Source of the DNA: Ramlibacter ginsenosidimutans
Lineage (GTDB): Bacteria; Pseudomonadota; Gammaproteobacteria; Burkholderiales; Burkholderiaceae_C
Reading direction: 5' to 3'
NCBI RefSeq assembly: GCF_016654015.1
Contig: NZ_JAEPWM010000001.1
Span: forward strand, 124,001-188,000
Length of the DNA stretch: 64,000 nucleotides
This document shows, piece after piece, positions 1-64,000 of this stretch. The position numbers and the translations under genes are program-made. A model generated the notes under the pieces. It was not told where the DNA came from, did not search any database, and saw only the letters and a list, made by a program, of their open reading frames with translations. The stretch's first letter is position 1, and each line of letters starts with the position of its first letter.

Positions 1-1183
1 TGTGCCATCCGATCGCCCCGACCACGCCGATGTGCAGCGGCGCGGAAAGGTCGACCACCGGTAGTGCATCGAAGCCTTCCACCGCGTGCGGGTGCACGCG
101 AATGCGCCCGGGCACCAGCGCGGGATATGCGCGGCGCAGTAGTGACTCGGATGATGCTGAGAAGCAGGTGATCGTGTCGGCCGCGGCGAGGGCGCGGCCC
201 CAGGCCTCCCGCCATACCGGCATGGACGCCGGCGGAAAGAGGCGCGCGAACTCGTTGTCATTGCGCGGCAGGCATCGCGTGCATTCCACGAGGTCCGGCA
301 CGCCGCAGAAGCGGCCCGCGTCGTTCAGCAGGAACTGTGAAGGGCATACCGCCAGGTAGTCGTGGATCACCACGTGCAAGGTCGTCCCCGGTTGAGCCCG
401 GAAGGCCAGCAGCCAATCGGGCACACACTCTGGACGAGGGAAGGACACGGCGTCGTTGTAGAGGACCTCGTCGACAATGCCCGAGCCAGCCAGAGCGTCG
501 GCGGGCGGGGTGATGAAGTGGAAAATCCGCGCCACCCCGTGGGCGCTGCGCAGTTCCAGGGTGTAGCGCAGTGACGCAATCTCGAAGGAAAGCACCAGGA
601 CCAGCGGCCGGTCGCGCAGGTGCTGCGAGATCCACCCCGCGCTGTAGCCGCTCGCACCACCACCCATGGAGTGATCAAAAACGAGCGGACAGCTCTCGGA
701 ACCGCGCGCATGCAGCGCGGCTCGGAGTTCGGCCATCCAGACTTCGGGAGTCGCGCCACCGTCCGCCTGAGGCTTCGCTCGCCGGTCGCCCCGCACCCAC
801 ATGCGCGCGCGTCGCGAGAGCCGCCGGAAGAAATCCCCGGCATCCCAGGCAGCGTCACCGGCCCGGAGGCCGTCGACTGCAAGGGCGCAGGTGAACTCCT
901 CGCCGTTTTCCAGCACACCAACGAGGGCGAGCGCTACCGCCTGGGCGCCTTCCCACGCCCCGTACACGAGCCAGCCGGAATGGCCCGCGTGAGGCTCGGT
1001 CGGGAATGCCTCCGCCACGTCCCGCCTCTCCTTCTGCGCCACGACGGGCAGCATCACGCTGCGGCGATCGGCCAGCGTGACGCGCAGGCGGAGCTGCGCC
1101 ACGGCGCAGCGGCCGTCGAAGGCCCAGCCATAGGCGAACACTCGGTTGTCCCGGACCACACAGGCGTCGAGACTCGTTTTCAT
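1..1183 (-). CDS. Glycosyltransferase of the polysaccharide locus (3-prime end outside window)
   Basis: An open frame runs from an ATG at 1183 to the window edge (394 codons, no stop). The ATG overlaps the stop of the upstream methyltransferase gene as ATGA, so the two are translationally coupled. Residues 1-130 are a strand-rich domain of unknown role. Residues 171-180 (HSMGGGASGY) resemble the glycine-rich loop at the start of GT-B glycosyltransferases. Residues 274-281 (HDYLAVCP) followed by Cys293, Cys301 and Cys304 match a pattern I know from glycosyltransferases in rhamnan and O-antigen clusters. The gene is the last visible member of the leftward exporter operon. It probably adds a sugar to the growing chain in the cytoplasm; donor and acceptor cannot be told. 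Confidence 0.75.
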   Translation of the reverse strand, partial: MKTSLDACVVRDNRVFAYGWAFDGRCAVAQLRLRVTLADRRSVMLPVVAQKERRDVAEAFPTEPHAGHSGWLVYGAWEGAQAVALALVGVLENGEEFTCALAVDGLRAGDAAWDAGDFFRRLSRRARMWVRGDRRAKPQADGGATPEVWMAELRAALHARGSESCPLVFDHSMGGGASGYSAGWISQHLRDRPLVLVLSFEIASLRYTLELRSAHGVARIFHFITPPADALAGSGIVDEVLYNDAVSFPRPECVPDWLLAFRAQPGTTLHVVIHDYLAVCPSQFLLNDAGRFCGVPDLVECTRCLPRNDNEFARLFPPASMPVWREAWGRALAAADTITCFSASSESLLRRAYPALVPGRIRVHPHAVEGFDALPVVDLSAPLHIGVVGAIGWH

Positions 1184-2328
1184 GGCCGACCTGCGGGAGA
1201 GATGCGCCTGCGCAGCCGCCCCAGCCACCAGCGCAAGCTGCTGGAGCGGTAGCTTTCGGCCGCCAGCGCGCGCTGCTCCTCCTGTTTCAGACGGGCCTCA
1301 GTCATGCTCAGGAGAGCCTCCGTGTTGCCAAGTCGCGCCGCAGTCGCTTGGGCGTGCTCGCTACAGGCCGCGAGCTCGGCGCGCCCTTTGCGGACTTCTT
1401 CTTCCATCATGCGCGACAGCGGGCTGGCATAGCGGAGCCCGAGCGTGCCTGCTGCGGAACTGGCGGCCAGTACCTCGAACGGGTACTGCGCCTTGTGCAG
1501 CATCAGGAGCGCCAGCGCATCGATGGATTCGATCGGTGCGAGGCCCTGCAGCGAACCATGGGCATGCAGCACGGGCAGGCGTTCGCGTGGCACTGCGAGG
1601 AGCGCCGCTTCGCCGGCTTCGCCGAACACGTTATGTGCGTTATTGAGGAAGTTCGCCGGGTTGTACGCCGGCTCCACCGAACCGAGGACGGCGCAGTCCA
1701 GGTCCTGGAAGGCACGGAGCACCTGCGCGCCGCCTTCCAGGTCGTTGCATTCAGCGAAGATCACAGGTCGGTGGCGCGCGAGCGTCTGTCCGGCTCCGGC
1801 GATCACGTCCGGCTCCATCCCTTCTGCGTCGATCTTAATCAGGTCCAACTGCTCGAAGGCGAAGCTATCCAGCGGCCGGATCGCGACGCGCTCCACTGGC
1901 TGCGCCTCTTTGTCTTCGGCCTCGCGCAGCGCCAGTCCGCCGAAGTTGACGGCGCGCTCGGACGAGATGCTAGCAGCCACGGACGGGATCTCCAGTGTGG
2001 CCTCGGAGCGGCCCAAGGCGCAGCCGTGGACGCGCACCTGGCTGAGCCCGTTGCGATCGACGTTGGACTGCAGCAGTTGACGGATCGCGCTGCGCGGCTC
2101 GAAGCTGTGCACCTGCCCTTGCGGGCCCACCATGCGGGCGAAGGCCAGCGTGTGGCTGCCGACAAAGGCGCCGATGTCCAGGACGGTGCCGCCCGCGGGC
2201 AGCAGCCGGGCAAGTTTCTCCAGCTCCAGTTGCGCCCACTCGCCGTACAGGCGCAAGGCTTCGCCTACCGTGGTGTCGCCTTCGAAGCATTCCATGGCCC
2301 CGTAGCGCGTCTCGAGCACCGGCCTCAT
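1180..2328 (-). CDS. FkbM-family SAM-dependent methyltransferase with C-terminal coiled coil
   Basis: 382 residues. A Rossmann SAM-binding motif lies at residues 49-62 (VLDIGAFVGSHTLA), the acidic ribose contact at 77-79 (FEP) and the typical FkbM block IKIDAEGME at 164-172. The family O-methylates sugars and other small substrates. Residues about 300-365 are charged and probably coiled coil, ending in an SSLRWW segment followed by basic residues, a tail often seen on proteins of O-antigen clusters. The start codon overlaps the wzt stop (ATGA). Sitting directly after wzm-wzt, it may methylate the non-reducing end of the exported polysaccharide. That role is inferred from context only. Confidence 0.8.
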   Translation of the reverse strand: MRPVLETRYGAMECFEGDTTVGEALRLYGEWAQLELEKLARLLPAGGTVLDIGAFVGSHTLAFARMVGPQGQVHSFEPRSAIRQLLQSNVDRNGLSQVRVHGCALGRSEATLEIPSVAASISSERAVNFGGLALREAEDKEAQPVERVAIRPLDSFAFEQLDLIKIDAEGMEPDVIAGAGQTLARHRPVIFAECNDLEGGAQVLRAFQDLDCAVLGSVEPAYNPANFLNNAHNVFGEAGEAALLAVPRERLPVLHAHGSLQGLAPIESIDALALLMLHKAQYPFEVLAASSAAGTLGLRYASPLSRMMEEEVRKGRAELAACSEHAQATAARLGNTEALLSMTEARLKQEEQRALAAESYRSSSLRWWLGRLRRRISPAGRP

Positions 2329-3683
2329 GCAGGCAGCTCCGCCCCCACGGGCGTACGCGCCAGCCTGAGGGACAACTCCGGCAGGCCGCAGATCCCCTGC
2401 ACGAGTCTTCCGTTCAGCGAGCTCAGCGCGATCGCATCGTGGATCCAGTGGTGCTGGACGTGATCATGGCCCTGGCCTTCGGCGAACGCGATATCGACCA
2501 TGTAGTGACCTTGAAGCAGTTCAGGCATGCGGAAAGCGAATTCCACCGTAACCAAGTCGCCGGCCGCGAACACGACGCGAGAGGAACGGAAGGCTTGATC
2601 GGTGCTTTCGGAGATGATGAATTGACCCAGCCTGTCCTTGATAGTGATGCCGAACGCGGGGTACACCACCTGCTGGTCGATCCGCACCTGCAGCCGGACC
2701 GCCACCGGCTCGCCGGCGCGCGCCGTGTCGATGCGCTGGCCCCGCGCATTCACGAAGCAGGCGTCGACAAAGCGTCCGCCGCCACGACCGAAGGACTCGC
2801 CGCCGGCGTTGAACCCCGAGATCTGCACCACGCTGGGCTGCAGCGTGTCTGGCGTGAAGCTGACTGCGCCGGGTTGTGCCGGCGCAGGCGCAGCGAGGTC
2901 CGGTGCGGCGTCGCCGGCACGGGGTTCCTCCTGAACCTGCTGCGCATAGAAGTCCCTCAAATAGGCCTTGCAAACCTCATCGGAATCTCCCATCACGTAC
3001 TCGGAGGTTGAGGGCTTCTTCAGCCACAGCGCCGTGCGGCACAGGTTCACGATAGCCGACGTGTCGTGGCTCACGAACAGCATGGTGCCGCCGTTCGCCT
3101 GGAACTGTCGCAGGAAGCGCATGCACTTCTGCTGGAAGAACACATCGCCCACGGCCAGCGCCTCGTCGATGACGAGGATCTCGGCGTCCACGTGCGCGAT
3201 CACGGCAAAGGCCAGGCGCACGAACATGCCGCTGGAATACGTCTTCACTGGCTGATCAATGAAGGCCCCGATGTCGGCGAACGCGACGATGCGGTCAAAG
3301 CGCGCGTCCACCTGCTGACGCGACAGCCCGTACAGGGCCGAGGCGATGTAGACGTTTTCGCGGCCGGTGAACTCCGGGTTGAAGCCAGCGCCGAGTTCCA
3401 ACAGGGCGGCGACCCGGCCGCGCACGTTGATCTCGCCGTCGGTGGGCGTCAGAGTGCCGCAGATCATCTGCAGCAGGGTGGATTTGCCCGCGCCGTTGCG
3501 ACCGATCACGCCCACCGTCTGCCCCCGCTCTACACGGAACGAGAGATCCCGGATAGCCGCGAACTCGCGATAGTGCTTGCGGCCGCCGCGGGCGAACAGC
3601 TGACTAAGCCGCTGTTTCGGGCTGTCATAGATGTGGTAAAGCTTGCTGACGTGCGCGACTTCGATGATGGCGTCAGAGGACAT
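2325..3683 (-). CDS. wzt: Polysaccharide ABC exporter, ATP-binding protein with Wzt-type C-terminal domain
   Basis: 452 residues from the ATG at 3683, which overlaps the end of the permease gene by 11 bases. A longer reading frame exists upstream, but it would run into the permease gene and adds only non-conserved sequence. Walker A is at 61-69 (GRNGAGKST), the signature region at 149-153 (YSSGM) and Walker B with catalytic Glu at 169-174 (ILVIDE). After residue about 290 comes a separate beta-sandwich-like domain, the family's Wzt-C carbohydrate-binding domain, which in known systems recognises the modified end of the finished O-polysaccharide. With the permease it powers export of an undecaprenol-linked polysaccharide across the inner membrane. 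Confidence 0.92.
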   Translation of the reverse strand: MSSDAIIEVAHVSKLYHIYDSPKQRLSQLFARGGRKHYREFAAIRDLSFRVERGQTVGVIGRNGAGKSTLLQMICGTLTPTDGEINVRGRVAALLELGAGFNPEFTGRENVYIASALYGLSRQQVDARFDRIVAFADIGAFIDQPVKTYSSGMFVRLAFAVIAHVDAEILVIDEALAVGDVFFQQKCMRFLRQFQANGGTMLFVSHDTSAIVNLCRTALWLKKPSTSEYVMGDSDEVCKAYLRDFYAQQVQEEPRAGDAAPDLAAPAPAQPGAVSFTPDTLQPSVVQISGFNAGGESFGRGGGRFVDACFVNARGQRIDTARAGEPVAVRLQVRIDQQVVYPAFGITIKDRLGQFIISESTDQAFRSSRVVFAAGDLVTVEFAFRMPELLQGHYMVDIAFAEGQGHDHVQHHWIHDAIALSSLNGRLVQGICGLPELSLRLARTPVGAELPA

Positions 3684-4491
3684 CGGCGAATCCACTGCGC
3701 AACTTCTGGAAGCACGCGAATCCCGCCCACGCGATGAGCGCGCAGGCAAGGGTGTAGAGGCCAAATAGGGAGGCATCCGGCAGACGGGCCCAGAACAGCA
3801 CGTCGCGCGCAAACTCCACCGGCACCGCGATCGGGTTGAGCGCGAAGATGCCGCGCAGGCGCTCAGGCAGGGCGGAGAGCGGATAGAAAATCGGAGACAT
3901 GAACATGAGCGCGGTTGTAAAGACGCCCACGAGCGGCTCCAGGTCGCGCAGGTACACGGCCAGGGCGGAAAGCAGCCAACTCAGGCCGACGGTCAACAGC
4001 AGCACGGGCACGAGCACCACCAGGAACAGCGGCGCGGTGGCGCTCGGCGCGCCGAAAAAGACAAGGTAGAACAGCTCCCAGACTGCAAAGCTGACCAGCG
4101 TATGGAACAGCGCGGCGCCCAACGAGACCCAGGGTAGGATCTCCAGCGGGAACACCACCTTCTTCACGTAGTTCTGATTCTGCTTGATCAGCGCTGGGGC
4201 GCGGTTGACGCACTCGGCGAACAGGTTGAACACCATCAACCCGGCGAACAGCACGAGCGCAAACTCGCCGCGCGAGGTGCTGGCGGCGTTCCAGCGCGCC
4301 TTGAACACGGCGCTGAAGACGAAGGTGTAGACGCCCAGCATGAAGACCGGAAGCAGGAATGACCAAAGCAGACCCAGCATGGATCCGCGATAGCGGCCTA
4401 CGACCTCACGCTTCGTGAGCACGCCGATCAGGGCGCGATGCCGCCAGAAACTGGTCACCATCTCGCGGGGGGAAGCCGCAAACTTAGCCAT
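3673..4491 (-). CDS. wzm: Polysaccharide ABC exporter, permease
   Basis: 272 residues with about six hydrophobic segments and the amphipathic N-terminal stretch typical of ABC-2 polysaccharide permeases. It begins 3 bases after rfbC and overlaps wzt at its end, so the two exporter subunits are made together. The family forms a dimeric channel for lipid-linked O-antigen or capsule chains. The presence of wzm-wzt means the chain is probably completed in the cytoplasm and exported whole, rather than by the Wzx/Wzy route. No wzx or wzy is visible in the window. Confidence 0.9.
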   Translation of the reverse strand: MAKFAASPREMVTSFWRHRALIGVLTKREVVGRYRGSMLGLLWSFLLPVFMLGVYTFVFSAVFKARWNAASTSRGEFALVLFAGLMVFNLFAECVNRAPALIKQNQNYVKKVVFPLEILPWVSLGAALFHTLVSFAVWELFYLVFFGAPSATAPLFLVVLVPVLLLTVGLSWLLSALAVYLRDLEPLVGVFTTALMFMSPIFYPLSALPERLRGIFALNPIAVPVEFARDVLFWARLPDASLFGLYTLACALIAWAGFACFQKLRSGFADVL

Positions 4492-4494
4492 GGC

Positions 4495-5043
4495 TCAGTC
4501 GAACACCTGCGCGTCAGCCAGCAGCTTTCCCTCGCGGTCCTTGGCCGACAGCTGGGGGGCCATACCGATGTCAGGCCACCCGATCGCGAGGTTGGGATCA
4601 TTCCAGGCCACGCACCGCTCGTGCTCAGGCGCGTAGTAGTCAGTGGTCTTGTAGAGGAAATCCGCCGACGGGCTGAGCACCAGGAAGCCATGGCCGAAGC
4701 CGGCCGGCACCCAGAACTGCTTCTGATTCTCCTCGCTCAGCTCGATCCCCACCCACCTGCCGAACGTCGGCGAGGAGCGGCGCAGGTCCACGGCCACGTC
4801 GAACACGGCGCCGCGCACAACGCGCACCAGCTTGCCCTGCGGCTGCTCCAGCTGGTAGTGCAGGCCGCGCAGCACGCCTTTCGCGGAGCGGGAATGGTTG
4901 TCCTGCACGAACCTCGTCACGACGCCGGTGGCTGCGCCGAATACCTTCTCGTTGAAACTTTCCAGGAAGAAGCCCCGGGCGTCGCCGAACACCTTGGGCT
5001 CGAGGACTAGGACATCCGGGATCTCTGTACGGGTGACCTTCAT
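4495..5043 (-). CDS. rfbC: dTDP-4-dehydrorhamnose 3,5-epimerase
   Basis: 182 residues, the usual RmlC length. The cupin core carries the family motif LRGLHYQ (58-64) with catalytic His62, and a conserved tyrosine near 131 (FLYKTTDYY). The enzyme epimerises C3 and C5 of dTDP-4-keto-6-deoxy-D-glucose, the third step to dTDP-L-rhamnose. Its ATG overlaps the rfbA stop (ATGA) and the permease gene follows after 3 bases. The order rfbB-rfbD-rfbA-rfbC-wzm-wzt is therefore one leftward operon. Confidence 0.95.
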
Positions 5044-5930
5044 AGCGGCACGTTCCCTTCGCGCAGCACGCGCAGCAGGTAGCGCCCGTAGCCGTTCTTC
5101 TTCAACGGCTCGGCGAGCCGCTCCAGTTGGCCGTCATCGATGAACCCCGCGCGCCAGGCGATCTCCTCAGGGCAGGCGATCTTCAGGCCCTGCCGGTGTT
5201 CCAGCGTGGCGATGAACTGGCTCGCCTCCAGCAGGCTCTCGTGCGTGCCGGTGTCCAGCCACGCGTAGCCGCGCTTCATGATCTGCACCGACAGCTGCTT
5301 CTTCTGCAGGTAGGCCGCGTTCACCGCGGTGATCTCCAGCTCCCCGCGCGCGCTGGGCTTCACCGACTTGGCGATGTCGACCACCTGGTTGTCGTAGAAA
5401 TACAGGCCCGTCACGGCGTAGTGGCTCTTGGGCTGTGCCGGCTTTTCCTCGATGCTCGTGGCGTTGCCCCCCTTGTCGAAGGCGACGACGCCGTAGCGCT
5501 CCGGGTCCTGCACGTGGTACGCGAACACCGTGGCGCCCGTCTTCTGCGCGTCGGCCTGCTGCATCATGGGCGCGAGGTCGTGTCCGTAGAAGATGTTGTC
5601 GCCCAGCACGAGCGCGCTCGGGTCGTTGCCCACGAACTTGTCGCCGATGATGAAGGCCTGCGCCAGGCCCTCCGGGCTGGACTGCACCGCGTACTGCAGG
5701 TGGATGCCCCACTGCGACCCGTCCCCGAGCAGCTGCTGGAAGCGCGGCGTGTCCTGCGGTGTGCTGATCACGAGGATGTCGCGCATGCCCGCCAGCATCA
5801 GCGTGCTGAGCGGGTAGTACACCATCGGTTTGTCGTACACGGGCAGCAGCTGCTTGCTCATGGCAAGCGTCGCCGGATGCAGGCGCGTGCCGGAGCCGCC
5901 TGCCAGGATGAGGCCTTTGCGTCGGGTCAT
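5040..5930 (-). CDS. rfbA: Glucose-1-phosphate thymidylyltransferase
   Basis: 296 residues from the ATG at 5930, chosen because the nucleotide-binding motif [13 protein letters not shown] then falls at residues 9-21 as in the family. A frame extension upstream would overlap rfbD. It makes dTDP-glucose from dTTP and glucose-1-phosphate, the first step of dTDP-rhamnose synthesis. It starts 2 bases after rfbD and overlaps rfbC by 4 bases. Confidence 0.95.
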
Positions 5931-5932
5931 GT

Positions 5933-6826
5933 TCAGAGGATTTCTTCCAGCATGCGGCTGACGCCCTGCTGCCAAGGAGGAAGCACCAGCCCGAAGGTGC
6001 TGCGGAAGCGGCTGGTGGCTAGTCTCGAATTATGCGGGCGCCGCGCAGCGGTCGGAAACGCGGAGGTGGGCACGGGGTCCACCTGATCCGGCCCGGCCTT
6101 GACATTTTCCCCGGCTTGCTGCGCTTTACCAACAACGAAGCGCGCATAACCGTTCCAGGTGGTCTCGCCGGCGGCCGCCACGTGGTAAATGCCGGCCTGC
6201 CCAGACCCGGCCAGCAGGCTGCGCACGGCATGGGCCGTCACGTCGGCCAGCAGGTCCGCGCCCGTGGGCGCGCCGTGCTGGTCGGCGATCACCGTCAGCC
6301 GCTCGCGCTCGCGCGCCAGCCGCAGCATGGTCTTCGCGAAATTGCCTCCGCGCGCCGCGTACACCCAGCTGGTGCGCATCACCAGGTGGCGGGGATTGGC
6401 GGCGACGATCCGCTGCTCGCCCGCCAGCTTGGTGCGTCCGTAGACGCTCAGGGGCCCGGTCTCGTCGTCCTCGCGCCAGGGGCGGCTTCCGCTGCCATCG
6501 AAGACATAGTCGCTCGAGTAATGCACCATCCACGCGCCGACTTCCGCGGCGGCCTGCGCGATGGCGCCAGGCGCGATCGCATTGATCTGCGCGGCCTGTT
6601 CGGCCTCGCTCTCCGCCTTGTCGACGGCGGTGTAGGCCGCGGCATTCACGACGGCATCGGGCCGCACGGAACGCACGGCAGCCGAGACGCCTTCCGCGTC
6701 CATCAAGTTCCCGCAGAGACCATTGGCGCCTTCACGATCGAGGGCTACGACCTCGCCGAGCGGCGCCAGGCTGCGCTGCAGCTCCCAGCCCACCTGGCCG
6801 TTGCGACCGAAGAGAAGAATCTTCAC
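5933..6826 (-). CDS. rfbD: dTDP-4-dehydrorhamnose reductase
   Basis: 297 residues. The start is a GTG at 6826, 7 bases after the rfbB stop. This places the dinucleotide-binding motif GRNGQVG at residues 7-13, as expected; the frame is open further upstream but that stretch lies inside rfbB and is not conserved. The SDR-type YxxxK (YGRTK) and SSDYVFDG blocks are present. It reduces the 4-keto group in the last step to dTDP-L-rhamnose. Confidence 0.93.
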
Positions 6827-6833
6827 GGGCCGG

Positions 6834-7898
6834 TCACGCGGGCTGCGCGTAATGCTGGGTGATCCAGTCGCGATAGGCGCCGCTCTGCACGCGCTGCACC
6901 CAGTCGCCGTTCGCGAGGTACCACTGCACCGTCTTGCGGATACCGGTCTCGAAGGTCTCCGCCGGCTTCCACCCCAGCTCACGCTCGATCTTGCGGGCGT
7001 CGATGGCGTAGCGGCGGTCGTGCCCCGGACGGTCCTTCACGAACGTGATCTGCTCCCGGTAGCTGCCGCCGCCCCGCTTGGGGTTCATTTCGTCCAGCAG
7101 CGCGCACACCGTGTGCACGATCTCGAGATTCGGCTTCTCGTTCCATCCACCCACGTTGTAGGTCTCGCCCAGGCGCCCGGCCTCGAGCACGCGGCGGATG
7201 GCGCTGCAATGGTCGCCGACGTAGAGCCAATCGCGGATCTGCTGGCCGTCGCCGTACACGGGCAGCGGCTTGCCGGCGAGGGCATTGACGATCATCAGCG
7301 GGATCAGCTTCTCGGGGAAATGATAGGGGCCGTAGTTGTTCGAGCAGTTGGTGGTCAGCACCGGCAGCCCGTACGTGTGGTGGTACGCGCGCACCAGGTG
7401 GTCGCTGGCGGCCTTGCTCGCGGAATACGGGCTGTTCGGCTCGTACTTGTTTTCCTCGGTGAAGGCGGGATCCCTGGGGCCCAGCGATCCGTAGACCTCG
7501 TCGGTCGACACGTGCAGGAAGCGGAAGTTCTCGCGCTCGGCGCCCTGCAGCTGCGACCAGTACCCTCGCACCGCCTCCAGCAGCCGGAACGTGCCGACGA
7601 CGTTGGTGTCGATGAAGGTGCCTGGCGAGTGGATCGAGCGGTCCACGTGGGACTCCGCGGCGAAGTTCACGACGGCGCGCACGCGGTGCTTCGCCAGCAG
7701 GCTCTCGACCAGGGCCTGATCCCCAATGTCGCCGCGAACGAACGAATGCCGTGAATTTGCGTCGAGACTGCGGAGATTCTCGAGATTGCCGGCATACGTC
7801 AACTTGTCCAGATTGAGGACATCTTCCGCTCCAGCGGACACCCAATCCAGGACGAAATTCGACCCGATGAAGCCCGCTCCGCCCGTTACGAAAATCAT
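6834..7898 (-). CDS. rfbB: dTDP-glucose 4,6-dehydratase
   Basis: 354 residues. N-terminal NAD-binding motif [11 protein letters not shown], the catalytic STDEVYG block and YSASKA (YxxxK) identify the extended SDR family dTDP-glucose 4,6-dehydratase. It converts dTDP-glucose to dTDP-4-keto-6-deoxyglucose. It is the first gene of the leftward operon, preceded by an AGGAG Shine-Dalgarno about 10 bases before the ATG, and it is divergent from rfbF. Confidence 0.95.
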
Positions 7899-8025
7899 CC
7901 CCGTCTACTCCTGTGCATGCCTGCCGTCGATTATCTCACCCTGTGGCGAGCGGCTTCCCTGAGCCGCCCGGGCCTTGCGCCCGGCCAAGGCACAATATCG
8001 GCAATTGGTCGGACAGGGGACAGGC
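7899..8025. promoter_or_regulatory. Divergent promoter region between rfbB and rfbF operons
   Basis: These 127 bases separate two outward-reading operons, so both promoters should lie here or just inside the genes. On the minus strand a GATAAT at 7930-7935 lies 32 bases before the rfbB start and could be a -10 element, but I see no good -35 at the right distance. On the plus strand an AT-rich CAATAT stretch near 7992 precedes rfbF. Assignments are tentative. Confidence 0.35.
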
Positions 8026-8796
8026 ATGAAGGCGGTGATCTTGGCGGGTGGTCTCGGCACCCGCATTTCGGAAGAGACGACGGTGCGGCCGAAGCCGATG
8101 ATCGAGATCGGCGGGAAGCCGATCCTTTGGCACATCATGAAGATCTACTCCGCGCACGGCGTGAATGACTTCATCGTCTGCTGTGGCTACAAGGGCTACG
8201 TGATCAAGGAGTACTTCGCCAACTATTTCCTGCACATGTCCGATGTCACCTTCGACATGCGCGCCAACTCGATGGAAGTGCACCAGAACCAGGCCGAGAA
8301 CTGGCGCGTGACCGTCGTCGACACTGGCGAGAGCACGATGACCGGCGGCCGCCTGAAGCGCGTGCGCAACTACCTCGGCGACGAGGATTTTTGCTTCACC
8401 TACGGCGACGGCGTGAGCGACGTCGACATCACGGCGACGATCGCCTTCCACCGCAAGAGCGAGAGGCTTGCCACGCTGACAGGGGTCCAGCCTCCGGGAC
8501 GCTTCGGTGCGCTTAACCTCGAAGGAACGCGCGTAGCCAGCTTCGAGGAGAAGCCGCACGGCGACGGGGCCTGGATCAACGGCGGCTTCTTCGTGCTCTC
8601 CCCGAAGGTCCTGGACCTGATCGAGGACGACAGCACGATCTGGGAACGCGGCCCCATGGAGAAGCTCGCGCGCGACGGCCAGCTCTCCGCGTATCTCCAC
8701 GACGGGTTCTGGCAACCCATGGACACGCTCCGGGACAAGACTTACCTCGAGGAACTCTGGCAAGCCGGGAAGGCTCCCTGGAAGGTCTGGAAATGA
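8026..8796 (+). CDS. rfbF: Glucose-1-phosphate cytidylyltransferase
   Basis: 256 residues from the ATG at 8026, which puts the nucleotidyltransferase signature LAGGLGTRI near the N-terminus. The family motif [18 protein letters not shown] follows. It makes CDP-glucose from CTP and glucose-1-phosphate, the entry step to CDP-3,6-dideoxyhexoses. The stop overlaps the rfbG start by 4 bases. It is the first gene of the rightward sugar operon. Confidence 0.94.
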
Positions 8797-9875
8797 CCCC
8801 TGGGTTCTGGCGGGGCCGCAAGGTCTTTCTCACCGGACACACCGGGTTCAAGGGCAGCTGGCTGAGCCTCTGGCTGCAGCAGCTCGGGGCCCAGGTCACC
8901 GGCTACGCCTTGCAGCCGCCGACGCAACCGAGCCTCTTCGAGCTGGCGGGCGTCGCCTCGGGGATGCGGTCCATCCTGGGGGATGTCCGGGACGGGGCGC
9001 ACCTTGCCGCGGCCATGAAGGACGCGCAGCCCGAGGTGGTGATCCACATGGCCGCGCAGCCGCTGGTACGCCATTCCTATGCGGAGCCGGTGGAGACCTA
9101 CGCCACCAACGTCATGGGCACCGTGCACCTGCTCGAGGCCGTGCGCCAGACTGCGTCGGTCCGCTCCGTCGTAAACGTCACAACCGACAAGTGCTACGAG
9201 AACCGCGAGTGGGTGTGGGCGTATCGCGAGGACGAACCCATGGGCGGCCACGATCCCTACAGCAGCAGCAAGGGGTGCGCGGAGCTCGTCACGGCAGCCT
9301 ACCGCAGCTCCTTCTTCCCGGCGGCCCTCCATGAGCGGCACCGCGTCGCCCTGGCCAGCGCCCGCGCCGGCAACGTGATCGGCGGCGGCGACTGGGCCAA
9401 GGACCGCCTGATCCCCGACATCCTCGCCGCGTTCGGCAAGGGCGAGCCCGTGGTGATTCGCAACCCCTCCGCCACGCGGCCGTGGCAGCACGTGCTGGAA
9501 CCGCTGCGCGGGTACCTGGTGCTGGCGGAGCGTCTCTACACCGACGGCACCGCCTATGCGGAAGGCTGGAACTTTGGCCCGTGGTCCGAGGACGCCCGCC
9601 CGGTGGAGTGGATCACGCGCGAACTCGCCGAGCGGTGGGGCGCCGGCGCCCGCTGGGAAGTGAGCGCCGGGGAACACCCGCACGAGGCGAACTACCTCAA
9701 GCTCGACATCTCAAAGGCGGGTGCCCGCCTGCAATGGCGGCCCGTGCTGCGCCTGGCCGAAGCGTTGGACCTGATCGTCCAATGGGACCGCGCGCGCTCG
9801 TCCGGCGCCGACCTGCACTCCCTCACCCTCACCCAGATTTCCGACTACCAATCCAGGGCCCTCGCGCCCATATGA
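8793..9875 (+). CDS. rfbG: CDP-glucose 4,6-dehydratase
   Basis: 360 residues. NAD-binding motif [11 protein letters not shown] near the N-terminus, the active-site block TTDKCYEN and YSSSKG (YxxxK) are those of CDP-glucose 4,6-dehydratases. It makes CDP-4-keto-6-deoxyglucose. It overlaps both neighbours by 4 bases (ATGA), so rfbF-rfbG-rfbH are tightly coupled. Confidence 0.94.
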
Positions 9876-11212
9876 CCCCGCTCCCGACAATGGAAAACGC
9901 GAAAACCAAAGCCCTGCGCGAGCAGATCGCCACGCTCGTCCAGGAATACGCCTCGATCGCCCTGCGCAGTGAACCCTTCCTGCCCGGTGCCACGATGATC
10001 CCGCCCTCGGGCAAGCTGCTCGATGCCAGCGAACTGAAGCTGATGGTCGAAGCGTCGCTGGACGGCTGGCTCACCACCGGCCGCTTCAACACCGAGTTCG
10101 AGAAGAAGCTGGCGGCCTTCATCGGGGTGAACCACCTGATCACGGTGAACTCGGGTTCGTCCGCGAACCTGGTCGCGTTCAGCACCCTCACCTCGCCCAA
10201 GCTCGGCGACCGCGCCATCAAGCAAGGCGACGAGGTGATCGGCGTGGCCTGCGGCTTCCCGACGACGGTGAACCCGATCCTCCAGTTCGGCGCCGTGCCG
10301 GTGTTTGTGGACGTGGACCGCTACACCCACAACATCGACGTGAGCCGCCTGGAACAGGCACTGTCGCCGAAGACCAAGGCGGTGATGATCGCCCACTCGC
10401 TGGGCAACCCGTTCAACCTCGACGCCGTGACGGCGTTCTGCAAGAAGCACGGCCTGTGGCTGGTGGAGGACTGCTGCGACGCCTTGGGCAGCACCTACCG
10501 CGGGAAGATGTGCGGCACGTTCGGCGACATCGGCACGCTGTCGTTCTATCCGGCGCACCACATCACCATGGGCGAAGGCGGCGCGGTCTTCACCAACAAC
10601 GACGAACTGAAGGTTATCGCGGAGAGCTTCCGCGACTGGGGCCGCGACTGCTACTGCGCGCCCGGCAAGGACAACACCTGCGGCAAGCGCTTCTGCTGGC
10701 AGCTTGGGGACCTGCCCGAAGGCTACGACCACAAGTACACCTACAGCCATCTCGGCTACAACCTGAAGATCACGGACATGCAGGCCGCCTGCGGCCTGGC
10801 GCAGTTGGAGAAGGCGCCGCGCTTCATCCAGGCCCGCAAGGACAACTTCGCGTTCCTGAAGGAGCGCCTGAAGGACTGCGAGGAATTCCTGCAGTTGCCG
10901 CAGGCTACCGAGCATTCCGATCCGTCCTGGTTCGGCTTTCCCATCACGCTGAAGGAAAACGCGCCGGTGAGCCGCGTGGACCTGCTCACCTACCTGGACC
11001 AGAACAAGGTCGGCACCCGCCTGCTGTTCGCCGGCAACCTCACGCGCCAGCCCTCCATGGCGGGAGCGAAGTACCGCGTCGTGGGCGACCTCACCAACAC
11101 GGATAACGTGATGAACAACACCTTCTGGATCGGCGTGCAGCCCTCGCTCACGTGCGAGATGCTGGACTTCTCCGCGCGCAAGATCGAGCAGTACCTCGGG
11201 GTGAACTTCTGA
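9872..11212 (+). CDS. rfbH: CDP-4-keto-6-deoxyglucose-3-dehydrase (E1), PMP and [2Fe-2S] enzyme
   Basis: 446 residues. The aminotransferase fold has lost its PLP lysine: at that position stands His229, in the block SFYPAHHIT, the known hallmark of E1. The cysteines fit the E1 [2Fe-2S] pattern CX57CX1CX7C exactly (Cys202, Cys260, Cys262, Cys270). E1 removes the C3 hydroxyl of CDP-4-keto-6-deoxyglucose and needs the reductase E3 to finish the reduction. No E3 gene is visible in the window. The start overlaps the rfbG stop; an alternative ATG lies at codon 7. The stop overlaps the ATG of a small fragment (TGATG). Confidence 0.94.
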
Positions 11213-11307
11213 TGGAGACGGTCGCACTGGCGCGGCGCATCCGCGCGAACGCTCTGCGCATGGTGCACCGTGCCGCCGCGCCGAGCGCGTGGGGTACCGG
11301 CCGGTGA
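11212..11307 (+). pseudogene. Remnant of a transketolase N-terminus
   Basis: A 31-codon frame starts at an ATG overlapping the rfbH stop (TGATG). Its peptide contains LARRIRANALRMVHRA, which strongly resembles the first helix of transketolase N-terminal subunits (typically LARRIR-ALRM-HRA-SHIG), and then diverges and stops at 11307. An intact transketolase N subunit lies 0.6 kb downstream. I read this as the truncated 5-prime end of a former transketolase gene that followed rfbH directly. The similarity is judged from memory of the family, not from a search. Confidence 0.55.
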
Positions 11308-11331
11308 AAACCTCCCTGGAGACGGTCCTGG

Positions 11332-11751
11332 ATGAAGCCGCCCTCTGCCTCTGAGGAGGGCGCTGGCTTGGGCGGTTTCAGGCGCCTCACCGACCACCAG
11401 TTCGTCCGCTTCCTGCTGGTCGGCGTCCTGAACACTCTCTTCGGCTACGGCTGCTTCGCCCTGCTCTTGTCACTCGGCTTGCACTACTCGCTCGCGCTGC
11501 TGCTTTCGACAATCCTCGGCGTGCTCTTCAACTTCAAGAGCACCGGGGCTCTGGTGTTCGGCGCCCGCGACAACCGGCTGATCGTGCGCTTCGTCCTGAC
11601 GTACACAGTGGTCTACGCCTGCAACGTCGGGGGCGTGCGCCTGCTGAACGAGGCGGGATTGTCTCCCGCGGTGGGAGGGGCCGTGTTGCTGCTACCCATG
11701 GCCGTGCTGGCTTTCATGCTAAACAAGAAATTCGTGTTTCACCGCTCGTAA
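11332..11751 (+). CDS. GtrA-family small membrane protein
   Basis: 139 residues with four hydrophobic segments (about 27-45, 50-68, 82-100 and 108-128) and the GtrA hallmarks FLLVGVLNTLFGYG near the start and LNKKFVF at the end. GtrA proteins are thought to move undecaprenyl-phosphate-linked sugars across the inner membrane, or to assist a GtrB-type transferase. A GtrB-like glycosyltransferase is encoded 2 kb downstream in the same direction. The ATG at 11332 has a weak GGAG ahead of it. It separates the transketolase fragment from the intact transketolase genes. Confidence 0.85.
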   Translation: MKPPSASEEGAGLGGFRRLTDHQFVRFLLVGVLNTLFGYGCFALLLSLGLHYSLALLLSTILGVLFNFKSTGALVFGARDNRLIVRFVLTYTVVYACNVGGVRLLNEAGLSPAVGGAVLLLPMAVLAFMLNKKFVFHRS

Positions 11752-11882
11752 AGCTCAGTTCTCACGCTCGCGGCGGGGTGTCACCAAAAGTAGCAGACCT
11801 GCCGTATCGCCCGTGCTAACTTGCGCATCGCACCCACGGGAGCGCGTGGCTCGCAGCCCACGCGCGCGGTGCGGAGGCGAGA

Positions 11883-12689
11883 ATGGGCCGATTCGCAGGG
11901 CGCGAGATCCGCAAGGCCATCCTGGACATGGCCTTCTCCGGTGCGACTGTGCACATCGGCTGCGCGTTCTCCATCGTGGAGGTAGTAGCGGTCCTGTATC
12001 GAAACCATCTCCGGATCGACCCGGAACATCCGCGTGCCCCGGATCGGGATTACCTGGTCCTTAGCAAGGGGCACGGCGTGATGGCGCAATACGCCTGCTT
12101 GCGTGAGCATGGCGTCCTGAGCGAGGCGGCCATCGCCGCGTACTTCCGGGACGGATCACTCCTGAAGGGGCTCGCTGACGCGCACATCCCGGGCGTGGAT
12201 GCAACCTGCGGATCGCTCGGCCACGGCTTGTCCGTCGCCACCGGTCTGGCGCTCGCCGCGAAGCGCCATGGCACCGAGCAAAAGGTCTACGCCATCGTGG
12301 GGGACGGCGAATTGGATGAAGGTGCCGTGTGGGAAGCCATGCTGTTCGCCAGCCAATTCCAGCTCGACAACTTGATCGTGGTCGTGGACAAGAACGGCTT
12401 TCAGGCGATGGGCTCGACCGACGAGGTGCTGGCTCTCGGCGACATCGAAGGCAAGTTCCGTGCTTTCGGATGCGATGCGGTAACGGTGGACGGGCACGAC
12501 GAACAGGCGCTCGACGACGCCTACACGCGGATGAAGCAGGCGGCGAACGGCCGCGCGAAGGCGATCGTCGCCGTCACCGTCAAGGGCAAGGGGGTCTCGT
12601 TCATGGAGCACAACAACGTTTGGCACTACACCCGCCTCACGGCGGAAACGCATGCCGCGGCCGTGCGCGAGCTCGAGTACCCCGCATGA
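11883..12689 (+). CDS. Transketolase-like protein, N-terminal (TPP-binding) subunit
   Basis: 268 residues, the length of stand-alone transketolase N subunits. The thiamine diphosphate/Mg motif begins GDGELDEG (140-147) and ends with Asn171. His24 (VHIG) and SKGHG (61-65) match conserved transketolase blocks. The start is an ATG with GGAGGCGAGA just ahead. The C-terminal half follows as a separate gene, overlapping by 4 bases. Since it sits in a CDP-dideoxysugar operon, a housekeeping pentose-phosphate role is unlikely; transfer of a two-carbon ketol unit to the 4-keto sugar is a reasonable guess. Confidence 0.88.
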   Translation: MGRFAGREIRKAILDMAFSGATVHIGCAFSIVEVVAVLYRNHLRIDPEHPRAPDRDYLVLSKGHGVMAQYACLREHGVLSEAAIAAYFRDGSLLKGLADAHIPGVDATCGSLGHGLSVATGLALAAKRHGTEQKVYAIVGDGELDEGAVWEAMLFASQFQLDNLIVVVDKNGFQAMGSTDEVLALGDIEGKFRAFGCDAVTVDGHDEQALDDAYTRMKQAANGRAKAIVAVTVKGKGVSFMEHNNVWHYTRLTAETHAAAVRELEYPA

Positions 12690-13618
12690 GAAACGCTTTT
12701 TCGGACGCGCTGGTCGCCGCCGCCGTTGCCGACCCCAACGTGCTGCTGCTCACCGGCGACCACGGGTACGCACTGTTCGACGCCTTCCGCAAGGCGCGCC
12801 CCGGCCAGTACATCAACTGCGGCGTCGCCGAACAGAACATGGTCGGCGTCGCCGCCGGACTGGCCAAGGGCGGCTTCCGGCCCATCGTCTATGGGCTGGC
12901 CGCGTTCGTGCCGATCCGGGTGCTGGAGCAGATCAAGATTGACGTCTGCTCCGAGCAGTTGGGGGTGGTGCTGATCGGCGACGGTGCCGGGTTTGTCTAT
13001 GGGCACCTGGGCAGCAGCCACCAATCCACCGAGGACATCGCCGCGACGCGCTCCATCCCCGGCTTGGCCGTGCTGTCTCCGGCCGATCGCTTCGAGATGA
13101 CGGCCACGATGCAGTTGGCGCTGTCCCTCGGCACGCCGGTGTACATGCGGGTCGGCAAGAGCGACCGGGGGGACGTCCATGCCGCGCCCGTGGCGCTGCG
13201 TGCCGGTCAGATGCTGTGCGTGCGCCCCGGCAAGGGCAGCGTTGCTATCCTGGCCACCGGATCGATGGTGCGCACCGCGATTGACGTCGCGCCGGCTGCC
13301 GCGGACGCCGAGGTATGGAGCGTCCCCAGCATCAAGCCCTTCGACGGCGAGCAGCTCGCGGCGATCGCGCACCACGCCGACGCGCTGGTGACAATGGAGG
13401 AGCACTCCACGATGGGAGGCCTGGGAGCCTGCGTCGCAGAGCAGCTCGCAGCGCTGCGGCCACGGCCCTTGCTGCGGGTGGGCGTCGAAGACCGGTTTTC
13501 GCAGTTCTGCGGGTCCTGGGACTATCTCCTGCACGAACATGCCCTGGATACCACCTCCGTGCGGCAGCGGGTCGAGCGCTTCGTCGCCCGAAATCGTGAA
13601 ATCGCCGCCACGGTGTAG
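12686..13618 (+). CDS. Transketolase-like protein, C-terminal (PYR plus C) subunit
   Basis: 310 residues, the usual size of the second half of a split transketolase. Glu49 in GVAEQNMVG is the conserved glutamate that activates thiamine diphosphate. The PYR domain covers roughly residues 1-180, followed by the C-terminal domain (ILATGSM, EEHSTMGG). It begins inside the stop of the N-subunit gene (ATGA), which implies equimolar expression and a heteromeric enzyme. Confidence 0.88.
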   Translation: MRNAFSDALVAAAVADPNVLLLTGDHGYALFDAFRKARPGQYINCGVAEQNMVGVAAGLAKGGFRPIVYGLAAFVPIRVLEQIKIDVCSEQLGVVLIGDGAGFVYGHLGSSHQSTEDIAATRSIPGLAVLSPADRFEMTATMQLALSLGTPVYMRVGKSDRGDVHAAPVALRAGQMLCVRPGKGSVAILATGSMVRTAIDVAPAAADAEVWSVPSIKPFDGEQLAAIAHHADALVTMEEHSTMGGLGACVAEQLAALRPRPLLRVGVEDRFSQFCGSWDYLLHEHALDTTSVRQRVERFVARNREIAATV

Positions 13619-13779
13619 TCGATGCGCTGCGCGCGCACCGCTGGGACCGCATCAGCCGGCCCTCGCCGGATGGAAATGGCACCGGGCGAGGTATGCTGTC
13701 GGGCTCCGGAACGCGGCCCACGGCCCGCCCCCGTCCGCCGCCCGATCCACCCTGCACGACAGAGTCGTCGCTCGTCCAC

Positions 13780-14781
13780 ATGGCCAAGCTGATCAGCATC
13801 GTCACCCCTTGCTTCAACGAAAGCGAGAACATCGAGGAGCTTTACCGGCGCATCGTCGGTGTCATGGAGAAACTCCCTCATTACGAGTACGAGCACATCT
13901 GCATCGACAACGCGTCGACCGACGACACGGTTCCCAAGCTGCGGGCGATCGCCGCAGCGGATCCGCGGGTGAAGGTCATCATCAACGCGCGCAACTTCGG
14001 CCACATCCGCTCCCCGTACCACGCGCTGCTGCAGACCAAGGGCGATGCGACAGTGCTGCTCGCCTCCGATCTCCAGGACCCTCCGGAGATGATCGAGGAA
14101 TTCATCCGCAAGTGGGAAGAAGGCTACAAGACGGTGCTGGCCGTCAAGCCCGAGAGCCAGGAATCGGCGCTGATGTTCTTCGTGCGCAAAGCCTATTACC
14201 GGCTGATCACCCGCATTTCCGAGGTGCCGCTCGTGCAAAACGCGACCGGAGCCGGCCTCTTCGATCGTGCAGTGATCGACATTTTGCGTCAGCTGCAGGA
14301 CCCGTATCCCTATTTCCGGGGCCTCCTGTGCGAGATCGGCTTTCCGATCGCCACCGTGCCATTCAATCAGCCGCGGCGCACACGCGGCATCACGAAGAAC
14401 AATTTCTACACGCTGTACGACATCGCGATGCTTGGCATCACGAATCATTCGAAGCTGCCGCTGCGGCTCATGACCATGGCGGGTTTCGGGGTGTCGCTAC
14501 TGAGCCTGTTCACTGCGCTCGTGTATCTCGTCGCCAAGCTGATTTTCTGGGACTCTTTTCAGGTCGGCGTGGCGCCCTTGCTGATCGGCATCTTCTTCTT
14601 CGGTGCCGTGCAGACATTCTTCATCGGCCTCCTCGGCGAATACATCGGCTCGATCCACACCAAGGTGCGGAACATGCCGCTGGTGATCGAGCGTGAGCGC
14701 ATCAATTTCCAGCCCGCATCCGCCGCCAAGCCCTCGTACCTCTCCGTTCCGGCAGCAGGCGAGGAAACCGGAATGGCATGA
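13780..14781 (+). CDS. GtrB/ArnC-like polyprenyl-phosphate glycosyltransferase
   Basis: 333 residues from the ATG at 13780, which places the GT2 start SIVTPCFNE at residues 6-14. The nucleotide-sugar site includes CIDNASTDDT (41-50) and the SDLQDPPE block. Two hydrophobic segments near residues 230-250 and 265-285 anchor the C-terminus, as in GtrB, ArnC and DPM1-type enzymes that load a sugar onto polyprenyl phosphate at the cytoplasmic face. With the GtrA-like protein upstream it could form a pair that adds a side-chain sugar to an exported polysaccharide. Confidence 0.85.
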   Translation: MAKLISIVTPCFNESENIEELYRRIVGVMEKLPHYEYEHICIDNASTDDTVPKLRAIAAADPRVKVIINARNFGHIRSPYHALLQTKGDATVLLASDLQDPPEMIEEFIRKWEEGYKTVLAVKPESQESALMFFVRKAYYRLITRISEVPLVQNATGAGLFDRAVIDILRQLQDPYPYFRGLLCEIGFPIATVPFNQPRRTRGITKNNFYTLYDIAMLGITNHSKLPLRLMTMAGFGVSLLSLFTALVYLVAKLIFWDSFQVGVAPLLIGIFFFGAVQTFFIGLLGEYIGSIHTKVRNMPLVIERERINFQPASAAKPSYLSVPAAGEETGMA

Positions 14782-15084
14782 CAGGCCTTCGCCCGATTCT
14801 TTGTTGGCAGTGGCAAAGCGAAGCCGCAGGTCCGGCGTCGGCAGCAGCCTGCGCACGCATCGCGGCACTGATCCTGTACGGTGTCTGGACATCATCGGCT
14901 CCTGCGAGCTGCTGTCGGCCTTGTTCTTCCTCACGTTGCTGCGATGGACGGTCAACACACCGCGGGCACCGTCGCTGTTCGGCAGGGCATTGCTCGTTCT
15001 GTTCACCAGCGAGAAGTACCTGCCGGCCGTCGCGGCGCTAAAGTGGATGCGCGGCACTTCCGCCACCACCCCAGGAGAACCCCG
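14782..15084. other. 303-base stretch without a recognised gene
   Basis: Between the glycosyltransferase and the phasin gene. Short frames are open on both strands, but none shows conserved sequence or a convincing start. A hydrophobic-looking stretch in one plus frame (near 14920-15040) has no start context I trust. The end of the stretch should hold the phasin promoter. I see no clear terminator hairpin. Confidence 0.4.
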
Positions 15085-15597
15085 ATGGCCACCAAACCGC
15101 CCCCTTCCGACGAAGACGTCGAGTCCTCTGCCAGCCAGTTCGCCGGCACCGTGAAGGAGTCCGCCCAGCAGATCTGGCTCGCGGGACTGGGCGCCTTTTC
15201 CAAGGCGCAGGAGGAAGGCGGCAAGGTGTTCCAGGCCCTGGTGAAGGAAGGCGTCACGCTGCAGAAGCGCACGCAGGCCACCGCGGAGGAGAAGCTTACC
15301 GAGGCCACCGGCCGCATGAGCTCCATGGCCAGCGAGCTGTCGTCCAAGGCCTCGGGCCAGTGGGACACGCTGGGCACGATCTTCGAGGAGCGCGTCTCGC
15401 GCGCCCTCAAGCAACTCGGCGTGCCCAGCGCGCGCGACATCGAGCAATTGACGAAGCGCGTCGACGCCCTCGAGCGCAGCATCGCTGCCTCGCAAGGCAC
15501 GGGCAGCGCACGCAAGACCGCGGCGAAGCGCGCCGCCGCTGCGGGATCGGCGAAGACGCCCGCTGCCAAGCGCGCCCCGCGCAGGACGGCGCGGTGA
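15085..15597 (+). CDS. Phasin-family PHA granule protein with lysine/alanine-rich tail
   Basis: 170 residues with an AGGAGAA Shine-Dalgarno 6 bases before the ATG. Residues about 15-125 are an amphipathic helical phasin domain (WLAGLGAFSKAQEEG is typical of PhaF/PhaI). Residues 140-170 are an Ala/Lys/Arg-rich, histone-like tail (AAKR repeats) like that of PhaF, which binds DNA as well as polyhydroxyalkanoate granules. It probably coats granules and helps distribute them. Confidence 0.85.
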   Translation: MATKPPPSDEDVESSASQFAGTVKESAQQIWLAGLGAFSKAQEEGGKVFQALVKEGVTLQKRTQATAEEKLTEATGRMSSMASELSSKASGQWDTLGTIFEERVSRALKQLGVPSARDIEQLTKRVDALERSIAASQGTGSARKTAAKRAAAAGSAKTPAAKRAPRRTAR

Positions 15598-15686
15598 AGC
15601 GACGGGTCGGCCGGGCCTGTCCCTGCCGGCCGCCCCGCGCGCCTGCGCTCGCCGTGGGCGCAGCACCGCGACGCCGCGCCTGAGCG

Positions 15687-16352
15687 ATGGCCCGCAAAGC
15701 CCCGCGCCGCACCGCGGAACGCATCCTCGAGGTCACGCTGGACCTGTTCAACCGCTTCGGCGAGCCGAACGTGTCGACCACGCTGATCGCCGCCGAACTC
15801 GGGATCAGCCCCGGCAACCTGTACTACCACTACCCGGCGAAGGACGCGCTGATCAACAGCCTGTTCGATCGCTACGAAAACGCCTTAAGCGCATTGCTTC
15901 CGGCGGCCGGTGAGGTGCGCGACGTGGAGGACGCCTGGTTCTTCCTGCACACACTCTTCGAGCTGATCTGGCAATACCGCTTCCTCTATCGCGACCTCAA
16001 CGACCTGCTCTCGAAGAACCGCCACCTCGAGACGCAGTTGCAGCAGGCGTTGCATGACAAGACGCTCGCAGTGCATGCCTTGCTGCAGGGGATGGGCAGC
16101 GGCGGCGCAGTGCACATCGACCCCGGCGAATTGCAACCGACCGCGACCAGCATGGTCGTCGTGCTCACGTTCTGGTTGAGCTTCGAGTACGCGCGCGATC
16201 CGCGCCACGCGCTGGAAACGGCCAACGCGCAGCAGGCTTTGCTGCGCGGAGCGCACCACGTGCTCCATCTGCTGGTACCCTATCTGGAACCCGCGCAACG
16301 CGCGCACCTGCTGCAACTGGCCGGTGCGTATGGAGACAGCGTAACGGCCTGA
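15687..16352 (+). CDS. TetR-family transcriptional regulator
   Basis: 221 residues. An N-terminal helix-turn-helix at about 10-57 (ILEVTLDLFNRFG, then ISPGNLYYHYPAKDALI) is the TetR DNA-binding domain. The remainder is a helical ligand-binding and dimerisation domain with no recognisable specificity. It lies 89 bases after the phasin gene, so lipid or PHA-linked control is possible but unproven. Confidence 0.85.
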   Translation: MARKAPRRTAERILEVTLDLFNRFGEPNVSTTLIAAELGISPGNLYYHYPAKDALINSLFDRYENALSALLPAAGEVRDVEDAWFFLHTLFELIWQYRFLYRDLNDLLSKNRHLETQLQQALHDKTLAVHALLQGMGSGGAVHIDPGELQPTATSMVVVLTFWLSFEYARDPRHALETANAQQALLRGAHHVLHLLVPYLEPAQRAHLLQLAGAYGDSVTA

Positions 16353-16381
16353 GCGCGCGGGCAAGGAGAGGCGGAATAGCG

Positions 16382-17686
16382 ATGGGCGAGTGGATGGCCT
16401 TCGCGCGGCCGGATCTGTTCCGGCACGACGCGGCGAGCGTGACGCGCGAGTGGCCGCGCCTGCATGCGGGGGACGCCGAGCCCCTGCCATCCGACCCGGC
16501 GGTGCTCGCCGCCTGGGTGCATTTCCACAATGGCGAGTTCCAGCGCGCCGTCGAATCGGGCCTGCACGCAGGGGGCGCCGGCATCACGGCGGCGAACAAG
16601 GCCACCTGCATGTACGCCAATTACCTCGAGCAACGCGAGGCACGGCGCCTCGAGCTGTTCCTCGAGGCCGCGGAACGCGCCGAGCGGCAGGCGCGCGACG
16701 AGCCCACGAACCCGAACGCCTGGCACTTGCACGCCTATGCCCTCGGGCGCTACAGCCAGGCGATCAGCGTGGCCAAGGCGCTGGCGCAGGGCCTGGGCAG
16801 CAAGGTGAAGGCCTCGCTCGAGCGCGCCATCTTCCTGCAGCCGCGCCATGCCGAGGCGCAGGCCGGGCTGGGTGCCTTTCACGCGGAAGTGATCGACAAG
16901 GTGGGCACCCTGATCGGCGGGATGACCTATGGCGTGAAGCGCGAGACCTGCCTGCGCCTGTTCAGCGACGCGCTGCGGCTGCACCCGCGTTCCCCGGTCG
17001 TGCTGGTGGAATACGCCAATGCGCTCGTGATGCTGGATGGCGAGAAGAAGATGAAGGAGGCCACGCGCCTCTACCGCGACGCGACGGCGATCGAACCGCT
17101 CGATGCCAAGGAGTGGCTGGACGTGCAGCGCGCCCGCTCCGAGCTGGGATTGGACCGCGAGAGCCTACGGCCGCTCGCGTCGGCAGACTACACGGCCAGG
17201 CTCGGCAGCGCCCAAGAATCGCGCCCCATGGACTCACTCAACATTTTCCAGGCGCTGCTGGTCAGCCACCAGGAGCAGCGGGCGCTGTACGCGCGCCTGC
17301 TGGCCACCAAGCAGGCGTCGCCGGAGCGGCAGCACGTCTTCGAGGAGCTCAAGGCCGAACTGGCCGCGCACGAGACAGCGGAGGAACGCTGCTTCTACGT
17401 GCCGCTGATCGAGCATGACGAGTCGGTAGACCTGTCCCGCCACGGCATCGCCGAACACCACGAGATGGACGAGATGGTCGAGCACCTGGAGCAAGTGGAC
17501 CCGCATGCCGCCGAATGGCAGGAGTGCTGCCAGAAGCTCTGCGAAAAGATCGAGCACCACCTGACCGAGGAGGAACAGAAGTTCTTCCCGAAGGCCGGCG
17601 AGATCCTCGACGACGCGCAGAAGATCCAGCTGGGGCGCGACTACGAAGCGGAGTTCATGACGCTGCGCATCAAGCAGGAAGCCTGA
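16382..17686 (+). CDS. Fusion of a TPR-like domain with a hemerythrin HHE domain
   Basis: 434 residues. Residues 1-280 contain helical repeats resembling TPRs (for example NPNAWHLHAYALGRYSQAI and HPRSPVVLVEYANALV). From residue 283 (MDSLNIFQALLVSH) there is a typical HHE hemerythrin-like domain: His296, HETAEERCFY, EHHEMDEM and EHHLTEEEQKFF supply the His/Glu ligands of a di-iron site that binds oxygen or nitric oxide. The Met at 17228 looks like the start of a stand-alone hemerythrin gene, but no stop separates the two parts and only a weak AAGAA precedes it. A true fusion, or a lost stop codon, is possible. Confidence 0.75.
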   Translation: MGEWMAFARPDLFRHDAASVTREWPRLHAGDAEPLPSDPAVLAAWVHFHNGEFQRAVESGLHAGGAGITAANKATCMYANYLEQREARRLELFLEAAERAERQARDEPTNPNAWHLHAYALGRYSQAISVAKALAQGLGSKVKASLERAIFLQPRHAEAQAGLGAFHAEVIDKVGTLIGGMTYGVKRETCLRLFSDALRLHPRSPVVLVEYANALVMLDGEKKMKEATRLYRDATAIEPLDAKEWLDVQRARSELGLDRESLRPLASADYTARLGSAQESRPMDSLNIFQALLVSHQEQRALYARLLATKQASPERQHVFEELKAELAAHETAEERCFYVPLIEHDESVDLSRHGIAEHHEMDEMVEHLEQVDPHAAEWQECCQKLCEKIEHHLTEEEQKFFPKAGEILDDAQKIQLGRDYEAEFMTLRIKQEA

Positions 17687-17748
17687 GGCGCAACGCTCTC
17701 GTCCTCGCGGTGCGCGCTTAAGATAGCCGCCCCAACCGCAGGAGCGCC

Positions 17749-18003
17749 ATGTCCGACCTCAACGCCGATTTCGAAGCCGCCGTCGCGAACTCGAAGAAAC
17801 TCTCGCAGCGCCCGGACAATGCCACGCTGCTGAAGATCTACGGCCTGTACAAGCAGGCCACGCTCGGCGACGTGACCGAGAAGAAGCCGGGCTTCGGCGA
17901 CATGATCGGCCGCGCCAAGTGGGACGCCTGGAACGCGTGCAAGGGCACGTCCGCCGACGACGCCAAGCAGCAGTACGTCGCGCTGATCCGGTCGCTCAGC
18001 TGA
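17749..18003 (+). CDS. Acyl-CoA-binding protein
   Basis: 84 residues, the normal ACBP length. The conserved YGLYKQAT and KWDAWNACKG blocks with a lysine between them bind the CoA 3-phosphate and acyl chain. It carries medium to long acyl-CoA in the cytosol. The start has AGGAG 5-6 bases ahead. Neighbouring PHA-related genes fit a fatty-acid or PHA context. Confidence 0.93.
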   Translation: MSDLNADFEAAVANSKKLSQRPDNATLLKIYGLYKQATLGDVTEKKPGFGDMIGRAKWDAWNACKGTSADDAKQQYVALIRSLS

Positions 18004-18027
18004 TCGCAGCGCCGCCCGCAGCGGCGT

Positions 18028-18453
18028 TCAACGCGTCTTCTTTCCCGCCTGCGGTGCCCCGGGCTTGGGCGCCCTGTGCGCGTCGGCGTGCGGCTTCGGA
18101 TGCTTCGCGGCGTGCTTCGCATGGTGCCGCTCCAGGCGGTGCTCGAAGGCCTGCAACGGATCCTCCTGGGCCAGCAACTCGTCGAGGTTGCTGGCGATCG
18201 CGCGCTCGATGGTGGGCTTGAGCACGCCCAGCAGCAGGCCGAGCTTCGCCTCGAGTTCGAAGCGCCCCTCCATCACGCGCAGCTCGCCGCTCGCGCCCGG
18301 GCGGCGGAAGCGGACGACGTCGTGCGTCTCGCCATGCTGGTAGACGCACTGCGCCTCCAGTTTCGTCTCGGCCACTTCCGCCCAGCGGCGTGCCAGCTGG
18401 CGCGCGCGGTGCAGCCCGAGCCCGTGCTCGCGCACGATGTGGATGTCAGCCAA
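18028..18453 (-). CDS. Polyhydroxyalkanoate system family protein (PHA_gran_rgn type)
   Basis: 141 residues. The best start is a TTG at 18453: AAGGAGG lies 7 bases ahead and the conserved opening ADIHIVREHGLG follows. The frame is open upstream but lies inside the next gene, which it overlaps by 8 bases. The protein has a small conserved domain (RARQLARRW, then RFRRPGASGELRV) found near PHA genes, and a C-terminal His/Lys-rich tail (about 105-141). Its function is not known; it may bind PHA granules. Confidence 0.7.
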   Translation of the reverse strand: MADIHIVREHGLGLHRARQLARRWAEVAETKLEAQCVYQHGETHDVVRFRRPGASGELRVMEGRFELEAKLGLLLGVLKPTIERAIASNLDELLAQEDPLQAFEHRLERHHAKHAAKHPKPHADAHRAPKPGAPQAGKKTR

Positions 18454-19549
18454 TGCCGCCCTCCTTGAGCCGGTCGTGCCGTTCCTGCTTGGGGAGTGCC
18501 TCGAGTTCCCGGACCGCGGCATAGAAGCGCAGCCAGTCGTCGCCCTCCGCGTGGAACAGGCGCTCGAAGCCCGGCACCAGTTCGTCGTACGCCGCCTGCG
18601 CGCCGAAGAAGGCGTTGTTCGCCTCGCGCACCCAGCGGTCATAGCCGCGCCACACGCGCGGGTCGCCGCCTGCCTGCTGCTTCATCTGCTCGTAGCCGGC
18701 GCGGAAGTCCGCCATGATCTTTTCCTTGCCCGCTTCCTTCTGTTCCGAGGACAGGCCCGGCGTCTGGTACAGGTCTTCCAGCTGCTCTCGCGTGCGTCGC
18801 GACAGCTCGCGGAACAGCTGCCGCCGGTGGTCGTACGCAGCGTACTCCTGGCGCGCCTTCTCGCTGGCCTGCGTGCGCAGCCAGCGTTCGCCGCCCAGGC
18901 GTTCGACCGCGACTGCGAAGGACTCGTTGAAGGTGGTGTCGTTCTTCGCGTAGACGACCTGGTGCGCCAGCTCGTGGAAGATCAGCCGCGCGAGCTCGCC
19001 TTCCGGGTAGCCGATGAAGGTGTTCAGCAGCGGGTCGCCGCCGGCCCAGTTCATGTAGCCCAGCGTGGAATACGCGGTCACGGGATAGACGTTGACTTCG
19101 TAGCCCTCCTGCGCCAGTTCGGCGGCATCGGCATTCGCGCGCGCCTGGTCGTAGTAGCCGCGGTAGCCCACGCAGCCCGTCACCGGGAAACACCAGGTCT
19201 TGAGCTCCAGCGAATACGCGGGCGCCGCCGTCACGTTCCAGATCGCCGCGGTGCGGTGCAGGTCCGCATAGCGGTGGTAGCTGGGGTTGTCCGGCAGCTT
19301 CAGCTCGGTGACGGCATAGTTGCGGATGCGCTGCGCCAGCTCCAGCCGCTCGCGCAGCTTCTCCGGCGTCTGCGGCTCCTGCACCAGTTCCTCGATGGGG
19401 CGCGCGGCCGCCATGATGTGCAGGTGCCCGCTCACCGATTGCCAGTAGTAGCCCAGCGTCGAGCACCCTGTCAGCAGGAAGCTCGCGGCCAGGGCGAGTG
19501 CCGCCAAGCCTCCGAATCCCATCAGCAGTACCTTCCTTTTGCTCCTCAC
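18446..19549 (-). CDS. Lipoprotein zinc aminopeptidase-like protein (PF10023 type)
   Basis: 367 residues from a GTG at 19549 that overlaps the upstream stop (GTGA). This start gives a basic N-region (RSKRK), a hydrophobic stretch and the lipobox LLTGC with Cys29, i.e. an outer-membrane lipoprotein signal. An internal ATG at 19522 has a better Shine-Dalgarno (AAGGAAGG) but would lack the positive N-region. The zinc-peptidase motif HELAHQ is present with a downstream glutamate (NESFA). The family is called putative aminopeptidase; its substrate is unknown. Confidence 0.75.
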   Translation of the reverse strand: MRSKRKVLLMGFGGLAALALAASFLLTGCSTLGYYWQSVSGHLHIMAAARPIEELVQEPQTPEKLRERLELAQRIRNYAVTELKLPDNPSYHRYADLHRTAAIWNVTAAPAYSLELKTWCFPVTGCVGYRGYYDQARANADAAELAQEGYEVNVYPVTAYSTLGYMNWAGGDPLLNTFIGYPEGELARLIFHELAHQVVYAKNDTTFNESFAVAVERLGGERWLRTQASEKARQEYAAYDHRRQLFRELSRRTREQLEDLYQTPGLSSEQKEAGKEKIMADFRAGYEQMKQQAGGDPRVWRGYDRWVREANNAFFGAQAAYDELVPGFERLFHAEGDDWLRFYAAVRELEALPKQERHDRLKEGGIG

Positions 19550-21612
19550 GCCGGCCGCACGTCCACCAGGCAGTCGTAGAAGACGGGCGCGCGGCCCAGG
19601 TCCGTGAGCCGCTGGCTGGTGAGCTGGTTCACGTTGGTTCCGTCCAGCCCCAGCTTGCGCCACCAGATGCCCAGACCGTTGACCACGCCTGGACGCGCAC
19701 GCAGCGACACCCGCGCGACGCAGCGGTACTCGCCGCGGTCGTTGAACACGCGCACGACCTGCCGGTCCGCGATGCCGCGCGCGGCGGCGTCGTCCGCGTG
19801 CATCTCCAGCAGCGGCTCGCCCTCGATGGCGCGCAGGCTCTGCACGTTGACGAAGCTGGAGTTCAGGAAGTTGCGGGCGGGCGGCGAAATCATGGCGAGC
19901 GGATAGCGCTTGGAGCTTCCTGCCGGCTCATAGTTCGGGACATGGTCGGGCAAACCGTCCAGCCCCTGGCGCGCGAGCCGCTCGCTGAAGAACTCGCAGC
20001 GCCCCGAAGCCGTGGGGAAGCCGCCCTGGGCGAACGGCGCCTCGGGCACCTGCAGGCTGGCGAAGCCGCGTTCGAGCAAGGCGTCGAAGTCCAGCTTGCC
20101 CGCGAAGGCGCGGCGGCACAGCGCCTCGTCGCTCTCGGTGAAGCACGGATCCGTGAAGCCCATGCGCGCCGCCAGCTCGCGGAACACCTGGGTGTTGGGC
20201 CGGCTCTCGCCGACAGGCGCAATCGCCGGCCGGTTCAGCACCACGTCCGTGTGGCCGTACGCGCTGTGGATGTCCCAGTGCTCCAGCTGCGTGGTGGCGG
20301 GCAGCAGGTAGTCGGCGTAGTCCGCCGTGTCGGTGCGGAACTGCTCCACCACCACCGTGAAGAGGTCGTCGCGAGCGAAGCCGCGCACGACCTTTCCGGA
20401 CTCGGGCGCCACCGCAAGCGGGTTGCTGTTGTAGACCACCACCGCTTCGATGCGCGGGCCGAACTCCGCCGAGGCCGGGCGCAACAAGTCGTCGCCGATG
20501 GTCACCATGTTGATGGTGCGCGGCCGGCGTCCTGCGAGCAGGTCCGGGCGCTGCAGCCCGGCGCGATCCGCGGGGAACCAGCCGGAACTGGAGAGCAGCA
20601 CGCCGCCGGCGCGATGACGCCAGGCGCCCGTCAGCGCGGGCAGGCAGGCGACGGCGCGCACGGCATTGCCGCCGCCGCGCACGCGCTGCATGCCGTAGTT
20701 GAGGCGGATCGCGGCGGGCTGGGTCGTGCCGTAGTCGCGGGCGAGATCGCGGATCTGCTGCGCCGGAATGCCGCAGACCCCGGCAGCGCGCTCGGGCGAC
20801 CAGCGCAGGGCACGCTCGCGCAGCGCCTCCCAGCCAGACGTGTGCCGGGCGATGTAGTCGTGGTCCAGCCAGTCGTTCACCACCAGTTCGTGCATCAGCG
20901 CGAGTGCCAGCGCCGCGTCGGTGCCCGGCAGGATCTGGAGATGCTCGTGGCACTTCTCCGCCGTCTCGCTGCGGCGCGGGTCGATGCACACCAGCTTGGC
21001 GCCGCGACGCTTGGCCTCCTGCGCCAGCCGCCAGAAATGCACCGAGCTCGCGATCGCGTTGCTGCCCCAGATCAGGATCAGTTTCGACTCCGCGAAGAAC
21101 TCCACCTTCATGCCGACCTTGGCACCGAGCGTCTGGCTTAGCGCCTCGCCGCCGGCCGAAGAGCAGATGGTTCGATCGAGCAGGGACGCGCCCAGGCGAT
21201 GGAAGAAGCGGCCCGCCATGGCCTCGCCCTGCACCAGCCCCATCGTTCCGCAGTAGCTGTACGGCAGGATGGCCTGCGGGTCGCGCGCAGCGATGGCGCC
21301 GAGGCGGCGCGCGATATCGTCCAGAGCCACGTCCCAGGACACCGGCTCGAACTGGCCCGAGCCCTTTGGGCCGGTGCGCCTCATCGGCTGCAGCAGGCGC
21401 TCGGGGTGGTACGTGCGTTCGAGGTAATGTGACACCTTGTTGCACAAAACGCCCGCCGTCGGCGCATGCGCAGCGTTGCCCTGCAGTCGGACCGCCACGC
21501 CGTCCTGCACCGTGGTGACCAGCGCGCAGGTGTCCGGGCAGTCGTGCGGGCATGCGCCCAGGACCTGGTGCGCTGGGGACGGGGACGTGGGGGCAGGCGC
21601 GGTATCCGGCAT
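19546..21612 (-). CDS. Molybdopterin-dependent oxidoreductase
   Basis: 688 residues from the ATG at 21612. An N-terminal [4Fe-4S] motif, Cys21-X3-Cys25-X3-Cys29-X27-Cys57 (starting CPHDCPDTC), is followed by the molybdopterin oxidoreductase body (ILIWGSNAIASS, PGTDAALALALMH, YNSNPL) and the molydopterin dinucleotide-binding C-terminal domain. It belongs to the DMSO reductase superfamily, close to formate dehydrogenase-like soluble enzymes. No Tat signal is evident, so it is probably cytoplasmic. The substrate cannot be told, and no electron-transfer subunit is adjacent. Confidence 0.85.
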   Translation of the reverse strand: MPDTAPAPTSPSPAHQVLGACPHDCPDTCALVTTVQDGVAVRLQGNAAHAPTAGVLCNKVSHYLERTYHPERLLQPMRRTGPKGSGQFEPVSWDVALDDIARRLGAIAARDPQAILPYSYCGTMGLVQGEAMAGRFFHRLGASLLDRTICSSAGGEALSQTLGAKVGMKVEFFAESKLILIWGSNAIASSVHFWRLAQEAKRRGAKLVCIDPRRSETAEKCHEHLQILPGTDAALALALMHELVVNDWLDHDYIARHTSGWEALRERALRWSPERAAGVCGIPAQQIRDLARDYGTTQPAAIRLNYGMQRVRGGGNAVRAVACLPALTGAWRHRAGGVLLSSSGWFPADRAGLQRPDLLAGRRPRTINMVTIGDDLLRPASAEFGPRIEAVVVYNSNPLAVAPESGKVVRGFARDDLFTVVVEQFRTDTADYADYLLPATTQLEHWDIHSAYGHTDVVLNRPAIAPVGESRPNTQVFRELAARMGFTDPCFTESDEALCRRAFAGKLDFDALLERGFASLQVPEAPFAQGGFPTASGRCEFFSERLARQGLDGLPDHVPNYEPAGSSKRYPLAMISPPARNFLNSSFVNVQSLRAIEGEPLLEMHADDAAARGIADRQVVRVFNDRGEYRCVARVSLRARPGVVNGLGIWWRKLGLDGTNVNQLTSQRLTDLGRAPVFYDCLVDVRPA

Positions 21613-21734
21613 GCGGCCATTGTCATCCAGCGGGAACGCCCCTGCGCCCGGGTATGCCACGACGCTGCGGGGGATTCGCCACAGGCTCGTGGCCCGGACT
21701 GGCTACCGCAAGGCGCCGACCCGACAATGGCCCA

Positions 21735-22859
21735 ATGATCAGTCGCCGCCGTTTCACCCGCGCCGCCGCCGGCGCGCTCGCCCTGGTCGGCGCTCCGGCC
21801 CTGCGGGCGCAAAGCGAACGCATCCTGCTCGCCCAGTCCGCCCCCTTCACCGGGCCGGCCGCCCAGCTGGGCATCCAGTTCCACCAGGGCGCCCGGCTGT
21901 TCTTCGAGCAGCTCAATGCGCAAGGCGGCCTGCATCGCCGGCCTATCGAGCTGATCAAGATGGACGACGGCTACGAGCCCGACCGCTGCGCCGACAACAC
22001 GCGCAAGCTGCTGGCGCTGGACCCCCTCGCCCTGTTCGGCTACATCGGCACACCCACCAGCGTGGCGGCGCTGCCGCTCGCGACGGCGGCGCGCGCCCCC
22101 TTCGTCGCGCCTTTCACCGGTGCGATGGCCCTGCGCGTGCCGTTCAACCGCTACGCGTTCCACCTGCGCGCCTCCTACAACGACGAGACGGAGCTGATCG
22201 TCAAGCAGCTCACCGCGCTGGGCCTCAAGAAGATCGCCGTGTTCTTCCAGAACGATGCGTACGGCAAGGCCGGCCTGGACGGCGTGCAGCTGGCCACGGA
22301 AAAGCGCGGCATCCAGCCCGCGGCCCAGGCCAGCTTCGAACGCAACACGGTGGCCGTCGCACCGGCCGTGAAGACGCTGGTGGCGGTGCAGCCGGATGCC
22401 ATCGTGCAGATCGGCGCCTACAAAGCCTGCGCGGCCTTCATCCGGCAGGCCCGCGCGGCCGGCTTTGGCGGCACCTTCTTCAACGTGTCCTTCGTCGGCA
22501 CGCAGGCGCTCGCCGACGAACTGGGCAAGGAGGCCGCCGGCGTGGTGGTCTCGCAGGTGATGCCCTCCCCGTATTACGCGGCGTGGGCCATCACGCGCGA
22601 GTTCCAGCAGATGGCGAAGAAGGGCGGCGCCGACTACCAGGTGAACTACTCCAGCATGGAGGGCTACCTGGCCGCGAAGGTGCTGGCCGAGGGACTGCGC
22701 CGCGGCAAACCCACGCGCGACGGCCTGATCGCCGGGCTGGAGTCCCTGGGCGACGAGGACTTCGGCGGCTTCTCGGTGTCCTTCTCGCCCACGAACCACG
22801 TGGCCTCGAAATTCGTGGAGCTGTCGATGCTGACGGCGGACGGCAAGGTCCGGACCTAG
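21735..22859 (+). CDS. Periplasmic binding protein of LivK/branched-chain amino acid type
   Basis: 374 residues. The N-terminus MISRRRFTRAAAGALALVG is a twin-arginine-like signal ending near ALRAQS. The body follows the type I periplasmic binding fold (LLAQSAPFTGPAAQLG, FFEQLNAQGGLHRRPIELI, KKIAVFFQNDAYG). Such proteins capture amino acids, amides or aromatic acids for LivHMGF-type importers. No permease or ATPase gene is next to it, so it is an orphan here and its ligand is unknown. Confidence 0.85.
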   Translation: MISRRRFTRAAAGALALVGAPALRAQSERILLAQSAPFTGPAAQLGIQFHQGARLFFEQLNAQGGLHRRPIELIKMDDGYEPDRCADNTRKLLALDPLALFGYIGTPTSVAALPLATAARAPFVAPFTGAMALRVPFNRYAFHLRASYNDETELIVKQLTALGLKKIAVFFQNDAYGKAGLDGVQLATEKRGIQPAAQASFERNTVAVAPAVKTLVAVQPDAIVQIGAYKACAAFIRQARAAGFGGTFFNVSFVGTQALADELGKEAAGVVVSQVMPSPYYAAWAITREFQQMAKKGGADYQVNYSSMEGYLAAKVLAEGLRRGKPTRDGLIAGLESLGDEDFGGFSVSFSPTNHVASKFVELSMLTADGKVRT

Positions 22860-22882
22860 GTCCGGTCTGGCGCGCAGGGCGG

Positions 22883-24052
22883 CTATGCCAGCGAACGCAC
22901 CTGCGCCAGTCCTTCCATGAAGGCCTGGCAGCGCCCCAGCTGCTCCAGGCTCACGTACTCGTCCGGCTGGTGGGCCTGCACGATGCTGCCGGGCCCGCAG
23001 ACCACGGTGCGGATGCCCGCGTTCTTGAACAGCCCCGCCTCGGTGCCGAAGGCCACTTCCGTGGTGCCCTGCGCGCCGGCCAGGCGCAGCGCGAGCCGCG
23101 TGACGTCGTCGTCGGCGGAGCCCAGGAAACTCGGGATCTCGCAGATGGTCTCGAAGCGGAAGCCCGTCTCCGGCGCCACCTTCTTCATGGCCGGTTCCAG
23201 CGACCGCGCATAGGCCACGACCTGCTCCTGCATCGCGCGCGCGTCAGCCGTGGGCAGGTCGCGGAATTCATAGCGGAACTCCGCGTCGCGCGGCACCACG
23301 TTGTCGGCGATCCCGCCGTGGAACTGGCCCACGCTGGCGGTGGAGAACGGCACGTCGAAACCGGCATAGCGCGGCTCTTCGCGCTCGAAGCCCTCGGCCA
23401 TGTCGCGCACCTTGCCGACCACGCGCGCCGCCATCTCGATGGCGTTGACCGACTGCGGCGTGAGCGAGGAATGCGCCTCCTTGCCGCGCACGCAACAGCG
23501 GTAGCGGTACACGCCCTTGTGGGCGATGGCGGGTACCATGCTGGTCGGCTCGCCCACGATGCACGCCACGGGACGGATGCCCGCCTCGCGCAGGTCGGCG
23601 ATCAGCTCCCTGGCCCCGAAGCAGCCGATCTCCTCTTCGTAGCTGAACGCGTAGTGGATGGCGAAGGGCCCATCGCTGTTCAGGAACAGCTCCGCATTGG
23701 CCACGGCGGTCGCGATGAAGCCCTTCATGTCGGCCGAGCCGCGCCCATAGAGCTTGCCGTCGCGCACCACGCCGGAGAGCGGATCGACCGACCAGTCCTG
23801 CCCGTCCCACGGCACCGTGTCGGTGTGCCCGGACAGGATCAGCCCGTCCGGCTTGCCCTCGCCCAGCGTGGCGAACAGGTTGGCCTTGCTGCGATCCGCG
23901 TTGTAGCTCAACCGGCTCTTCACCCCGAGCCGGGACAGCTCGTCGCGGATGCAGTGGATGAGTTCGAGGTTGGAGTTGGCGCTGACCGTGTTGAAGCCGA
24001 CCAGGGTGCGGGCAAGCTCCAGGGCGCGCGGCGTGGGGGTGAGGACTGCCAT
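22883..24052 (-). CDS. argE: Acetylornithine deacetylase
   Basis: 389 residues, an M20 metallopeptidase. The di-zinc ligands are visible: His76 and Asp78 in SGHTDTVPW, Asp108 in GRGSADMKG, and the Glu pair in YEEEIG (about 139-142). Sequence and length match ArgE, which removes the acetyl group from N2-acetylornithine in arginine synthesis. It stands alone, divergent from another M20 gene. Confidence 0.88.
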   Translation of the reverse strand: MAVLTPTPRALELARTLVGFNTVSANSNLELIHCIRDELSRLGVKSRLSYNADRSKANLFATLGEGKPDGLILSGHTDTVPWDGQDWSVDPLSGVVRDGKLYGRGSADMKGFIATAVANAELFLNSDGPFAIHYAFSYEEEIGCFGARELIADLREAGIRPVACIVGEPTSMVPAIAHKGVYRYRCCVRGKEAHSSLTPQSVNAIEMAARVVGKVRDMAEGFEREEPRYAGFDVPFSTASVGQFHGGIADNVVPRDAEFRYEFRDLPTADARAMQEQVVAYARSLEPAMKKVAPETGFRFETICEIPSFLGSADDDVTRLALRLAGAQGTTEVAFGTEAGLFKNAGIRTVVCGPGSIVQAHQPDEYVSLEQLGRCQAFMEGLAQVRSLA

Positions 24053-24147
24053 GCCGGCATTGTCGGGGATCGCGGCGCGGATTCACCCTCATAGGCACGC
24101 GACTTGCAGGCCGCTAGACTGGCGGACTCCCCGCAGTCAGACCCATC

Positions 24148-25344
24148 ATGAAGCTCCTGGACTCCATCGTCACCGAATCCGCCTCCATCGTGGCGGTGCG
24201 CCGCGACATCCACGCGCATCCCGAACTGTCGTTCAAGGAGGAGCGGACCTCCGACCTGATCGCCGCCCGGCTCACCGAGTGGGGCATTCCCGTCCACCGC
24301 GGACTTGGCACGACCGGCGTCGTCGGCATCGTCAAGAACGGCACCTCGTCGCGCGCCGTCGGCCTGCGCGCCGACATGGACGCGCTGCCCATGCAGGAGT
24401 TCAACACCTTCCCGCATGCCAGCAAGCACGCCGGCAAGATGCACGCCTGCGGCCACGACGGCCACGTCGCCATGCTGCTGGCGGCGGCCAAGCACCTGGC
24501 GAAGAACCGCCACTTCGACGGCACCGTGTACCTGATCTTCCAGCCCGCCGAGGAAGGCGACGGCGGCGCGCGCGAGATGATCAAGGACGGCCTGTTCGAG
24601 AAATTCCCCATGGAGGCGGTGTTCGGCATGCACAACTGGCCGGGCGGCCAGGTCGGCAAGTTCGCCGTCAGCCCCGGCCCCGTGATGGCGTCGACCGCCG
24701 AATTCAAGGTGACCATCCGCGGCAAGGGCGGCCACGGCGCCATGCCGCACCTGGGCAACGACCCGGTGCCGATCGCCTGCCAGATGGTGCAGGCCTTCCA
24801 GACCATCGTCAGCCGCAACATCAAGCCGATCGACGCCGGCGTGATCTCCGTGACGATGATCCATGCCGGCGAGGCGACCAACGTGATCCCGGACAGCTGC
24901 GAGCTGCAGGGCACCGTGCGCACCTTCCGCGAGGAGGTGCAGGAGCTGATCGAGCGGCGCATGAAGACCATCGCCGAACACGTGGCCGCCGCGCACGACG
25001 CGCAGTGCGAGTTCGAGTTCCACCGCAACTACCCGGCCACCGTGAACTCGGCGGCCGAGGCCGAGTTCGCGCGCAAGGTGATGGTCTCCATCGTCGGCGA
25101 GGAGAACGTGCTGGTGCAGGAGCCCACCATGGGCGCGGAGGACTTCGCGTTCATGCTGCAGGCCAAGCCCGGGGCCTATTGCTTCATCGCCAACGGCGAC
25201 GGCTCGCACCGCGAGTTCGGCCACGGCGCGGGACCGTGCATGCTGCACAACCCGAGCTACGACTTCAATGACGACCTGATTCCGCTGGGCGCCACCTACT
25301 GGGTGCGGCTGGCCGAGGAGTGGCTGGCGAAAGAGCGCGCGTGA
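24148..25344 (+). CDS. M20D amidohydrolase (hippurate hydrolase-like)
   Basis: 398 residues. Motifs RRDIHAHPELSF, GLRADMDALPM, HACGHDGH and PAEEGDGG are those of the M20D aminoacylase/hippuricase family, with the metal ligands in the HACGHD and EE blocks. It hydrolyses N-acyl amino acids, but the exact substrate is uncertain. The stop overlaps the GTG start of the next gene, so the two are co-translated. Confidence 0.9.
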   Translation: MKLLDSIVTESASIVAVRRDIHAHPELSFKEERTSDLIAARLTEWGIPVHRGLGTTGVVGIVKNGTSSRAVGLRADMDALPMQEFNTFPHASKHAGKMHACGHDGHVAMLLAAAKHLAKNRHFDGTVYLIFQPAEEGDGGAREMIKDGLFEKFPMEAVFGMHNWPGGQVGKFAVSPGPVMASTAEFKVTIRGKGGHGAMPHLGNDPVPIACQMVQAFQTIVSRNIKPIDAGVISVTMIHAGEATNVIPDSCELQGTVRTFREEVQELIERRMKTIAEHVAAAHDAQCEFEFHRNYPATVNSAAEAEFARKVMVSIVGEENVLVQEPTMGAEDFAFMLQAKPGAYCFIANGDGSHREFGHGAGPCMLHNPSYDFNDDLIPLGATYWVRLAEEWLAKERA

Positions 25345-26438
25345 GCGGCGTGTCCGACGCGTTTGCGCGCAGCTACGCGCAGGCACGCCAGAACTTCCTG
25401 CGCGCCGCCGACGAAGCCGGCCTGCGGGTCGAGGCCAAGCCCCATCCGCTGCCCGGACTCGAAGGCGAGCCGCTCGCGATGGACGTCGCGCGCGACGGCC
25501 CTCCCGACGCCTCGCGGCTTCTGATCGTGAGCAGCGCCTGCCACGGCGTGGAAGGCTATTGCGGCAGCGGCGTGCAGGTGACGGCCTTGCGTGACACGGC
25601 GTTTCGCGCCCGCGCCGCGGAGCAAGGTGTGGCCGTGCTCTACATCCACGGCCTCAACCCCTACGGCTTCTCCCACATGCGCCGGACCACGCACGAGAAC
25701 GTGGACCTCAATCGCAACTTCCACGATTTCTCGCGGCCGCTGCCGGTGAACGAGGCCTATCGCGAGCTGGCGCCGCTGCTGGTGCCGCCGCAGTGGCCGC
25801 CCGGCGAAGAGAACATGCAGGCCATCGCGCGCTACGTCGAGCAGAAGGGCGAGAAGGCCTACCAGGCCGCCATCTCGGGCGGCCAGTACGAATTCGAGGA
25901 CGGCCTCTTCTACGGCGGCCGCGCGCCGACCTGGAGCAACCTGGCGGTGCGCGAAGTGCTGCGCGCGCACGGCCGGCGCGCCGCGCGCCTGGCCTGGATC
26001 GACATCCACACCGGCCTTGGTCCCAATGGGGTCGGGGAGCGGATCTATGCCGGGCGCGACGACCCGGCGGCGATTGCCCGCGCCCGCCAGTGGTGGGGCG
26101 GGGAGAGCCGCACGCCCGTGGTCTCCTTCTACGACGGCTCCTCGACCTCCGCCGTGCTGACCGGCCTGATGTTCACCTCGGCCTACGACGAGTGCCCGCA
26201 GGCGGAGTACACGGGACTCGCGCTGGAGTACGGGACGCAGCCGCTGCAGCAGACCTTCCAGGCCTTGCGCGGCGAGCAGTGGCTGCGCGCGCATCCCGAC
26301 GCGCCGGCTGCGCTCGCGCGGCAGATCCGCCAGGCGCTGATGGACGCGTTCTACACGGACACGGACGCCTGGCGCGAGCGCATCGTGGCGCAGGGGCGCG
26401 AGGCGCTGCTGCAGGCGGTGGACGGACTCGCGGCCTGA
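25341..26438 (+). CDS. DUF2817 zinc carboxypeptidase-like protein
   Basis: 365 residues from a GTG at 25341 overlapping the amidohydrolase stop (GTGA). An M14-like metal site is suggested by SSACHGVEGY (His and Glu), NVDLNRNFHD and DIHTGLG. DUF2817 proteins are predicted carboxypeptidase-like hydrolases without a known substrate. Coupling to an N-acyl amino acid hydrolase suggests a peptide or acyl-amino acid degradation pair. Confidence 0.8.
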   Translation: MSGVSDAFARSYAQARQNFLRAADEAGLRVEAKPHPLPGLEGEPLAMDVARDGPPDASRLLIVSSACHGVEGYCGSGVQVTALRDTAFRARAAEQGVAVLYIHGLNPYGFSHMRRTTHENVDLNRNFHDFSRPLPVNEAYRELAPLLVPPQWPPGEENMQAIARYVEQKGEKAYQAAISGGQYEFEDGLFYGGRAPTWSNLAVREVLRAHGRRAARLAWIDIHTGLGPNGVGERIYAGRDDPAAIARARQWWGGESRTPVVSFYDGSSTSAVLTGLMFTSAYDECPQAEYTGLALEYGTQPLQQTFQALRGEQWLRAHPDAPAALARQIRQALMDAFYTDTDAWRERIVAQGREALLQAVDGLAA

Positions 26439-27209
26439 TCAGCCGGCGGCGCGCGACTGCGCGATCACCAGCAGGCCGTCGAAGATCAGGCTCTCCACCA
26501 GCTCGAAGGGCACCGACATGTGCGGCGCCATCTTCCAGCCCGCGCCGCCGGTCATGTAGCAGGCGGGCTCGGCGCCGCAGCGGCGCCGCACGTGCTGCAC
26601 CATCCGCTCGATCGCGCCCGCGATGGCGAAGGTGCCGCCGCTGGTGAGGGCGTCGCTGGTGTTGGTGGGGAACTCGCGCACGTCGCCGGTCGGCACGTGC
26701 AGGCCCGCCGTGCCGCTCTCCAGCGCGCGCAGCATGATGCCGTGGCCCGGCAGGATGAAGCCGCCCAGGAAGCGGCCGTGGACGTCCACCGCTTCCACGG
26801 TCACCGCGGTGCCGATCATCACCACGACCATCGGCCGCGCCGGGCCGGCGGCCAGCATGCGGTGGCGCGCGCCGATCATGGCGACCCAGCGGTCGGCACC
26901 GAGGCGCGTGGGGTGGTCGTAGCCGTTGATGACGCCGGCCTCGGCCGCACTCGCGACCACCCAGTGGGCCGGCACGACCCACAGCTCCTCCATCTGCTCC
27001 TCGACCCGCCGCTTCACCGCGTCGGCCGAGACGCTGCATCCGAGCATGCGATCGGGCGGCGCCAGCTGGGACCATTCGCCGTCGGCGAGCTTGTCGATGT
27101 TCTCGAGGAACTCCGCGCCGCCCGCGATCGGCTGCGCGCCGACCGTGGCCTGCGGGTACAGCGCCCACTTCAGGCGCGTGTTGCCGATGTCGACGGCGAG
27201 GAAGCTCAT
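26439..27209 (-). CDS. coaX: Type III pantothenate kinase
   Basis: 256 residues from the ATG at 27209, which puts the ATP-binding DIGNTR motif at residues 7-12. [11 protein letters not shown] and the [12 protein letters not shown] block confirm the type III family. It phosphorylates pantothenate, the first step of coenzyme A synthesis. It begins 5 bases after a coiled-coil gene. In many relatives birA precedes coaX; here it does not. Confidence 0.92.
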
Positions 27210-27214
27210 GGCTG

Positions 27215-28150
27215 TCAGGCCGCGGCCTGCAAGGGCCCTTGCAGCGCCGCGAGTTCGTCGGCCGCCGCCTGTTCGTTCGCCTGCGCGGCGCCGCAGTCCT
27301 GCCCGGCCTGCTGCAGCAGGCCCTGCAGGCCCTTGCGCGCACGGCCGGCGCGGTCCACGTCCTCGGAGGCCGGCCCGCTGCCCGCAGCCTTCGCCACGAC
27401 CGCGATCTTCTGGCGCACGGCTTTCCACTCGCCGTCCAGCAGTTGCTGCACCGAGGCGAGCAAGGCGCCGCGGCCGGCCAGCGCGGCCCGGGCACGCTCC
27501 ATCGCGCGCTGCGTGGCCGAGACGACGGTGCGCAGCACTTTCAGCCGCTCCACCAGCAGTTCGCAGCGGGCGTTGTCCTGCTGGACCTGCTGCTGCACGG
27601 CGGGATCGCCGCCCGCGGCCATGCGCACCTTGAGCTGGTTGCGCATGTCCTGCAGCCAGCGCGTGCCCTGCTCCATGATCTTTTCCAGCGCCCGCACCTC
27701 GGCGCCGAACTCCAGCAGCATGCGGTCGGTCGCGGCCTGCGCCGACTGCTTCCGGAGCAGGTCCTTCACGTCGTCGTGCAGGTCTTCGGCGGCGCGCTGC
27801 ACGCGCTCGACCTGCTGCGCGAACGCGGAGGCGGCCTGCTTGCCCTTGCCGGTGGCGCGCGCGAGCCAGCCCCTGGGTTGCAGTTGCGCGAACTCGACGC
27901 GCTCCAGCGCATCGTGCAGGCCCTGGCAGGCGGTCGCGAGCGGCCGCAGTTCGCCTTCGCCGGCGCGCACCACCGTTTCGAGCTGCTGGCGCAGTTCGAG
28001 CAGGCGCCGCACGTGGCCGCTGCCGGCGTCCGCGGCCATCTGGTCCAGCCAGGCCGTGGGCGAGGCGGCGGCCTGCGGGCGGACCTTCAGCTGCGCCAGC
28101 CTGGCTGGCGTCATCAGGGACGCGGTGCGGTCGTCGTCGGGTTCGCTCAT
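27215..28150 (-). CDS. Coiled-coil protein of unknown function
   Basis: 311 residues from the ATG at 28150. No family is recognised. After a polar N-terminus the protein is almost entirely charged helix with heptad-like patterns (about 45-110, 115-200 and 205-300), without signal peptide or membrane segment. Its spacing (5 bases) suggests co-transcription with coaX. A weak resemblance in style to TelA-like proteins was considered but not convincing. Confidence 0.6.
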
Positions 28151-28190
28151 GGGGCGCAATGGTAAACCCGGCGCCCCGTCCGGCCCAGCC

Positions 28191-28859
28191 TCAGAGCGCG
28201 CCCAGCCAGCAGGCGCGCTGGATGGCGGCCATCTTGTTGTCCACCTTCAGCTTGTTCATCGCGTTGGCCAGGTGGTAGTTGACCGTGCGCTCGGTGCACT
28301 GCAGCTCCTGCGCCGTCTCGCGCGCGGTCTTGCCCTGGAAGGCGAGTTGCAGGCATTCGCGCTCGCGCGGGCTCAGTCGCGAGCGCGCCGTCGCGATCGA
28401 TCGCTTCACCAGCGGCCAGATGTTCAGGGCCGACCAGGCCAGCAAGGCGGCGTCGGCGCGCGCGGTCAGTTCGCGCGGGCTGAACATGAAACATTCGAAT
28501 GCCCGGCCCGCGGGCAGCGAGAATTCCACCCGCACCAGGGTCTGGTAGCCGTGCGCCAGCCACAGCATGCGCCAGCGGCTGGTGTGCTGGGGATCGGACT
28601 TGGCGATGGTCTGCCAGGCCACCAGCGGTGCGTCGGAATCGCGCCAGCGCGCGCCGAAGTCACCGCTCTCGGCCAGAGCTTCGGCCGCTTCGGCAACGAT
28701 CGGCGGATGAACGGCGATCACCTGGCGATCGTCGGAGCCGCCGAACGGGTCGGGGCCCAGCACCACGACCGCTTCGACCGAGAATTCCCGCAGGGCGGCC
28801 ACCCAGTCACTGAGGATGCCGTCCAGGCTGACACTGTCAAAGTTAACAGGGATCCCCAT
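28191..28859 (-). CDS. LuxR-type regulator with N-terminal sensor-like domain
   Basis: 222 residues. Residues 162-222 are a LuxR-type helix-turn-helix of the quorum-sensing class (LSPREREC, then ERTVNYHLANAMNKLKV). Residues about 10-150 resemble an autoinducer-binding domain in length and position, but the usual acyl-homoserine-lactone contacts are not obvious, and no luxI is in the window. It is divergent from the sensor kinase gene of the alpha-hydroxyketone locus. The ATG at 28859 has no Shine-Dalgarno, so the start is uncertain. A lux-box-like palindrome overlaps codons 3-10 and may be its own binding site. Confidence 0.85.
   Translation of the reverse strand: MGIPVNFDSVSLDGILSDWVAALREFSVEAVVVLGPDPFGGSDDRQVIAVHPPIVAEAAEALAESGDFGARWRDSDAPLVAWQTIAKSDPQHTSRWRMLWLAHGYQTLVRVEFSLPAGRAFECFMFSPRELTARADAALLAWSALNIWPLVKRSIATARSRLSPRERECLQLAFQGKTARETAQELQCTERTVNYHLANAMNKLKVDNKMAAIQRACWLGAL
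28832..28851 (+). promoter_or_regulatory. lux-box-like operator upstream of the sensor kinase gene
   Basis: The site reads CACTGTCAAAGTTAACAGGG. It has the exact spacing of known lux boxes, CTGT-N8-ACAG. It lies about 78 bases (centre to ATG) upstream of the kinase gene and inside the first codons of the luxR-type gene. It shares 15 of 18 core bases with the site upstream of cqsA, in the same orientation relative to the downstream gene. Binding by the adjacent LuxR-type protein is inferred. Confidence 0.7.
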
Positions 28860-28919
28860 GCGCGTTCGTCGTTCGTACCACCGCCGTGCTGTGACAATAG
28901 CATCAACACACCATCACCC

Positions 28920-30245
28920 ATGAGCGAGCATTTGCAGCGCGCCTACCCTTTGCCACCGCGGGCTGCACTCGAGTCCATCACGATGCGTTTGCGCCAGCGG
29001 GCATCCAACGAGGTTCTGCAACCTCTGATGGAGCCGATTCTCCACCCTTCGCAGTGGCGCATCCGCGCCCTCGGGGTGTCGACGTTCCTGGGCCATCCCC
29101 TCTTCTACGTGGTGTGGGCCTGGTGGCTGCCGCAGCCTTACGAAAATCTGCTGCTGCGCGCGCTCATGGCCCTGTGCGGCCTCAGCCTGCTCGTGCTGCC
29201 GGGAGTCCGGGTGTCGCCGCCCACGCGCGGGGCGGCCGTCACCTTTTCGCTGATCTTCTGGCTCACCCTGCCCTGGTTCTTCTGGTGGATGTACTTCTGC
29301 AACAGCGGCAACGCGGTCTGGCTCGCCAGCCTGGGCGCGGCCATGCTGATCTACTACCACCTCACGGACTGGCGGCTGGCAACCCTGGGCTGCGCGACCG
29401 GCCTGCTGTTCGCCTGGCTTTGCTTCGAAGCAGTCGGTCCGGCGGTGCCTGCACTCGGCTTCGCGCAGGCGGCGACCAACACCGTCGTGCTCTCCTTCTC
29501 CTGGTTCATGGGCCTCGTGCTGGGGCTGTCGTCGTCCAACCTGCGGCGCGAGCAGCTCAATTACACGCTGGGCACGATGGGCATCATGGCGCACGAACTG
29601 CGCACGCCACTCGCGACCATGCAGCTGATCGCCGAGGCGGTGCGCAACGAGGCGCCGCAGTACGCCGGGGAAAGCGGCGAGCGCCTGCAGCAGCTGGGGA
29701 CGCGCCTGAACACGCTGGTGCGCAACATGAACCACCAGATCGACATGCAGATCACCAACGCGCGCCTGATGCGGCCGATCGGCAACCCCGAACGGATCTC
29801 CGCGGCGCAGCTGGTGCGCGAGGCGATCGACGCCTATCCCTACCGCAGCACGCGCGAGAAGCAGGCGGTGGTGCTGCGCATCTACGGCGACTTCCACTTC
29901 TACGGCTCCCGCGACATGTTCCACCAGGTCGTGGACAACCTCACGAAGAACGCCCTGCGCTCGCTGGCCGCGGCCTCGTCCTCGCCGCAACCGGGCGACC
30001 TGCTGATCGAGGTGGGTGCGCATGGAGCGCGCGGCCGCATCGCCTTCACCGACAACGGGGTCGGGATGGACGCCGAGCTGCGCAAGCGCATCTTCCAGCC
30101 CTTCGTCTCCACCGACCGCGGCACCGGCCACGGGCTCGGACTGGCCTTCTGCCAGCGGGTCGTGAATGGCGCCCACGGGACCATCCGCGTGAAGGCCGCC
30201 CCGCACAAGGGCGCGGTGTTCACGATCGAGCTGCCGGTTGCCTAG
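28920..30245 (+). CDS. CqsS/LqsS-like sensor histidine kinase of the alpha-hydroxyketone circuit
   Basis: 441 residues. A polytopic membrane sensor of about six segments spans residues 48-205. The transmitter follows: phospho-acceptor His225 in MAHELRTPL, N box at 333-345 (MFHQVVDNLTKNA), G1 at 377-384 (TDNGVGMD) and G2 at 401-408 (GTGHGLGL). This layout matches CqsS/LqsS/JqsS kinases, which sense alpha-hydroxyketone autoinducers. Unlike Vibrio CqsS there is no attached receiver domain; a separate response regulator follows 15 bases later. A GACAAT at 28893-28898 could be a -10 element. Confidence 0.85.
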   Translation: MSEHLQRAYPLPPRAALESITMRLRQRASNEVLQPLMEPILHPSQWRIRALGVSTFLGHPLFYVVWAWWLPQPYENLLLRALMALCGLSLLVLPGVRVSPPTRGAAVTFSLIFWLTLPWFFWWMYFCNSGNAVWLASLGAAMLIYYHLTDWRLATLGCATGLLFAWLCFEAVGPAVPALGFAQAATNTVVLSFSWFMGLVLGLSSSNLRREQLNYTLGTMGIMAHELRTPLATMQLIAEAVRNEAPQYAGESGERLQQLGTRLNTLVRNMNHQIDMQITNARLMRPIGNPERISAAQLVREAIDAYPYRSTREKQAVVLRIYGDFHFYGSRDMFHQVVDNLTKNALRSLAAASSSPQPGDLLIEVGAHGARGRIAFTDNGVGMDAELRKRIFQPFVSTDRGTGHGLGLAFCQRVVNGAHGTIRVKAAPHKGAVFTIELPVA

Positions 30246-30260
30246 AATCCTGACAGCTCC

Positions 30261-31238
30261 ATGACTCTCCCCCTCTTCCACCGGCCCGGGACCGTCGTCT
30301 TCCTGGACGACGATCCGGACTACCTGGAGATGCTCGCGCTCGTCCTGCCGCGCAGCTGGCACCTCAAGCTGTTCCTGCGGCCGTCCGACTGCATCGCGCA
30401 CCTGATGCAGGAGCCGCCCTTCTGGGAGGCCGACGCCTGGAACCAGCAGCAGCTGATCGCCAACTGGGGCGAAGGCAAGCCTCTGATCCCGCAGGTGCTG
30501 GCCTACTGGTCGCGCTACACCGAGCGCTACGCGCTCTCGCGCGTGGTGGTGGTGGACTTCTCGATGCCGGGCATGGACGGCCTGCAGGTGCTCGCCGAGC
30601 TGGGCGACTGGCCTGGCGCGCGCATCCTGCTCACCGGCCAGGCCGACGAACAGGTGGCGGTGCGCGCCTTCAACCGCGGACTGATCGACCAGTTCATTCC
30701 CAAGCAGACGCAGGACATCTCGCGGCGGCTGCGCGAGGCCGTGGAGCACCTGCTGTTCACGTCGCATGCGCGGCATGCGCAGATCTGGCGCACCACGCTC
30801 ACCCAGGAGCAGAACGCGCTGCTGCGCTCTCCCGGCGTGGACGCGTGGCTCACGTCCTTCACCCAGAAGCACTGGGTGGAGCACGTGGTCATCGGCCAGC
30901 CTTTCGGCTTGCTGGGCATGGATGCCCACGGCAAGGTGGCGTGGCTGCAGCTGGAAACGCGGCAAGGGCTGGACGCCCTGGCCGAAGTGGCGGAAGTGGC
31001 GGGGGTGCCGGCGGCGGACGTGCAGGAGATCCGCTCGGGCACCAAGCTCGCGGACATCGAGCTGCGCCAGGCCCTGTCCTCGACGCAGCCGATCTCGCTC
31101 GTGAACGCGTTCGCGGTCGGCGAACCGGGTGGACTGCTGGGCGCGGTCTTCCCCGTGGAGACACCTGCCGGCCCCGATCCGGACAACAGCTACGCCCAGT
31201 GGCTGTCCCGCCAGCCCAAGCGGCACGTGCAGGACTGA
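30261..31238 (+). CDS. LqsR-like response regulator
   Basis: 325 residues. The receiver domain has its acidic pocket at 16-18 (DDD), phospho-acceptor Asp99 (VVVVDFSMPGMDG), Thr125 and Lys148. About 45 extra residues (roughly 48-92) are inserted between the usual beta-2 and beta-3 region. Residues 150-325 form an output part without a recognisable DNA-binding, GGDEF or EAL motif. Legionella LqsR is likewise a response regulator with no classical output domain. It probably receives phosphate from the adjacent kinase. Confidence 0.8.
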   Translation: MTLPLFHRPGTVVFLDDDPDYLEMLALVLPRSWHLKLFLRPSDCIAHLMQEPPFWEADAWNQQQLIANWGEGKPLIPQVLAYWSRYTERYALSRVVVVDFSMPGMDGLQVLAELGDWPGARILLTGQADEQVAVRAFNRGLIDQFIPKQTQDISRRLREAVEHLLFTSHARHAQIWRTTLTQEQNALLRSPGVDAWLTSFTQKHWVEHVVIGQPFGLLGMDAHGKVAWLQLETRQGLDALAEVAEVAGVPAADVQEIRSGTKLADIELRQALSSTQPISLVNAFAVGEPGGLLGAVFPVETPAGPDPDNSYAQWLSRQPKRHVQD

Positions 31239-31243
31239 CTGCT

Positions 31244-31277
31244 CACCCGAAAATCTGCTGAAGCAGATTTTCGGGTG
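31244..31277. terminator. Bidirectional terminator-like hairpin between response regulator and cqsA
   Basis: A perfect 16-base inverted repeat (CACCCGAAAATCTGCT, then its complement) separated by two bases. It folds as a 15-bp stem with a TGAA loop. It lies between two convergent genes, 5 bases after one stop and 10 bases before the other. There is no long T-run outside the stem, but AAAA and TTTT sit within it. It could serve both strands. Confidence 0.6.
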
Positions 31278-31287
31278 GCCTGATTCG

Positions 31288-32544
31288 TCAGTCCGGCTTC
31301 GTGCGCTGCCGGCGCGCGATCTGCCACTCCCACGGTTTCACGATGGGCGCGATTTCCTCGGCGACCGCTTCGACATGCGAGAGTTCGGCGTCGGTGAGGC
31401 CGGCATTGAGCGTCAGCCGCACCATCGACCGGTTGCGGCTGGTCGCCGGCGCGCAGAAGACCGCGCCGAAGACGTTGCGGCGCTCCAGCTCGTCGCGCAA
31501 TGCCAGCGTGTCCTTCTCCGGGCCGGCCTCCAGGGAGATGATCTGCTCGCTGCCCTGGTGGATCGGGTAGCCCAGCTCGGTGAGCCGGGTGCGCAGCCGG
31601 CGCGTGTTGCGCACCAGCGCCGCGCGCTCCGCGTCGCTGCGCTCGACGACACCCAGCGTCGCGTGCAGGCCGGCGACCTCCTGCGGCAGCAGGCAGGAGC
31701 TGAAGATGCTCGGGAAGCTGTGGCACATCAGGTAGTGGCGCAGTTCGTGCGGCATCGTGAAGAAGCCGGCGCGGCCCGCGAAGGCTTTCGCCAGGCTGGC
31801 GGTGATGAAGTGCACCCGATGCGACAGCCCGAGCTCGGCGCACAGGCCGCGGCCCTGCGGGCCGTGCGTGCCGAGCGAGTGCGACTCGTCCACCAGGATC
31901 ATGCAGCCGCCCTGCTCCGCGACCTCCACCATGCGCGTGAGCGGGCACAGGGCGCCGGTGGTGCTGTACACCGAGTCCACGATCACCAGCCCGGGCCCGC
32001 CGCGCGCGACCATGCGCGCGAGGTGCTCGGGGTCGTTGTGCCGGAACGCGGTGGCCACGGCGCCCGCCGCACGCACGCCTTCCCAGAGCGACATGTGCGC
32101 GAGGCTGTCCACGTAGACCGGGGTCTCGCGGTCCGCGACGACCTGGATCAGGCCCAGGTTCGCCGTGTAGCCGGACTGGCACAGCAGCGCGCCGTCCTTG
32201 CCGACGAAGTCCGCAAGCGCCGCCTCGAAGCGCGCATGTGGGCTGGAGTCCAGCTGGAACACGCCGGACTGCACCACGAAGTCGCGCTGGTCGCGCAATG
32301 CGGCGATCTGCGCATTCACGATGTCCGCGTGGCCCGTGATGCCCAGGTAGTCGTTGCCGTCGAGGCGGACTGCATTGGGACCCGGGGTGGTGCCGTGCGT
32401 CACGAAGCGCTTGCCCCACTCGTTTTCGTAGCGATCCCGGAATTCGCGGGCGATCCGCCCGCGCAAGTGTTGCGAAAGGCCCGGATCGGTGCCTCTGGCC
32501 GGACCGGCGGTTCCGGTTGTGATATTTTTCTCGACGACTTCCAT
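31288..32544 (-). CDS. cqsA: Alpha-hydroxyketone autoinducer synthase (CqsA/LqsA family)
   Basis: 418 residues. A PLP enzyme of the alpha-oxoamine synthase type: Schiff-base Lys253 in ITASLAKAFAG, PLP contacts Asp219 and His222 in LVDESHSLG, and DSVYSTTGALCPL. These blocks match CqsA, which condenses an acyl-CoA with an amino acid or SAM to give CAI-1 type hydroxyketone signals. It converges on the kinase-regulator pair. AGGAG lies 6 bases before the ATG and can pair with an upstream CTCCT. A lux-box-like site lies about 71 bases upstream. Confidence 0.9.
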   Translation of the reverse strand: MEVVEKNITTGTAGPARGTDPGLSQHLRGRIAREFRDRYENEWGKRFVTHGTTPGPNAVRLDGNDYLGITGHADIVNAQIAALRDQRDFVVQSGVFQLDSSPHARFEAALADFVGKDGALLCQSGYTANLGLIQVVADRETPVYVDSLAHMSLWEGVRAAGAVATAFRHNDPEHLARMVARGGPGLVIVDSVYSTTGALCPLTRMVEVAEQGGCMILVDESHSLGTHGPQGRGLCAELGLSHRVHFITASLAKAFAGRAGFFTMPHELRHYLMCHSFPSIFSSCLLPQEVAGLHATLGVVERSDAERAALVRNTRRLRTRLTELGYPIHQGSEQIISLEAGPEKDTLALRDELERRNVFGAVFCAPATSRNRSMVRLTLNAGLTDAELSHVEAVAEEIAPIVKPWEWQIARRQRTKPD

Positions 32545-32550
32545 GGACTA

Positions 32551-32565
32551 CTCCTCGCTCAGGAG
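32551..32565 (-). promoter_or_regulatory. Small hairpin covering the cqsA Shine-Dalgarno
   Basis: In the cqsA leader CTCCT (32565-32561) and AGGAG (32555-32551) form a 5-bp stem with a 5-base loop. The AGGAG is the Shine-Dalgarno, 6 bases before the start codon. The stem could mask it and lower translation. It is short and may be chance. Confidence 0.35.
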
Positions 32566-32605
32566 TTGCCATTGAAGCAAGTTCGAACGACCGGACGCGG
32601 GCGCA

Positions 32606-32625
32606 CCCTGTCAAGCTTGACAGGT
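32606..32625 (-). promoter_or_regulatory. lux-box-like operator upstream of cqsA
   Basis: Read toward cqsA the site is ACCTGTCAAGCTTGACAGGG; its core is a perfect 18-base palindrome (32607-32624). It fits the lux-box layout ACCTGT-N8-ACAGGT with one mismatch at the end. Its centre is about 71 bases upstream of the cqsA ATG. It is nearly the same as the site before the kinase gene. TTGACA occurs within it on both strands, so overlap with a -35 element is also possible. Confidence 0.75.
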
Positions 32626-32720
32626 GCCCTTACGAATCCTTACCGGAAGTTTGTGCGGCTCAGGGTGAACACCGAGAGCCCGTGCGGCCGCGAAGCGGCC
32701 CGTGCCGGCTCCGGAGCGCG

Positions 32721-35534
<2,814 letters not shown>

Positions 35535-35701
35535 GGGCGCGAATGTCGTCGGGGCCCGCGAGGGGGTGGGCCGGACGGCGCAGTCCTTTTTTTCGTTCAG
35601 CAGGAAAGGTGGAGCCGCCAGGCGCCTTTCGCAAGGCAGGAAGGTCGGCGGCGGCCAAACCCGGGATTTTACCTGTGCAGCTTTGTGGGACGGGATCCAA
35701 G

Positions 35702-35724
35702 AAAAAGCCCCGCCTCGGCGGGGC
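35702..35724 (-). terminator. Rho-independent terminator after the M23 peptidase gene
   Basis: On the minus strand an 8-bp GC stem (GCCCCGCC with GGCGGGGC, 2-base loop) is followed directly by TTTTT. It lies 22 bases after the stop of the M23 gene and should end that transcript before secA. Confidence 0.85.
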
Positions 35725-35746
35725 CGTTTCGAGCGGGGAAGGCCGC

Positions 35747-36730
35747 TCAGTGAGGCCGGTGGTCAGGCGGCAGCACCATCGCTGCCACGTGCTGCGGCGC
35801 TGCCGGCGCCGGCATCGCCGGGACGCTGCCGCCGCCGGCCAGGAATTTCTGCGGATCCTGCTGCACGCCCTGGACCAGCACCTCGAAATGCAGGTGCGGG
35901 CCGGTGGAGCGGCCGGTGGTGCCCACCAGGGCGATCTGCTGGCCGCGCTTGATGAGGTCGCCCTTCTTCACGAGCAGCTTCGACGCATGCCCGTAGCGCG
36001 TGACCAGCCCGTTGCCGTGGTCGATCTCCACCATGTTGCCGTACTCGGGATGCAGTTCGGCCGTGACCACGATGCCGCCCGCGGCCGCGACGATGGGCGA
36101 ACCCACCACCGCCTGGTAGTCCAGCCCCGTGTGCAGCGCCTGCCGGCCGGTGAAGGGGTCGATGCGCCAGCCGAAGCGCGAGCCGATGGGTGCGTTGCTC
36201 ACGGGGACCTGCGTCGGCACCATCATCTTCTTCAGGCGCTGGTCGATCAGGCGCGACTCCATGACGGTCAGCAGGTCGGTGCGTTCGCCGGTCAGCTGGT
36301 CCAGGTCGTCGAGCGTGCCCTTGACTTCCTGCAGGCTGAGCGGACGACCCTCCACCAGGGCGCCGCCGCGCGCGGTGTTCACGTGCAGCTCTTGCGGGCT
36401 CACGCCGGCCAGGCTGCCCACGCGCTCGCCGAGGGCGTCGAGCTGCAGCATGCGGGCCTGCATCTCGCCCAGGCGCCTGGCCATCGCATCGAGGTTCTCG
36501 CGCATGAAGCGGTCGCGCTGCTCCATCTCGTCGTGCACCACGAAGCGCACCAGCGTGCCGACGACGGGCCAGCGTTCACGCGCGCCCTTGAGGAACACCC
36601 AGTGGTAGAGCCCGGCGGCCATCAGCATCAGCACGAGTGACAGCGTCACCAGTGCGCTGACGAGTCGCGTGCCGCTCAGGTGGATCGCATGGCTCCTGGC
36701 CATGCGTGCGTCCGTGATAATGAAATGCAT
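35747..36730 (-). CDS. M23-family (LytM) peptidoglycan peptidase, membrane anchored
   Basis: 327 residues from the ATG at 36730 (GGGAG 8 bases ahead). One N-terminal membrane segment at about 24-45, a coiled-coil stretch (about 70-120), then a LytM domain with metal motifs HTGLDY and GPHLHFEV. Such proteins cut peptide cross-links of murein or activate amidases during division. In Burkholderiales this gene typically sits between secA and a DUF721 gene, as here. Confidence 0.9.
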
Positions 36731-36744
36731 CTTCTGTACTCCCA

Positions 36745-37068
36745 ATGACCGTCCCGCCCACCATCCGCCGCCATCAAGCCGTGACCTTGCAGAAGGCCGC
36801 GGAAGAGGCGCCGACCCTCGCACGGCTCACGCAACTGGCGCGCGAGTCGGGCGAGCGTCTGCGGGCGATCGAGTCGTCCATCCCTGCTCCCCTGCGTCCT
36901 GCCATCCGGCCCGGCCCCATCGAGGGAACCACCTGGTGCCTGCTGGTGGACAGCAACGCTGCGGCTGCGAAGCTCCGGCAGTTGGTCCCCCTCCTGATCG
37001 CGAGGCTCAACAGTCGCGGAATTGAGGTTACCGCCATCCGTTTGCGGGTGGGAAGCCTCCAGAAGTAA
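36745..37068 (+). CDS. dciA: DUF721 / DciA-like protein
   Basis: 107 residues with the DUF721 core (IEGTTWCLLVDSNAAAAKLRQLVPLL). DciA proteins act as loaders or recruiters of the replicative helicase DnaB in bacteria that lack DnaC. Only 14 bases separate its ATG from that of the divergent M23 gene, so each promoter must lie within the other gene or be very compact. The symbol is given from family membership and context. Confidence 0.75.
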   Translation: MTVPPTIRRHQAVTLQKAAEEAPTLARLTQLARESGERLRAIESSIPAPLRPAIRPGPIEGTTWCLLVDSNAAAAKLRQLVPLLIARLNSRGIEVTAIRLRVGSLQK

Positions 37069-37224
37069 GCGCGCGTCCCGCTCGTCCCTGCCAGCGGCAC
37101 CATCCGTCGCGGCGCCCCCGCTCGTCCCGCCGCGCGTGCCGGCCGTCCGTTGCAGGCAGCAGCGGCAGTCGCGAACGCCGGTCGCAGCGGGCCGGCGAGC
37201 CCGCGCAGATTCGTGTGCGTGCGC
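37069..37224. other. Intergenic region between convergent dciA and arnF
   Basis: 156 GC-rich bases between two convergent genes. No clear hairpin followed by a T-run and no conserved frame was seen. Confidence 0.4.
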
Positions 37225-37629
37225 CTAGCGCGGCGCGCGTGCTTGCGATGCGGGCGCGCGTGCGTGGATCAGCGTCACGCCGAGCAGCACCAGCGCCACC
37301 CCGATCGACTTGCGCAGCGAGAAGCTGCCCTCCAGGCCGGGCAGCAAGGCCGACGCGAGGTACACCAGCGCGTAGCTCACGCTGAGGAGCGGATACGCGC
37401 GGTTGAGGGGCAGGTGGCGCAGTGCGGCCAGCCAGCACAGCAGCGACGCACCGTAGGCACCGATCGACGCCACGAGCAGGGCCGCCGGCGCCCACGCGAT
37501 GTCCGCGATGCGGGCCACCGGCCAGGACTCCAGGTGCGGCAGGCGCATCAGCGACCAGCGCATGCCGACCTGCGCCAGCGTGACCAGGGCCACGCTGCAT
37601 GCAGCGGGCAGGAGCGCACGCGTCTTCAT
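37225..37629 (-). CDS. arnF: Undecaprenyl-phosphate-L-Ara4N flippase subunit ArnF
   Basis: 134 residues from the ATG at 37629, which overlaps the arnE stop (ATGA). Four hydrophobic segments and the EamA/SMR-like ending ([15 protein letters not shown]) match ArnF. With ArnE it flips the aminoarabinose carrier lipid to the periplasmic face. It is the last gene of the arn operon. Confidence 0.85.
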
Positions 37630-37961
37630 GAGGGCAAGCCGATGCAGGCCACCCCGAGCACGATCAGCGCAATGCCGCCCCAGTGCCGCCAGTCGGTGGG
37701 CTCGCCCAGCAGGTAGTGCGCGGCCAGCGTGACGAGCACGAAGTTGAGGCTCAGCATCGGATAGGCGATGCCGACGTCGAGCCGCTGCAGCACGACGAGC
37801 CACACGAGCAAGCCCGCGCCCAGGCACAGCAAGGCCGCCCAGGTCCACGGGGAGCGGAGCAGTTCGCCCGGGCGCGCGCTACGGCCCGACACTGCGAGCT
37901 TCTGCGCGATCTGGCCCAGGCTGGTAAGCAGGCACACGAGTGCGACGAGCAGCCAGGTCAT
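37626..37961 (-). CDS. arnE: Undecaprenyl-phosphate-L-Ara4N flippase subunit ArnE
   Basis: 111 residues, four hydrophobic segments ([18 protein letters not shown] at the start). It pairs with ArnF in the small multidrug-resistance-like flippase. It overlaps arnT and arnF by 4 bases each, so all three are translationally coupled. Confidence 0.85.
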
Positions 37962-39607
37962 TTCGGTGCCGATGGGGGATAGATCGCCACGAAGAGACGC
38001 GCATCGAGATCGCGGACGGCCGCGCCGGGGGGCAGCGCAGCCAAGGCGGCGGCGCTGTCGCGCGGCACGCGCATCACGACGCCCACGCTGCCCTGCGTTC
38101 GTTGCTGCGCGATCCACGCGGCCGCCTCGCCGGAAGCGACCAGGCGGCCTGCCCCGGCCGGCTTGGCCAGTCCGTACTCCAGCTCGCCTGCGCCCTGGTA
38201 CAGCGTGACGTCGGTGCGTCGCAGCTCCCACGCCACCAGCGCGCACAGGCCCGGATCGTTGCACAGCACGGCGTCCGCGGCCCGGAGTTCGGTCGCATGC
38301 CGGCGGATGCCGGCGGACGGTTGCTTGGACGTGGCGAGTTCGTGCGTGAACACGAAGGGCAGCCCCGCGAGCAGCAGCCACAGCGCCTGCGCCGCGCCAT
38401 CCCACGCACGCAAGGGCCAGCGCCATTGCGCCAGCGCGAGCAGCGTCCAGGCCAGTGCGATCACGAGCGCGACGATCCACGCGCGACCGTCCTGCGGGCC
38501 GTAGAGACCGCGCTGGCGCGCGTACCCGAGCCCGGCCAGCAGCACGAGGCCGATCGCGAGGTTCACGCCGGCATTCGCCTTCAGCCACCGCGTGCGCCCG
38601 GCGTCGAGTTCGCTGGCGAGCGAGCGCGCCAGCAGCAGCGCAGCGGGCGTGAAGCAGATCAGGATGTACGCGGGCAGCTTGCCGCGCGCGGCGCTGAAGA
38701 ACAGCAGCGGCGCCAGCAGCCACACCAGCAGGAATGCGATGTCGGCGTCCCCGCGCTGCGACCACGCGGCAGCCGCTGCCCGCGGAGCCAGCCCCAGCCA
38801 CGGAATGCACCCGAGCGCGAGCACCGGCAGGTAGAACCAGGCGGGCGCGCTGTGCTGCGCTTCGCCGGAGGCGAACCGGCGCACGTGCTCGTTCCAGAAG
38901 AAGAAGTTCCAGAAGTCGGGCGCGCGGTGGTGCACGGCCAGCGCCCACGGTGCGGCGACCAGCACGGCGACGGCGACGGCGATCGGCCCGTAGCGCAGCA
39001 ACTCGCCGAAGCGGCGACGCCACAGCATGTAGGGCGCGGCCACGAGGAAGGCGAGCGCCCACGCGACGAAGCCCTTGACCAGGAAGCCCATGCCGCACGC
39101 GGCACCCAGCACCACCCACGCACCGAGGCGCACGCGCCTGCGCGTGGTCTTGATCGCGACGTGGAAGGCGAGCAAGGCGAGGTTGATCCACACCGTGAGC
39201 TGCGGATCCAGCGTGATGTACACACCGAGCGCCGCGACCAGGGCGAACGACAGGTAGACCAGCACCGCCACCGCGCTCGTGCGGCGGTCCGCCCACAGGC
39301 GTTGCGCCAGCAGGCCGACCAGCAGCGCGCTCGCGCCCGTGGCCAGTGCGGTGGGCAGCCGGCTCGCGAACTCGGTGGTCCCGAGCAGCCATTCGCTGGC
39401 GGCATTGAACCAGTAGCCCCCGACCGGCTTCTCGAAGTAGTCCAGGCCCAGCAGGTGCGGCACGATCCAGTCGCGGCGCGCAACCATCTCGCGCGCGATC
39501 TCCGCGTAGCGCGATTCGTCGGGCAGGAACAGCGGCCGCAGCCCCAGGGGCAGCAGGAACACCGCGATGAACAGCAGCACCAGGCGCCGCGGCGCCGCGA
39601 GCCTCAC
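37958..39607 (-). CDS. arnT: 4-amino-4-deoxy-L-arabinose transferase
   Basis: 549 residues from a GTG at 39607 overlapping the arnD stop (GTGA); the open frame upstream lies inside arnD. It is a polytopic GT-C enzyme. The periplasmic loop [13 protein letters not shown] near the N-terminus is the family signature, including the catalytic acidic residues. It moves L-Ara4N from the polyprenyl carrier to lipid A phosphates, which lowers binding of polymyxins and cationic peptides. Confidence 0.93.
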
Positions 39608-40488
39608 TGCTGCACCCCGAGCCAGCCTTCGCGCCCGGGCACCTCGCCGCGCACGAGGTGGCCGGCGGGAACCTGCCCGGGATCGGAGGGCAACAGGTCG
39701 CGCAAGGGCCGGAACGCATAGCCCTGCGCGCGTCCGTTCGCGAGCAGGCGCTTGAATTCGTCGGCCATCGCGATGCCTTCGACCTCCGCGTGCACGGTGT
39801 ACGTGTTGAGCACGCCGGGACGGATGCTGGCGAGAATGAAATCGGTGAAGGCCTGCGGATTCATGCGCGGGCCGACCATCTCGTCGAAGGTGGGCAGGGT
39901 GACGGGAACCTGCGGCGCGGCCGTGCGGCCATCGCGCAGCAGCGGCCGGAACAGCGAGTTGCCCCGGCAATCGCTGTTGTAGCGGAAGCCCAGGGCTTCC
40001 TTCGCTTCGACGACGCGTTCGTCCGCGCGCCAGCCTGCTGCTGCCGACGATTCGACCGGTGCGCCCAGGATGTCCTGCAGGGTCTTGGCGCCGCGCTCGA
40101 TCTCGGCCACGAGCCGCGGCAGCGGCCACCCTCCGGCATTTCGCTGCCAGCCGTGGTGGTCCCACGCATGCAGGCCGACCTCATGGCCGCGCGCGCGCGT
40201 CTCGCGCATCAGCGCGCCGAAGCGCCGCCCGATCTCGCGGCCCGGCCACGCCGTGCCCGCGAGCAGGATGTCCCACCCGTAGAGCGACGCTGCCTTCGAA
40301 CGCAGCATCTTCCACGCGAACGCCGGGCGCAGCATGCGCCAGAGATGGCGCCCCATGTTGTCGGGGCCGACGGAGAAGAAGAAGGTCGCGCGCACGCCGG
40401 CGGCGTCGAGGTTGTCGAGCAGCCGCGGGACGCCTTCACGCGTCCCGCGCCAGGTGTCGACGTCGACGCGCAGGCCGACGTCCGTCAT
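39604..40488 (-). CDS. arnD: 4-deoxy-4-formamido-L-arabinose-phosphoundecaprenol deformylase
   Basis: 294 residues, a NodB-like polysaccharide deacetylase. The metal site is seen in [22 protein letters not shown] and [13 protein letters not shown]. It removes the formyl group from the carrier-bound sugar. It overlaps arnA and arnT by 4 bases each. Confidence 0.93.
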
Positions 40489-42452
40489 TGCTTCACGGCT
40501 TCATTCAGGAAGAAGTCCAGGGTCTTGGCGATGGTCTCGGCCATGGGCACGCTCGGCGCCCAGTCAAGCGCGCGCTTCGCGTTGGCGATGCTGGGGCGGC
40601 GGTGCGCCACGTCCTGGTAGCCGTTGCCGTAGTAGCTGCGGCTTTCCACGTCCTTGAAGCCGGCGAAGGGCGGGAAGCGGTCGCGCAGGGGATGCTGCTC
40701 GAAGTGGCGCACCAGCTCGTACGCGAGCTCGCGGATGCTCGCCTCGTTGTCCGGGTTGCCGATGTTGATGATCTGCCCGTCGCAGCGGCCGCCCTTGTTC
40801 TCGATGATGCGGAACAAGGCTTCGATGCCGTCGTCCACGTCGGTGAAGCAGCGCTTCTGCGCGCCGCCGTCGATCAGCTGGATGGGCGTGCCCTCGACCA
40901 GGTTCAGGATCAGCTGCGTGATCGCGCGCGAACTGCCGATGCGCGCCGAGTCCAGCCGGTCCAGCCGCGGGCCCATCCAGTTGAACGGACGGAACAGCGT
41001 GAACTGCAGGCCCTTGCTGCCGTAGGCCCAGATCACGCGATCGAGCAGCTGCTTGGACACCGAGTAGATCCAGCGCTGCTTGTTGATCGGGCCCACCACC
41101 AGGTTGGAGCGGTCCTCGTCGAAGCGCTCGTCGGTGCACATGCCGTAGACCTCGGAGGTCGAGGGGAACACCACGCGCTTGCCGTACTTGACGCAGTACC
41201 GCACGATGCGCAGGTTCTCCTCGAAGTCGAGTTCGAACACGCGAAGCGGATTGCGCGTGTACTCGATCGGCGTCGCGATCGCCACCAGCGGCAGCACCAC
41301 GTCGCACTTCTTGATGTGATATTCCAGCCACTCGGTGTGGATGGAGATGTCGCCCTCGACGAAGTGGAAGTTGGGGTGGCCGCTGAAGCGCTGGACCGCA
41401 TCCGAGCCGATGTCCAGGCCGTACACGTCGTACTTGCCGGCAGCCAGCAGCCGCTCGGACAGGTGGTTGCCGATGAAGCCGTTGACGCCGAGGATCAGCA
41501 CGCGCGTGTTGCGCACGGGCGCGCGGCTGCCGCGCGTGAGCGTCATGCCCTCGGCCAGTCCCAGTTCGCGGGCGAGCTGCGGGCCGGCCAGGAACAGGCC
41601 GGCGTCGCCCCGCTGCCCTTCGCGCACTTCCAGCGCGCCCTGGCCGCAGGCGATGCGGAACGGATCCGTGCTGAGCACCGTGCCCGGCGCGGCGGAGCCG
41701 TCGGCCTCGACAGCGCGCGCGCCCCACACGATCAGCTTCTGGTCCGCGTGCCAGCCGAACGCGCCCGGAAAGGGCTGCGTCACGGCGCGCACCAGGTTCG
41801 CCAGTTGTTCGGCAGGCTTGCTCCAATCGAGCTCGCCATCCGCGGGCGTGCGGCGGCCGAAGTAGGTGGCGAGCGATTCGTCCTGCGGCTGGCCCACGAG
41901 GTCGCCGCGCGCCAGCTTGGGCAGGCTCTCGGCCAGCAGCGCGATGGCCGCCTCGCGCAGCTTCGTGTGCAGCGTGCCGGCCGTGTCGTCCGGCGCGATC
42001 GGCACCTTGCGCTGCGCGAAGATCGGGCCGGCATCGGGCCTGGCCACCATGCCGTGCAGCGTCACGCCGGTTTCCTTCTCGCCGTTGACGAGCACCCAGT
42101 TGGCCGGCGCGCGCCCGCGGTAGCGGGGCAGCAGCGAGCCATGCAGGTTGTACGCACCGCGACTGGCGCACGCGAGCAACTCGGGCGAGAGCAGCTTGCG
42201 GTAGTAGAAGGAGAAGATGAAGTCGGGCTGCAGCTTGCGCACGCGCTCCACCCACAGCGGATGGTTCGCGTCTTCGGGCGCATGCACCGGGATGCCGTTG
42301 CGCGCGCACAGCTGCGCGACCGAGCCGTAGAAGCGGTTCTCGCCGGGATCGTCGACGTGCGTGAAGACGGCGCTGATTTTGTAGCCTGCATCCAGCAGGG
42401 CCTGGATGCCGGCGCATCCGATGTCGTGGTAGGCGAAGACGACGGTGTTCAT
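40485..42452 (-). CDS. arnA: Bifunctional UDP-L-Ara4N formyltransferase / UDP-glucuronate decarboxylase
   Basis: 655 residues. Residues 1-300 are the formyltransferase, with [15 protein letters not shown] supplying the catalytic Asn and His. From about 312 follows the NAD-dependent dehydrogenase/decarboxylase ([25 protein letters not shown]). It oxidatively decarboxylates UDP-glucuronate and formylates UDP-L-Ara4N. UDP-glucose dehydrogenase (ugd), which supplies the substrate, is not in the window. Confidence 0.95.
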
Positions 42453-43447
42453 GCGGAGGCGCTCATCCTGTCCAGTGTGTCCCGGCTCGTGGCGGCCGGC
42501 TCGCCGCGCACGATGCGCTCGACGTAGAAGCGGGGGCGGGCGCGCACGTCGTTGTAGACGCGCCCGAGGTACTCACCGAGCAGGCCCAGTCCCAGGAACT
42601 GCGCGCCGGTGAAGATGAAAAGCACGGCGAAGAGCACGAACACGCCCTCCGCAGCCCATTGCGGCCCGTTCACCAGCCGCAGCACCAGCAGCAGCAGCGC
42701 GAACGCGAACCCCGCCATGGCCATGCCGGCGCCGAACAGGCTCAGCAGGCGCAGCGGCGTCGTGGTCATCGAGGTGACGAGGTCGAACATCAGGTTCACC
42801 AGCTTCAGGAACCCGTACTTCGATTGCCCCTGCTCGCGCGCGGCGTGCCCCACCGGGATCTCGCACACGTGGCGCGCGAAGCTGTTGGCGAGGATGGGAA
42901 TGAAGGTGCTGCGTTCGCGGCACTCGAGCATCGCGTTGATCACGGTGCGCCGGTAGGCCCGCAGCATGCAGCCGTAGTCGGTCATCGCGACGCCGGTGGA
43001 GCGCAATGCGGCGAGGTTGATCAGCTTCGACGGCAGCTTGCGCAGGATCGAGTCCTGCCGCGACTGGCGCACCGTGCCGACCACGTCGTAACCCTGCGAG
43101 GCGACCTCCACCAGGCGGGGGATTTCCTCGGGCGGGTTCTGCAGGTCGGCGTCCAGCGTCACCACCAGGTCGCCGCTGCATTGCTCGAAGCCCGCCATGA
43201 TGGCCGAGTGCTGGCCGTAATTGCGATTGAGGATGACGGCCACCACGGGGCTGCCGCGCTCGGACGCGGCCTGCTGCAGCAGGTCGGCGGAGCCGTCGCG
43301 GCTGCCGTCGTCCACCAGCACGATCTCGTAATCGCACGGCAGGCTGTCGCAGGCGGTGCGCGTGCGCCGCAGGAGCTCGGGCAGGCTGGCCTCCTCGTTG
43401 TACACGGGGATGACCACGGACACGCGCTGGATCGGATAGGGTCTCAT
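42449..43447 (-). CDS. arnC: Undecaprenyl-phosphate 4-deoxy-4-formamido-L-arabinose transferase
   Basis: 332 residues from the ATG at 43447, overlapping arnB by 4 bases. A GT2 domain ([38 protein letters not shown]) is followed by two C-terminal membrane segments. It attaches the formylated sugar to undecaprenyl phosphate. Confidence 0.94.
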
Positions 43448-44592
43448 TGTTGCCGTCCCACGATGTCGCGGATCGCCGCCACCACCCGGTCCACGTCGGC
43501 GAGGGTCATGTCGGGGAACAGCGGAATGGAGCAGATCCGCGCCGAGTTCCACTCCGTGGCGGGCAGGCTCAGGTCGGGCCAGCGCTGGCGGTACCAGGGG
43601 TGCAGGTGCGTCGCGATGAAGTGGATGCCGGTGCCGACGCCGCGCTGCTTCAGCGCCTCCATGAAGGCGTCGCGGTCGAGCCCGCAACGCTCGGGGTCGA
43701 TGCGCAGCACGAACAGGTGCCACGCATGCTGCGAAGGATCCGCCGGTAACGCGAGCGGCTGCACTGGCAGGCCCTCGAGCTGTTCCAGGTAGCGCTGCGC
43801 CAGCCGGCGCCGGCTGGCGTTGATGTCGCCTATGCGATGCAGCTGCGCCAGTCCCAGCGCCGCGTGCAGGTCCGACAGGTTGTACTTGAAGCCCGGCTCG
43901 ATCACCTGCGCCTGCGGCTTGCGCCCCATGGTCTCGCGGTCGAACGCATCCACCGCGAGGCCGTGGAACTTCAGGCGCCGCACGCGCTCGGCGAGCGCCG
44001 CGTCGTCGGTGACCAGCATGCCGCCCTCGGCGGACGTGAGGTTCTTGATCGCATGGAAGGAGAAGATGGCGGTGCCGCTGGAGCCGACCGGGCGGCCCTC
44101 GCAGGTCGTGCCCACCGCGTGCGCGGCGTCCTCGATCAGCGGGATGCCGTGCTTGCCGGCGACGGCGCGCAGCCCCGGCAGGTCGCAGGCCGCGCCCGCG
44201 TAGTGCACCGGCACGATCGCCTTGGTCCGCGGCGTGATCGCCGCCGCCACCGCCGCGGCGCTCACCATCAGGGTGTCGCGATCGACGTCGACGAACACCG
44301 GGGTGGCGCCGAGCAGGCAGATGAGGTTGGCCGTGGAGACCCAGGTCATCGAGGGCGTGATGACCTCGTCGCCCGGGCCGATGCCCAGCGCAAGCAGCGT
44401 CACGTGCATCGCCGCCGTCGCCGAAGCGACGGCCACCGCGTGCTGACCGCCCACCAGCGCCGCGAACTGGTCCTCCAGTTTCTGCGCATTGGGGCCGGTG
44501 GTGATCCATCCCGAGCGGAGCACGTCGGTGACCGCGGCGATTTCCGCGTCGCTGATGCTGGGGCGGGAGAAGGGAAGAAAAGCTTGATCCAT
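43444..44592 (-). CDS. arnB: UDP-4-amino-4-deoxy-L-arabinose aminotransferase
   Basis: 382 residues from the ATG at 44592 ([15 protein letters not shown]); an upstream in-frame extension is not conserved. The PLP lysine stands in [15 protein letters not shown]. It transaminates UDP-4-keto-pentose to UDP-L-Ara4N. It is the first gene of the arnBCADTEF operon, all members overlapping by 4 bases. Confidence 0.94.
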
Positions 44593-44672
44593 CGCGATCC
44601 GTCGTGGCGGCAGGGTCCCGGCGAGCCCGGGTGCGGCGCGGTGCGCCGCTTCGGGGTTCCTGCCGCGCGCAA

Positions 44673-44701
44673 ACTCTAGCGAACGCCTCACTGTCCCGCA
44701 A
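44673..44701 (-). promoter_or_regulatory. Candidate sigma-70 promoter of the arn operon
   Basis: On the minus strand TTGCGG (-35) and TAGAGT (-10) are separated by 17 bases. The -10 ends 81 bases before the arnB start. Agreement with consensus is moderate (3 of 6 and 4 of 6). I see no clear PmrA-like repeat. Confidence 0.4.
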
Positions 44702-44741
44702 CCTGCCCGGTCGAGGAACGGCTGCGCGCATTCGCGACTCT

Positions 44742-44817
44742 TGGTGCCGGTTGTCCGAATCGAACGGACGACCTACCGCTTACAAGGCGGTTGCTCTACC
44801 AACTGAGCTAAACCGGC
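44742..44817 (-). tRNA. tRNA-Thr (anticodon UGU)
   Basis: 76 bases including the encoded CCA. Acceptor arms GCCGGTT and AACCGGC pair. The anticodon stem-loop ACCGC-CTTGTAA-GCGGT gives anticodon UGU, and the T-loop TTCGATT is normal. Confidence 0.97.
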
Positions 44818-44938
44818 GTCGGGTTCATCCGGCGAGATTAGATCAGATGCGCAGGAGGGAGCGCAGCCGCCCTGCGCCAGCCCGTGAAGGCAAGCCGGCT
44901 CGTGCCACGCAGCCCTGGGCGCAGCCACACCTCCTCCG

Positions 44939-45445
44939 CTACTTGATCCGCTTGAGCGCCGGACGCGGGCCGCTGGGCGGCTTGGGCGGCTCGTGCTCGG
45001 GCGGCTTGCCAGCCTCGTCGGGGGTCACGAGCTGCACCACCTTGCCTTCGTCCACCGGCGCGGCAGGCACGCTGGAGAGCGGCGAGGCCTTGGCGGGCCC
45101 CGTGTCCTCCGCGGGCGCGCCGGCCACCGGAACGGGGAACGCCATGCCCTGCCCGTTCTCGCGCGCGTAGATCGCGATGACCCGGTTCACGGGCACCATG
45201 ATCTCGCGGGCGCTCCCGGCGAAACGCGCCTTGAACTCGATGAAGTCGTTGCCCAGCTTGAGCGAACTGGTCGCGTCGTAGCTGATGTTCAGCACGATCT
45301 CGCCGTTCTTCACGTACTCGCGCGGCACCTGCACGCTGTCGTCCACCAGCACCGCGACGTACGGCGTGAAGCCGTTGTCGGTGCACCATTCGTACAGGGC
45401 CCGGATCAGGTACGGGCGGGTGGACGTCGATTCGAGTGCGTTCAT
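44939..45445 (-). CDS. sspB: ClpXP protease specificity-enhancing factor SspB
   Basis: 168 residues. The conserved substrate-binding domain covers about 1-110 (RPYLIRALYEWCTDNGFTPY, then EIVLNISYDATSSLKLGND). A Pro/Glu-rich linker leads to a basic C-terminal tail (ALKRIK) that docks on ClpX. It delivers ssrA-tagged proteins to ClpXP. It follows sspA by 19 bases. Confidence 0.94.
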   Translation of the reverse strand: MNALESTSTRPYLIRALYEWCTDNGFTPYVAVLVDDSVQVPREYVKNGEIVLNISYDATSSLKLGNDFIEFKARFAGSAREIMVPVNRVIAIYARENGQGMAFPVPVAGAPAEDTGPAKASPLSSVPAAPVDEGKVVQLVTPDEAGKPPEHEPPKPPSGPRPALKRIK

Positions 45446-45464
45446 GGGCTCCGCGAGGACAGCT

Positions 45465-46076
45465 TTATTTCCGCATCACCTTTTCCGAGGGCGTGAGCGC
45501 CTCGATGTAGGCGGGACGCGAGAAGATGCGCTCAGCATACTTGAGCAGCGGGGCCGCGTTCTTGGACAGTTCGATGCCGTAGTAGTCCAGGCGCCACAGC
45601 AGCGGCGCGATGGCGACGTCCAGCATGGAGAAGTTCTCGCCCAGCATGTACTTGTTCTTCAGGAACACGGGCGCGAGCTGCGTCAGGCGGTCGCGGATGT
45701 GCGAGCGCGCCTTTTCCAGGGCCTTCTCGTTGGATTTCGCCGCGCGGGACTCCAGCGTCGACACGTGCACGAACAGCTCCTTCTCGAAATTGAGCAGGAA
45801 CAGGCGCACGCGCGCACGGTCCACCGGGTCGCCGGGCATCAGCTGCGGATGCGGGAAGCGCTCGTCGATGTACTCGTTGATGATGTTCGACTCGTACAGG
45901 ATCAGGTCGCGCTCCACCAGGATCGGCACCTGCCCGTACGGGTTCATCACGTTGATGTCTTCCGGCTTGTTGTACAGGTCGACGTCACGGATCTCGAAGT
46001 CCATGCCCTTTTCGAACAGAACGAAGCGGCAGCGATGGGAGAAGGGGCAGGTCGTTCCCGAGTACAGCACCATCAT
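45465..46076 (-). CDS. sspA: Stringent starvation protein A
   Basis: 203 residues, a glutathione-S-transferase fold protein (LYSGTTCPFSHRCRFVLFEKG). SspA binds RNA polymerase and alters promoter use under starvation. The start follows an AAAGGA. It lies just downstream of the petABC terminator, so its promoter is probably within or overlapping that hairpin region. Confidence 0.94.
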   Translation of the reverse strand: MMVLYSGTTCPFSHRCRFVLFEKGMDFEIRDVDLYNKPEDINVMNPYGQVPILVERDLILYESNIINEYIDERFPHPQLMPGDPVDRARVRLFLLNFEKELFVHVSTLESRAAKSNEKALEKARSHIRDRLTQLAPVFLKNKYMLGENFSMLDVAIAPLLWRLDYYGIELSKNAAPLLKYAERIFSRPAYIEALTPSEKVMRK

Positions 46077-46090
46077 TTTGAAAGTCCTTT

Positions 46091-46127
46091 AAAAACCAAA
46101 AAGAGTGGGCCGATGAGGACCCACTCT
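46091..46127 (-). terminator. Rho-independent terminator of the petABC operon
   Basis: On the minus strand an 8-bp stem AGAGTGGG/CCCACTCT with a 10-base loop is followed by TTTTTGGTTTTT. It lies about 48 bases after the petC stop and only 14 bases before sspA. Confidence 0.88.
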
Positions 46128-46175
46128 ACATCGTCGAAGTCCGCATGTCCGGCGGCGCCGGACCGCGCTTGTTAC

Positions 46176-46931
46176 CTAGTGGACATCTTTCCAGAACGCC
46201 GCGTTGAGGCGCCAGACGATGACCGTGAAGACGGCAAGGAACAGCAGCACCCAGGTGCCGATGCGCACGCGCTCGTTCTGCGCCGGCTCGGCCATCCATT
46301 GCAGGTAACCGACGAGGTCACCGACGGCCTGGTCGAACTGCAGCTCGGTCATGGTGCCGGGGGTCACCTGCTTCCAGCCCTTGAAGGCCTCGACCTCCTG
46401 GCCGTGCTCCTCGATCTTGGCGAAGACCGGTTCGCGGTCGCCCTGCAGCTGCCACAGCACGTTGGGCATGCCCACGTTCGGGAAGACCAGGTTGTTCCAG
46501 CCGGTCGGCCGCGACGGGTCGCGGTAGAAGCTGCGCAGGTAGGTGTAGAGGTAGTCGGGACCCGAGCCGGCGTGGCTGGCACGCGAGCGGGCGACCAGGG
46601 TGAGGTCGGGCGGCACGGCGCCGAACCATTCCTTGGCGTCCTTCGGGTCGATCGGCGACTTCATGGTGTCGCCGACCTTGTCGGTGACGAACAGCAGGTT
46701 GTCCTTGATCTGCTGCTCGGAAATGCCGATGTCCTTCAGGCGGTTGAAGCGCATGAAGGCGGCCGAGTGGCAGTTCAGGCAGTAGTTGACGAACAGCTTG
46801 GCGCCGGTCTGCAGGGCCGGCAGGTCGTTGGTCCGGCTGGGCGCCTTGTCCCAGTGGACTTCCGCCTCCGCGGCCAGCGCACCCGTCAGGCTGCCCAGGG
46901 CCAGCAGCACGGTGAGGATCAGTTTTTTCAT
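46176..46931 (-). CDS. petC: Cytochrome c1 of the bc1 complex
   Basis: 251 residues. A cleavable Sec signal (MKKLILTVLLALGSLTGALA), the haem motif CLNCHS near residue 51, and a C-terminal membrane anchor (about 225-243). It passes electrons from the Rieske protein to soluble cytochrome c. It follows petB by 17 bases. Confidence 0.95.
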   Translation of the reverse strand: MKKLILTVLLALGSLTGALAAEAEVHWDKAPSRTNDLPALQTGAKLFVNYCLNCHSAAFMRFNRLKDIGISEQQIKDNLLFVTDKVGDTMKSPIDPKDAKEWFGAVPPDLTLVARSRASHAGSGPDYLYTYLRSFYRDPSRPTGWNNLVFPNVGMPNVLWQLQGDREPVFAKIEEHGQEVEAFKGWKQVTPGTMTELQFDQAVGDLVGYLQWMAEPAQNERVRIGTWVLLFLAVFTVIVWRLNAAFWKDVH

Positions 46932-46948
46932 TCTCTTGGCTCCGGGCT

Positions 46949-48358
46949 TCAGTGCGCGAAGGTGATGCGGTCGGGCACGGCCTTGAACGAGCCCAGCCGG
47001 CTCCACCACGGCATCAGCAGGAAGAAGCCGAAGTAGTAGATCGTCCCGACCTGCGCGATCAGCGTGCCCATGGGCGACGGCGGCTCGATGCCCAGGTAGC
47101 CCAGCACCAGGAAGAACACGACGAGCACGCCGTACACGCCCTTGTGCCAGCCCGGGCGATACCGGATCGAGCGCACGGGGCTCGCGTCCAGCCAGGGCAG
47201 GAAGAACAGGATGATGACGGCGCCGCCCATGACGACCACGCCCCAGAACTTCGCGTCCAGGTTCTTCAGCAGCACGACCGCGATGGCGGCGATCACCACG
47301 ACCGCGATCTTGCCGATCATGGACAGGCGGCTGCGGAAGAAGGCCCAAACGGCGGCCAGCACCACGATGATCGCGAACACGTTCACCATCACGTCGGTCG
47401 TCGCGCGCAGCATCGAATAGAAGGGCGTGAAGTACCAGACCGGCGCGATGTGCAGCGGCGTCTTCAGCGAGTCGGCCGGGATGAAGTTGTTGTACTCCAG
47501 GAAGTAGCCGCCCAGTTCCGGCGCGAAGAAGATGATCGCGCTGAACACCATCAGGAACACCGACACGCCCACCATGTCGTGCACGGAGTAGTACGGATGG
47601 AACGGGATGCCGTCCAGCGGGTGGCCGGCGGCGTCCTTCGGCTGGCCGGGGCCCTTGATGTCGATGCCGTCCGGGTTGTTGGAGCCGACGTCGTGCAGCG
47701 AGAACAGGTGCGCCACCACGAGGCCCAGCAGCACCAGCGGGATCGCGATCACGTGGAAGCTGAAGAAGCGGTTCAGCGTCGCGTCGCTCACCACGTAGTC
47801 GCCGCGGATCAGGAGCGAGAGCTGGTCGCCGACGAAGGGGATCGCGGAGAACAGGTTCACGATCACCTGCGCGCCCCAGTAGGACATCTGGCCCCAGGGC
47901 AGCAGGTAGCCGAAGAAGGCCTCGGCCATCAGCATCAGGAAGATCATGCAGCCGAAGATCCACACCAGCTCGCGCGGCTTGCGGTAGCTGCCGTAGATCA
48001 GCGCCTTGAACATGTGCAGATAGACGACGATGAAGAACGCCGACGCACCCGTGGAGTGCATGTAGCGGATCAGCCAGCCCCAGGGCACGTCGCGCATGAT
48101 GTACTCGACGGAGCCGAAGGCGGTGGCCGCGTCCGGCTTGTAGTGCATCACCAGGAAGATGCCGGTGACGATCTGGATCACCAGCACCAGCAGCGCGAGC
48201 GAGCCGAAGAAGTACCAGAAGTTGAAGTTCTTGGGCGCGTAGTACTCCGACATGTGGACGCGGTAGGCGTCGAACGCGGTCGGGAAACGATTGCGCAGCC
48301 AGTTGTCCAGCTTGGCGCCGGTGCTGGCGTTCGGGGAGATTTCCTTGAATTCAGCCAT
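46949..48358 (-). CDS. petB: Cytochrome b of the bc1 complex
   Basis: 469 residues from the ATG at 48358 (MAEFKEISP). A polytopic membrane protein with the paired histidines of both haems (RYMHSTGASAFFIVVYLHM and the later VIAIPLVLLGLVVAH) and the quinol-site region SYWGAQVIVNLFSAIPF. It is the core of ubiquinol-cytochrome c reductase. It follows petA by 11 bases. Confidence 0.96.
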   Translation of the reverse strand: MAEFKEISPNASTGAKLDNWLRNRFPTAFDAYRVHMSEYYAPKNFNFWYFFGSLALLVLVIQIVTGIFLVMHYKPDAATAFGSVEYIMRDVPWGWLIRYMHSTGASAFFIVVYLHMFKALIYGSYRKPRELVWIFGCMIFLMLMAEAFFGYLLPWGQMSYWGAQVIVNLFSAIPFVGDQLSLLIRGDYVVSDATLNRFFSFHVIAIPLVLLGLVVAHLFSLHDVGSNNPDGIDIKGPGQPKDAAGHPLDGIPFHPYYSVHDMVGVSVFLMVFSAIIFFAPELGGYFLEYNNFIPADSLKTPLHIAPVWYFTPFYSMLRATTDVMVNVFAIIVVLAAVWAFFRSRLSMIGKIAVVVIAAIAVVLLKNLDAKFWGVVVMGGAVIILFFLPWLDASPVRSIRYRPGWHKGVYGVLVVFFLVLGYLGIEPPSPMGTLIAQVGTIYYFGFFLLMPWWSRLGSFKAVPDRITFAH

Positions 48359-48369
48359 GGTGCGTCCGT

Positions 48370-48966
48370 TCAGGCCTTGCTTTCTTCGCCGATCAGGAGC
48401 CGGGTGTCCGACAGGTACTGGTACGGCGGCACCTGCAGGTTGTCCGGCGCCGGCTTGTTCTTGTAGACGCGGCCCGCAAGGTCGAAGGTCGAACCGTGGC
48501 AGGGGCACAGGAAGCCGCCCTGCCAGTCGTCCGGCAGCGAAGGCTGGGGACCGGGCTGGAACTTGTCGCCGGGCGAGCAACCGAGGTGCGTGCAGATGCC
48601 AACGAGCACCAGGTACTCCGGCTTGATGGAACGCCACTCGTTCTTGCAGTTGTCCGGGATCGGGTACGCCGTGCGCTTGGAGTCCGGGTCCGCGACTTCG
48701 TTGTCGGTCTTCTTCAACGAGGCGAGCATCTCCGGCGTGCGGCGCAGGATCCAGACCGGCTTGCCGCGCCATTCGACCGTCATCTTCTGCCCGGGCTGAA
48801 GGGCCGAGATGTCCACTTCAACCGGTGCGCCGGCGGCCTTGGCTCTTTCGGACGGCTCGAAGCTGCTGACAAATGGGACGGCGACAAAGCCCGCGCCCAC
48901 CGCGCCGGCACAACTGGACGCGATCAGCCACGTCCTTTTGCTGGCGTCCACCGTGGAGTTGCTCAT
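48370..48966 (-). CDS. petA: Rieske iron-sulfur subunit of the bc1 complex
   Basis: 198 residues. The N-terminal membrane/Tat-like segment lies at about 10-38. The [2Fe-2S] ligands are in CTHLGCSPG and CPCHGSTFD. It is the first gene of petABC. It is divergent from mscL. Confidence 0.96.
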   Translation of the reverse strand: MSNSTVDASKRTWLIASSCAGAVGAGFVAVPFVSSFEPSERAKAAGAPVEVDISALQPGQKMTVEWRGKPVWILRRTPEMLASLKKTDNEVADPDSKRTAYPIPDNCKNEWRSIKPEYLVLVGICTHLGCSPGDKFQPGPQPSLPDDWQGGFLCPCHGSTFDLAGRVYKNKPAPDNLQVPPYQYLSDTRLLIGEESKA

Positions 48967-49007
48967 GGGGTCCTCGAGGATCTCTCGTTGTTGAGGGTCA
49001 ACCGGCG

Positions 49008-49013
49008 ATTGTA
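49008..49013 (-). promoter_or_regulatory. Candidate -10 element of the petABC promoter
   Basis: TACAAT on the minus strand, 42 bases before the petA start. The matching -35 is poor (GGAATC at 17 bases), so this is tentative. Confidence 0.35.
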
Positions 49014-49093
49014 GCGGGTCGTTTCCACCCGATTCCACCCCCCGGGCCGGCTCGCGCATACTTCCGCATTCGCCAGGCACCAGGAGAAGAGAC

Positions 49094-49555
49094 ATGAAGA
49101 AACTGCTGCACGAATTCCGCGAGTTCGCGATCAAGGGCAACGTCGTCGACCTCGCCGTGGGCGTCATCATCGGCGCGGCCTTCGGCAAGATCGTCGATTC
49201 GCTGGTGAACGACATCGTGATGCCGATCATCTCGCGCGTCGTGGGCAAGCTGGATTTCTCCAGCATGTTCCTGGTGCTCGCGCAGCCGCCGGCCGGCACG
49301 CCCATGACGCTGGACGCGCTGAAGAAGGCGGGGGTGCCGGTGCTGGCCTGGGGCAGCTTCGTGACCGTGGCGATCAACTTCCTGATCCTGGCCTTCGTGA
49401 TCTTCCTGATGGTTAAGCAGGTCAACCGGCTGCGCCGGCAGCACGCCGCGGCCGAGGCGAAGCCCACCGAGCCCGCACCGCCGCCGGAAGACGTGCAGCT
49501 GCTGCGCGAGATCCGCGACAGCCTGAAGACCGGCCTGCCCGCCGCGGCCCGCTAG
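49094..49555 (+). CDS. mscL: Large-conductance mechanosensitive channel
   Basis: 153 residues. MscL features: [28 protein letters not shown] for the pore helix, a second membrane segment (about 96-115) and a C-terminal bundle ([12 protein letters not shown]). AGGAGAAG lies 5 bases ahead of the ATG. It opens under membrane tension during osmotic downshock. Its stop shares the bases CTAG with the stop of the convergent pdxA gene. Confidence 0.96.
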
Positions 49556-50571
49556 GGGCCGGGCGCGAGGGTGCGCGCCATCCGCAGGGCCTCGACGAGG
49601 CTCGCCGGATCGGCGCTGCCGCGGCCGGCGATGTCGAAGGCCGTGCCGTGGTCGGGGCTGGTGCGCACCAGCGGCAGCCCCAGCGTGACATTCACGCCCT
49701 TCTCCACACCCAGGTACTTCACGGGAATCAGGCCCTGGTCGTGGTACATCGCGACCACCACGTCGAACTCGCCGCGGCGCGCGCGCATGAAGACCGTGTC
49801 GGGCGCGAACGGACCGTGCAGGTCGAGGCCGTCGCGCTCCGCCACCTGCATCGCCGGCACGATGACGTCGATCTCCTCGCGCCCGAACAGGCCGCCCTCG
49901 CCGGCGTGCGGGTTGAGGCCGGCCACGGCGATGCGGGGCCGCCGCCCGAGCGAGCGGGCCAGTGCAGCGTTGGTGATGCGCAGGGTCTGCAGCACGTTGT
50001 CGTGGGTGACGGCGGCCAGGGCATCGCGCAGCGCCATGTGGATGCTCACCAGCACGGTGCGCAATTCGTCGTTCGCCAGCATCATGCGCACGGGCATCTG
50101 CTCCACGGCGACCCCGGCATGCAATGCAGCCTGCGCCTGCAGCAGCTCGGTGTGGCCCGGGAAGGGCACGCCCGCGGCCGCGAGGGCCTCCTTGTGCAGC
50201 GGCGCGGTCACCAGCGCTGCGATCTCGCCGCGCAGCGCGGCCTGCGCGGCCCACAGCACCGCATCGGCGGCGAGCCGGCCCGCATCGGCGCTGACCTGGC
50301 CCAGCGCCGGCAGCTGCGCGAACGGCGCGCGCACCGCCCACAGCGGGATGCAGCGCGGCGGCACCTGTGCGAGCTCGGCGAGGTCCCCGATCACCGCGAC
50401 GGGCAGCGGCGGCTGCCCGCCGGCGGCGATGGCGGTGCCGCGGCGCAGCGCCTCGAGCTCGCCGACCACGAAGCAGCCCTGCGTCAGCGCAGGCTCCTGC
50501 GCAAAGGCCTTCGCGATGATCTCCGGCCCGATGCCGGCGACGTCGCCGATGGTCAGCGCGATCGGCTTCAC
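49552..50571 (-). CDS. pdxA: 4-hydroxythreonine-4-phosphate dehydrogenase
   Basis: 339 residues. Family blocks [12 protein letters not shown] at the N-terminus, [18 protein letters not shown], and the metal-binding NPHAGEGG and [10 protein letters not shown]. It oxidises 4-phosphohydroxy-threonine in pyridoxal phosphate synthesis. It follows the NIF3-family gene by 25 bases, probably as one transcript. Confidence 0.95.
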
Positions 50572-50596
50572 AGGACCTCCCCAGGCTTGCCCGCGC

Positions 50597-51355
50597 TCAT
50601 GCGGGATTCTCGATGTCGACGAACTCGTGCGCGATGCCCAGCGCCTGTGCGACGTGGCCGGCGACCGCGGGTGCCCCGTAGCGCTCGCTCGCGTGGTGGC
50701 CGCAGGCGAGGAAGGTGACGCCGCACTCGCGGGCGTAGTGCGCCTGCGGCTCGGAGATTTCCCCGGTGAGGAAAGCCTGTGCGCCGGCGGCGATGGCCGC
50801 CTCGAAGTACGACTGCGCCCCGCCGGTGCACCAGGCGATGCGCCGGATCGGCCCGGCCGCCCCCGGCACGCAGGTCACCGGCCGGCCGAGCGCCTTGCGC
50901 ACGTGGGCGGCGAGCGCTTCGCCATCCGCGAATGCCTGCCTGTCCGTGCGCCCGCCCAGGAAGCCCAGGTCCTGTTCGCCGAAGCGCGCATCGGCCTGCA
51001 GGCCCAGCACGGCGCCGAGTTGCGCGTTGTTCCCCAGCTGCGGATGCGCATCCAGCGGCAGGTGGTAGGCATACAGGTTGATGTCGTGCGCGAGCAGCAG
51101 CGCGAGCCGCTGCTTCATCCAGCCGGTCACCCGGCCGTCCTGCCCGCGCCAGAACAGGCCGTGGTGCACGAACAGGGCATCCGCCTTGCGGGCGATCGCC
51201 GCCTCGATCAGCGCTCGGCTCGCGGTCACGCCCGACACGATCTTGCCCACCGACGCGCGCCCTTCCACCTGCAGGCCGTTCGGCCCGTAGTCCTTGAAGC
51301 GCTCCGGTGCGAGCAGGGTATCGAAGGCTTGCAGCAGGTCTTGCCGTGGGGTCAT
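50597..51355 (-). CDS. NIF3-like dinuclear metal centre protein
   Basis: 252 residues from the ATG at 51355. Conserved blocks YGPNGLQVEG, FVHHGLFWRG, LDAHPQLGNN and ACGHHASERYG hold the metal ligands of the NIF3/YbgI family (GTP cyclohydrolase 1 type 2). The biochemical role of the family is unsettled. Confidence 0.9.
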   Translation of the reverse strand: MTPRQDLLQAFDTLLAPERFKDYGPNGLQVEGRASVGKIVSGVTASRALIEAAIARKADALFVHHGLFWRGQDGRVTGWMKQRLALLLAHDINLYAYHLPLDAHPQLGNNAQLGAVLGLQADARFGEQDLGFLGGRTDRQAFADGEALAAHVRKALGRPVTCVPGAAGPIRRIAWCTGGAQSYFEAAIAAGAQAFLTGEISEPQAHYARECGVTFLACGHHASERYGAPAVAGHVAQALGIAHEFVDIENPA

Positions 51356-51439
51356 GGAAATAGGGCACAGGGACGACGCCACATTCTCCTACGCGGCCGC
51401 AGTGGCCGGCGCGAACATCGCCGCTTCCCAGGAGGTCCG

Positions 51440-52708
51440 ATGGGTGCACAGGCACTGACGCTGTGGAGCATGGCGCTCGGCGCGATCGCCGCCGTGGCGC
51501 TGGCGCGCGCCGCCGACCTGCTGCTGCGGCGTGGCAGCGTGCAGGCACGCGCCCTCGCCTACCACCTGAGCGTGTTCCTGCTGGTGCTGGTCGAAAGCGG
51601 CGTGCTGCGACAGGTGGCGCAGCCGGCGACCGCGCGGCTGCACGTCCTGCAGGTGCTGGCGGGACCGGTGTGCGTGGGCTTGTCCAATTTCTGGATCCAC
51701 GGCTGGCTGGCCGCGGGCGAGCGCGACCGCGTGATGGCCGCCATCCTGCGCGCCTCGGCGCTCGCCCTGCCGGTCGGCGGCATCGCGGCGCTCGCGCTCC
51801 CGGCCCACCTGCAGTTGCCCGCGGCCGCCTTGCTGTCACTTGCCGGCAGCGGCCTCACCTGCTGGCTCACGTTCCGTGCCTGGACCATCGGCGACCGGCT
51901 GGCGCTGACCATGGCCGCGGGCTGCGTGCTCACGCTGCCGGCCATCGCGGGGCTTTATGCGCTGGCGATGCACCTGGGCTCCTGGAAGCTCGCGGGCCAG
52001 GGCGCCATCGCACTGGCCGCCGTCGGCAGCAATGCACTGACCGGGCACGGCCTGTGGCGGCGCGCGCGGCGCGCCTGGCGCACGCGCGAGACGGGCAGCG
52101 TGCCCCTGCTCGACCCCGTCACCCGGTTGCACAGCGCGACCTCGCTGGTGCAGCAACTGCTGGCCGCGCAGAAGCGCCGGGGCCGCACCCGCCGCGAGGG
52201 CGCCTTGCTCGCGATCATCGTGTTCGAGCCGGAACGCATCGCCCGCGACGCCGGCGGTGCGGCCCTCGACGAGGTGTGGATGACGCTGGCCGCGCGCATC
52301 CAGCGGCAGGTGGGCCTGGCCAATCCGGTCGGGCGCTACTGGGACCGCTGCTTCGTGGCCCTGGTGGAGACCATCCCGGGCCGCCCCTGGCTGCGGACGC
52401 TGGCCCTGCGCACGGCCGCCGCCCTGCGCCAGCCGGTGGAGGTGACGGGCCGCGGCGGGCAGGCGCTGCGGGTGCGCGTGGAGGTCGGCGTCGGGGTCGT
52501 GCACCTGGACCGCAAACCGGCGGAGCTCGAGGACGTGCTGGACCTCGCGCAGCGCCTCGCCGAGGCGGCCCGCGCCCTGCCGTCCCGCACCGCGATGATC
52601 GATCCCGTCAGCGGCGAGGTGGTCGCGGTCGAGTCGGCGCAACTCGCGCCCGTGCGTGGAGGCGGGCCCGTGCGTGCAGGACTGTCCGTGCAGCGGCCCG
52701 CGGGCTGA
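51440..52708 (+). CDS. Membrane protein with degenerate GGDEF domain
   Basis: 422 residues with AGGAGG 6 bases ahead of the ATG. About six to seven hydrophobic segments fill residues 1-210. From about 228 a GGDEF-like fold begins (LLDPVTRLHSATSL, in place of DPLTGLxNR), but the GGDEF signature is replaced by RYWDRCF. It therefore probably lacks diguanylate cyclase activity and may be a sensor or scaffold. It is read in the same direction as the protease gene 47 bases downstream. Confidence 0.7.
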   Translation: MGAQALTLWSMALGAIAAVALARAADLLLRRGSVQARALAYHLSVFLLVLVESGVLRQVAQPATARLHVLQVLAGPVCVGLSNFWIHGWLAAGERDRVMAAILRASALALPVGGIAALALPAHLQLPAAALLSLAGSGLTCWLTFRAWTIGDRLALTMAAGCVLTLPAIAGLYALAMHLGSWKLAGQGAIALAAVGSNALTGHGLWRRARRAWRTRETGSVPLLDPVTRLHSATSLVQQLLAAQKRRGRTRREGALLAIIVFEPERIARDAGGAALDEVWMTLAARIQRQVGLANPVGRYWDRCFVALVETIPGRPWLRTLALRTAAALRQPVEVTGRGGQALRVRVEVGVGVVHLDRKPAELEDVLDLAQRLAEAARALPSRTAMIDPVSGEVVAVESAQLAPVRGGGPVRAGLSVQRPAG

Positions 52709-52755
52709 CCCGCCTCAACGCACGGCATACACTTGGGCTTTCCCGAGTGAAGACG

Positions 52756-53919
52756 ATGCGACGCTACTGGCTGGTGTTCTCCCAGGCCGTCACGGTGCTG
52801 CTGGCGGCCTACTTCGTGGTGCTGACGCTCAAGCCGGAGTGGGTGCACCAGCGCCCGGCCGTGAGCACGGCCACGACCGGCGTCACCCTCAGCGAGGCGC
52901 CGAGCCTGCCGAACAACGCGATTCCGGCGGGCAGCTTCCGGGTGGCGGCCCAGAAGGCCTCGCAGGCGGTCGTGAGCATCAACACCAGCAAGGCCGCCGA
53001 CCGGTCCTCTGCCGACGATCCGTGGTTCCGCTTCTTCTTCGGCGACCAGGGCTCGGTGCCGCAAAGCGGGCTGGGCAGCGGCGTCATCATCAGCCCCGAC
53101 GGATTCATCCTCACCAACAACCACGTGGTGGAGGGCGCCACCGAAATCGACGTGGTCCTGAACGACAGCCGCAAGGCGCGCGCGAAGGTGATCGGGACCG
53201 ACCCGGAGACGGATCTCGCCATCCTCAAGGTCAACCTGGACCGGCTGCCGGTGATCACGTTGGGCAACTCCGATGCGCTGCAGGTCGGCGACCAGGTGCT
53301 GGCCATCGGCAATCCCTTCGGCGTCGGCCAGACCGTCACCAGCGGCATCGTCAGCGCACTGGGGCGCAACCAGCTGGGCATCAACACCTTCGAGAACTTC
53401 ATCCAGACCGACGCCGCGATCAACCCCGGCAACTCGGGCGGCGCGCTGGTGGACGTCAACGGCAACCTGATGGGCATCAACACCGCCATCTACTCGCGCT
53501 CGGGCGGCAGCATGGGCATCGGCTTCGCCATCCCGGTGTCCACGGCGAAACTCGTGCTCGAAGGCATCGTCAAGGACGGCGTGGTCACCCGCGGCTGGAT
53601 CGGCGTGGAGCCGGCGGACCTCTCGCCCGAGCTGATGGAGACTTTCGGCGTGAAGGCGCGCAAGGGCGTGCTGATCACGGGCGTGCTGCAGAACGGCCCT
53701 GCCGCGCAGGCGGGCGTGCGTCCGGGCGACGTCGTCGTGGCGGTGGGCGGCAAGGACGTGGCGAACGTCTCCGAGCTGCTGACCACCGTGGCTTCGCTGA
53801 AGCCCGGCACCGCCACGCCCTTCAAGCTGCAGCGCCGCGACGAGAACCTGGAGGTCACCGTCACCCCCGGCAAGCGCCCCAAGCCGAAGCCGCAGCCCCA
53901 GGCGCTGCCGCAGCGCTGA
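52756..53919 (+). CDS. DegQ/DegS-like S1C serine protease, membrane anchored
   Basis: 387 residues. One N-terminal membrane segment (about 7-25), then a trypsin-like domain with the triad His123 (TNNHVVEG), Asp153 (TDLAILKV) and Ser227 (NPGNSGGA). A single PDZ domain covers about 280-375 and the tail is Pro/Lys-rich. The uncleaved-looking anchor and single PDZ resemble DegS. It probably acts in envelope quality control. An in-frame GTG 9 bases upstream is an alternative start. Confidence 0.9.
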   Translation: MRRYWLVFSQAVTVLLAAYFVVLTLKPEWVHQRPAVSTATTGVTLSEAPSLPNNAIPAGSFRVAAQKASQAVVSINTSKAADRSSADDPWFRFFFGDQGSVPQSGLGSGVIISPDGFILTNNHVVEGATEIDVVLNDSRKARAKVIGTDPETDLAILKVNLDRLPVITLGNSDALQVGDQVLAIGNPFGVGQTVTSGIVSALGRNQLGINTFENFIQTDAAINPGNSGGALVDVNGNLMGINTAIYSRSGGSMGIGFAIPVSTAKLVLEGIVKDGVVTRGWIGVEPADLSPELMETFGVKARKGVLITGVLQNGPAAQAGVRPGDVVVAVGGKDVANVSELLTTVASLKPGTATPFKLQRRDENLEVTVTPGKRPKPKPQPQALPQR

Positions 53920-53952
53920 CACCGCTTCGCGATTGCTGACAGCGGGGAACGG

Positions 53953-54061
53953 ACTTCGATACGCAAAGAGCGCAAAAGGAACAGCCAAGATTCGCAAAAG
54001 AGACATTCCTTCAATGGAAGTCCCTCTGCGTCCTCTGCGTAACCTTTGCGCCCTCTGCGTT
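53953..54061. repeat. CTCTGCG-rich intergenic repeat, copy A
   Basis: Between the convergent protease and tatC genes. The right part (54009-54061) matches copy B at 61376-61428 in 47 of 53 bases, and the last 39 bases match in 37. It consists of tandem CTCTGCGT-like units. A less well kept inverse arm (ACGCAAAGAGCGC and similar) lies at 53960-54003, so the element can fold back on itself. Confidence 0.75.
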
Positions 54062-54111
54062 CCAGTTCCTGAAACCGCACTCGCTTGCGCGACCGGCCGC
54101 GAGGCCCAGGG

Positions 54112-54906
54112 CTAGGGCTTCGCTGCCTCGCCTTCTTCCTCGGGCGCCTTGGTGTGCTTCACGAAGATCTGCGCCGCCCAGATGCCCGCTTCGTACAGCA
54201 GGCACATCGGGATCGCCAGCGCCAGCTGCGAGACCACGTCCGGCGGCGTGATGACGGCGGCCACGATGAAGGCCACCACGACGAAGTAGCCGCGGTACTG
54301 CTTGAGCTTCTCGACGGGCACGATGCCCATGCGCGCGAGCACCACCACCACGATGGGCACCTCGAAGGCCGCGCCGAACGCGAGGAACATCGTGAGCACG
54401 AAACTCAGGTACGCCTCGATGTCAGGCGCCGCCGTGATGCTTTTCGGCGCGAAGCTCTGGATGAAGGTGAAGACCCGGCCGAACACGAAGAAGTAGCAGA
54501 ACGCCACGCCCAGGAAGAACAGGATCGTGCTGGAGACCACCAGCGGCAGCACCAGCCGCTTCTCGTGCGAATACAGGCCGGGCGCGACGAAGGCCCACAC
54601 CTGGTACAGCACCACCGGCAGCGCCAGCAGGAAGGCCGCCATCAGCATGATCTTCAGCGGCACCACGAACGGCGAGATCACCGAGGTGGCGATCAGGGTC
54701 GCGCCCTTGGGCAGGTGCGCCACCAGCGGCGCGGCCAGCAGGTCGTAGAGCGCCGAGGGGCCGGGAAAGACGGCCAGCACCGCTGCGACCACGCCGATGG
54801 CGATGATCGAGCGGATCAGCCGGTCGCGCAGCTCGATGAGGTGCGCGACGAAGGGCTGCTCGGTGCCCGCCAGTTCGTCTTCCGGGTCGTTCGGAGTTGT
54901 GGACAT
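54112..54906 (-). CDS. tatC: Sec-independent translocase subunit TatC
   Basis: 264 residues from the ATG at 54906. Six membrane segments and TatC blocks HLIELRDRL at the N-terminus and FGAAFEVPI. It binds twin-arginine signals and forms the translocase core. It follows tatB by 34 bases. Confidence 0.96.
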   Translation of the reverse strand: MSTTPNDPEDELAGTEQPFVAHLIELRDRLIRSIIAIGVVAAVLAVFPGPSALYDLLAAPLVAHLPKGATLIATSVISPFVVPLKIMLMAAFLLALPVVLYQVWAFVAPGLYSHEKRLVLPLVVSSTILFFLGVAFCYFFVFGRVFTFIQSFAPKSITAAPDIEAYLSFVLTMFLAFGAAFEVPIVVVVLARMGIVPVEKLKQYRGYFVVVAFIVAAVITPPDVVSQLALAIPMCLLYEAGIWAAQIFVKHTKAPEEEGEAAKP

Positions 54907-54940
54907 AGGGAAGCGGTCGCCGGGCTGGCCGGCGCCGCTG

Positions 54941-55399
54941 TCAGTTGGACTTGCGGGGGCGGTACTTTGCCACGCGCGCGGCGCCGGACAGCGCGCGGGT
55001 GCGCACGCCGGCACGGGCCTTGTACCAGTGCGGCACGGCGCCCTGCTTGACGCGCCATTTCTTCTTCGGATGCCGGTACTCGGGGTAGGCGGGCGCCAGG
55101 TCGGGCAGCGGCGGCGCGGTCGACGCGGCGTCCTGCCACTGCTTCTCGAAGTCGGCGGCGGCGCTGGACACGGAGCTCTCGACGTCGCGTGCGGCGCTCT
55201 CCACCGTCTCCTTCATCTTGCGAAGTTCCTCGAGCTCCATGGAGCGATTCACTTCGGCCTTGACGTCGTTGACGTAGCGCTGCGCCTTGCCCAGCAGCGT
55301 GCCCACCGTGCGGGCCACGCGCGGCATCTTTTCGGGCCCGATCACGATCAGCGCCACGGCGCCGATCACGATCATCTTTTCGAGGCCGAGGTCGATCAC
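54941..55399 (-). CDS. tatB: Sec-independent translocase subunit TatB
   Basis: 152 residues. The N-terminal membrane helix with the [13 protein letters not shown] hinge is typical of TatB, followed by an amphipathic helix and a variable, basic tail. It works with TatC in signal recognition. It follows tatA by 13 bases. Confidence 0.94.
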
Positions 55400-55412
55400 G
55401 TCGTCAGCCGGC

Positions 55413-55655
55413 TCAGGACTTGTTGCGGGCTTCGACGTCGATGGTGGTCTTGTCGCCGGTCGGGCCCTGAGAGGCCGTCACCTGCGAAGCCGGCGGCACG
55501 GGCGTCTCGGGAGCCCCACCTTCGCGGATGCCGTCCTTGAAGCCCTTGACGGCGCCGCCGAGATCCTGGCCGATGTTCTTCAGCTTCTTGGTGCCGAAGA
55601 CGAGCACCACGATCAACAGCACGATCAGCCAGTGCCAGATGGAAAAGGAACCCAT
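55413..55655 (-). CDS. tatA: Sec-independent translocase subunit TatA
   Basis: 80 residues. The N-terminal helix [24 protein letters not shown] is the TatA signature, followed by an amphipathic helix ([12 protein letters not shown]). It multimerises to form the transport pore. Confidence 0.95.
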
Positions 55656-55719
55656 GGATCAAACTCCTGTTTACTGCTCGGATTCTAGTCGGGCTGCGAA
55701 GTTCGCCCGAAGGGCAAGC

Positions 55720-56076
55720 TCAGCCTTTCAGCCACGGCCGGGGCCCGCCGATGACGTGGAAATGCAGGTGCGGCACCTCCTGCCCGCCGTCGCCGCCGGT
55801 GTTGCACACCACGCGGAAGCCGCCCTCGGGATAAGGCCGGCAGCCTTCCTGGGCCGCGAGCTTGGGCACCAGCGCCATCATCCGCCCCAGCATGGGCGCA
55901 TGCCGTTCCTCCACGTGCGTCATCGACGTGATGTGCTCCTTGGGGATCAGCAGGAAATGCACGGGCGCCCAGGGATGGATGTCGTGGAAGGCGAGGATCT
56001 CCTCGTCCTCGTAGACTTTCTTCGAGGGGATCTTGCCTTCGACGATCTTGCAGAAGATGCAGTGGGGGTCGGACAC
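55720..56076 (-). CDS. Histidine triad (HIT/HinT) nucleotide hydrolase
   Basis: 118 residues. The triad HLHFHV places His103, His105 and His107 in the active site. The N-terminal Cys7/Cys10 pair (CIFC) resembles the zinc site of HinT. It hydrolyses adenosine phosphoramidates. It stands between the his and tat genes, as is usual in Burkholderiales. Confidence 0.93.
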   Translation of the reverse strand: MSDPHCIFCKIVEGKIPSKKVYEDEEILAFHDIHPWAPVHFLLIPKEHITSMTHVEERHAPMLGRMMALVPKLAAQEGCRPYPEGGFRVVCNTGGDGGQEVPHLHFHVIGGPRPWLKG

Positions 56077-56113
56077 GTTGCCTCCGTCCCGCCCGGGCCG
56101 GTGGGTGGCCGCT

Positions 56114-56479
56114 TCAGGTGGGGTAGCGATTGTCGTTGAAGCGCAGCCAGCCGCGCAGGCAGCGGTACAGATACCAGGCGCCGATCACGGTGTATGCGAC
56201 CGCTCCGGGGAAGATCAGCAGGAACCACAGCGGCCCCGCGAGCGCCAGCCACAGCAGCGTCCACCACACCGTGCGGATCATGTAGTTGTGGTGTTCCCGG
56301 TACAGCGGGTCGGTCTCGTCCGAGCGCAGGACGTAGTGGATGACCAGCGCGATGATCGACAGGCTCCACAGCGTGAACGGGGAGACGGTGTGCATGCCGT
56401 AAAGCACCTGCATCACGGTGCGGCGCCTGCTGCCCGCGCCGTTGTCGTCGTCCAGGTTCACGTAGTCGGTTTCCGGCAT
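56114..56479 (-). CDS. Small DUF4870-like membrane protein
   Basis: 121 residues. After a polar N-terminus there are three hydrophobic segments (about 34-50, 70-85 and 88-105). The pattern resembles DUF4870 proteins (YGMHTVSPFTLWSLSIIALVI). Its function is unknown. It follows hisE by 19 bases. Confidence 0.75.
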   Translation of the reverse strand: MPETDYVNLDDDNGAGSRRRTVMQVLYGMHTVSPFTLWSLSIIALVIHYVLRSDETDPLYREHHNYMIRTVWWTLLWLALAGPLWFLLIFPGAVAYTVIGAWYLYRCLRGWLRFNDNRYPT

Positions 56480-56498
56480 GGCTGCCTCCTCGTGCGGT

Positions 56499-56873
56499 CT
56501 AGTCCCCGGCGCCCTCGCGTGCGCGCGCCTTGCGCAATGCCTTCTCTTCCAGGCCGGACAGGCCTTCGCGGCGCTGCAGTTCGGCGACGACGTCCGCCGG
56601 CGCCAGGCCGTAGTGCGCCAGCGCGATCATGCAGTGAAACCACAGGTCCGCCACTTCGCCCACCAGCTTGTGGCGGTCGCCGCCGTGGTCGACGTCCTTG
56701 GCCGCCATGACCACTTCGGTGGCCTCCTCCCCGATCTTCTTCAGGAAGGCGTCCGGCCCCTTGTGCAGCAGGCGGGCGACGTAGCTCGCCTCGGGGTCGC
56801 CGCCGTTGGCGGGCTTGCGGCTCTCGATGACGGCGGCCAGGCGGGCCAGCGGATCGGACGGGGGCGTGCTCAT
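56499..56873 (-). CDS. hisE: Phosphoribosyl-ATP pyrophosphatase
   Basis: 124 residues. The MazG-like motif [16 protein letters not shown] and the downstream [10 protein letters not shown] block fit HisE. It hydrolyses PR-ATP to PR-AMP, step 2 of histidine synthesis. It overlaps hisI by 4 bases; the two are separate proteins here, not fused. Confidence 0.95.
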
Positions 56874-57265
56874 GGCTTGGCGTAGATGGTGGACGGGTCC
56901 TTCAGCACGGGCTCGACCGCCTGCCAGGCCCCGTCACGGAACACCTGGTAGAAGCAGCTGTGGCGCCCGGTGTGGCAGGCGATGGAGGGCTCGTGCCCGA
57001 GCTGCGTCACCTTGAGCAGGACCACGTCGTTGTCGCAGTCCAGGCGGATTTCGTGCACCTGCTGGACATGCCCCGACTCCTCGCCCTTGGCCCACAGCTT
57101 GCCGCGCGAGCGGCTGAAGTACACCGCGCGCCCGAGTTCCGCGGTGCGGCGCAGCGCCTCGCGGTCCATCCAGGCGAACATCAGCACGTCGCCGCTGGCA
57201 GCTTCCTGCGCGATGACGGGCACCAGCCCCTGCGCATCCCACTTGACTTCGTCCAGCCAGTCCAT
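56870..57265 (-). CDS. hisI: Phosphoribosyl-AMP cyclohydrolase
   Basis: 131 residues. Family blocks [25 protein letters not shown] and the zinc cysteines in LDCDNDVVL and [11 protein letters not shown]. It opens the adenine ring of PR-AMP, step 3. Confidence 0.96.
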
Positions 57266-57304
57266 GGCCGGATTGTCCCACGGCCGCCGGCCGCTGCGAC
57301 CAGG

Positions 57305-58084
<780 letters not shown>

Positions 58085-58094
58085 GGCAGGCGCT

Positions 58095-58838
58095 TCAGCC
58101 CTGGCCGAGTTCGTCCGCCCGCTCCTGCGCCTTGGCGAAGTCGAGGTCGCCCGAGTAGATCGCGCGGCCGCAGATCACGCCTTCGATGCCCTCGTCCTCC
58201 ACGGCGCACAGGGCCTCGATGTCCTGCATGGAGGACAGGCCGCCGGAGGCGATCACGGGAATGGAGAGGGACTGGGCGAGCTTGACGGTGGCCTCGACGT
58301 TGATGCCGGTGAGCATGCCGTCGCGACCGATGTCGGTGTAGATGATGGACTCGACACCCCAGTCCTCGAACTTGCGGGCGAGGTCCACCACCTCGTGCCC
58401 GGTCAGTTTGCTCCAGCCGTCGGTGGCCACCTTGCCGTCCTTCGCATCGAGGCCGACGATGATGTGACCGCCGAAGGCCGTGCAGGCGTCCTTCAGGAAT
58501 CCGGGGTTCTTGACGGCCGCGGTGCCGATGATCACGTAGCGCAGGCCGCCGTCGATGTAGCGTTCGATCGTGTCGAGGTCGCGGATGCCGCCACCGAGCT
58601 GCACCGGGATGTCGTCGCCGACCGCGCGCAGGATGGAGCGCACGGCGGAGAAGTTCTGCGGCTTGCCGGCGAAGGCGCCATTGAGGTCCACCAGGTGCAG
58701 GCGGCGCGCGCCGCGCTCCAGCCAGGTGCGCGCCATCGCGGCGGGGTCCTCGCTGAAGGTGGTGGCCTGGTCCATGTCGCCCTGCTTCAGGCGTACGCAG
58801 TGGCCGTCTTTCAGGTCGATCGCGGGAATCAGGAGCAT
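58095..58838 (-). CDS. hisA: ProFAR isomerase
   Basis: 247 residues, a (beta/alpha)8 barrel beginning [11 protein letters not shown] with catalytic Asp8. The second catalytic Asp is in YTDIGRDGM. It isomerises the aminoaldose ProFAR to the ketose PRFAR. Confidence 0.97.
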
Positions 58839-58889
58839 GGGGGAGGTGCTGCGGGCACTGGGTGGGAAGGTGGGCCGCTTCCTGAGCGG

Positions 58890-59537
58890 TCAGGGATTCC
58901 AGTGCAGGAAGTTGCGATAGAGCGAGAGGCCCTGGTCGGCGCTTTTCTCGGGATGGAACTGGGTCGCGAAAATATTATCGCGGGCCAAGGCACAGGTAAA
59001 GCGAACTCCGTACTCGCATTCCCCAACACTGTGGCGCGGGTCGGACGGGCGCGCGTAGAAGGAATGCACGAAGTAGAACCAACTTTCGTCGGGAACGCCA
59101 GCCCACATGGCGTGCGGACGGGCCTGGTTGACGCGGTTCCAGCCCATTTGCGGCACCTTGTAGCGGCTGCCATCGGGCTGGCGCTGGCCCTCCAGCTGGA
59201 AGCGCACCACCTCGCCATGGATCAGCCCCAGGCCGTCGGTGGGCCCTTCCTCGCTGCGATCCAGCAGCATCTGCATGCCTACGCAGACGCCGAAGAGGGG
59301 CTTGGAGGCCGCGGCCTCCAGCACGGACTCGAGCAGGCCCGAGTCGCGCAGTTCGCGCATGCAATCGGGCATGGCGCCCTGCCCCGGCAGCACCACGCGT
59401 TCGGCGGCACGCACGTCCTCGGGTCGCGAGGTGACGATGGCGGTCACGCCGCTGCCCTGGGCGACGTGCAGCACGGCCTGCGACACGGAGCGGAGATTGC
59501 CCATGCCGTAGTCCACCACGGCCACGGTACGGGACAT
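58890..59537 (-). CDS. hisH: Imidazole glycerol phosphate synthase, glutaminase subunit
   Basis: 215 residues, a class I glutamine amidotransferase. The nucleophile Cys lies in LFGVCVGMQ; the His/Glu pair is in TQFHPEKS. It supplies ammonia to HisF. Confidence 0.97.
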
Positions 59538-59595
59538 CAGGAAGCCTCCGCCCTCGCCGCCTCGGCAACGCCGCCCGCTCGAGTTCGTGCGGCGG

Positions 59596-60216
59596 TCAAA
59601 GGGAGCCCTTCGTCGAGGGAATGGTGCCGGCGGCGCGCGGGTCGAGCTCCAGCGCGGCGCGCAGCGCCCGGGCGAAGGCCTTGAACACCGTCTCGCACTG
59701 GTGGTGCGCGTTCTCGCCCCGCAGGTTGTCGATGTGCAGTGTCACGAAAGCGTGGTTCGCGAAGCCCTGGAAGAATTCGTGCGCGAGTTGGGTGTCGAAG
59801 CCGCCGATCATGCCGCTCTTGAACGGCACGTTCATGATGAGGCCGGGGCGGCCGGAGAAGTCGATCACCACGCGCGAGAGCGCCTCGTCCAGCGGCACGT
59901 AGGCGTGGCCGTAGCGGCGGATGCCCTTCTTGTCGCCCACCGCCTGGTACACCGCCTGCCCCAGGGTGATGCCGACGTCCTCCACCGTGTGGTGGCCGTC
60001 GATGTGCAGGTCGCCCTTCGCCTGGATGTCGAGGTCGATCAGCCCGTGGCGGGCGATCTGGTCCAGCATGTGGTCGAAGAAGCCGATGCCGGTGGCGAGC
60101 TTCGCCCGGCCGGAGCCATCCAGGTTCACGCTGACCGTGATCTGGGTTTCGGCGGTGTTGCGGGTCACCGCCGCTTGCCGGTGGTGACTCATGATCTCTT
60201 TCTGCGGTTCGCTCAT
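59596..60216 (-). CDS. hisB: Imidazoleglycerol-phosphate dehydratase
   Basis: 206 residues, so the monofunctional dehydratase without the phosphatase domain found in enterics. Metal motifs [21 protein letters not shown] and ENAHHQCE are present. The histidinol-phosphatase must be elsewhere. It overlaps hisC by 4 bases. Confidence 0.96.
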
Positions 60217-61289
60217 AAGGTGGATCGCAGGGCGGCGAGCATCTGCGCGTTCTCTTCGGCGGTGCCGACGGTCAGGCGCAGGCAGCCGGCCAGCAATGGA
60301 TGCATTCTAGAAACGTTCTTGACGAGCACCTTGCGCGCCTTCATGCCCTCGAAGCTCGCCGCAGGGTCGGGCACGCGCACCAGGATCATGTTGGCGTCGC
60401 TGGGCCAGGACTTCAGGCCCAGGTCCTTCAGCGCGGCCTGCAGCCGCGCGCGCTCGCGCTTCAGCTCCGCGGCCTGCGCGGCGAACACGTCCTCGTGCTC
60501 CAGCGCGAACAGGGCAGCCTCGCAATTCAGCACGCTCACGTTGTAGGGCGGCCGCACCTTGTCGATTTCCTGCACGAGCCGCTGCGGCCCCATCATGTAG
60601 CCGATGCGCACGCCGGCCAGGCCGAACTTGCTGAGCGTGCGCATCAGCAGCACGTGTTCGTGCTTCGCCATCCGATCGAGGTAGCTGCGGCTGGCGAAGG
60701 GCTGGTAGGCCTCGTCGATCACCACGAAGCCGGGCGCCGCCTGGACGATCTTTTCGATCGTCGCATCGTTCCAGAGATTGGCCGTGGGGTTGTTCGGATA
60801 CGCCAGGTAGACGATCGCGGGCTGGTGCAGCGCGATCGCATCCAGCATCGCCTTCTCATCGAGTTCGAAGTCCGGCGTGAGGTCCACGCCCACGAACTTC
60901 AGCCCCTGCAACTGCGCGCTCATCGCATACATGACGAACCCGGGCTGCGGTGCCAGGATGGTGGCGCCCGGCAGGTCGCAGGCGAGCGCCAGCAGCGAGA
61001 TCAGTTCGTCCGAGCCGTTGCCCAGCATCAGCCCGAAGCCGGCGGGCAGCTGCGCGTGGCGAGCGAGCGCGGCCTTCAGGTCGTCGATGCGCTCGCCCGG
61101 ATAGCGGTTCAGGGCCACGTCGGCGAGACGCTCTCCGAGCTCCTTCTGCAAGGCCGCGGGCAGCCGATGCGGGTTCTCCATCGCATCGAGCTTCACCATG
61201 CCGCGCGAATCCTGGACCGCATAGGCATGCATGCCCTGCACGTCCTGGCGGATGCGGGTGGCGATCAGTTGGTCGAGGGTGGCGCTCAT
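60213..61289 (-). CDS. hisC: Histidinol-phosphate aminotransferase
   Basis: 358 residues, class II PLP aminotransferase. The PLP lysine lies in [24 protein letters not shown] and YPNNPTAN are conserved blocks. It makes histidinol phosphate. A 162-base gap holding a repeat separates it from hisD. Confidence 0.96.
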
Positions 61290-61315
61290 GGAGGACAGGG
61301 TTGCACGACGAATGG

Positions 61316-61428
61316 AACGCAGAGTGCGCAGAGATGACGCAGAGGACGCAGAGAACGCAGAGAACGCAGCGAAATCTTCAGCGGATGTTCCTCTGCGTCC
61401 TCTGCGAAACCTTTGCGGCCTCTGCGTT
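61316..61428. repeat. CTCTGCG-rich intergenic repeat, copy B, inside the his operon
   Basis: It lies between hisD and hisC. The left arm (61316-61369) is made of ACGCAGAG-like units. The right arm (61390-61428) holds the complementary CTCTGCGTCCTCTGCG units. The arms can pair into a long imperfect hairpin. The right part is 47 of 53 bases identical to copy A. Confidence 0.8.
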
Positions 61429-61451
61429 CTCTTGCGCGGTAAGACGCAATG

Positions 61452-62768
61452 CTAACCCTTCAGCCGCATCTCCGCCGCGCGGGCATGGGCTTGCAGGCCT
61501 TCGCCGTAGGCGAGTTCGGCGGCGACCTTGCCCAGCACCTGGGCGCCGGCTTCGCTCACCTCGATCAGGCTGCTGCGCTTCTGGAAGTCGTATACGCCCA
61601 GCGGGCTGGAGAAGCGCGCCGTGGTGCTCGTGGGCAGCACGTGATTCGGGCCGGCGCAGTAGTCGCCTAGCGATTCGCTGGTGTACGCGCCCAGGAAGAT
61701 CGCGCCGGCGTGGCGCAGCAGCGGCTCCCACCGGTGCGGATCGGCGCTGGCGACCTCCAGGTGTTCCGGCGCGATGCGGTTGCTGATCTCGCACGCCTCT
61801 TCCATCGAGCGTGTATGGATCAGGGCGCCCCGGTCATTGAGCGACTTGGCAATGATTTCGGCGCGCGGCATCTCGGGCAGCAGCCGGTCGATCGCGGCCT
61901 GCACCTGGGCGATGTAGCCCGCGTCGGGGCAAAGCAGGATGCTTTGCGCCAGTTCGTCGTGCTCGGCCTGCGAGAACAGGTCCATCGCGACCCAGTCCGC
62001 CGGCGTGCTGCCGTCGGCCAGCACCAGGATCTCGCTGGGCCCGGCGATCATGTCGATGCCGACCTGGCCGAACACGCGCCGCTTGGCCGCGGCCACGTAG
62101 GCGTTGCCGGGGCCGGTGATCTTGTCCACGCGTGGAACCGTTTCGGTGCCGTAGGCCAGCGCCGCGATCGCCTGCGCGCCGCCGATGGTGAACGCCCTGG
62201 TGACGCCAGCGACGTGCGCGGCCGCCAGCACCAGCGGATTCTTCTCGCCGCGCGGCGTGGGCACCACCATGATGATTTCGCCCACGCCCGCGACCTGCGC
62301 CGGGACGGCGTTCATCAGCACGGAGGACGGATACGCGGCCTTGCCACCCGGCACGTAGATGCCCACGCGGTCGAGCGGCGTGACCTTCTGGCCCAGCAGC
62401 GTGCCATCCGCATCGCGGTACGACCAGCTTTCGCCCGACGCCTTCTTCTGCGCCTCGTGGTAGCTGCGCACGCGCGCTGCCGCCATCTCGAGCGCCTCGC
62501 GCTGGCTGGCGGGCAGGCCTTCGAAGGCGGTCTTCAGTTCGCCGCGGCGCAACTGCAACTCCGCCATCGAGCCCGCCTTCATGTCGAAGCGGTTGGTGTA
62601 CTCCACCACCGCAGCATCGCCGCGCTTGCGCACGTCGGCGAGGATGGCCGCGACCGCCTGCTCGATACCCGCGTCGGTGTCGGCGGACCACTGCAGGCGA
62701 GCAGTCAGAGCGGCATCGAAGCCGGCGTCGGTGGTCGCGAGGCGCAGGGGACTGGCAGTGAGGCTCAT
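61452..62768 (-). CDS. hisD: Histidinol dehydrogenase
   Basis: 438 residues from the ATG at 62768, which overlaps the hisG stop (ATGA); the upstream frame lies inside hisG. Blocks [42 protein letters not shown] and SQAEHDELA carry the NAD and zinc contacts. It catalyses the last two steps to histidine. Confidence 0.97.
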
Positions 62769-63433
62769 GTCGCGGTGGCCGCCACGGTGCGGGCGAAGAC
62801 GTCGATCAGGTGGCGGATCGGTTCCTGTTTCAGCTTGAGCGCGGCCTGGTTCACGACCAGGCGCGAGCTGATGTCCATGATGCGTTCCACTTCCACCAGC
62901 TTGTTGGCCTTGAGCGTGCCGCCGGTGGACACGAGGTCCACGATGGCGTCGGCCAGGCCGGTGAGCGGCGCGAGCTCCATGCTGCCGTAGAGCTTGATCA
63001 GGTCCACGTGCACGCCCTTGGCGGCGAAGAACTCGCGGGCGATGTTCACGTACTTGGTCGCGACCCGCAGCCGCGAGCCCTGGCGCACGGCGAAGGCGTA
63101 GTCGAAGTCGGCGCGCACGGCCACGCTCACGCGGCACTTGGCGATCTGCAGGTCCAGCGGCTGCACCAGGCCCTGGCCGCCGTGCTCGATCAACGTGTCC
63201 TTGCCGGTCACGCCCAGGTCCGCGCCGCCGTACTGCACATAGGTGGGCACGTCCGTCGCGCGCACCAGCACCACCTGCAGCTGCGGGTCGTTGGTCGCGA
63301 GGATCAGCTTGCGCGACTTCTCGGGGTCGTCCAGCACGGAGATCCCGGCCGCCTTCAGCAGCGGCAGGGTCTCGTCGAAGATGCGCCCTTTCGACAGGGC
63401 GAGGGTGATCGCGGGTCGTGCCCCGGTGTTCAT
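62765..63433 (-). CDS. hisG: ATP phosphoribosyltransferase, short form
   Basis: 222 residues from the ATG at 63433; a TTG three codons upstream is an alternative. Blocks [26 protein letters not shown] and [12 protein letters not shown] are typical. The short HisG lacks the regulatory C-terminal domain and in known cases needs HisZ, which is not in the window. It is the first enzyme of histidine synthesis. Confidence 0.96.
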
Positions 63434-63494
63434 GGGATCCAATCTATCCGATCGCGCGCGGCCGCCTGGGGCGCCGCCGCCGAACCGGCGCAGA

Positions 63495-64000
<506 letters not shown>

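What the first reader, a model, noticed from the sequence alone, without database searches (positions are those of the whole stretch)
28191..32625. A LuxR-type regulator appears wired into a CqsA-type (alpha-hydroxyketone) quorum-sensing locus through two lux-box-like sites
Seen: two palindromes with CTGT-N8-ACAG spacing, at 28832-28851 and 32606-32625. They share 15 of 18 core bases, and their centres lie about 78 and 71 bases upstream of the kinase gene and of cqsA, in the same orientation relative to each. A LuxR-type gene with a quorum-sensing class HTH lies in the locus, divergent from the kinase, with one box in its first codons. Known: lux boxes are bound by LuxR-type proteins; CqsA/LqsA/JqsA loci use a kinase and response regulator. 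Inference: one LuxR-type protein co-regulates synthase and receptor genes and perhaps itself, joining two signalling logics. I do not know of a described case.
Basis: partly seen in the sequence, partly recalled or inferred. Interest (0 to 1): 0.9.

Follow-up and report, generated by a model that had tools for sequence, protein, structure and literature searches.

The report
LuxR regulator built into hydroxyketone quorum sensing
In soil and water bacteria related to Ramlibacter, the genes for making and sensing one kind of cell-to-cell signal share a conserved DNA switch with a neighbouring regulator of a type known from another signalling system, which may be the missing link between signal and gene response.

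Summary
Both boxes are real. The loose pattern alone is not significant in one window (2 found, 0.60 expected), but conservation settles it. The luxR gene sits beside a CqsA/LqsS/LqsR-type locus in Ramlibacter, Caenimonas, Polaromonas and Hydrogenophaga. An exact CTGTCA-N4-TGACAG lies ahead of cqsA in 63 of 78 readable non-redundant loci. The box inside luxR is held at synonymous sites (codon 4 CCT in 106 of 107). A CAAT element follows the cqsA box at 42-44 bases in 69 of 71 loci. The 14 cqsA loci scanned that lack this luxR have no box.

The response regulator is LqsR-family without a DNA-binding domain. It lies next to luxR in all loci with enough flank (28 of 28, 71 of 71), also where kinase and cqsA are not found. 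Best reading: the LuxR-type protein, folded like an acyl-homoserine-lactone receptor but lacking its Pfam domain and ligand motif, co-activates synthase and receptor genes and serves as the regulator's transcriptional output. Binding, activation and coupling are inferred.

The parts
28191..28859 (-). luxR-type regulator, 222 aa; GerE HTH at residues 161-215; N-terminal domain of AHL-receptor-like fold without PF03472
   Evidence: (GerE E 3.7e-18; no PF03472 at E 0.1)
28834..28849 (.). lux-box-like palindrome CTGTCAAAGTTAACAG, inside luxR codons 4-9 and centred 78.5 bases upstream of the kinase start
   Evidence: synonymous constraint
28893..28898 (+). GACAAT, conserved CAAT (-10-like) element on the kinase side, 54.5 bases from the box centre (about one helical turn less in many relatives)
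   Evidence: identity as a -10 element not proved
28920..30245 (+). sensor histidine kinase, 441 aa (HisKA + HATPase_c), in the LqsS/CqsS position
30261..31238 (+). LqsR-family response regulator, 325 aa; D16-D18, D99, T125, K148 invariant in 41 sequences; no DNA-binding domain by Pfam
   Evidence: 6sy9 E 7.6e-29; LqsR TM 0.68/0.72
31288..32544 (-). cqsA/lqsA, alpha-hydroxyketone-type autoinducer synthase, 418 aa
   Evidence: NF005526 558 bits, cut-off 428; CAI-1 synthase 3hqt E 6.4e-98
32571..32576 (-). TTCAAT(GG), conserved CAAT element of the cqsA promoter, 42.5 bases from the box centre
32608..32623 (.). perfect lux-box-like palindrome CTGTCAAGCTTGACAG, centred 71.5 bases upstream of cqsA

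Best explanation
This is an Lqs/Cqs-type alpha-hydroxyketone quorum-sensing locus (synthase, sensor kinase, LqsR-family response regulator) that has its own LuxR-type transcription factor. A LuxR dimer binds CTGTCA-N4-TGACAG sites just upstream of two promoters, activating cqsA and the kinase-regulator operon together. The second site lies in the first codons of luxR, so binding there would also tend to block luxR. The kinase senses the signal and phosphorylates the LqsR-type regulator, which has no DNA-binding domain and changes the activity of the LuxR-type protein, probably by direct contact. Shown by sequence: gene identities, box conservation, DNA-level constraint inside luxR, fixed promoter spacing, co-occurrence of box and luxR, constant luxR-regulator pairing. 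Inferred: binding, activation, regulator-LuxR coupling. My estimates: co-regulation through the boxes 0.85; regulator-LuxR coupling 0.5.
For: Exact box upstream of cqsA in 63 of 78 readable non-redundant loci, 71 of 78 with at most 1 mismatch; 0 exact in 16600 dinucleotide shuffles of 83 upstream regions. Box within luxR: 86 of 102 with at most 1 mismatch; rare codons kept (CCT in 106 of 107 prolines at codon 4, 9% of proline codons in codons 11-90; TTT in 98 of 102 at codon 7 against 32%). CAAT element 42-44 bases from the box in 69 of 71 cqsA promoters with a box of at most 1 mismatch; on the kinase side at 42-45 bases in 51 and 51-55 in 36 of 102, about one helical turn apart; no conserved -35. 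luxR in 22 of 24 cqsA-bearing genomes and 6 of 176 without cqsA. 14 of 14 luxR-less cqsA loci scanned have no box (best match 4 or more mismatches). The 18-base box occurs in 18 of 28 luxR-bearing and 5 of 172 luxR-less family genomes (split). 28 of 29 boxes outside the locus are intergenic by my ORF caller. The regulator is LqsR-family by sequence and fold and lies within 3.5 kb of luxR in 28 of 28 and 71 of 71 loci, including 5 and 5 loci where neither kinase nor cqsA is found and 3 where only cqsA is missing. A distant LuxR relative (33% identity) in genome G070 again has an LqsR-like gene (29%) directly next to it, in another arrangement.
Against: No binding or expression data. 7 of 78 readable cqsA upstream regions have 2 or more mismatches (L050, L056, L057, L226, L229, L231, L234) although luxR is present. 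The box inside luxR is usually imperfect (59 of 102 with one mismatch, 16 with two or three), and 15 of 102 loci have no CAAT at 42-45 or 51-55 bases on the kinase side. The cqsA CAAT element (TTCAAT) is a poor sigma-70 -10, and the kinase-side element reads TATTGT on the luxR strand, so it could serve luxR instead. Regulator-LuxR coupling rests on gene neighbourhood only; PMC10653808 (passages) reports a GGDEF-like fold for the LqsR output part, though without detected cyclase activity, which offers another output. The N-terminal LuxR domain has an AHL-receptor-like fold, so it may bind a ligand itself.
Confidence: 0.65

Rival explanations
1. The LuxR-type protein is itself a cytosolic receptor for the hydroxyketone or another lipid signal, as AHL receptors are for theirs; the kinase-LqsR branch runs in parallel, perhaps through its own output part (a GGDEF-like fold is reported for LqsR in PMC10653808, passages).
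For: Full-length fold resembles TraR, QscR, RhlR, SdiA (best E 5.1e-09); the N-terminal domain is conserved.
Against: No PF03472 match at E 0.1; W-x3-Y-x8-D-P, the ligand motif of TraR-type receptors (recalled), in 0 of 27 and 0 of 41 sequences; luxR-regulator pairs persist in 10 loci where kinase and cqsA are not found and 3 without cqsA.
Confidence: 0.2
2. The LuxR-type protein represses cqsA and the kinase operon (for example at low density) rather than activating them.
For: Repression by LuxR-type proteins is known in other systems (recalled); the luxR-internal box lies downstream of the luxR start, where binding would block.
Against: Boxes lie upstream of the conserved CAAT element at fixed distances, about a helical turn apart between groups, with no conserved -35, the layout expected of activator-dependent promoters.
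Confidence: 0.15
3. The boxes are sites of another, unlinked transcription factor, and luxR is only a neighbour.
For: No binding test was possible; 5 of 172 luxR-less family genomes have 1 or 2 copies of the 18-base box.
Against: Box and luxR co-occur (18 of 28 against 5 of 172; 14 of 14 luxR-less cqsA loci without a box); the box is constrained inside luxR itself; its geometry is that of lux boxes (recalled) and its neighbour has a GerE HTH.
Confidence: 0.08
4. The protein is an ordinary LuxR solo that listens to acyl-homoserine lactones of other species.
For: AHL-receptor-like fold; no luxI over cut-off in 27 genomes (controls silent; one match below cut-off in G113).
Against: Canonical ligand motif absent; constant linkage to an LqsR-family regulator.
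Confidence: 0.05

Closest known systems
Lqs system of Legionella pneumophila (LqsA, LqsS, LqsR)
   Same: Synthase, kinase and LqsR-family response regulator; the regulator matches LqsR by sequence (E 7.6e-29) and fold. Clusters with lqsA and lqsS homologues in Polaromonas were already noted (PMC3376566, passages).
   Different: A LuxR-type gene and its boxes are wired into the locus. PMC3376566 calls the function of the LqsR C-terminal part unknown, and PMC10653808 says the mechanism awaits study (passages).
Jqs locus of Janthinobacterium sp. HH01 (jqsA, jqsS, jqsR)
   Same: Beta-proteobacterial cqsA/lqsA homologue with kinase and response regulator (PMC3566124, passages).
   Different: The words luxR and promoter do not occur in that paper's main text; I did not look at its DNA.
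CqsA/CqsS of Vibrio
   Same: CqsA-type synthase and a sensor kinase.
   Different: Vibrio signals through LuxU/LuxO and Qrr sRNAs to HapR or its LuxR (PMC3376566, passages), which are TetR-type (for HapR recalled); here a LqsR-type regulator and a GerE-type LuxR protein.
LuxI/LuxR acyl-homoserine-lactone systems and LuxR solos
   Same: GerE-class HTH, AHL-receptor-like fold, lux-box geometry CTGT-N8-ACAG (geometry recalled).
   Different: No LuxI over cut-off, no PF03472, no W-x3-Y-x8-D-P motif; linked to a hydroxyketone-type synthase and a LqsR-type regulator.
PhcX of Ralstonia solanacearum (LqsR-family regulator next to the phc genes)
   Same: LqsR-family regulator; shows the family can be re-wired. 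The paper also names Hydrogenophaga among three genera with this gene next to phc genes (PMC10653808, passages).
   Different: Linked to a methyl-ester signal system with the global regulator PhcA; the word luxR does not occur in that paper's main text.

Membership tests
alpha-hydroxyketone (Cqs/Lqs/Jqs) quorum-sensing locus | CqsA/LqsA-type synthase | tested here: met
   NF005526 558 bits against cut-off 428; CAI-1 synthase structure 3hqt E 6.4e-98
alpha-hydroxyketone (Cqs/Lqs/Jqs) quorum-sensing locus | linked sensor histidine kinase with a CqsS/LqsS-type membrane sensor | tested here: inconclusive
   HisKA and HATPase_c found; the N-terminal 227 residues match no PDB sequence below E 1; likeness to CqsS is recalled, not tested
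alpha-hydroxyketone (Cqs/Lqs/Jqs) quorum-sensing locus | LqsR-family response regulator (Lqs and Jqs loci) | tested here: met
   6sy9 E 7.6e-29 over profile positions 9-263; Foldseek E 1.4e-18, TM 0.68/0.72
alpha-hydroxyketone (Cqs/Lqs/Jqs) quorum-sensing locus | product is an alpha-hydroxyketone that the kinase senses | not testable with these tools
   needs chemistry and mutants
LuxR-type AHL receptor | GerE-class HTH with conserved E, L, G | tested here: met
   PF00196 E 3.7e-18; E-x3-L-x5-G in 27 of 27 and 41 of 41
LuxR-type AHL receptor | PF03472 autoinducer-binding domain by sequence | tested here: not met
   no match at E 0.1
LuxR-type AHL receptor | AHL-receptor fold | tested here: inconclusive
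   model pLDDT 86; best Foldseek hits TraR, QscR, RhlR, SdiA with TM 0.38-0.52, LasR 0.29-0.31; the second aligner was not available
LuxR-type AHL receptor | ligand motif W-x3-Y-x8-D-P (recalled) | tested here: not met
   0 of 27 and 0 of 41
LuxR-type AHL receptor | cognate LuxI synthase | tested here: inconclusive
   0 of 27 genomes over cut-off, one match below it in G113; the 14 control genomes did not ring, so absence is not proved
lux box | inverted repeat CTGT-N8-ACAG near the promoter of regulated genes | tested here: met
   that the genes are regulated is not shown
lux box | bound by a LuxR-type protein | not testable with these tools
   needs gel shift or footprint; genomic co-occurrence only

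The most novel reading that the evidence does not exclude
The LuxR-type protein is the DNA-binding output of an LqsR-family response regulator: a two-component relay drives a regulator of acyl-homoserine-lactone-receptor fold by protein contact, with the old ligand pocket freed for, or replaced by, the regulator. The same pair then runs a regulon that includes two-partner-secretion genes in some relatives and, in the window's own genome, a candidate small RNA.
Probability: 0.4. Interest if true: 0.87.

Novelty: new variant of a known kind. Interest (0 to 1): 0.74.

Why it matters
How LqsR-family response regulators reach gene expression is called unresolved in the two papers whose passages I read on this (PMC3376566, PMC10653808). 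Here the regulator has a conserved DNA-binding neighbour with a predicted site, promoters and candidate targets in environmental bacteria, several of them named isolates, which makes the question directly testable. It would also join two signalling families usually treated as separate, and it explains how synthase and receptor genes could be switched together.

Tried and rejected
Loose box pattern in the window alone: rejected as evidence, since 10 of 100 shuffles gave at least 2. Coding constraint as the reason for the luxR-internal box: rejected, because rare synonymous codons are kept. luxI partner: none over cut-off, but the control genomes were silent and G113 had a match below cut-off, so absence is not proved. 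First count of kinases near luxR took an unrelated kinase of 26% identity for the partner in L194 and L197; one search corrects it. Rfam for the candidate small RNA: no match at E 0.5 in 4 loci; its body is not conserved beyond the box and a GCTGTCAC stretch, so I claim no function. Box ahead of ShlB-type transporter genes as a general target: exact in 4 of the 26 upstream regions scanned, all 4 among the 8 best-scoring family members, a subset I chose after seeing them. N-terminal domain of the LuxR-type protein against PDB sequences: nothing credible. Kinase sensor part against PDB sequences: nothing credible. Literature searches (listings of at most 20 papers each) show no title or abstract describing a LuxR-type gene wired to a cqsA/lqsA locus of this kind; the library is open-access only.
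Full report
What is there. The 80 best named relatives of its luxR gene are mostly Ramlibacter, Caenimonas, Polaromonas and Hydrogenophaga, with some assemblies named only to family or order and one labelled Pseudoxanthomonas, so the source is probably Ramlibacter or close to it (inference). Four genes form the locus: luxR-type (28191-28859, -), kinase (28920-30245, +), response regulator (30261-31238, +) and cqsA (31288-32544, -). cqsA is an alpha-hydroxyketone-type autoinducer synthase (NF005526 558 bits, cut-off 428; CAI-1 synthase 3hqt E 6.4e-98). The kinase has HisKA and HATPase_c. The regulator shows only a receiver domain in Pfam but matches Legionella LqsR by sequence (6sy9, E 7.6e-29) and by fold (Foldseek E 1.4e-18, TM 0.68/0.72, model pLDDT 92), with D16-D18, D99, T125 and K148 invariant in 41 sequences. 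No DNA-binding domain was found in it.

The LuxR-type protein has a GerE HTH (E 3.7e-18) and no PF03472 at E 0.1. Its model (pLDDT 86) is closest to TraR, QscR, RhlR and SdiA (best E 5.1e-09; TM 0.38-0.52; LasR lower, 0.29-0.31). The TraR-type ligand motif W-x3-Y-x8-D-P (recalled) occurs in 0 of 27 and 0 of 41 relatives, while E-x3-L-x5-G of the HTH is in all of them. No LuxI passed the cut-off in 27 luxR-bearing genomes; one match in G113 fell below it, and the control genomes did not ring, so this is weak.

The boxes. Both exist at the stated places and share 14 of 18 core bases. In one window the loose pattern is not significant. In 200 genomes of the family luxR was found in 28, one of them the distant G070, and cqsA in 24; 22 have both (Fisher p about 9e-22). 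From 27 loci of other family genomes, the window, and 80 loci of named genomes (the best 80 of 169 relatives), after dropping 5 duplicates and the distant L060, 102 luxR loci remain. Of these, 78 have at least 130 bases ahead of cqsA: best box 0 mismatches in 63, 1 in 8, 2 in 2, 3 in 3, 4 in 1, 5 in 1; five more loci with cqsA were too short to read (L047, L208, L222, L232, L240). None of 16600 dinucleotide shuffles (200 of each of 83 upstream regions, duplicates included) had an exact box. In the first codons of luxR the best box has 0 mismatches in 27, 1 in 59, 2 in 13, 3 in 3 of 102.

The luxR-internal box is held at the DNA level. Over 107 luxR rows (duplicates included), proline codon 4 is CCT in 106 of 107, although CCT is 9% of proline codons in codons 11-90; valine codon 5 is only GTT or GTC (57 and 31 of 88); phenylalanine codon 7 is TTT in 98 of 102 (32% elsewhere); aspartate codon 8 is GAC in 102 of 102 (71% elsewhere); serine codon 9 is AGT in 72 and AGC in 33 of 105. 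Codons 10, 12, 13 and 16 show no such excess. Some later codons do (for example 65 and 81), so codon bias alone is not unique to the box; its match to the box is.

Promoter layout. In 69 of 71 cqsA promoters with a box of at most 1 mismatch, a CAAT element lies 42-44 bases downstream of the box centre, consensus TTCAATGG, with no conserved -35 in between. On the kinase side a CAAT element (consensus GACAAT) lies at 42-45 bases in 51 and at 51-55 bases in 36 of 102 loci; the other 15 have none in these ranges. The window's own is 54.5 by the measure, which reads half a base lower. The two groups differ by about one helical turn. This is the layout expected of activator-dependent promoters, but TTCAAT is a weak -10 and the kinase-side element read on the luxR strand is TATTGT, so its role is not settled.

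Box and luxR go together. The 18-base box occurs in 18 of 28 luxR-bearing and 5 of 172 luxR-less family genomes (split); the reversed control pattern in 1 of 200. In 250 genomes of the order the luxR profile rang in 2, both in the family, and cqsA in 14, of which 12 lie outside the family. These 12 cqsA loci and the 2 family cqsA loci without luxR (G009, G129) have no box in the 300 bases upstream of the matched part of cqsA (best match 4 or more mismatches), while three luxR-bearing loci scanned the same way have exact boxes. G009 is a fragmented assembly, so its lack of luxR could be a gap. Against: 7 of 78 luxR-bearing loci also lack a good cqsA box.

LuxR and the LqsR-type regulator are the constant pair. 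Among loci with at least 3 kb on the kinase side, a regulator match lies within 3.5 kb of luxR in 28 of 28 family loci and 71 of 71 named-genome loci. In detail: the full divergent and convergent arrangement in 22 and 63; luxR with regulator but neither kinase nor cqsA in 5 (L039, L048, L051, L058, L059) and 5 (L194, L195, L197, L203, L206); luxR, kinase and regulator without cqsA in 0 and 3 (L172, L178, L196). In those 10 loci the regulator starts 70-179 bases from the luxR start, so the luxR-internal box sits ahead of the regulator directly. The remaining family locus, L060 (LuxR 33%, regulator 29% identity), has the regulator gene upstream of luxR in the same direction, and a variant palindrome ahead of the next gene.

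Beyond the locus. An exact CTGTCA-N4-TGACAG scan of 27 luxR-bearing genomes gave 52 sites against 2 for the reversed control. The 29 sites outside the quorum-sensing locus were fetched; 28 of 29 are intergenic by a codon-usage ORF caller I wrote, which can miss genes. Of 20 neighbouring proteins scanned, 7 had no Pfam match at 1e-5; the others include ShlB-type two-partner-secretion transporters (4), phosphonate-type periplasmic binding proteins (2), an NDH2-like oxidoreductase and an AHSA1-domain protein. In a search of 21 of the 27 genomes ShlB-type genes gave 44 matches; of 26 upstream regions scanned, 4 had an exact box. In the window's own genome a perfect box lies between an M16 peptidase gene and rsmD, with a CAAT element at 44 bases and, some 60-90 bases further, an inverted repeat followed by eight T (read by eye). 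Boxes occur at the same place in 4 (G000, G097, G198, G134) of the 14 loci where both genes were found, out of 25 loci examined. CAAT lies at 44, 43 and 40 bases in G000, G198 and G134, and is absent in G097. This may be a small RNA; the body is not conserved and Rfam has nothing.

Interpretation. The most economical reading is that the LuxR-type protein binds the boxes and switches cqsA and the kinase-regulator operon together, and probably restrains its own gene. Because the regulator lacks a recognised DNA-binding domain and stays with luxR, the LuxR-type protein is the natural candidate for its output. Binding, sign of regulation and coupling are inferences. A competing idea in print is a GGDEF-like output part of LqsR, for which no cyclase activity was detected (PMC10653808, passages). 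Papers: I saw passages of PMC3376566, PMC10653808, PMC3566124 and PMC9021309 and search listings only of the rest. PMC3376566 already names lqsA/lqsS clusters in Polaromonas, so the locus as such is known there. The PhcX and Janthinobacterium papers do not contain the word luxR in their main text. Searches list no title or abstract describing this arrangement; subscription papers are not covered.

Noticed in passing
L068:5607-5622 (G000:C1:647607-647622): A perfect box of the window's own genome between an M16 peptidase gene and rsmD, followed by a CAAT element at 44 bases and an inverted repeat with eight T: candidate small RNA. Box at the same place in G097, G198 and G134.
   Followed up: partly
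L069:5986-6001 (G000:C1:1158986-1159001): Another perfect box of the own genome, 46 bases ahead of an AHSA1-domain gene; no CAAT element near it.
   Followed up: no
L095, L099, L100, L107 (genomes G105, G047, G164, G042): Exact boxes ahead of ShlB-type two-partner-secretion transporter genes; 4 of 26 upstream regions scanned.
   Followed up: partly
L060, about 9700-11534 in the orientation (genome G070): Distant LuxR/LqsR-like pair in one direction, with a variant palindrome CTGTCG-N4-CGACAG ahead of the next gene.
   Followed up: partly
L102 and L114 (genomes G164, G097): Exact boxes ahead of phosphonate-type periplasmic binding protein genes in two genera.
   Followed up: no
window 31245-31280: Inverted repeat between the converging regulator and cqsA genes, perhaps a two-way terminator (read by eye).
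   Followed up: no
L049 (genome G152): The luxR reading frame has no in-frame ATG at the usual place, apparently a one-base difference in a C run next to the box; assembly error or real.
   Followed up: no
L172, L178, L196: Loci that keep luxR, kinase and regulator but have no cqsA nearby: possible listeners that do not make the signal.
   Followed up: no
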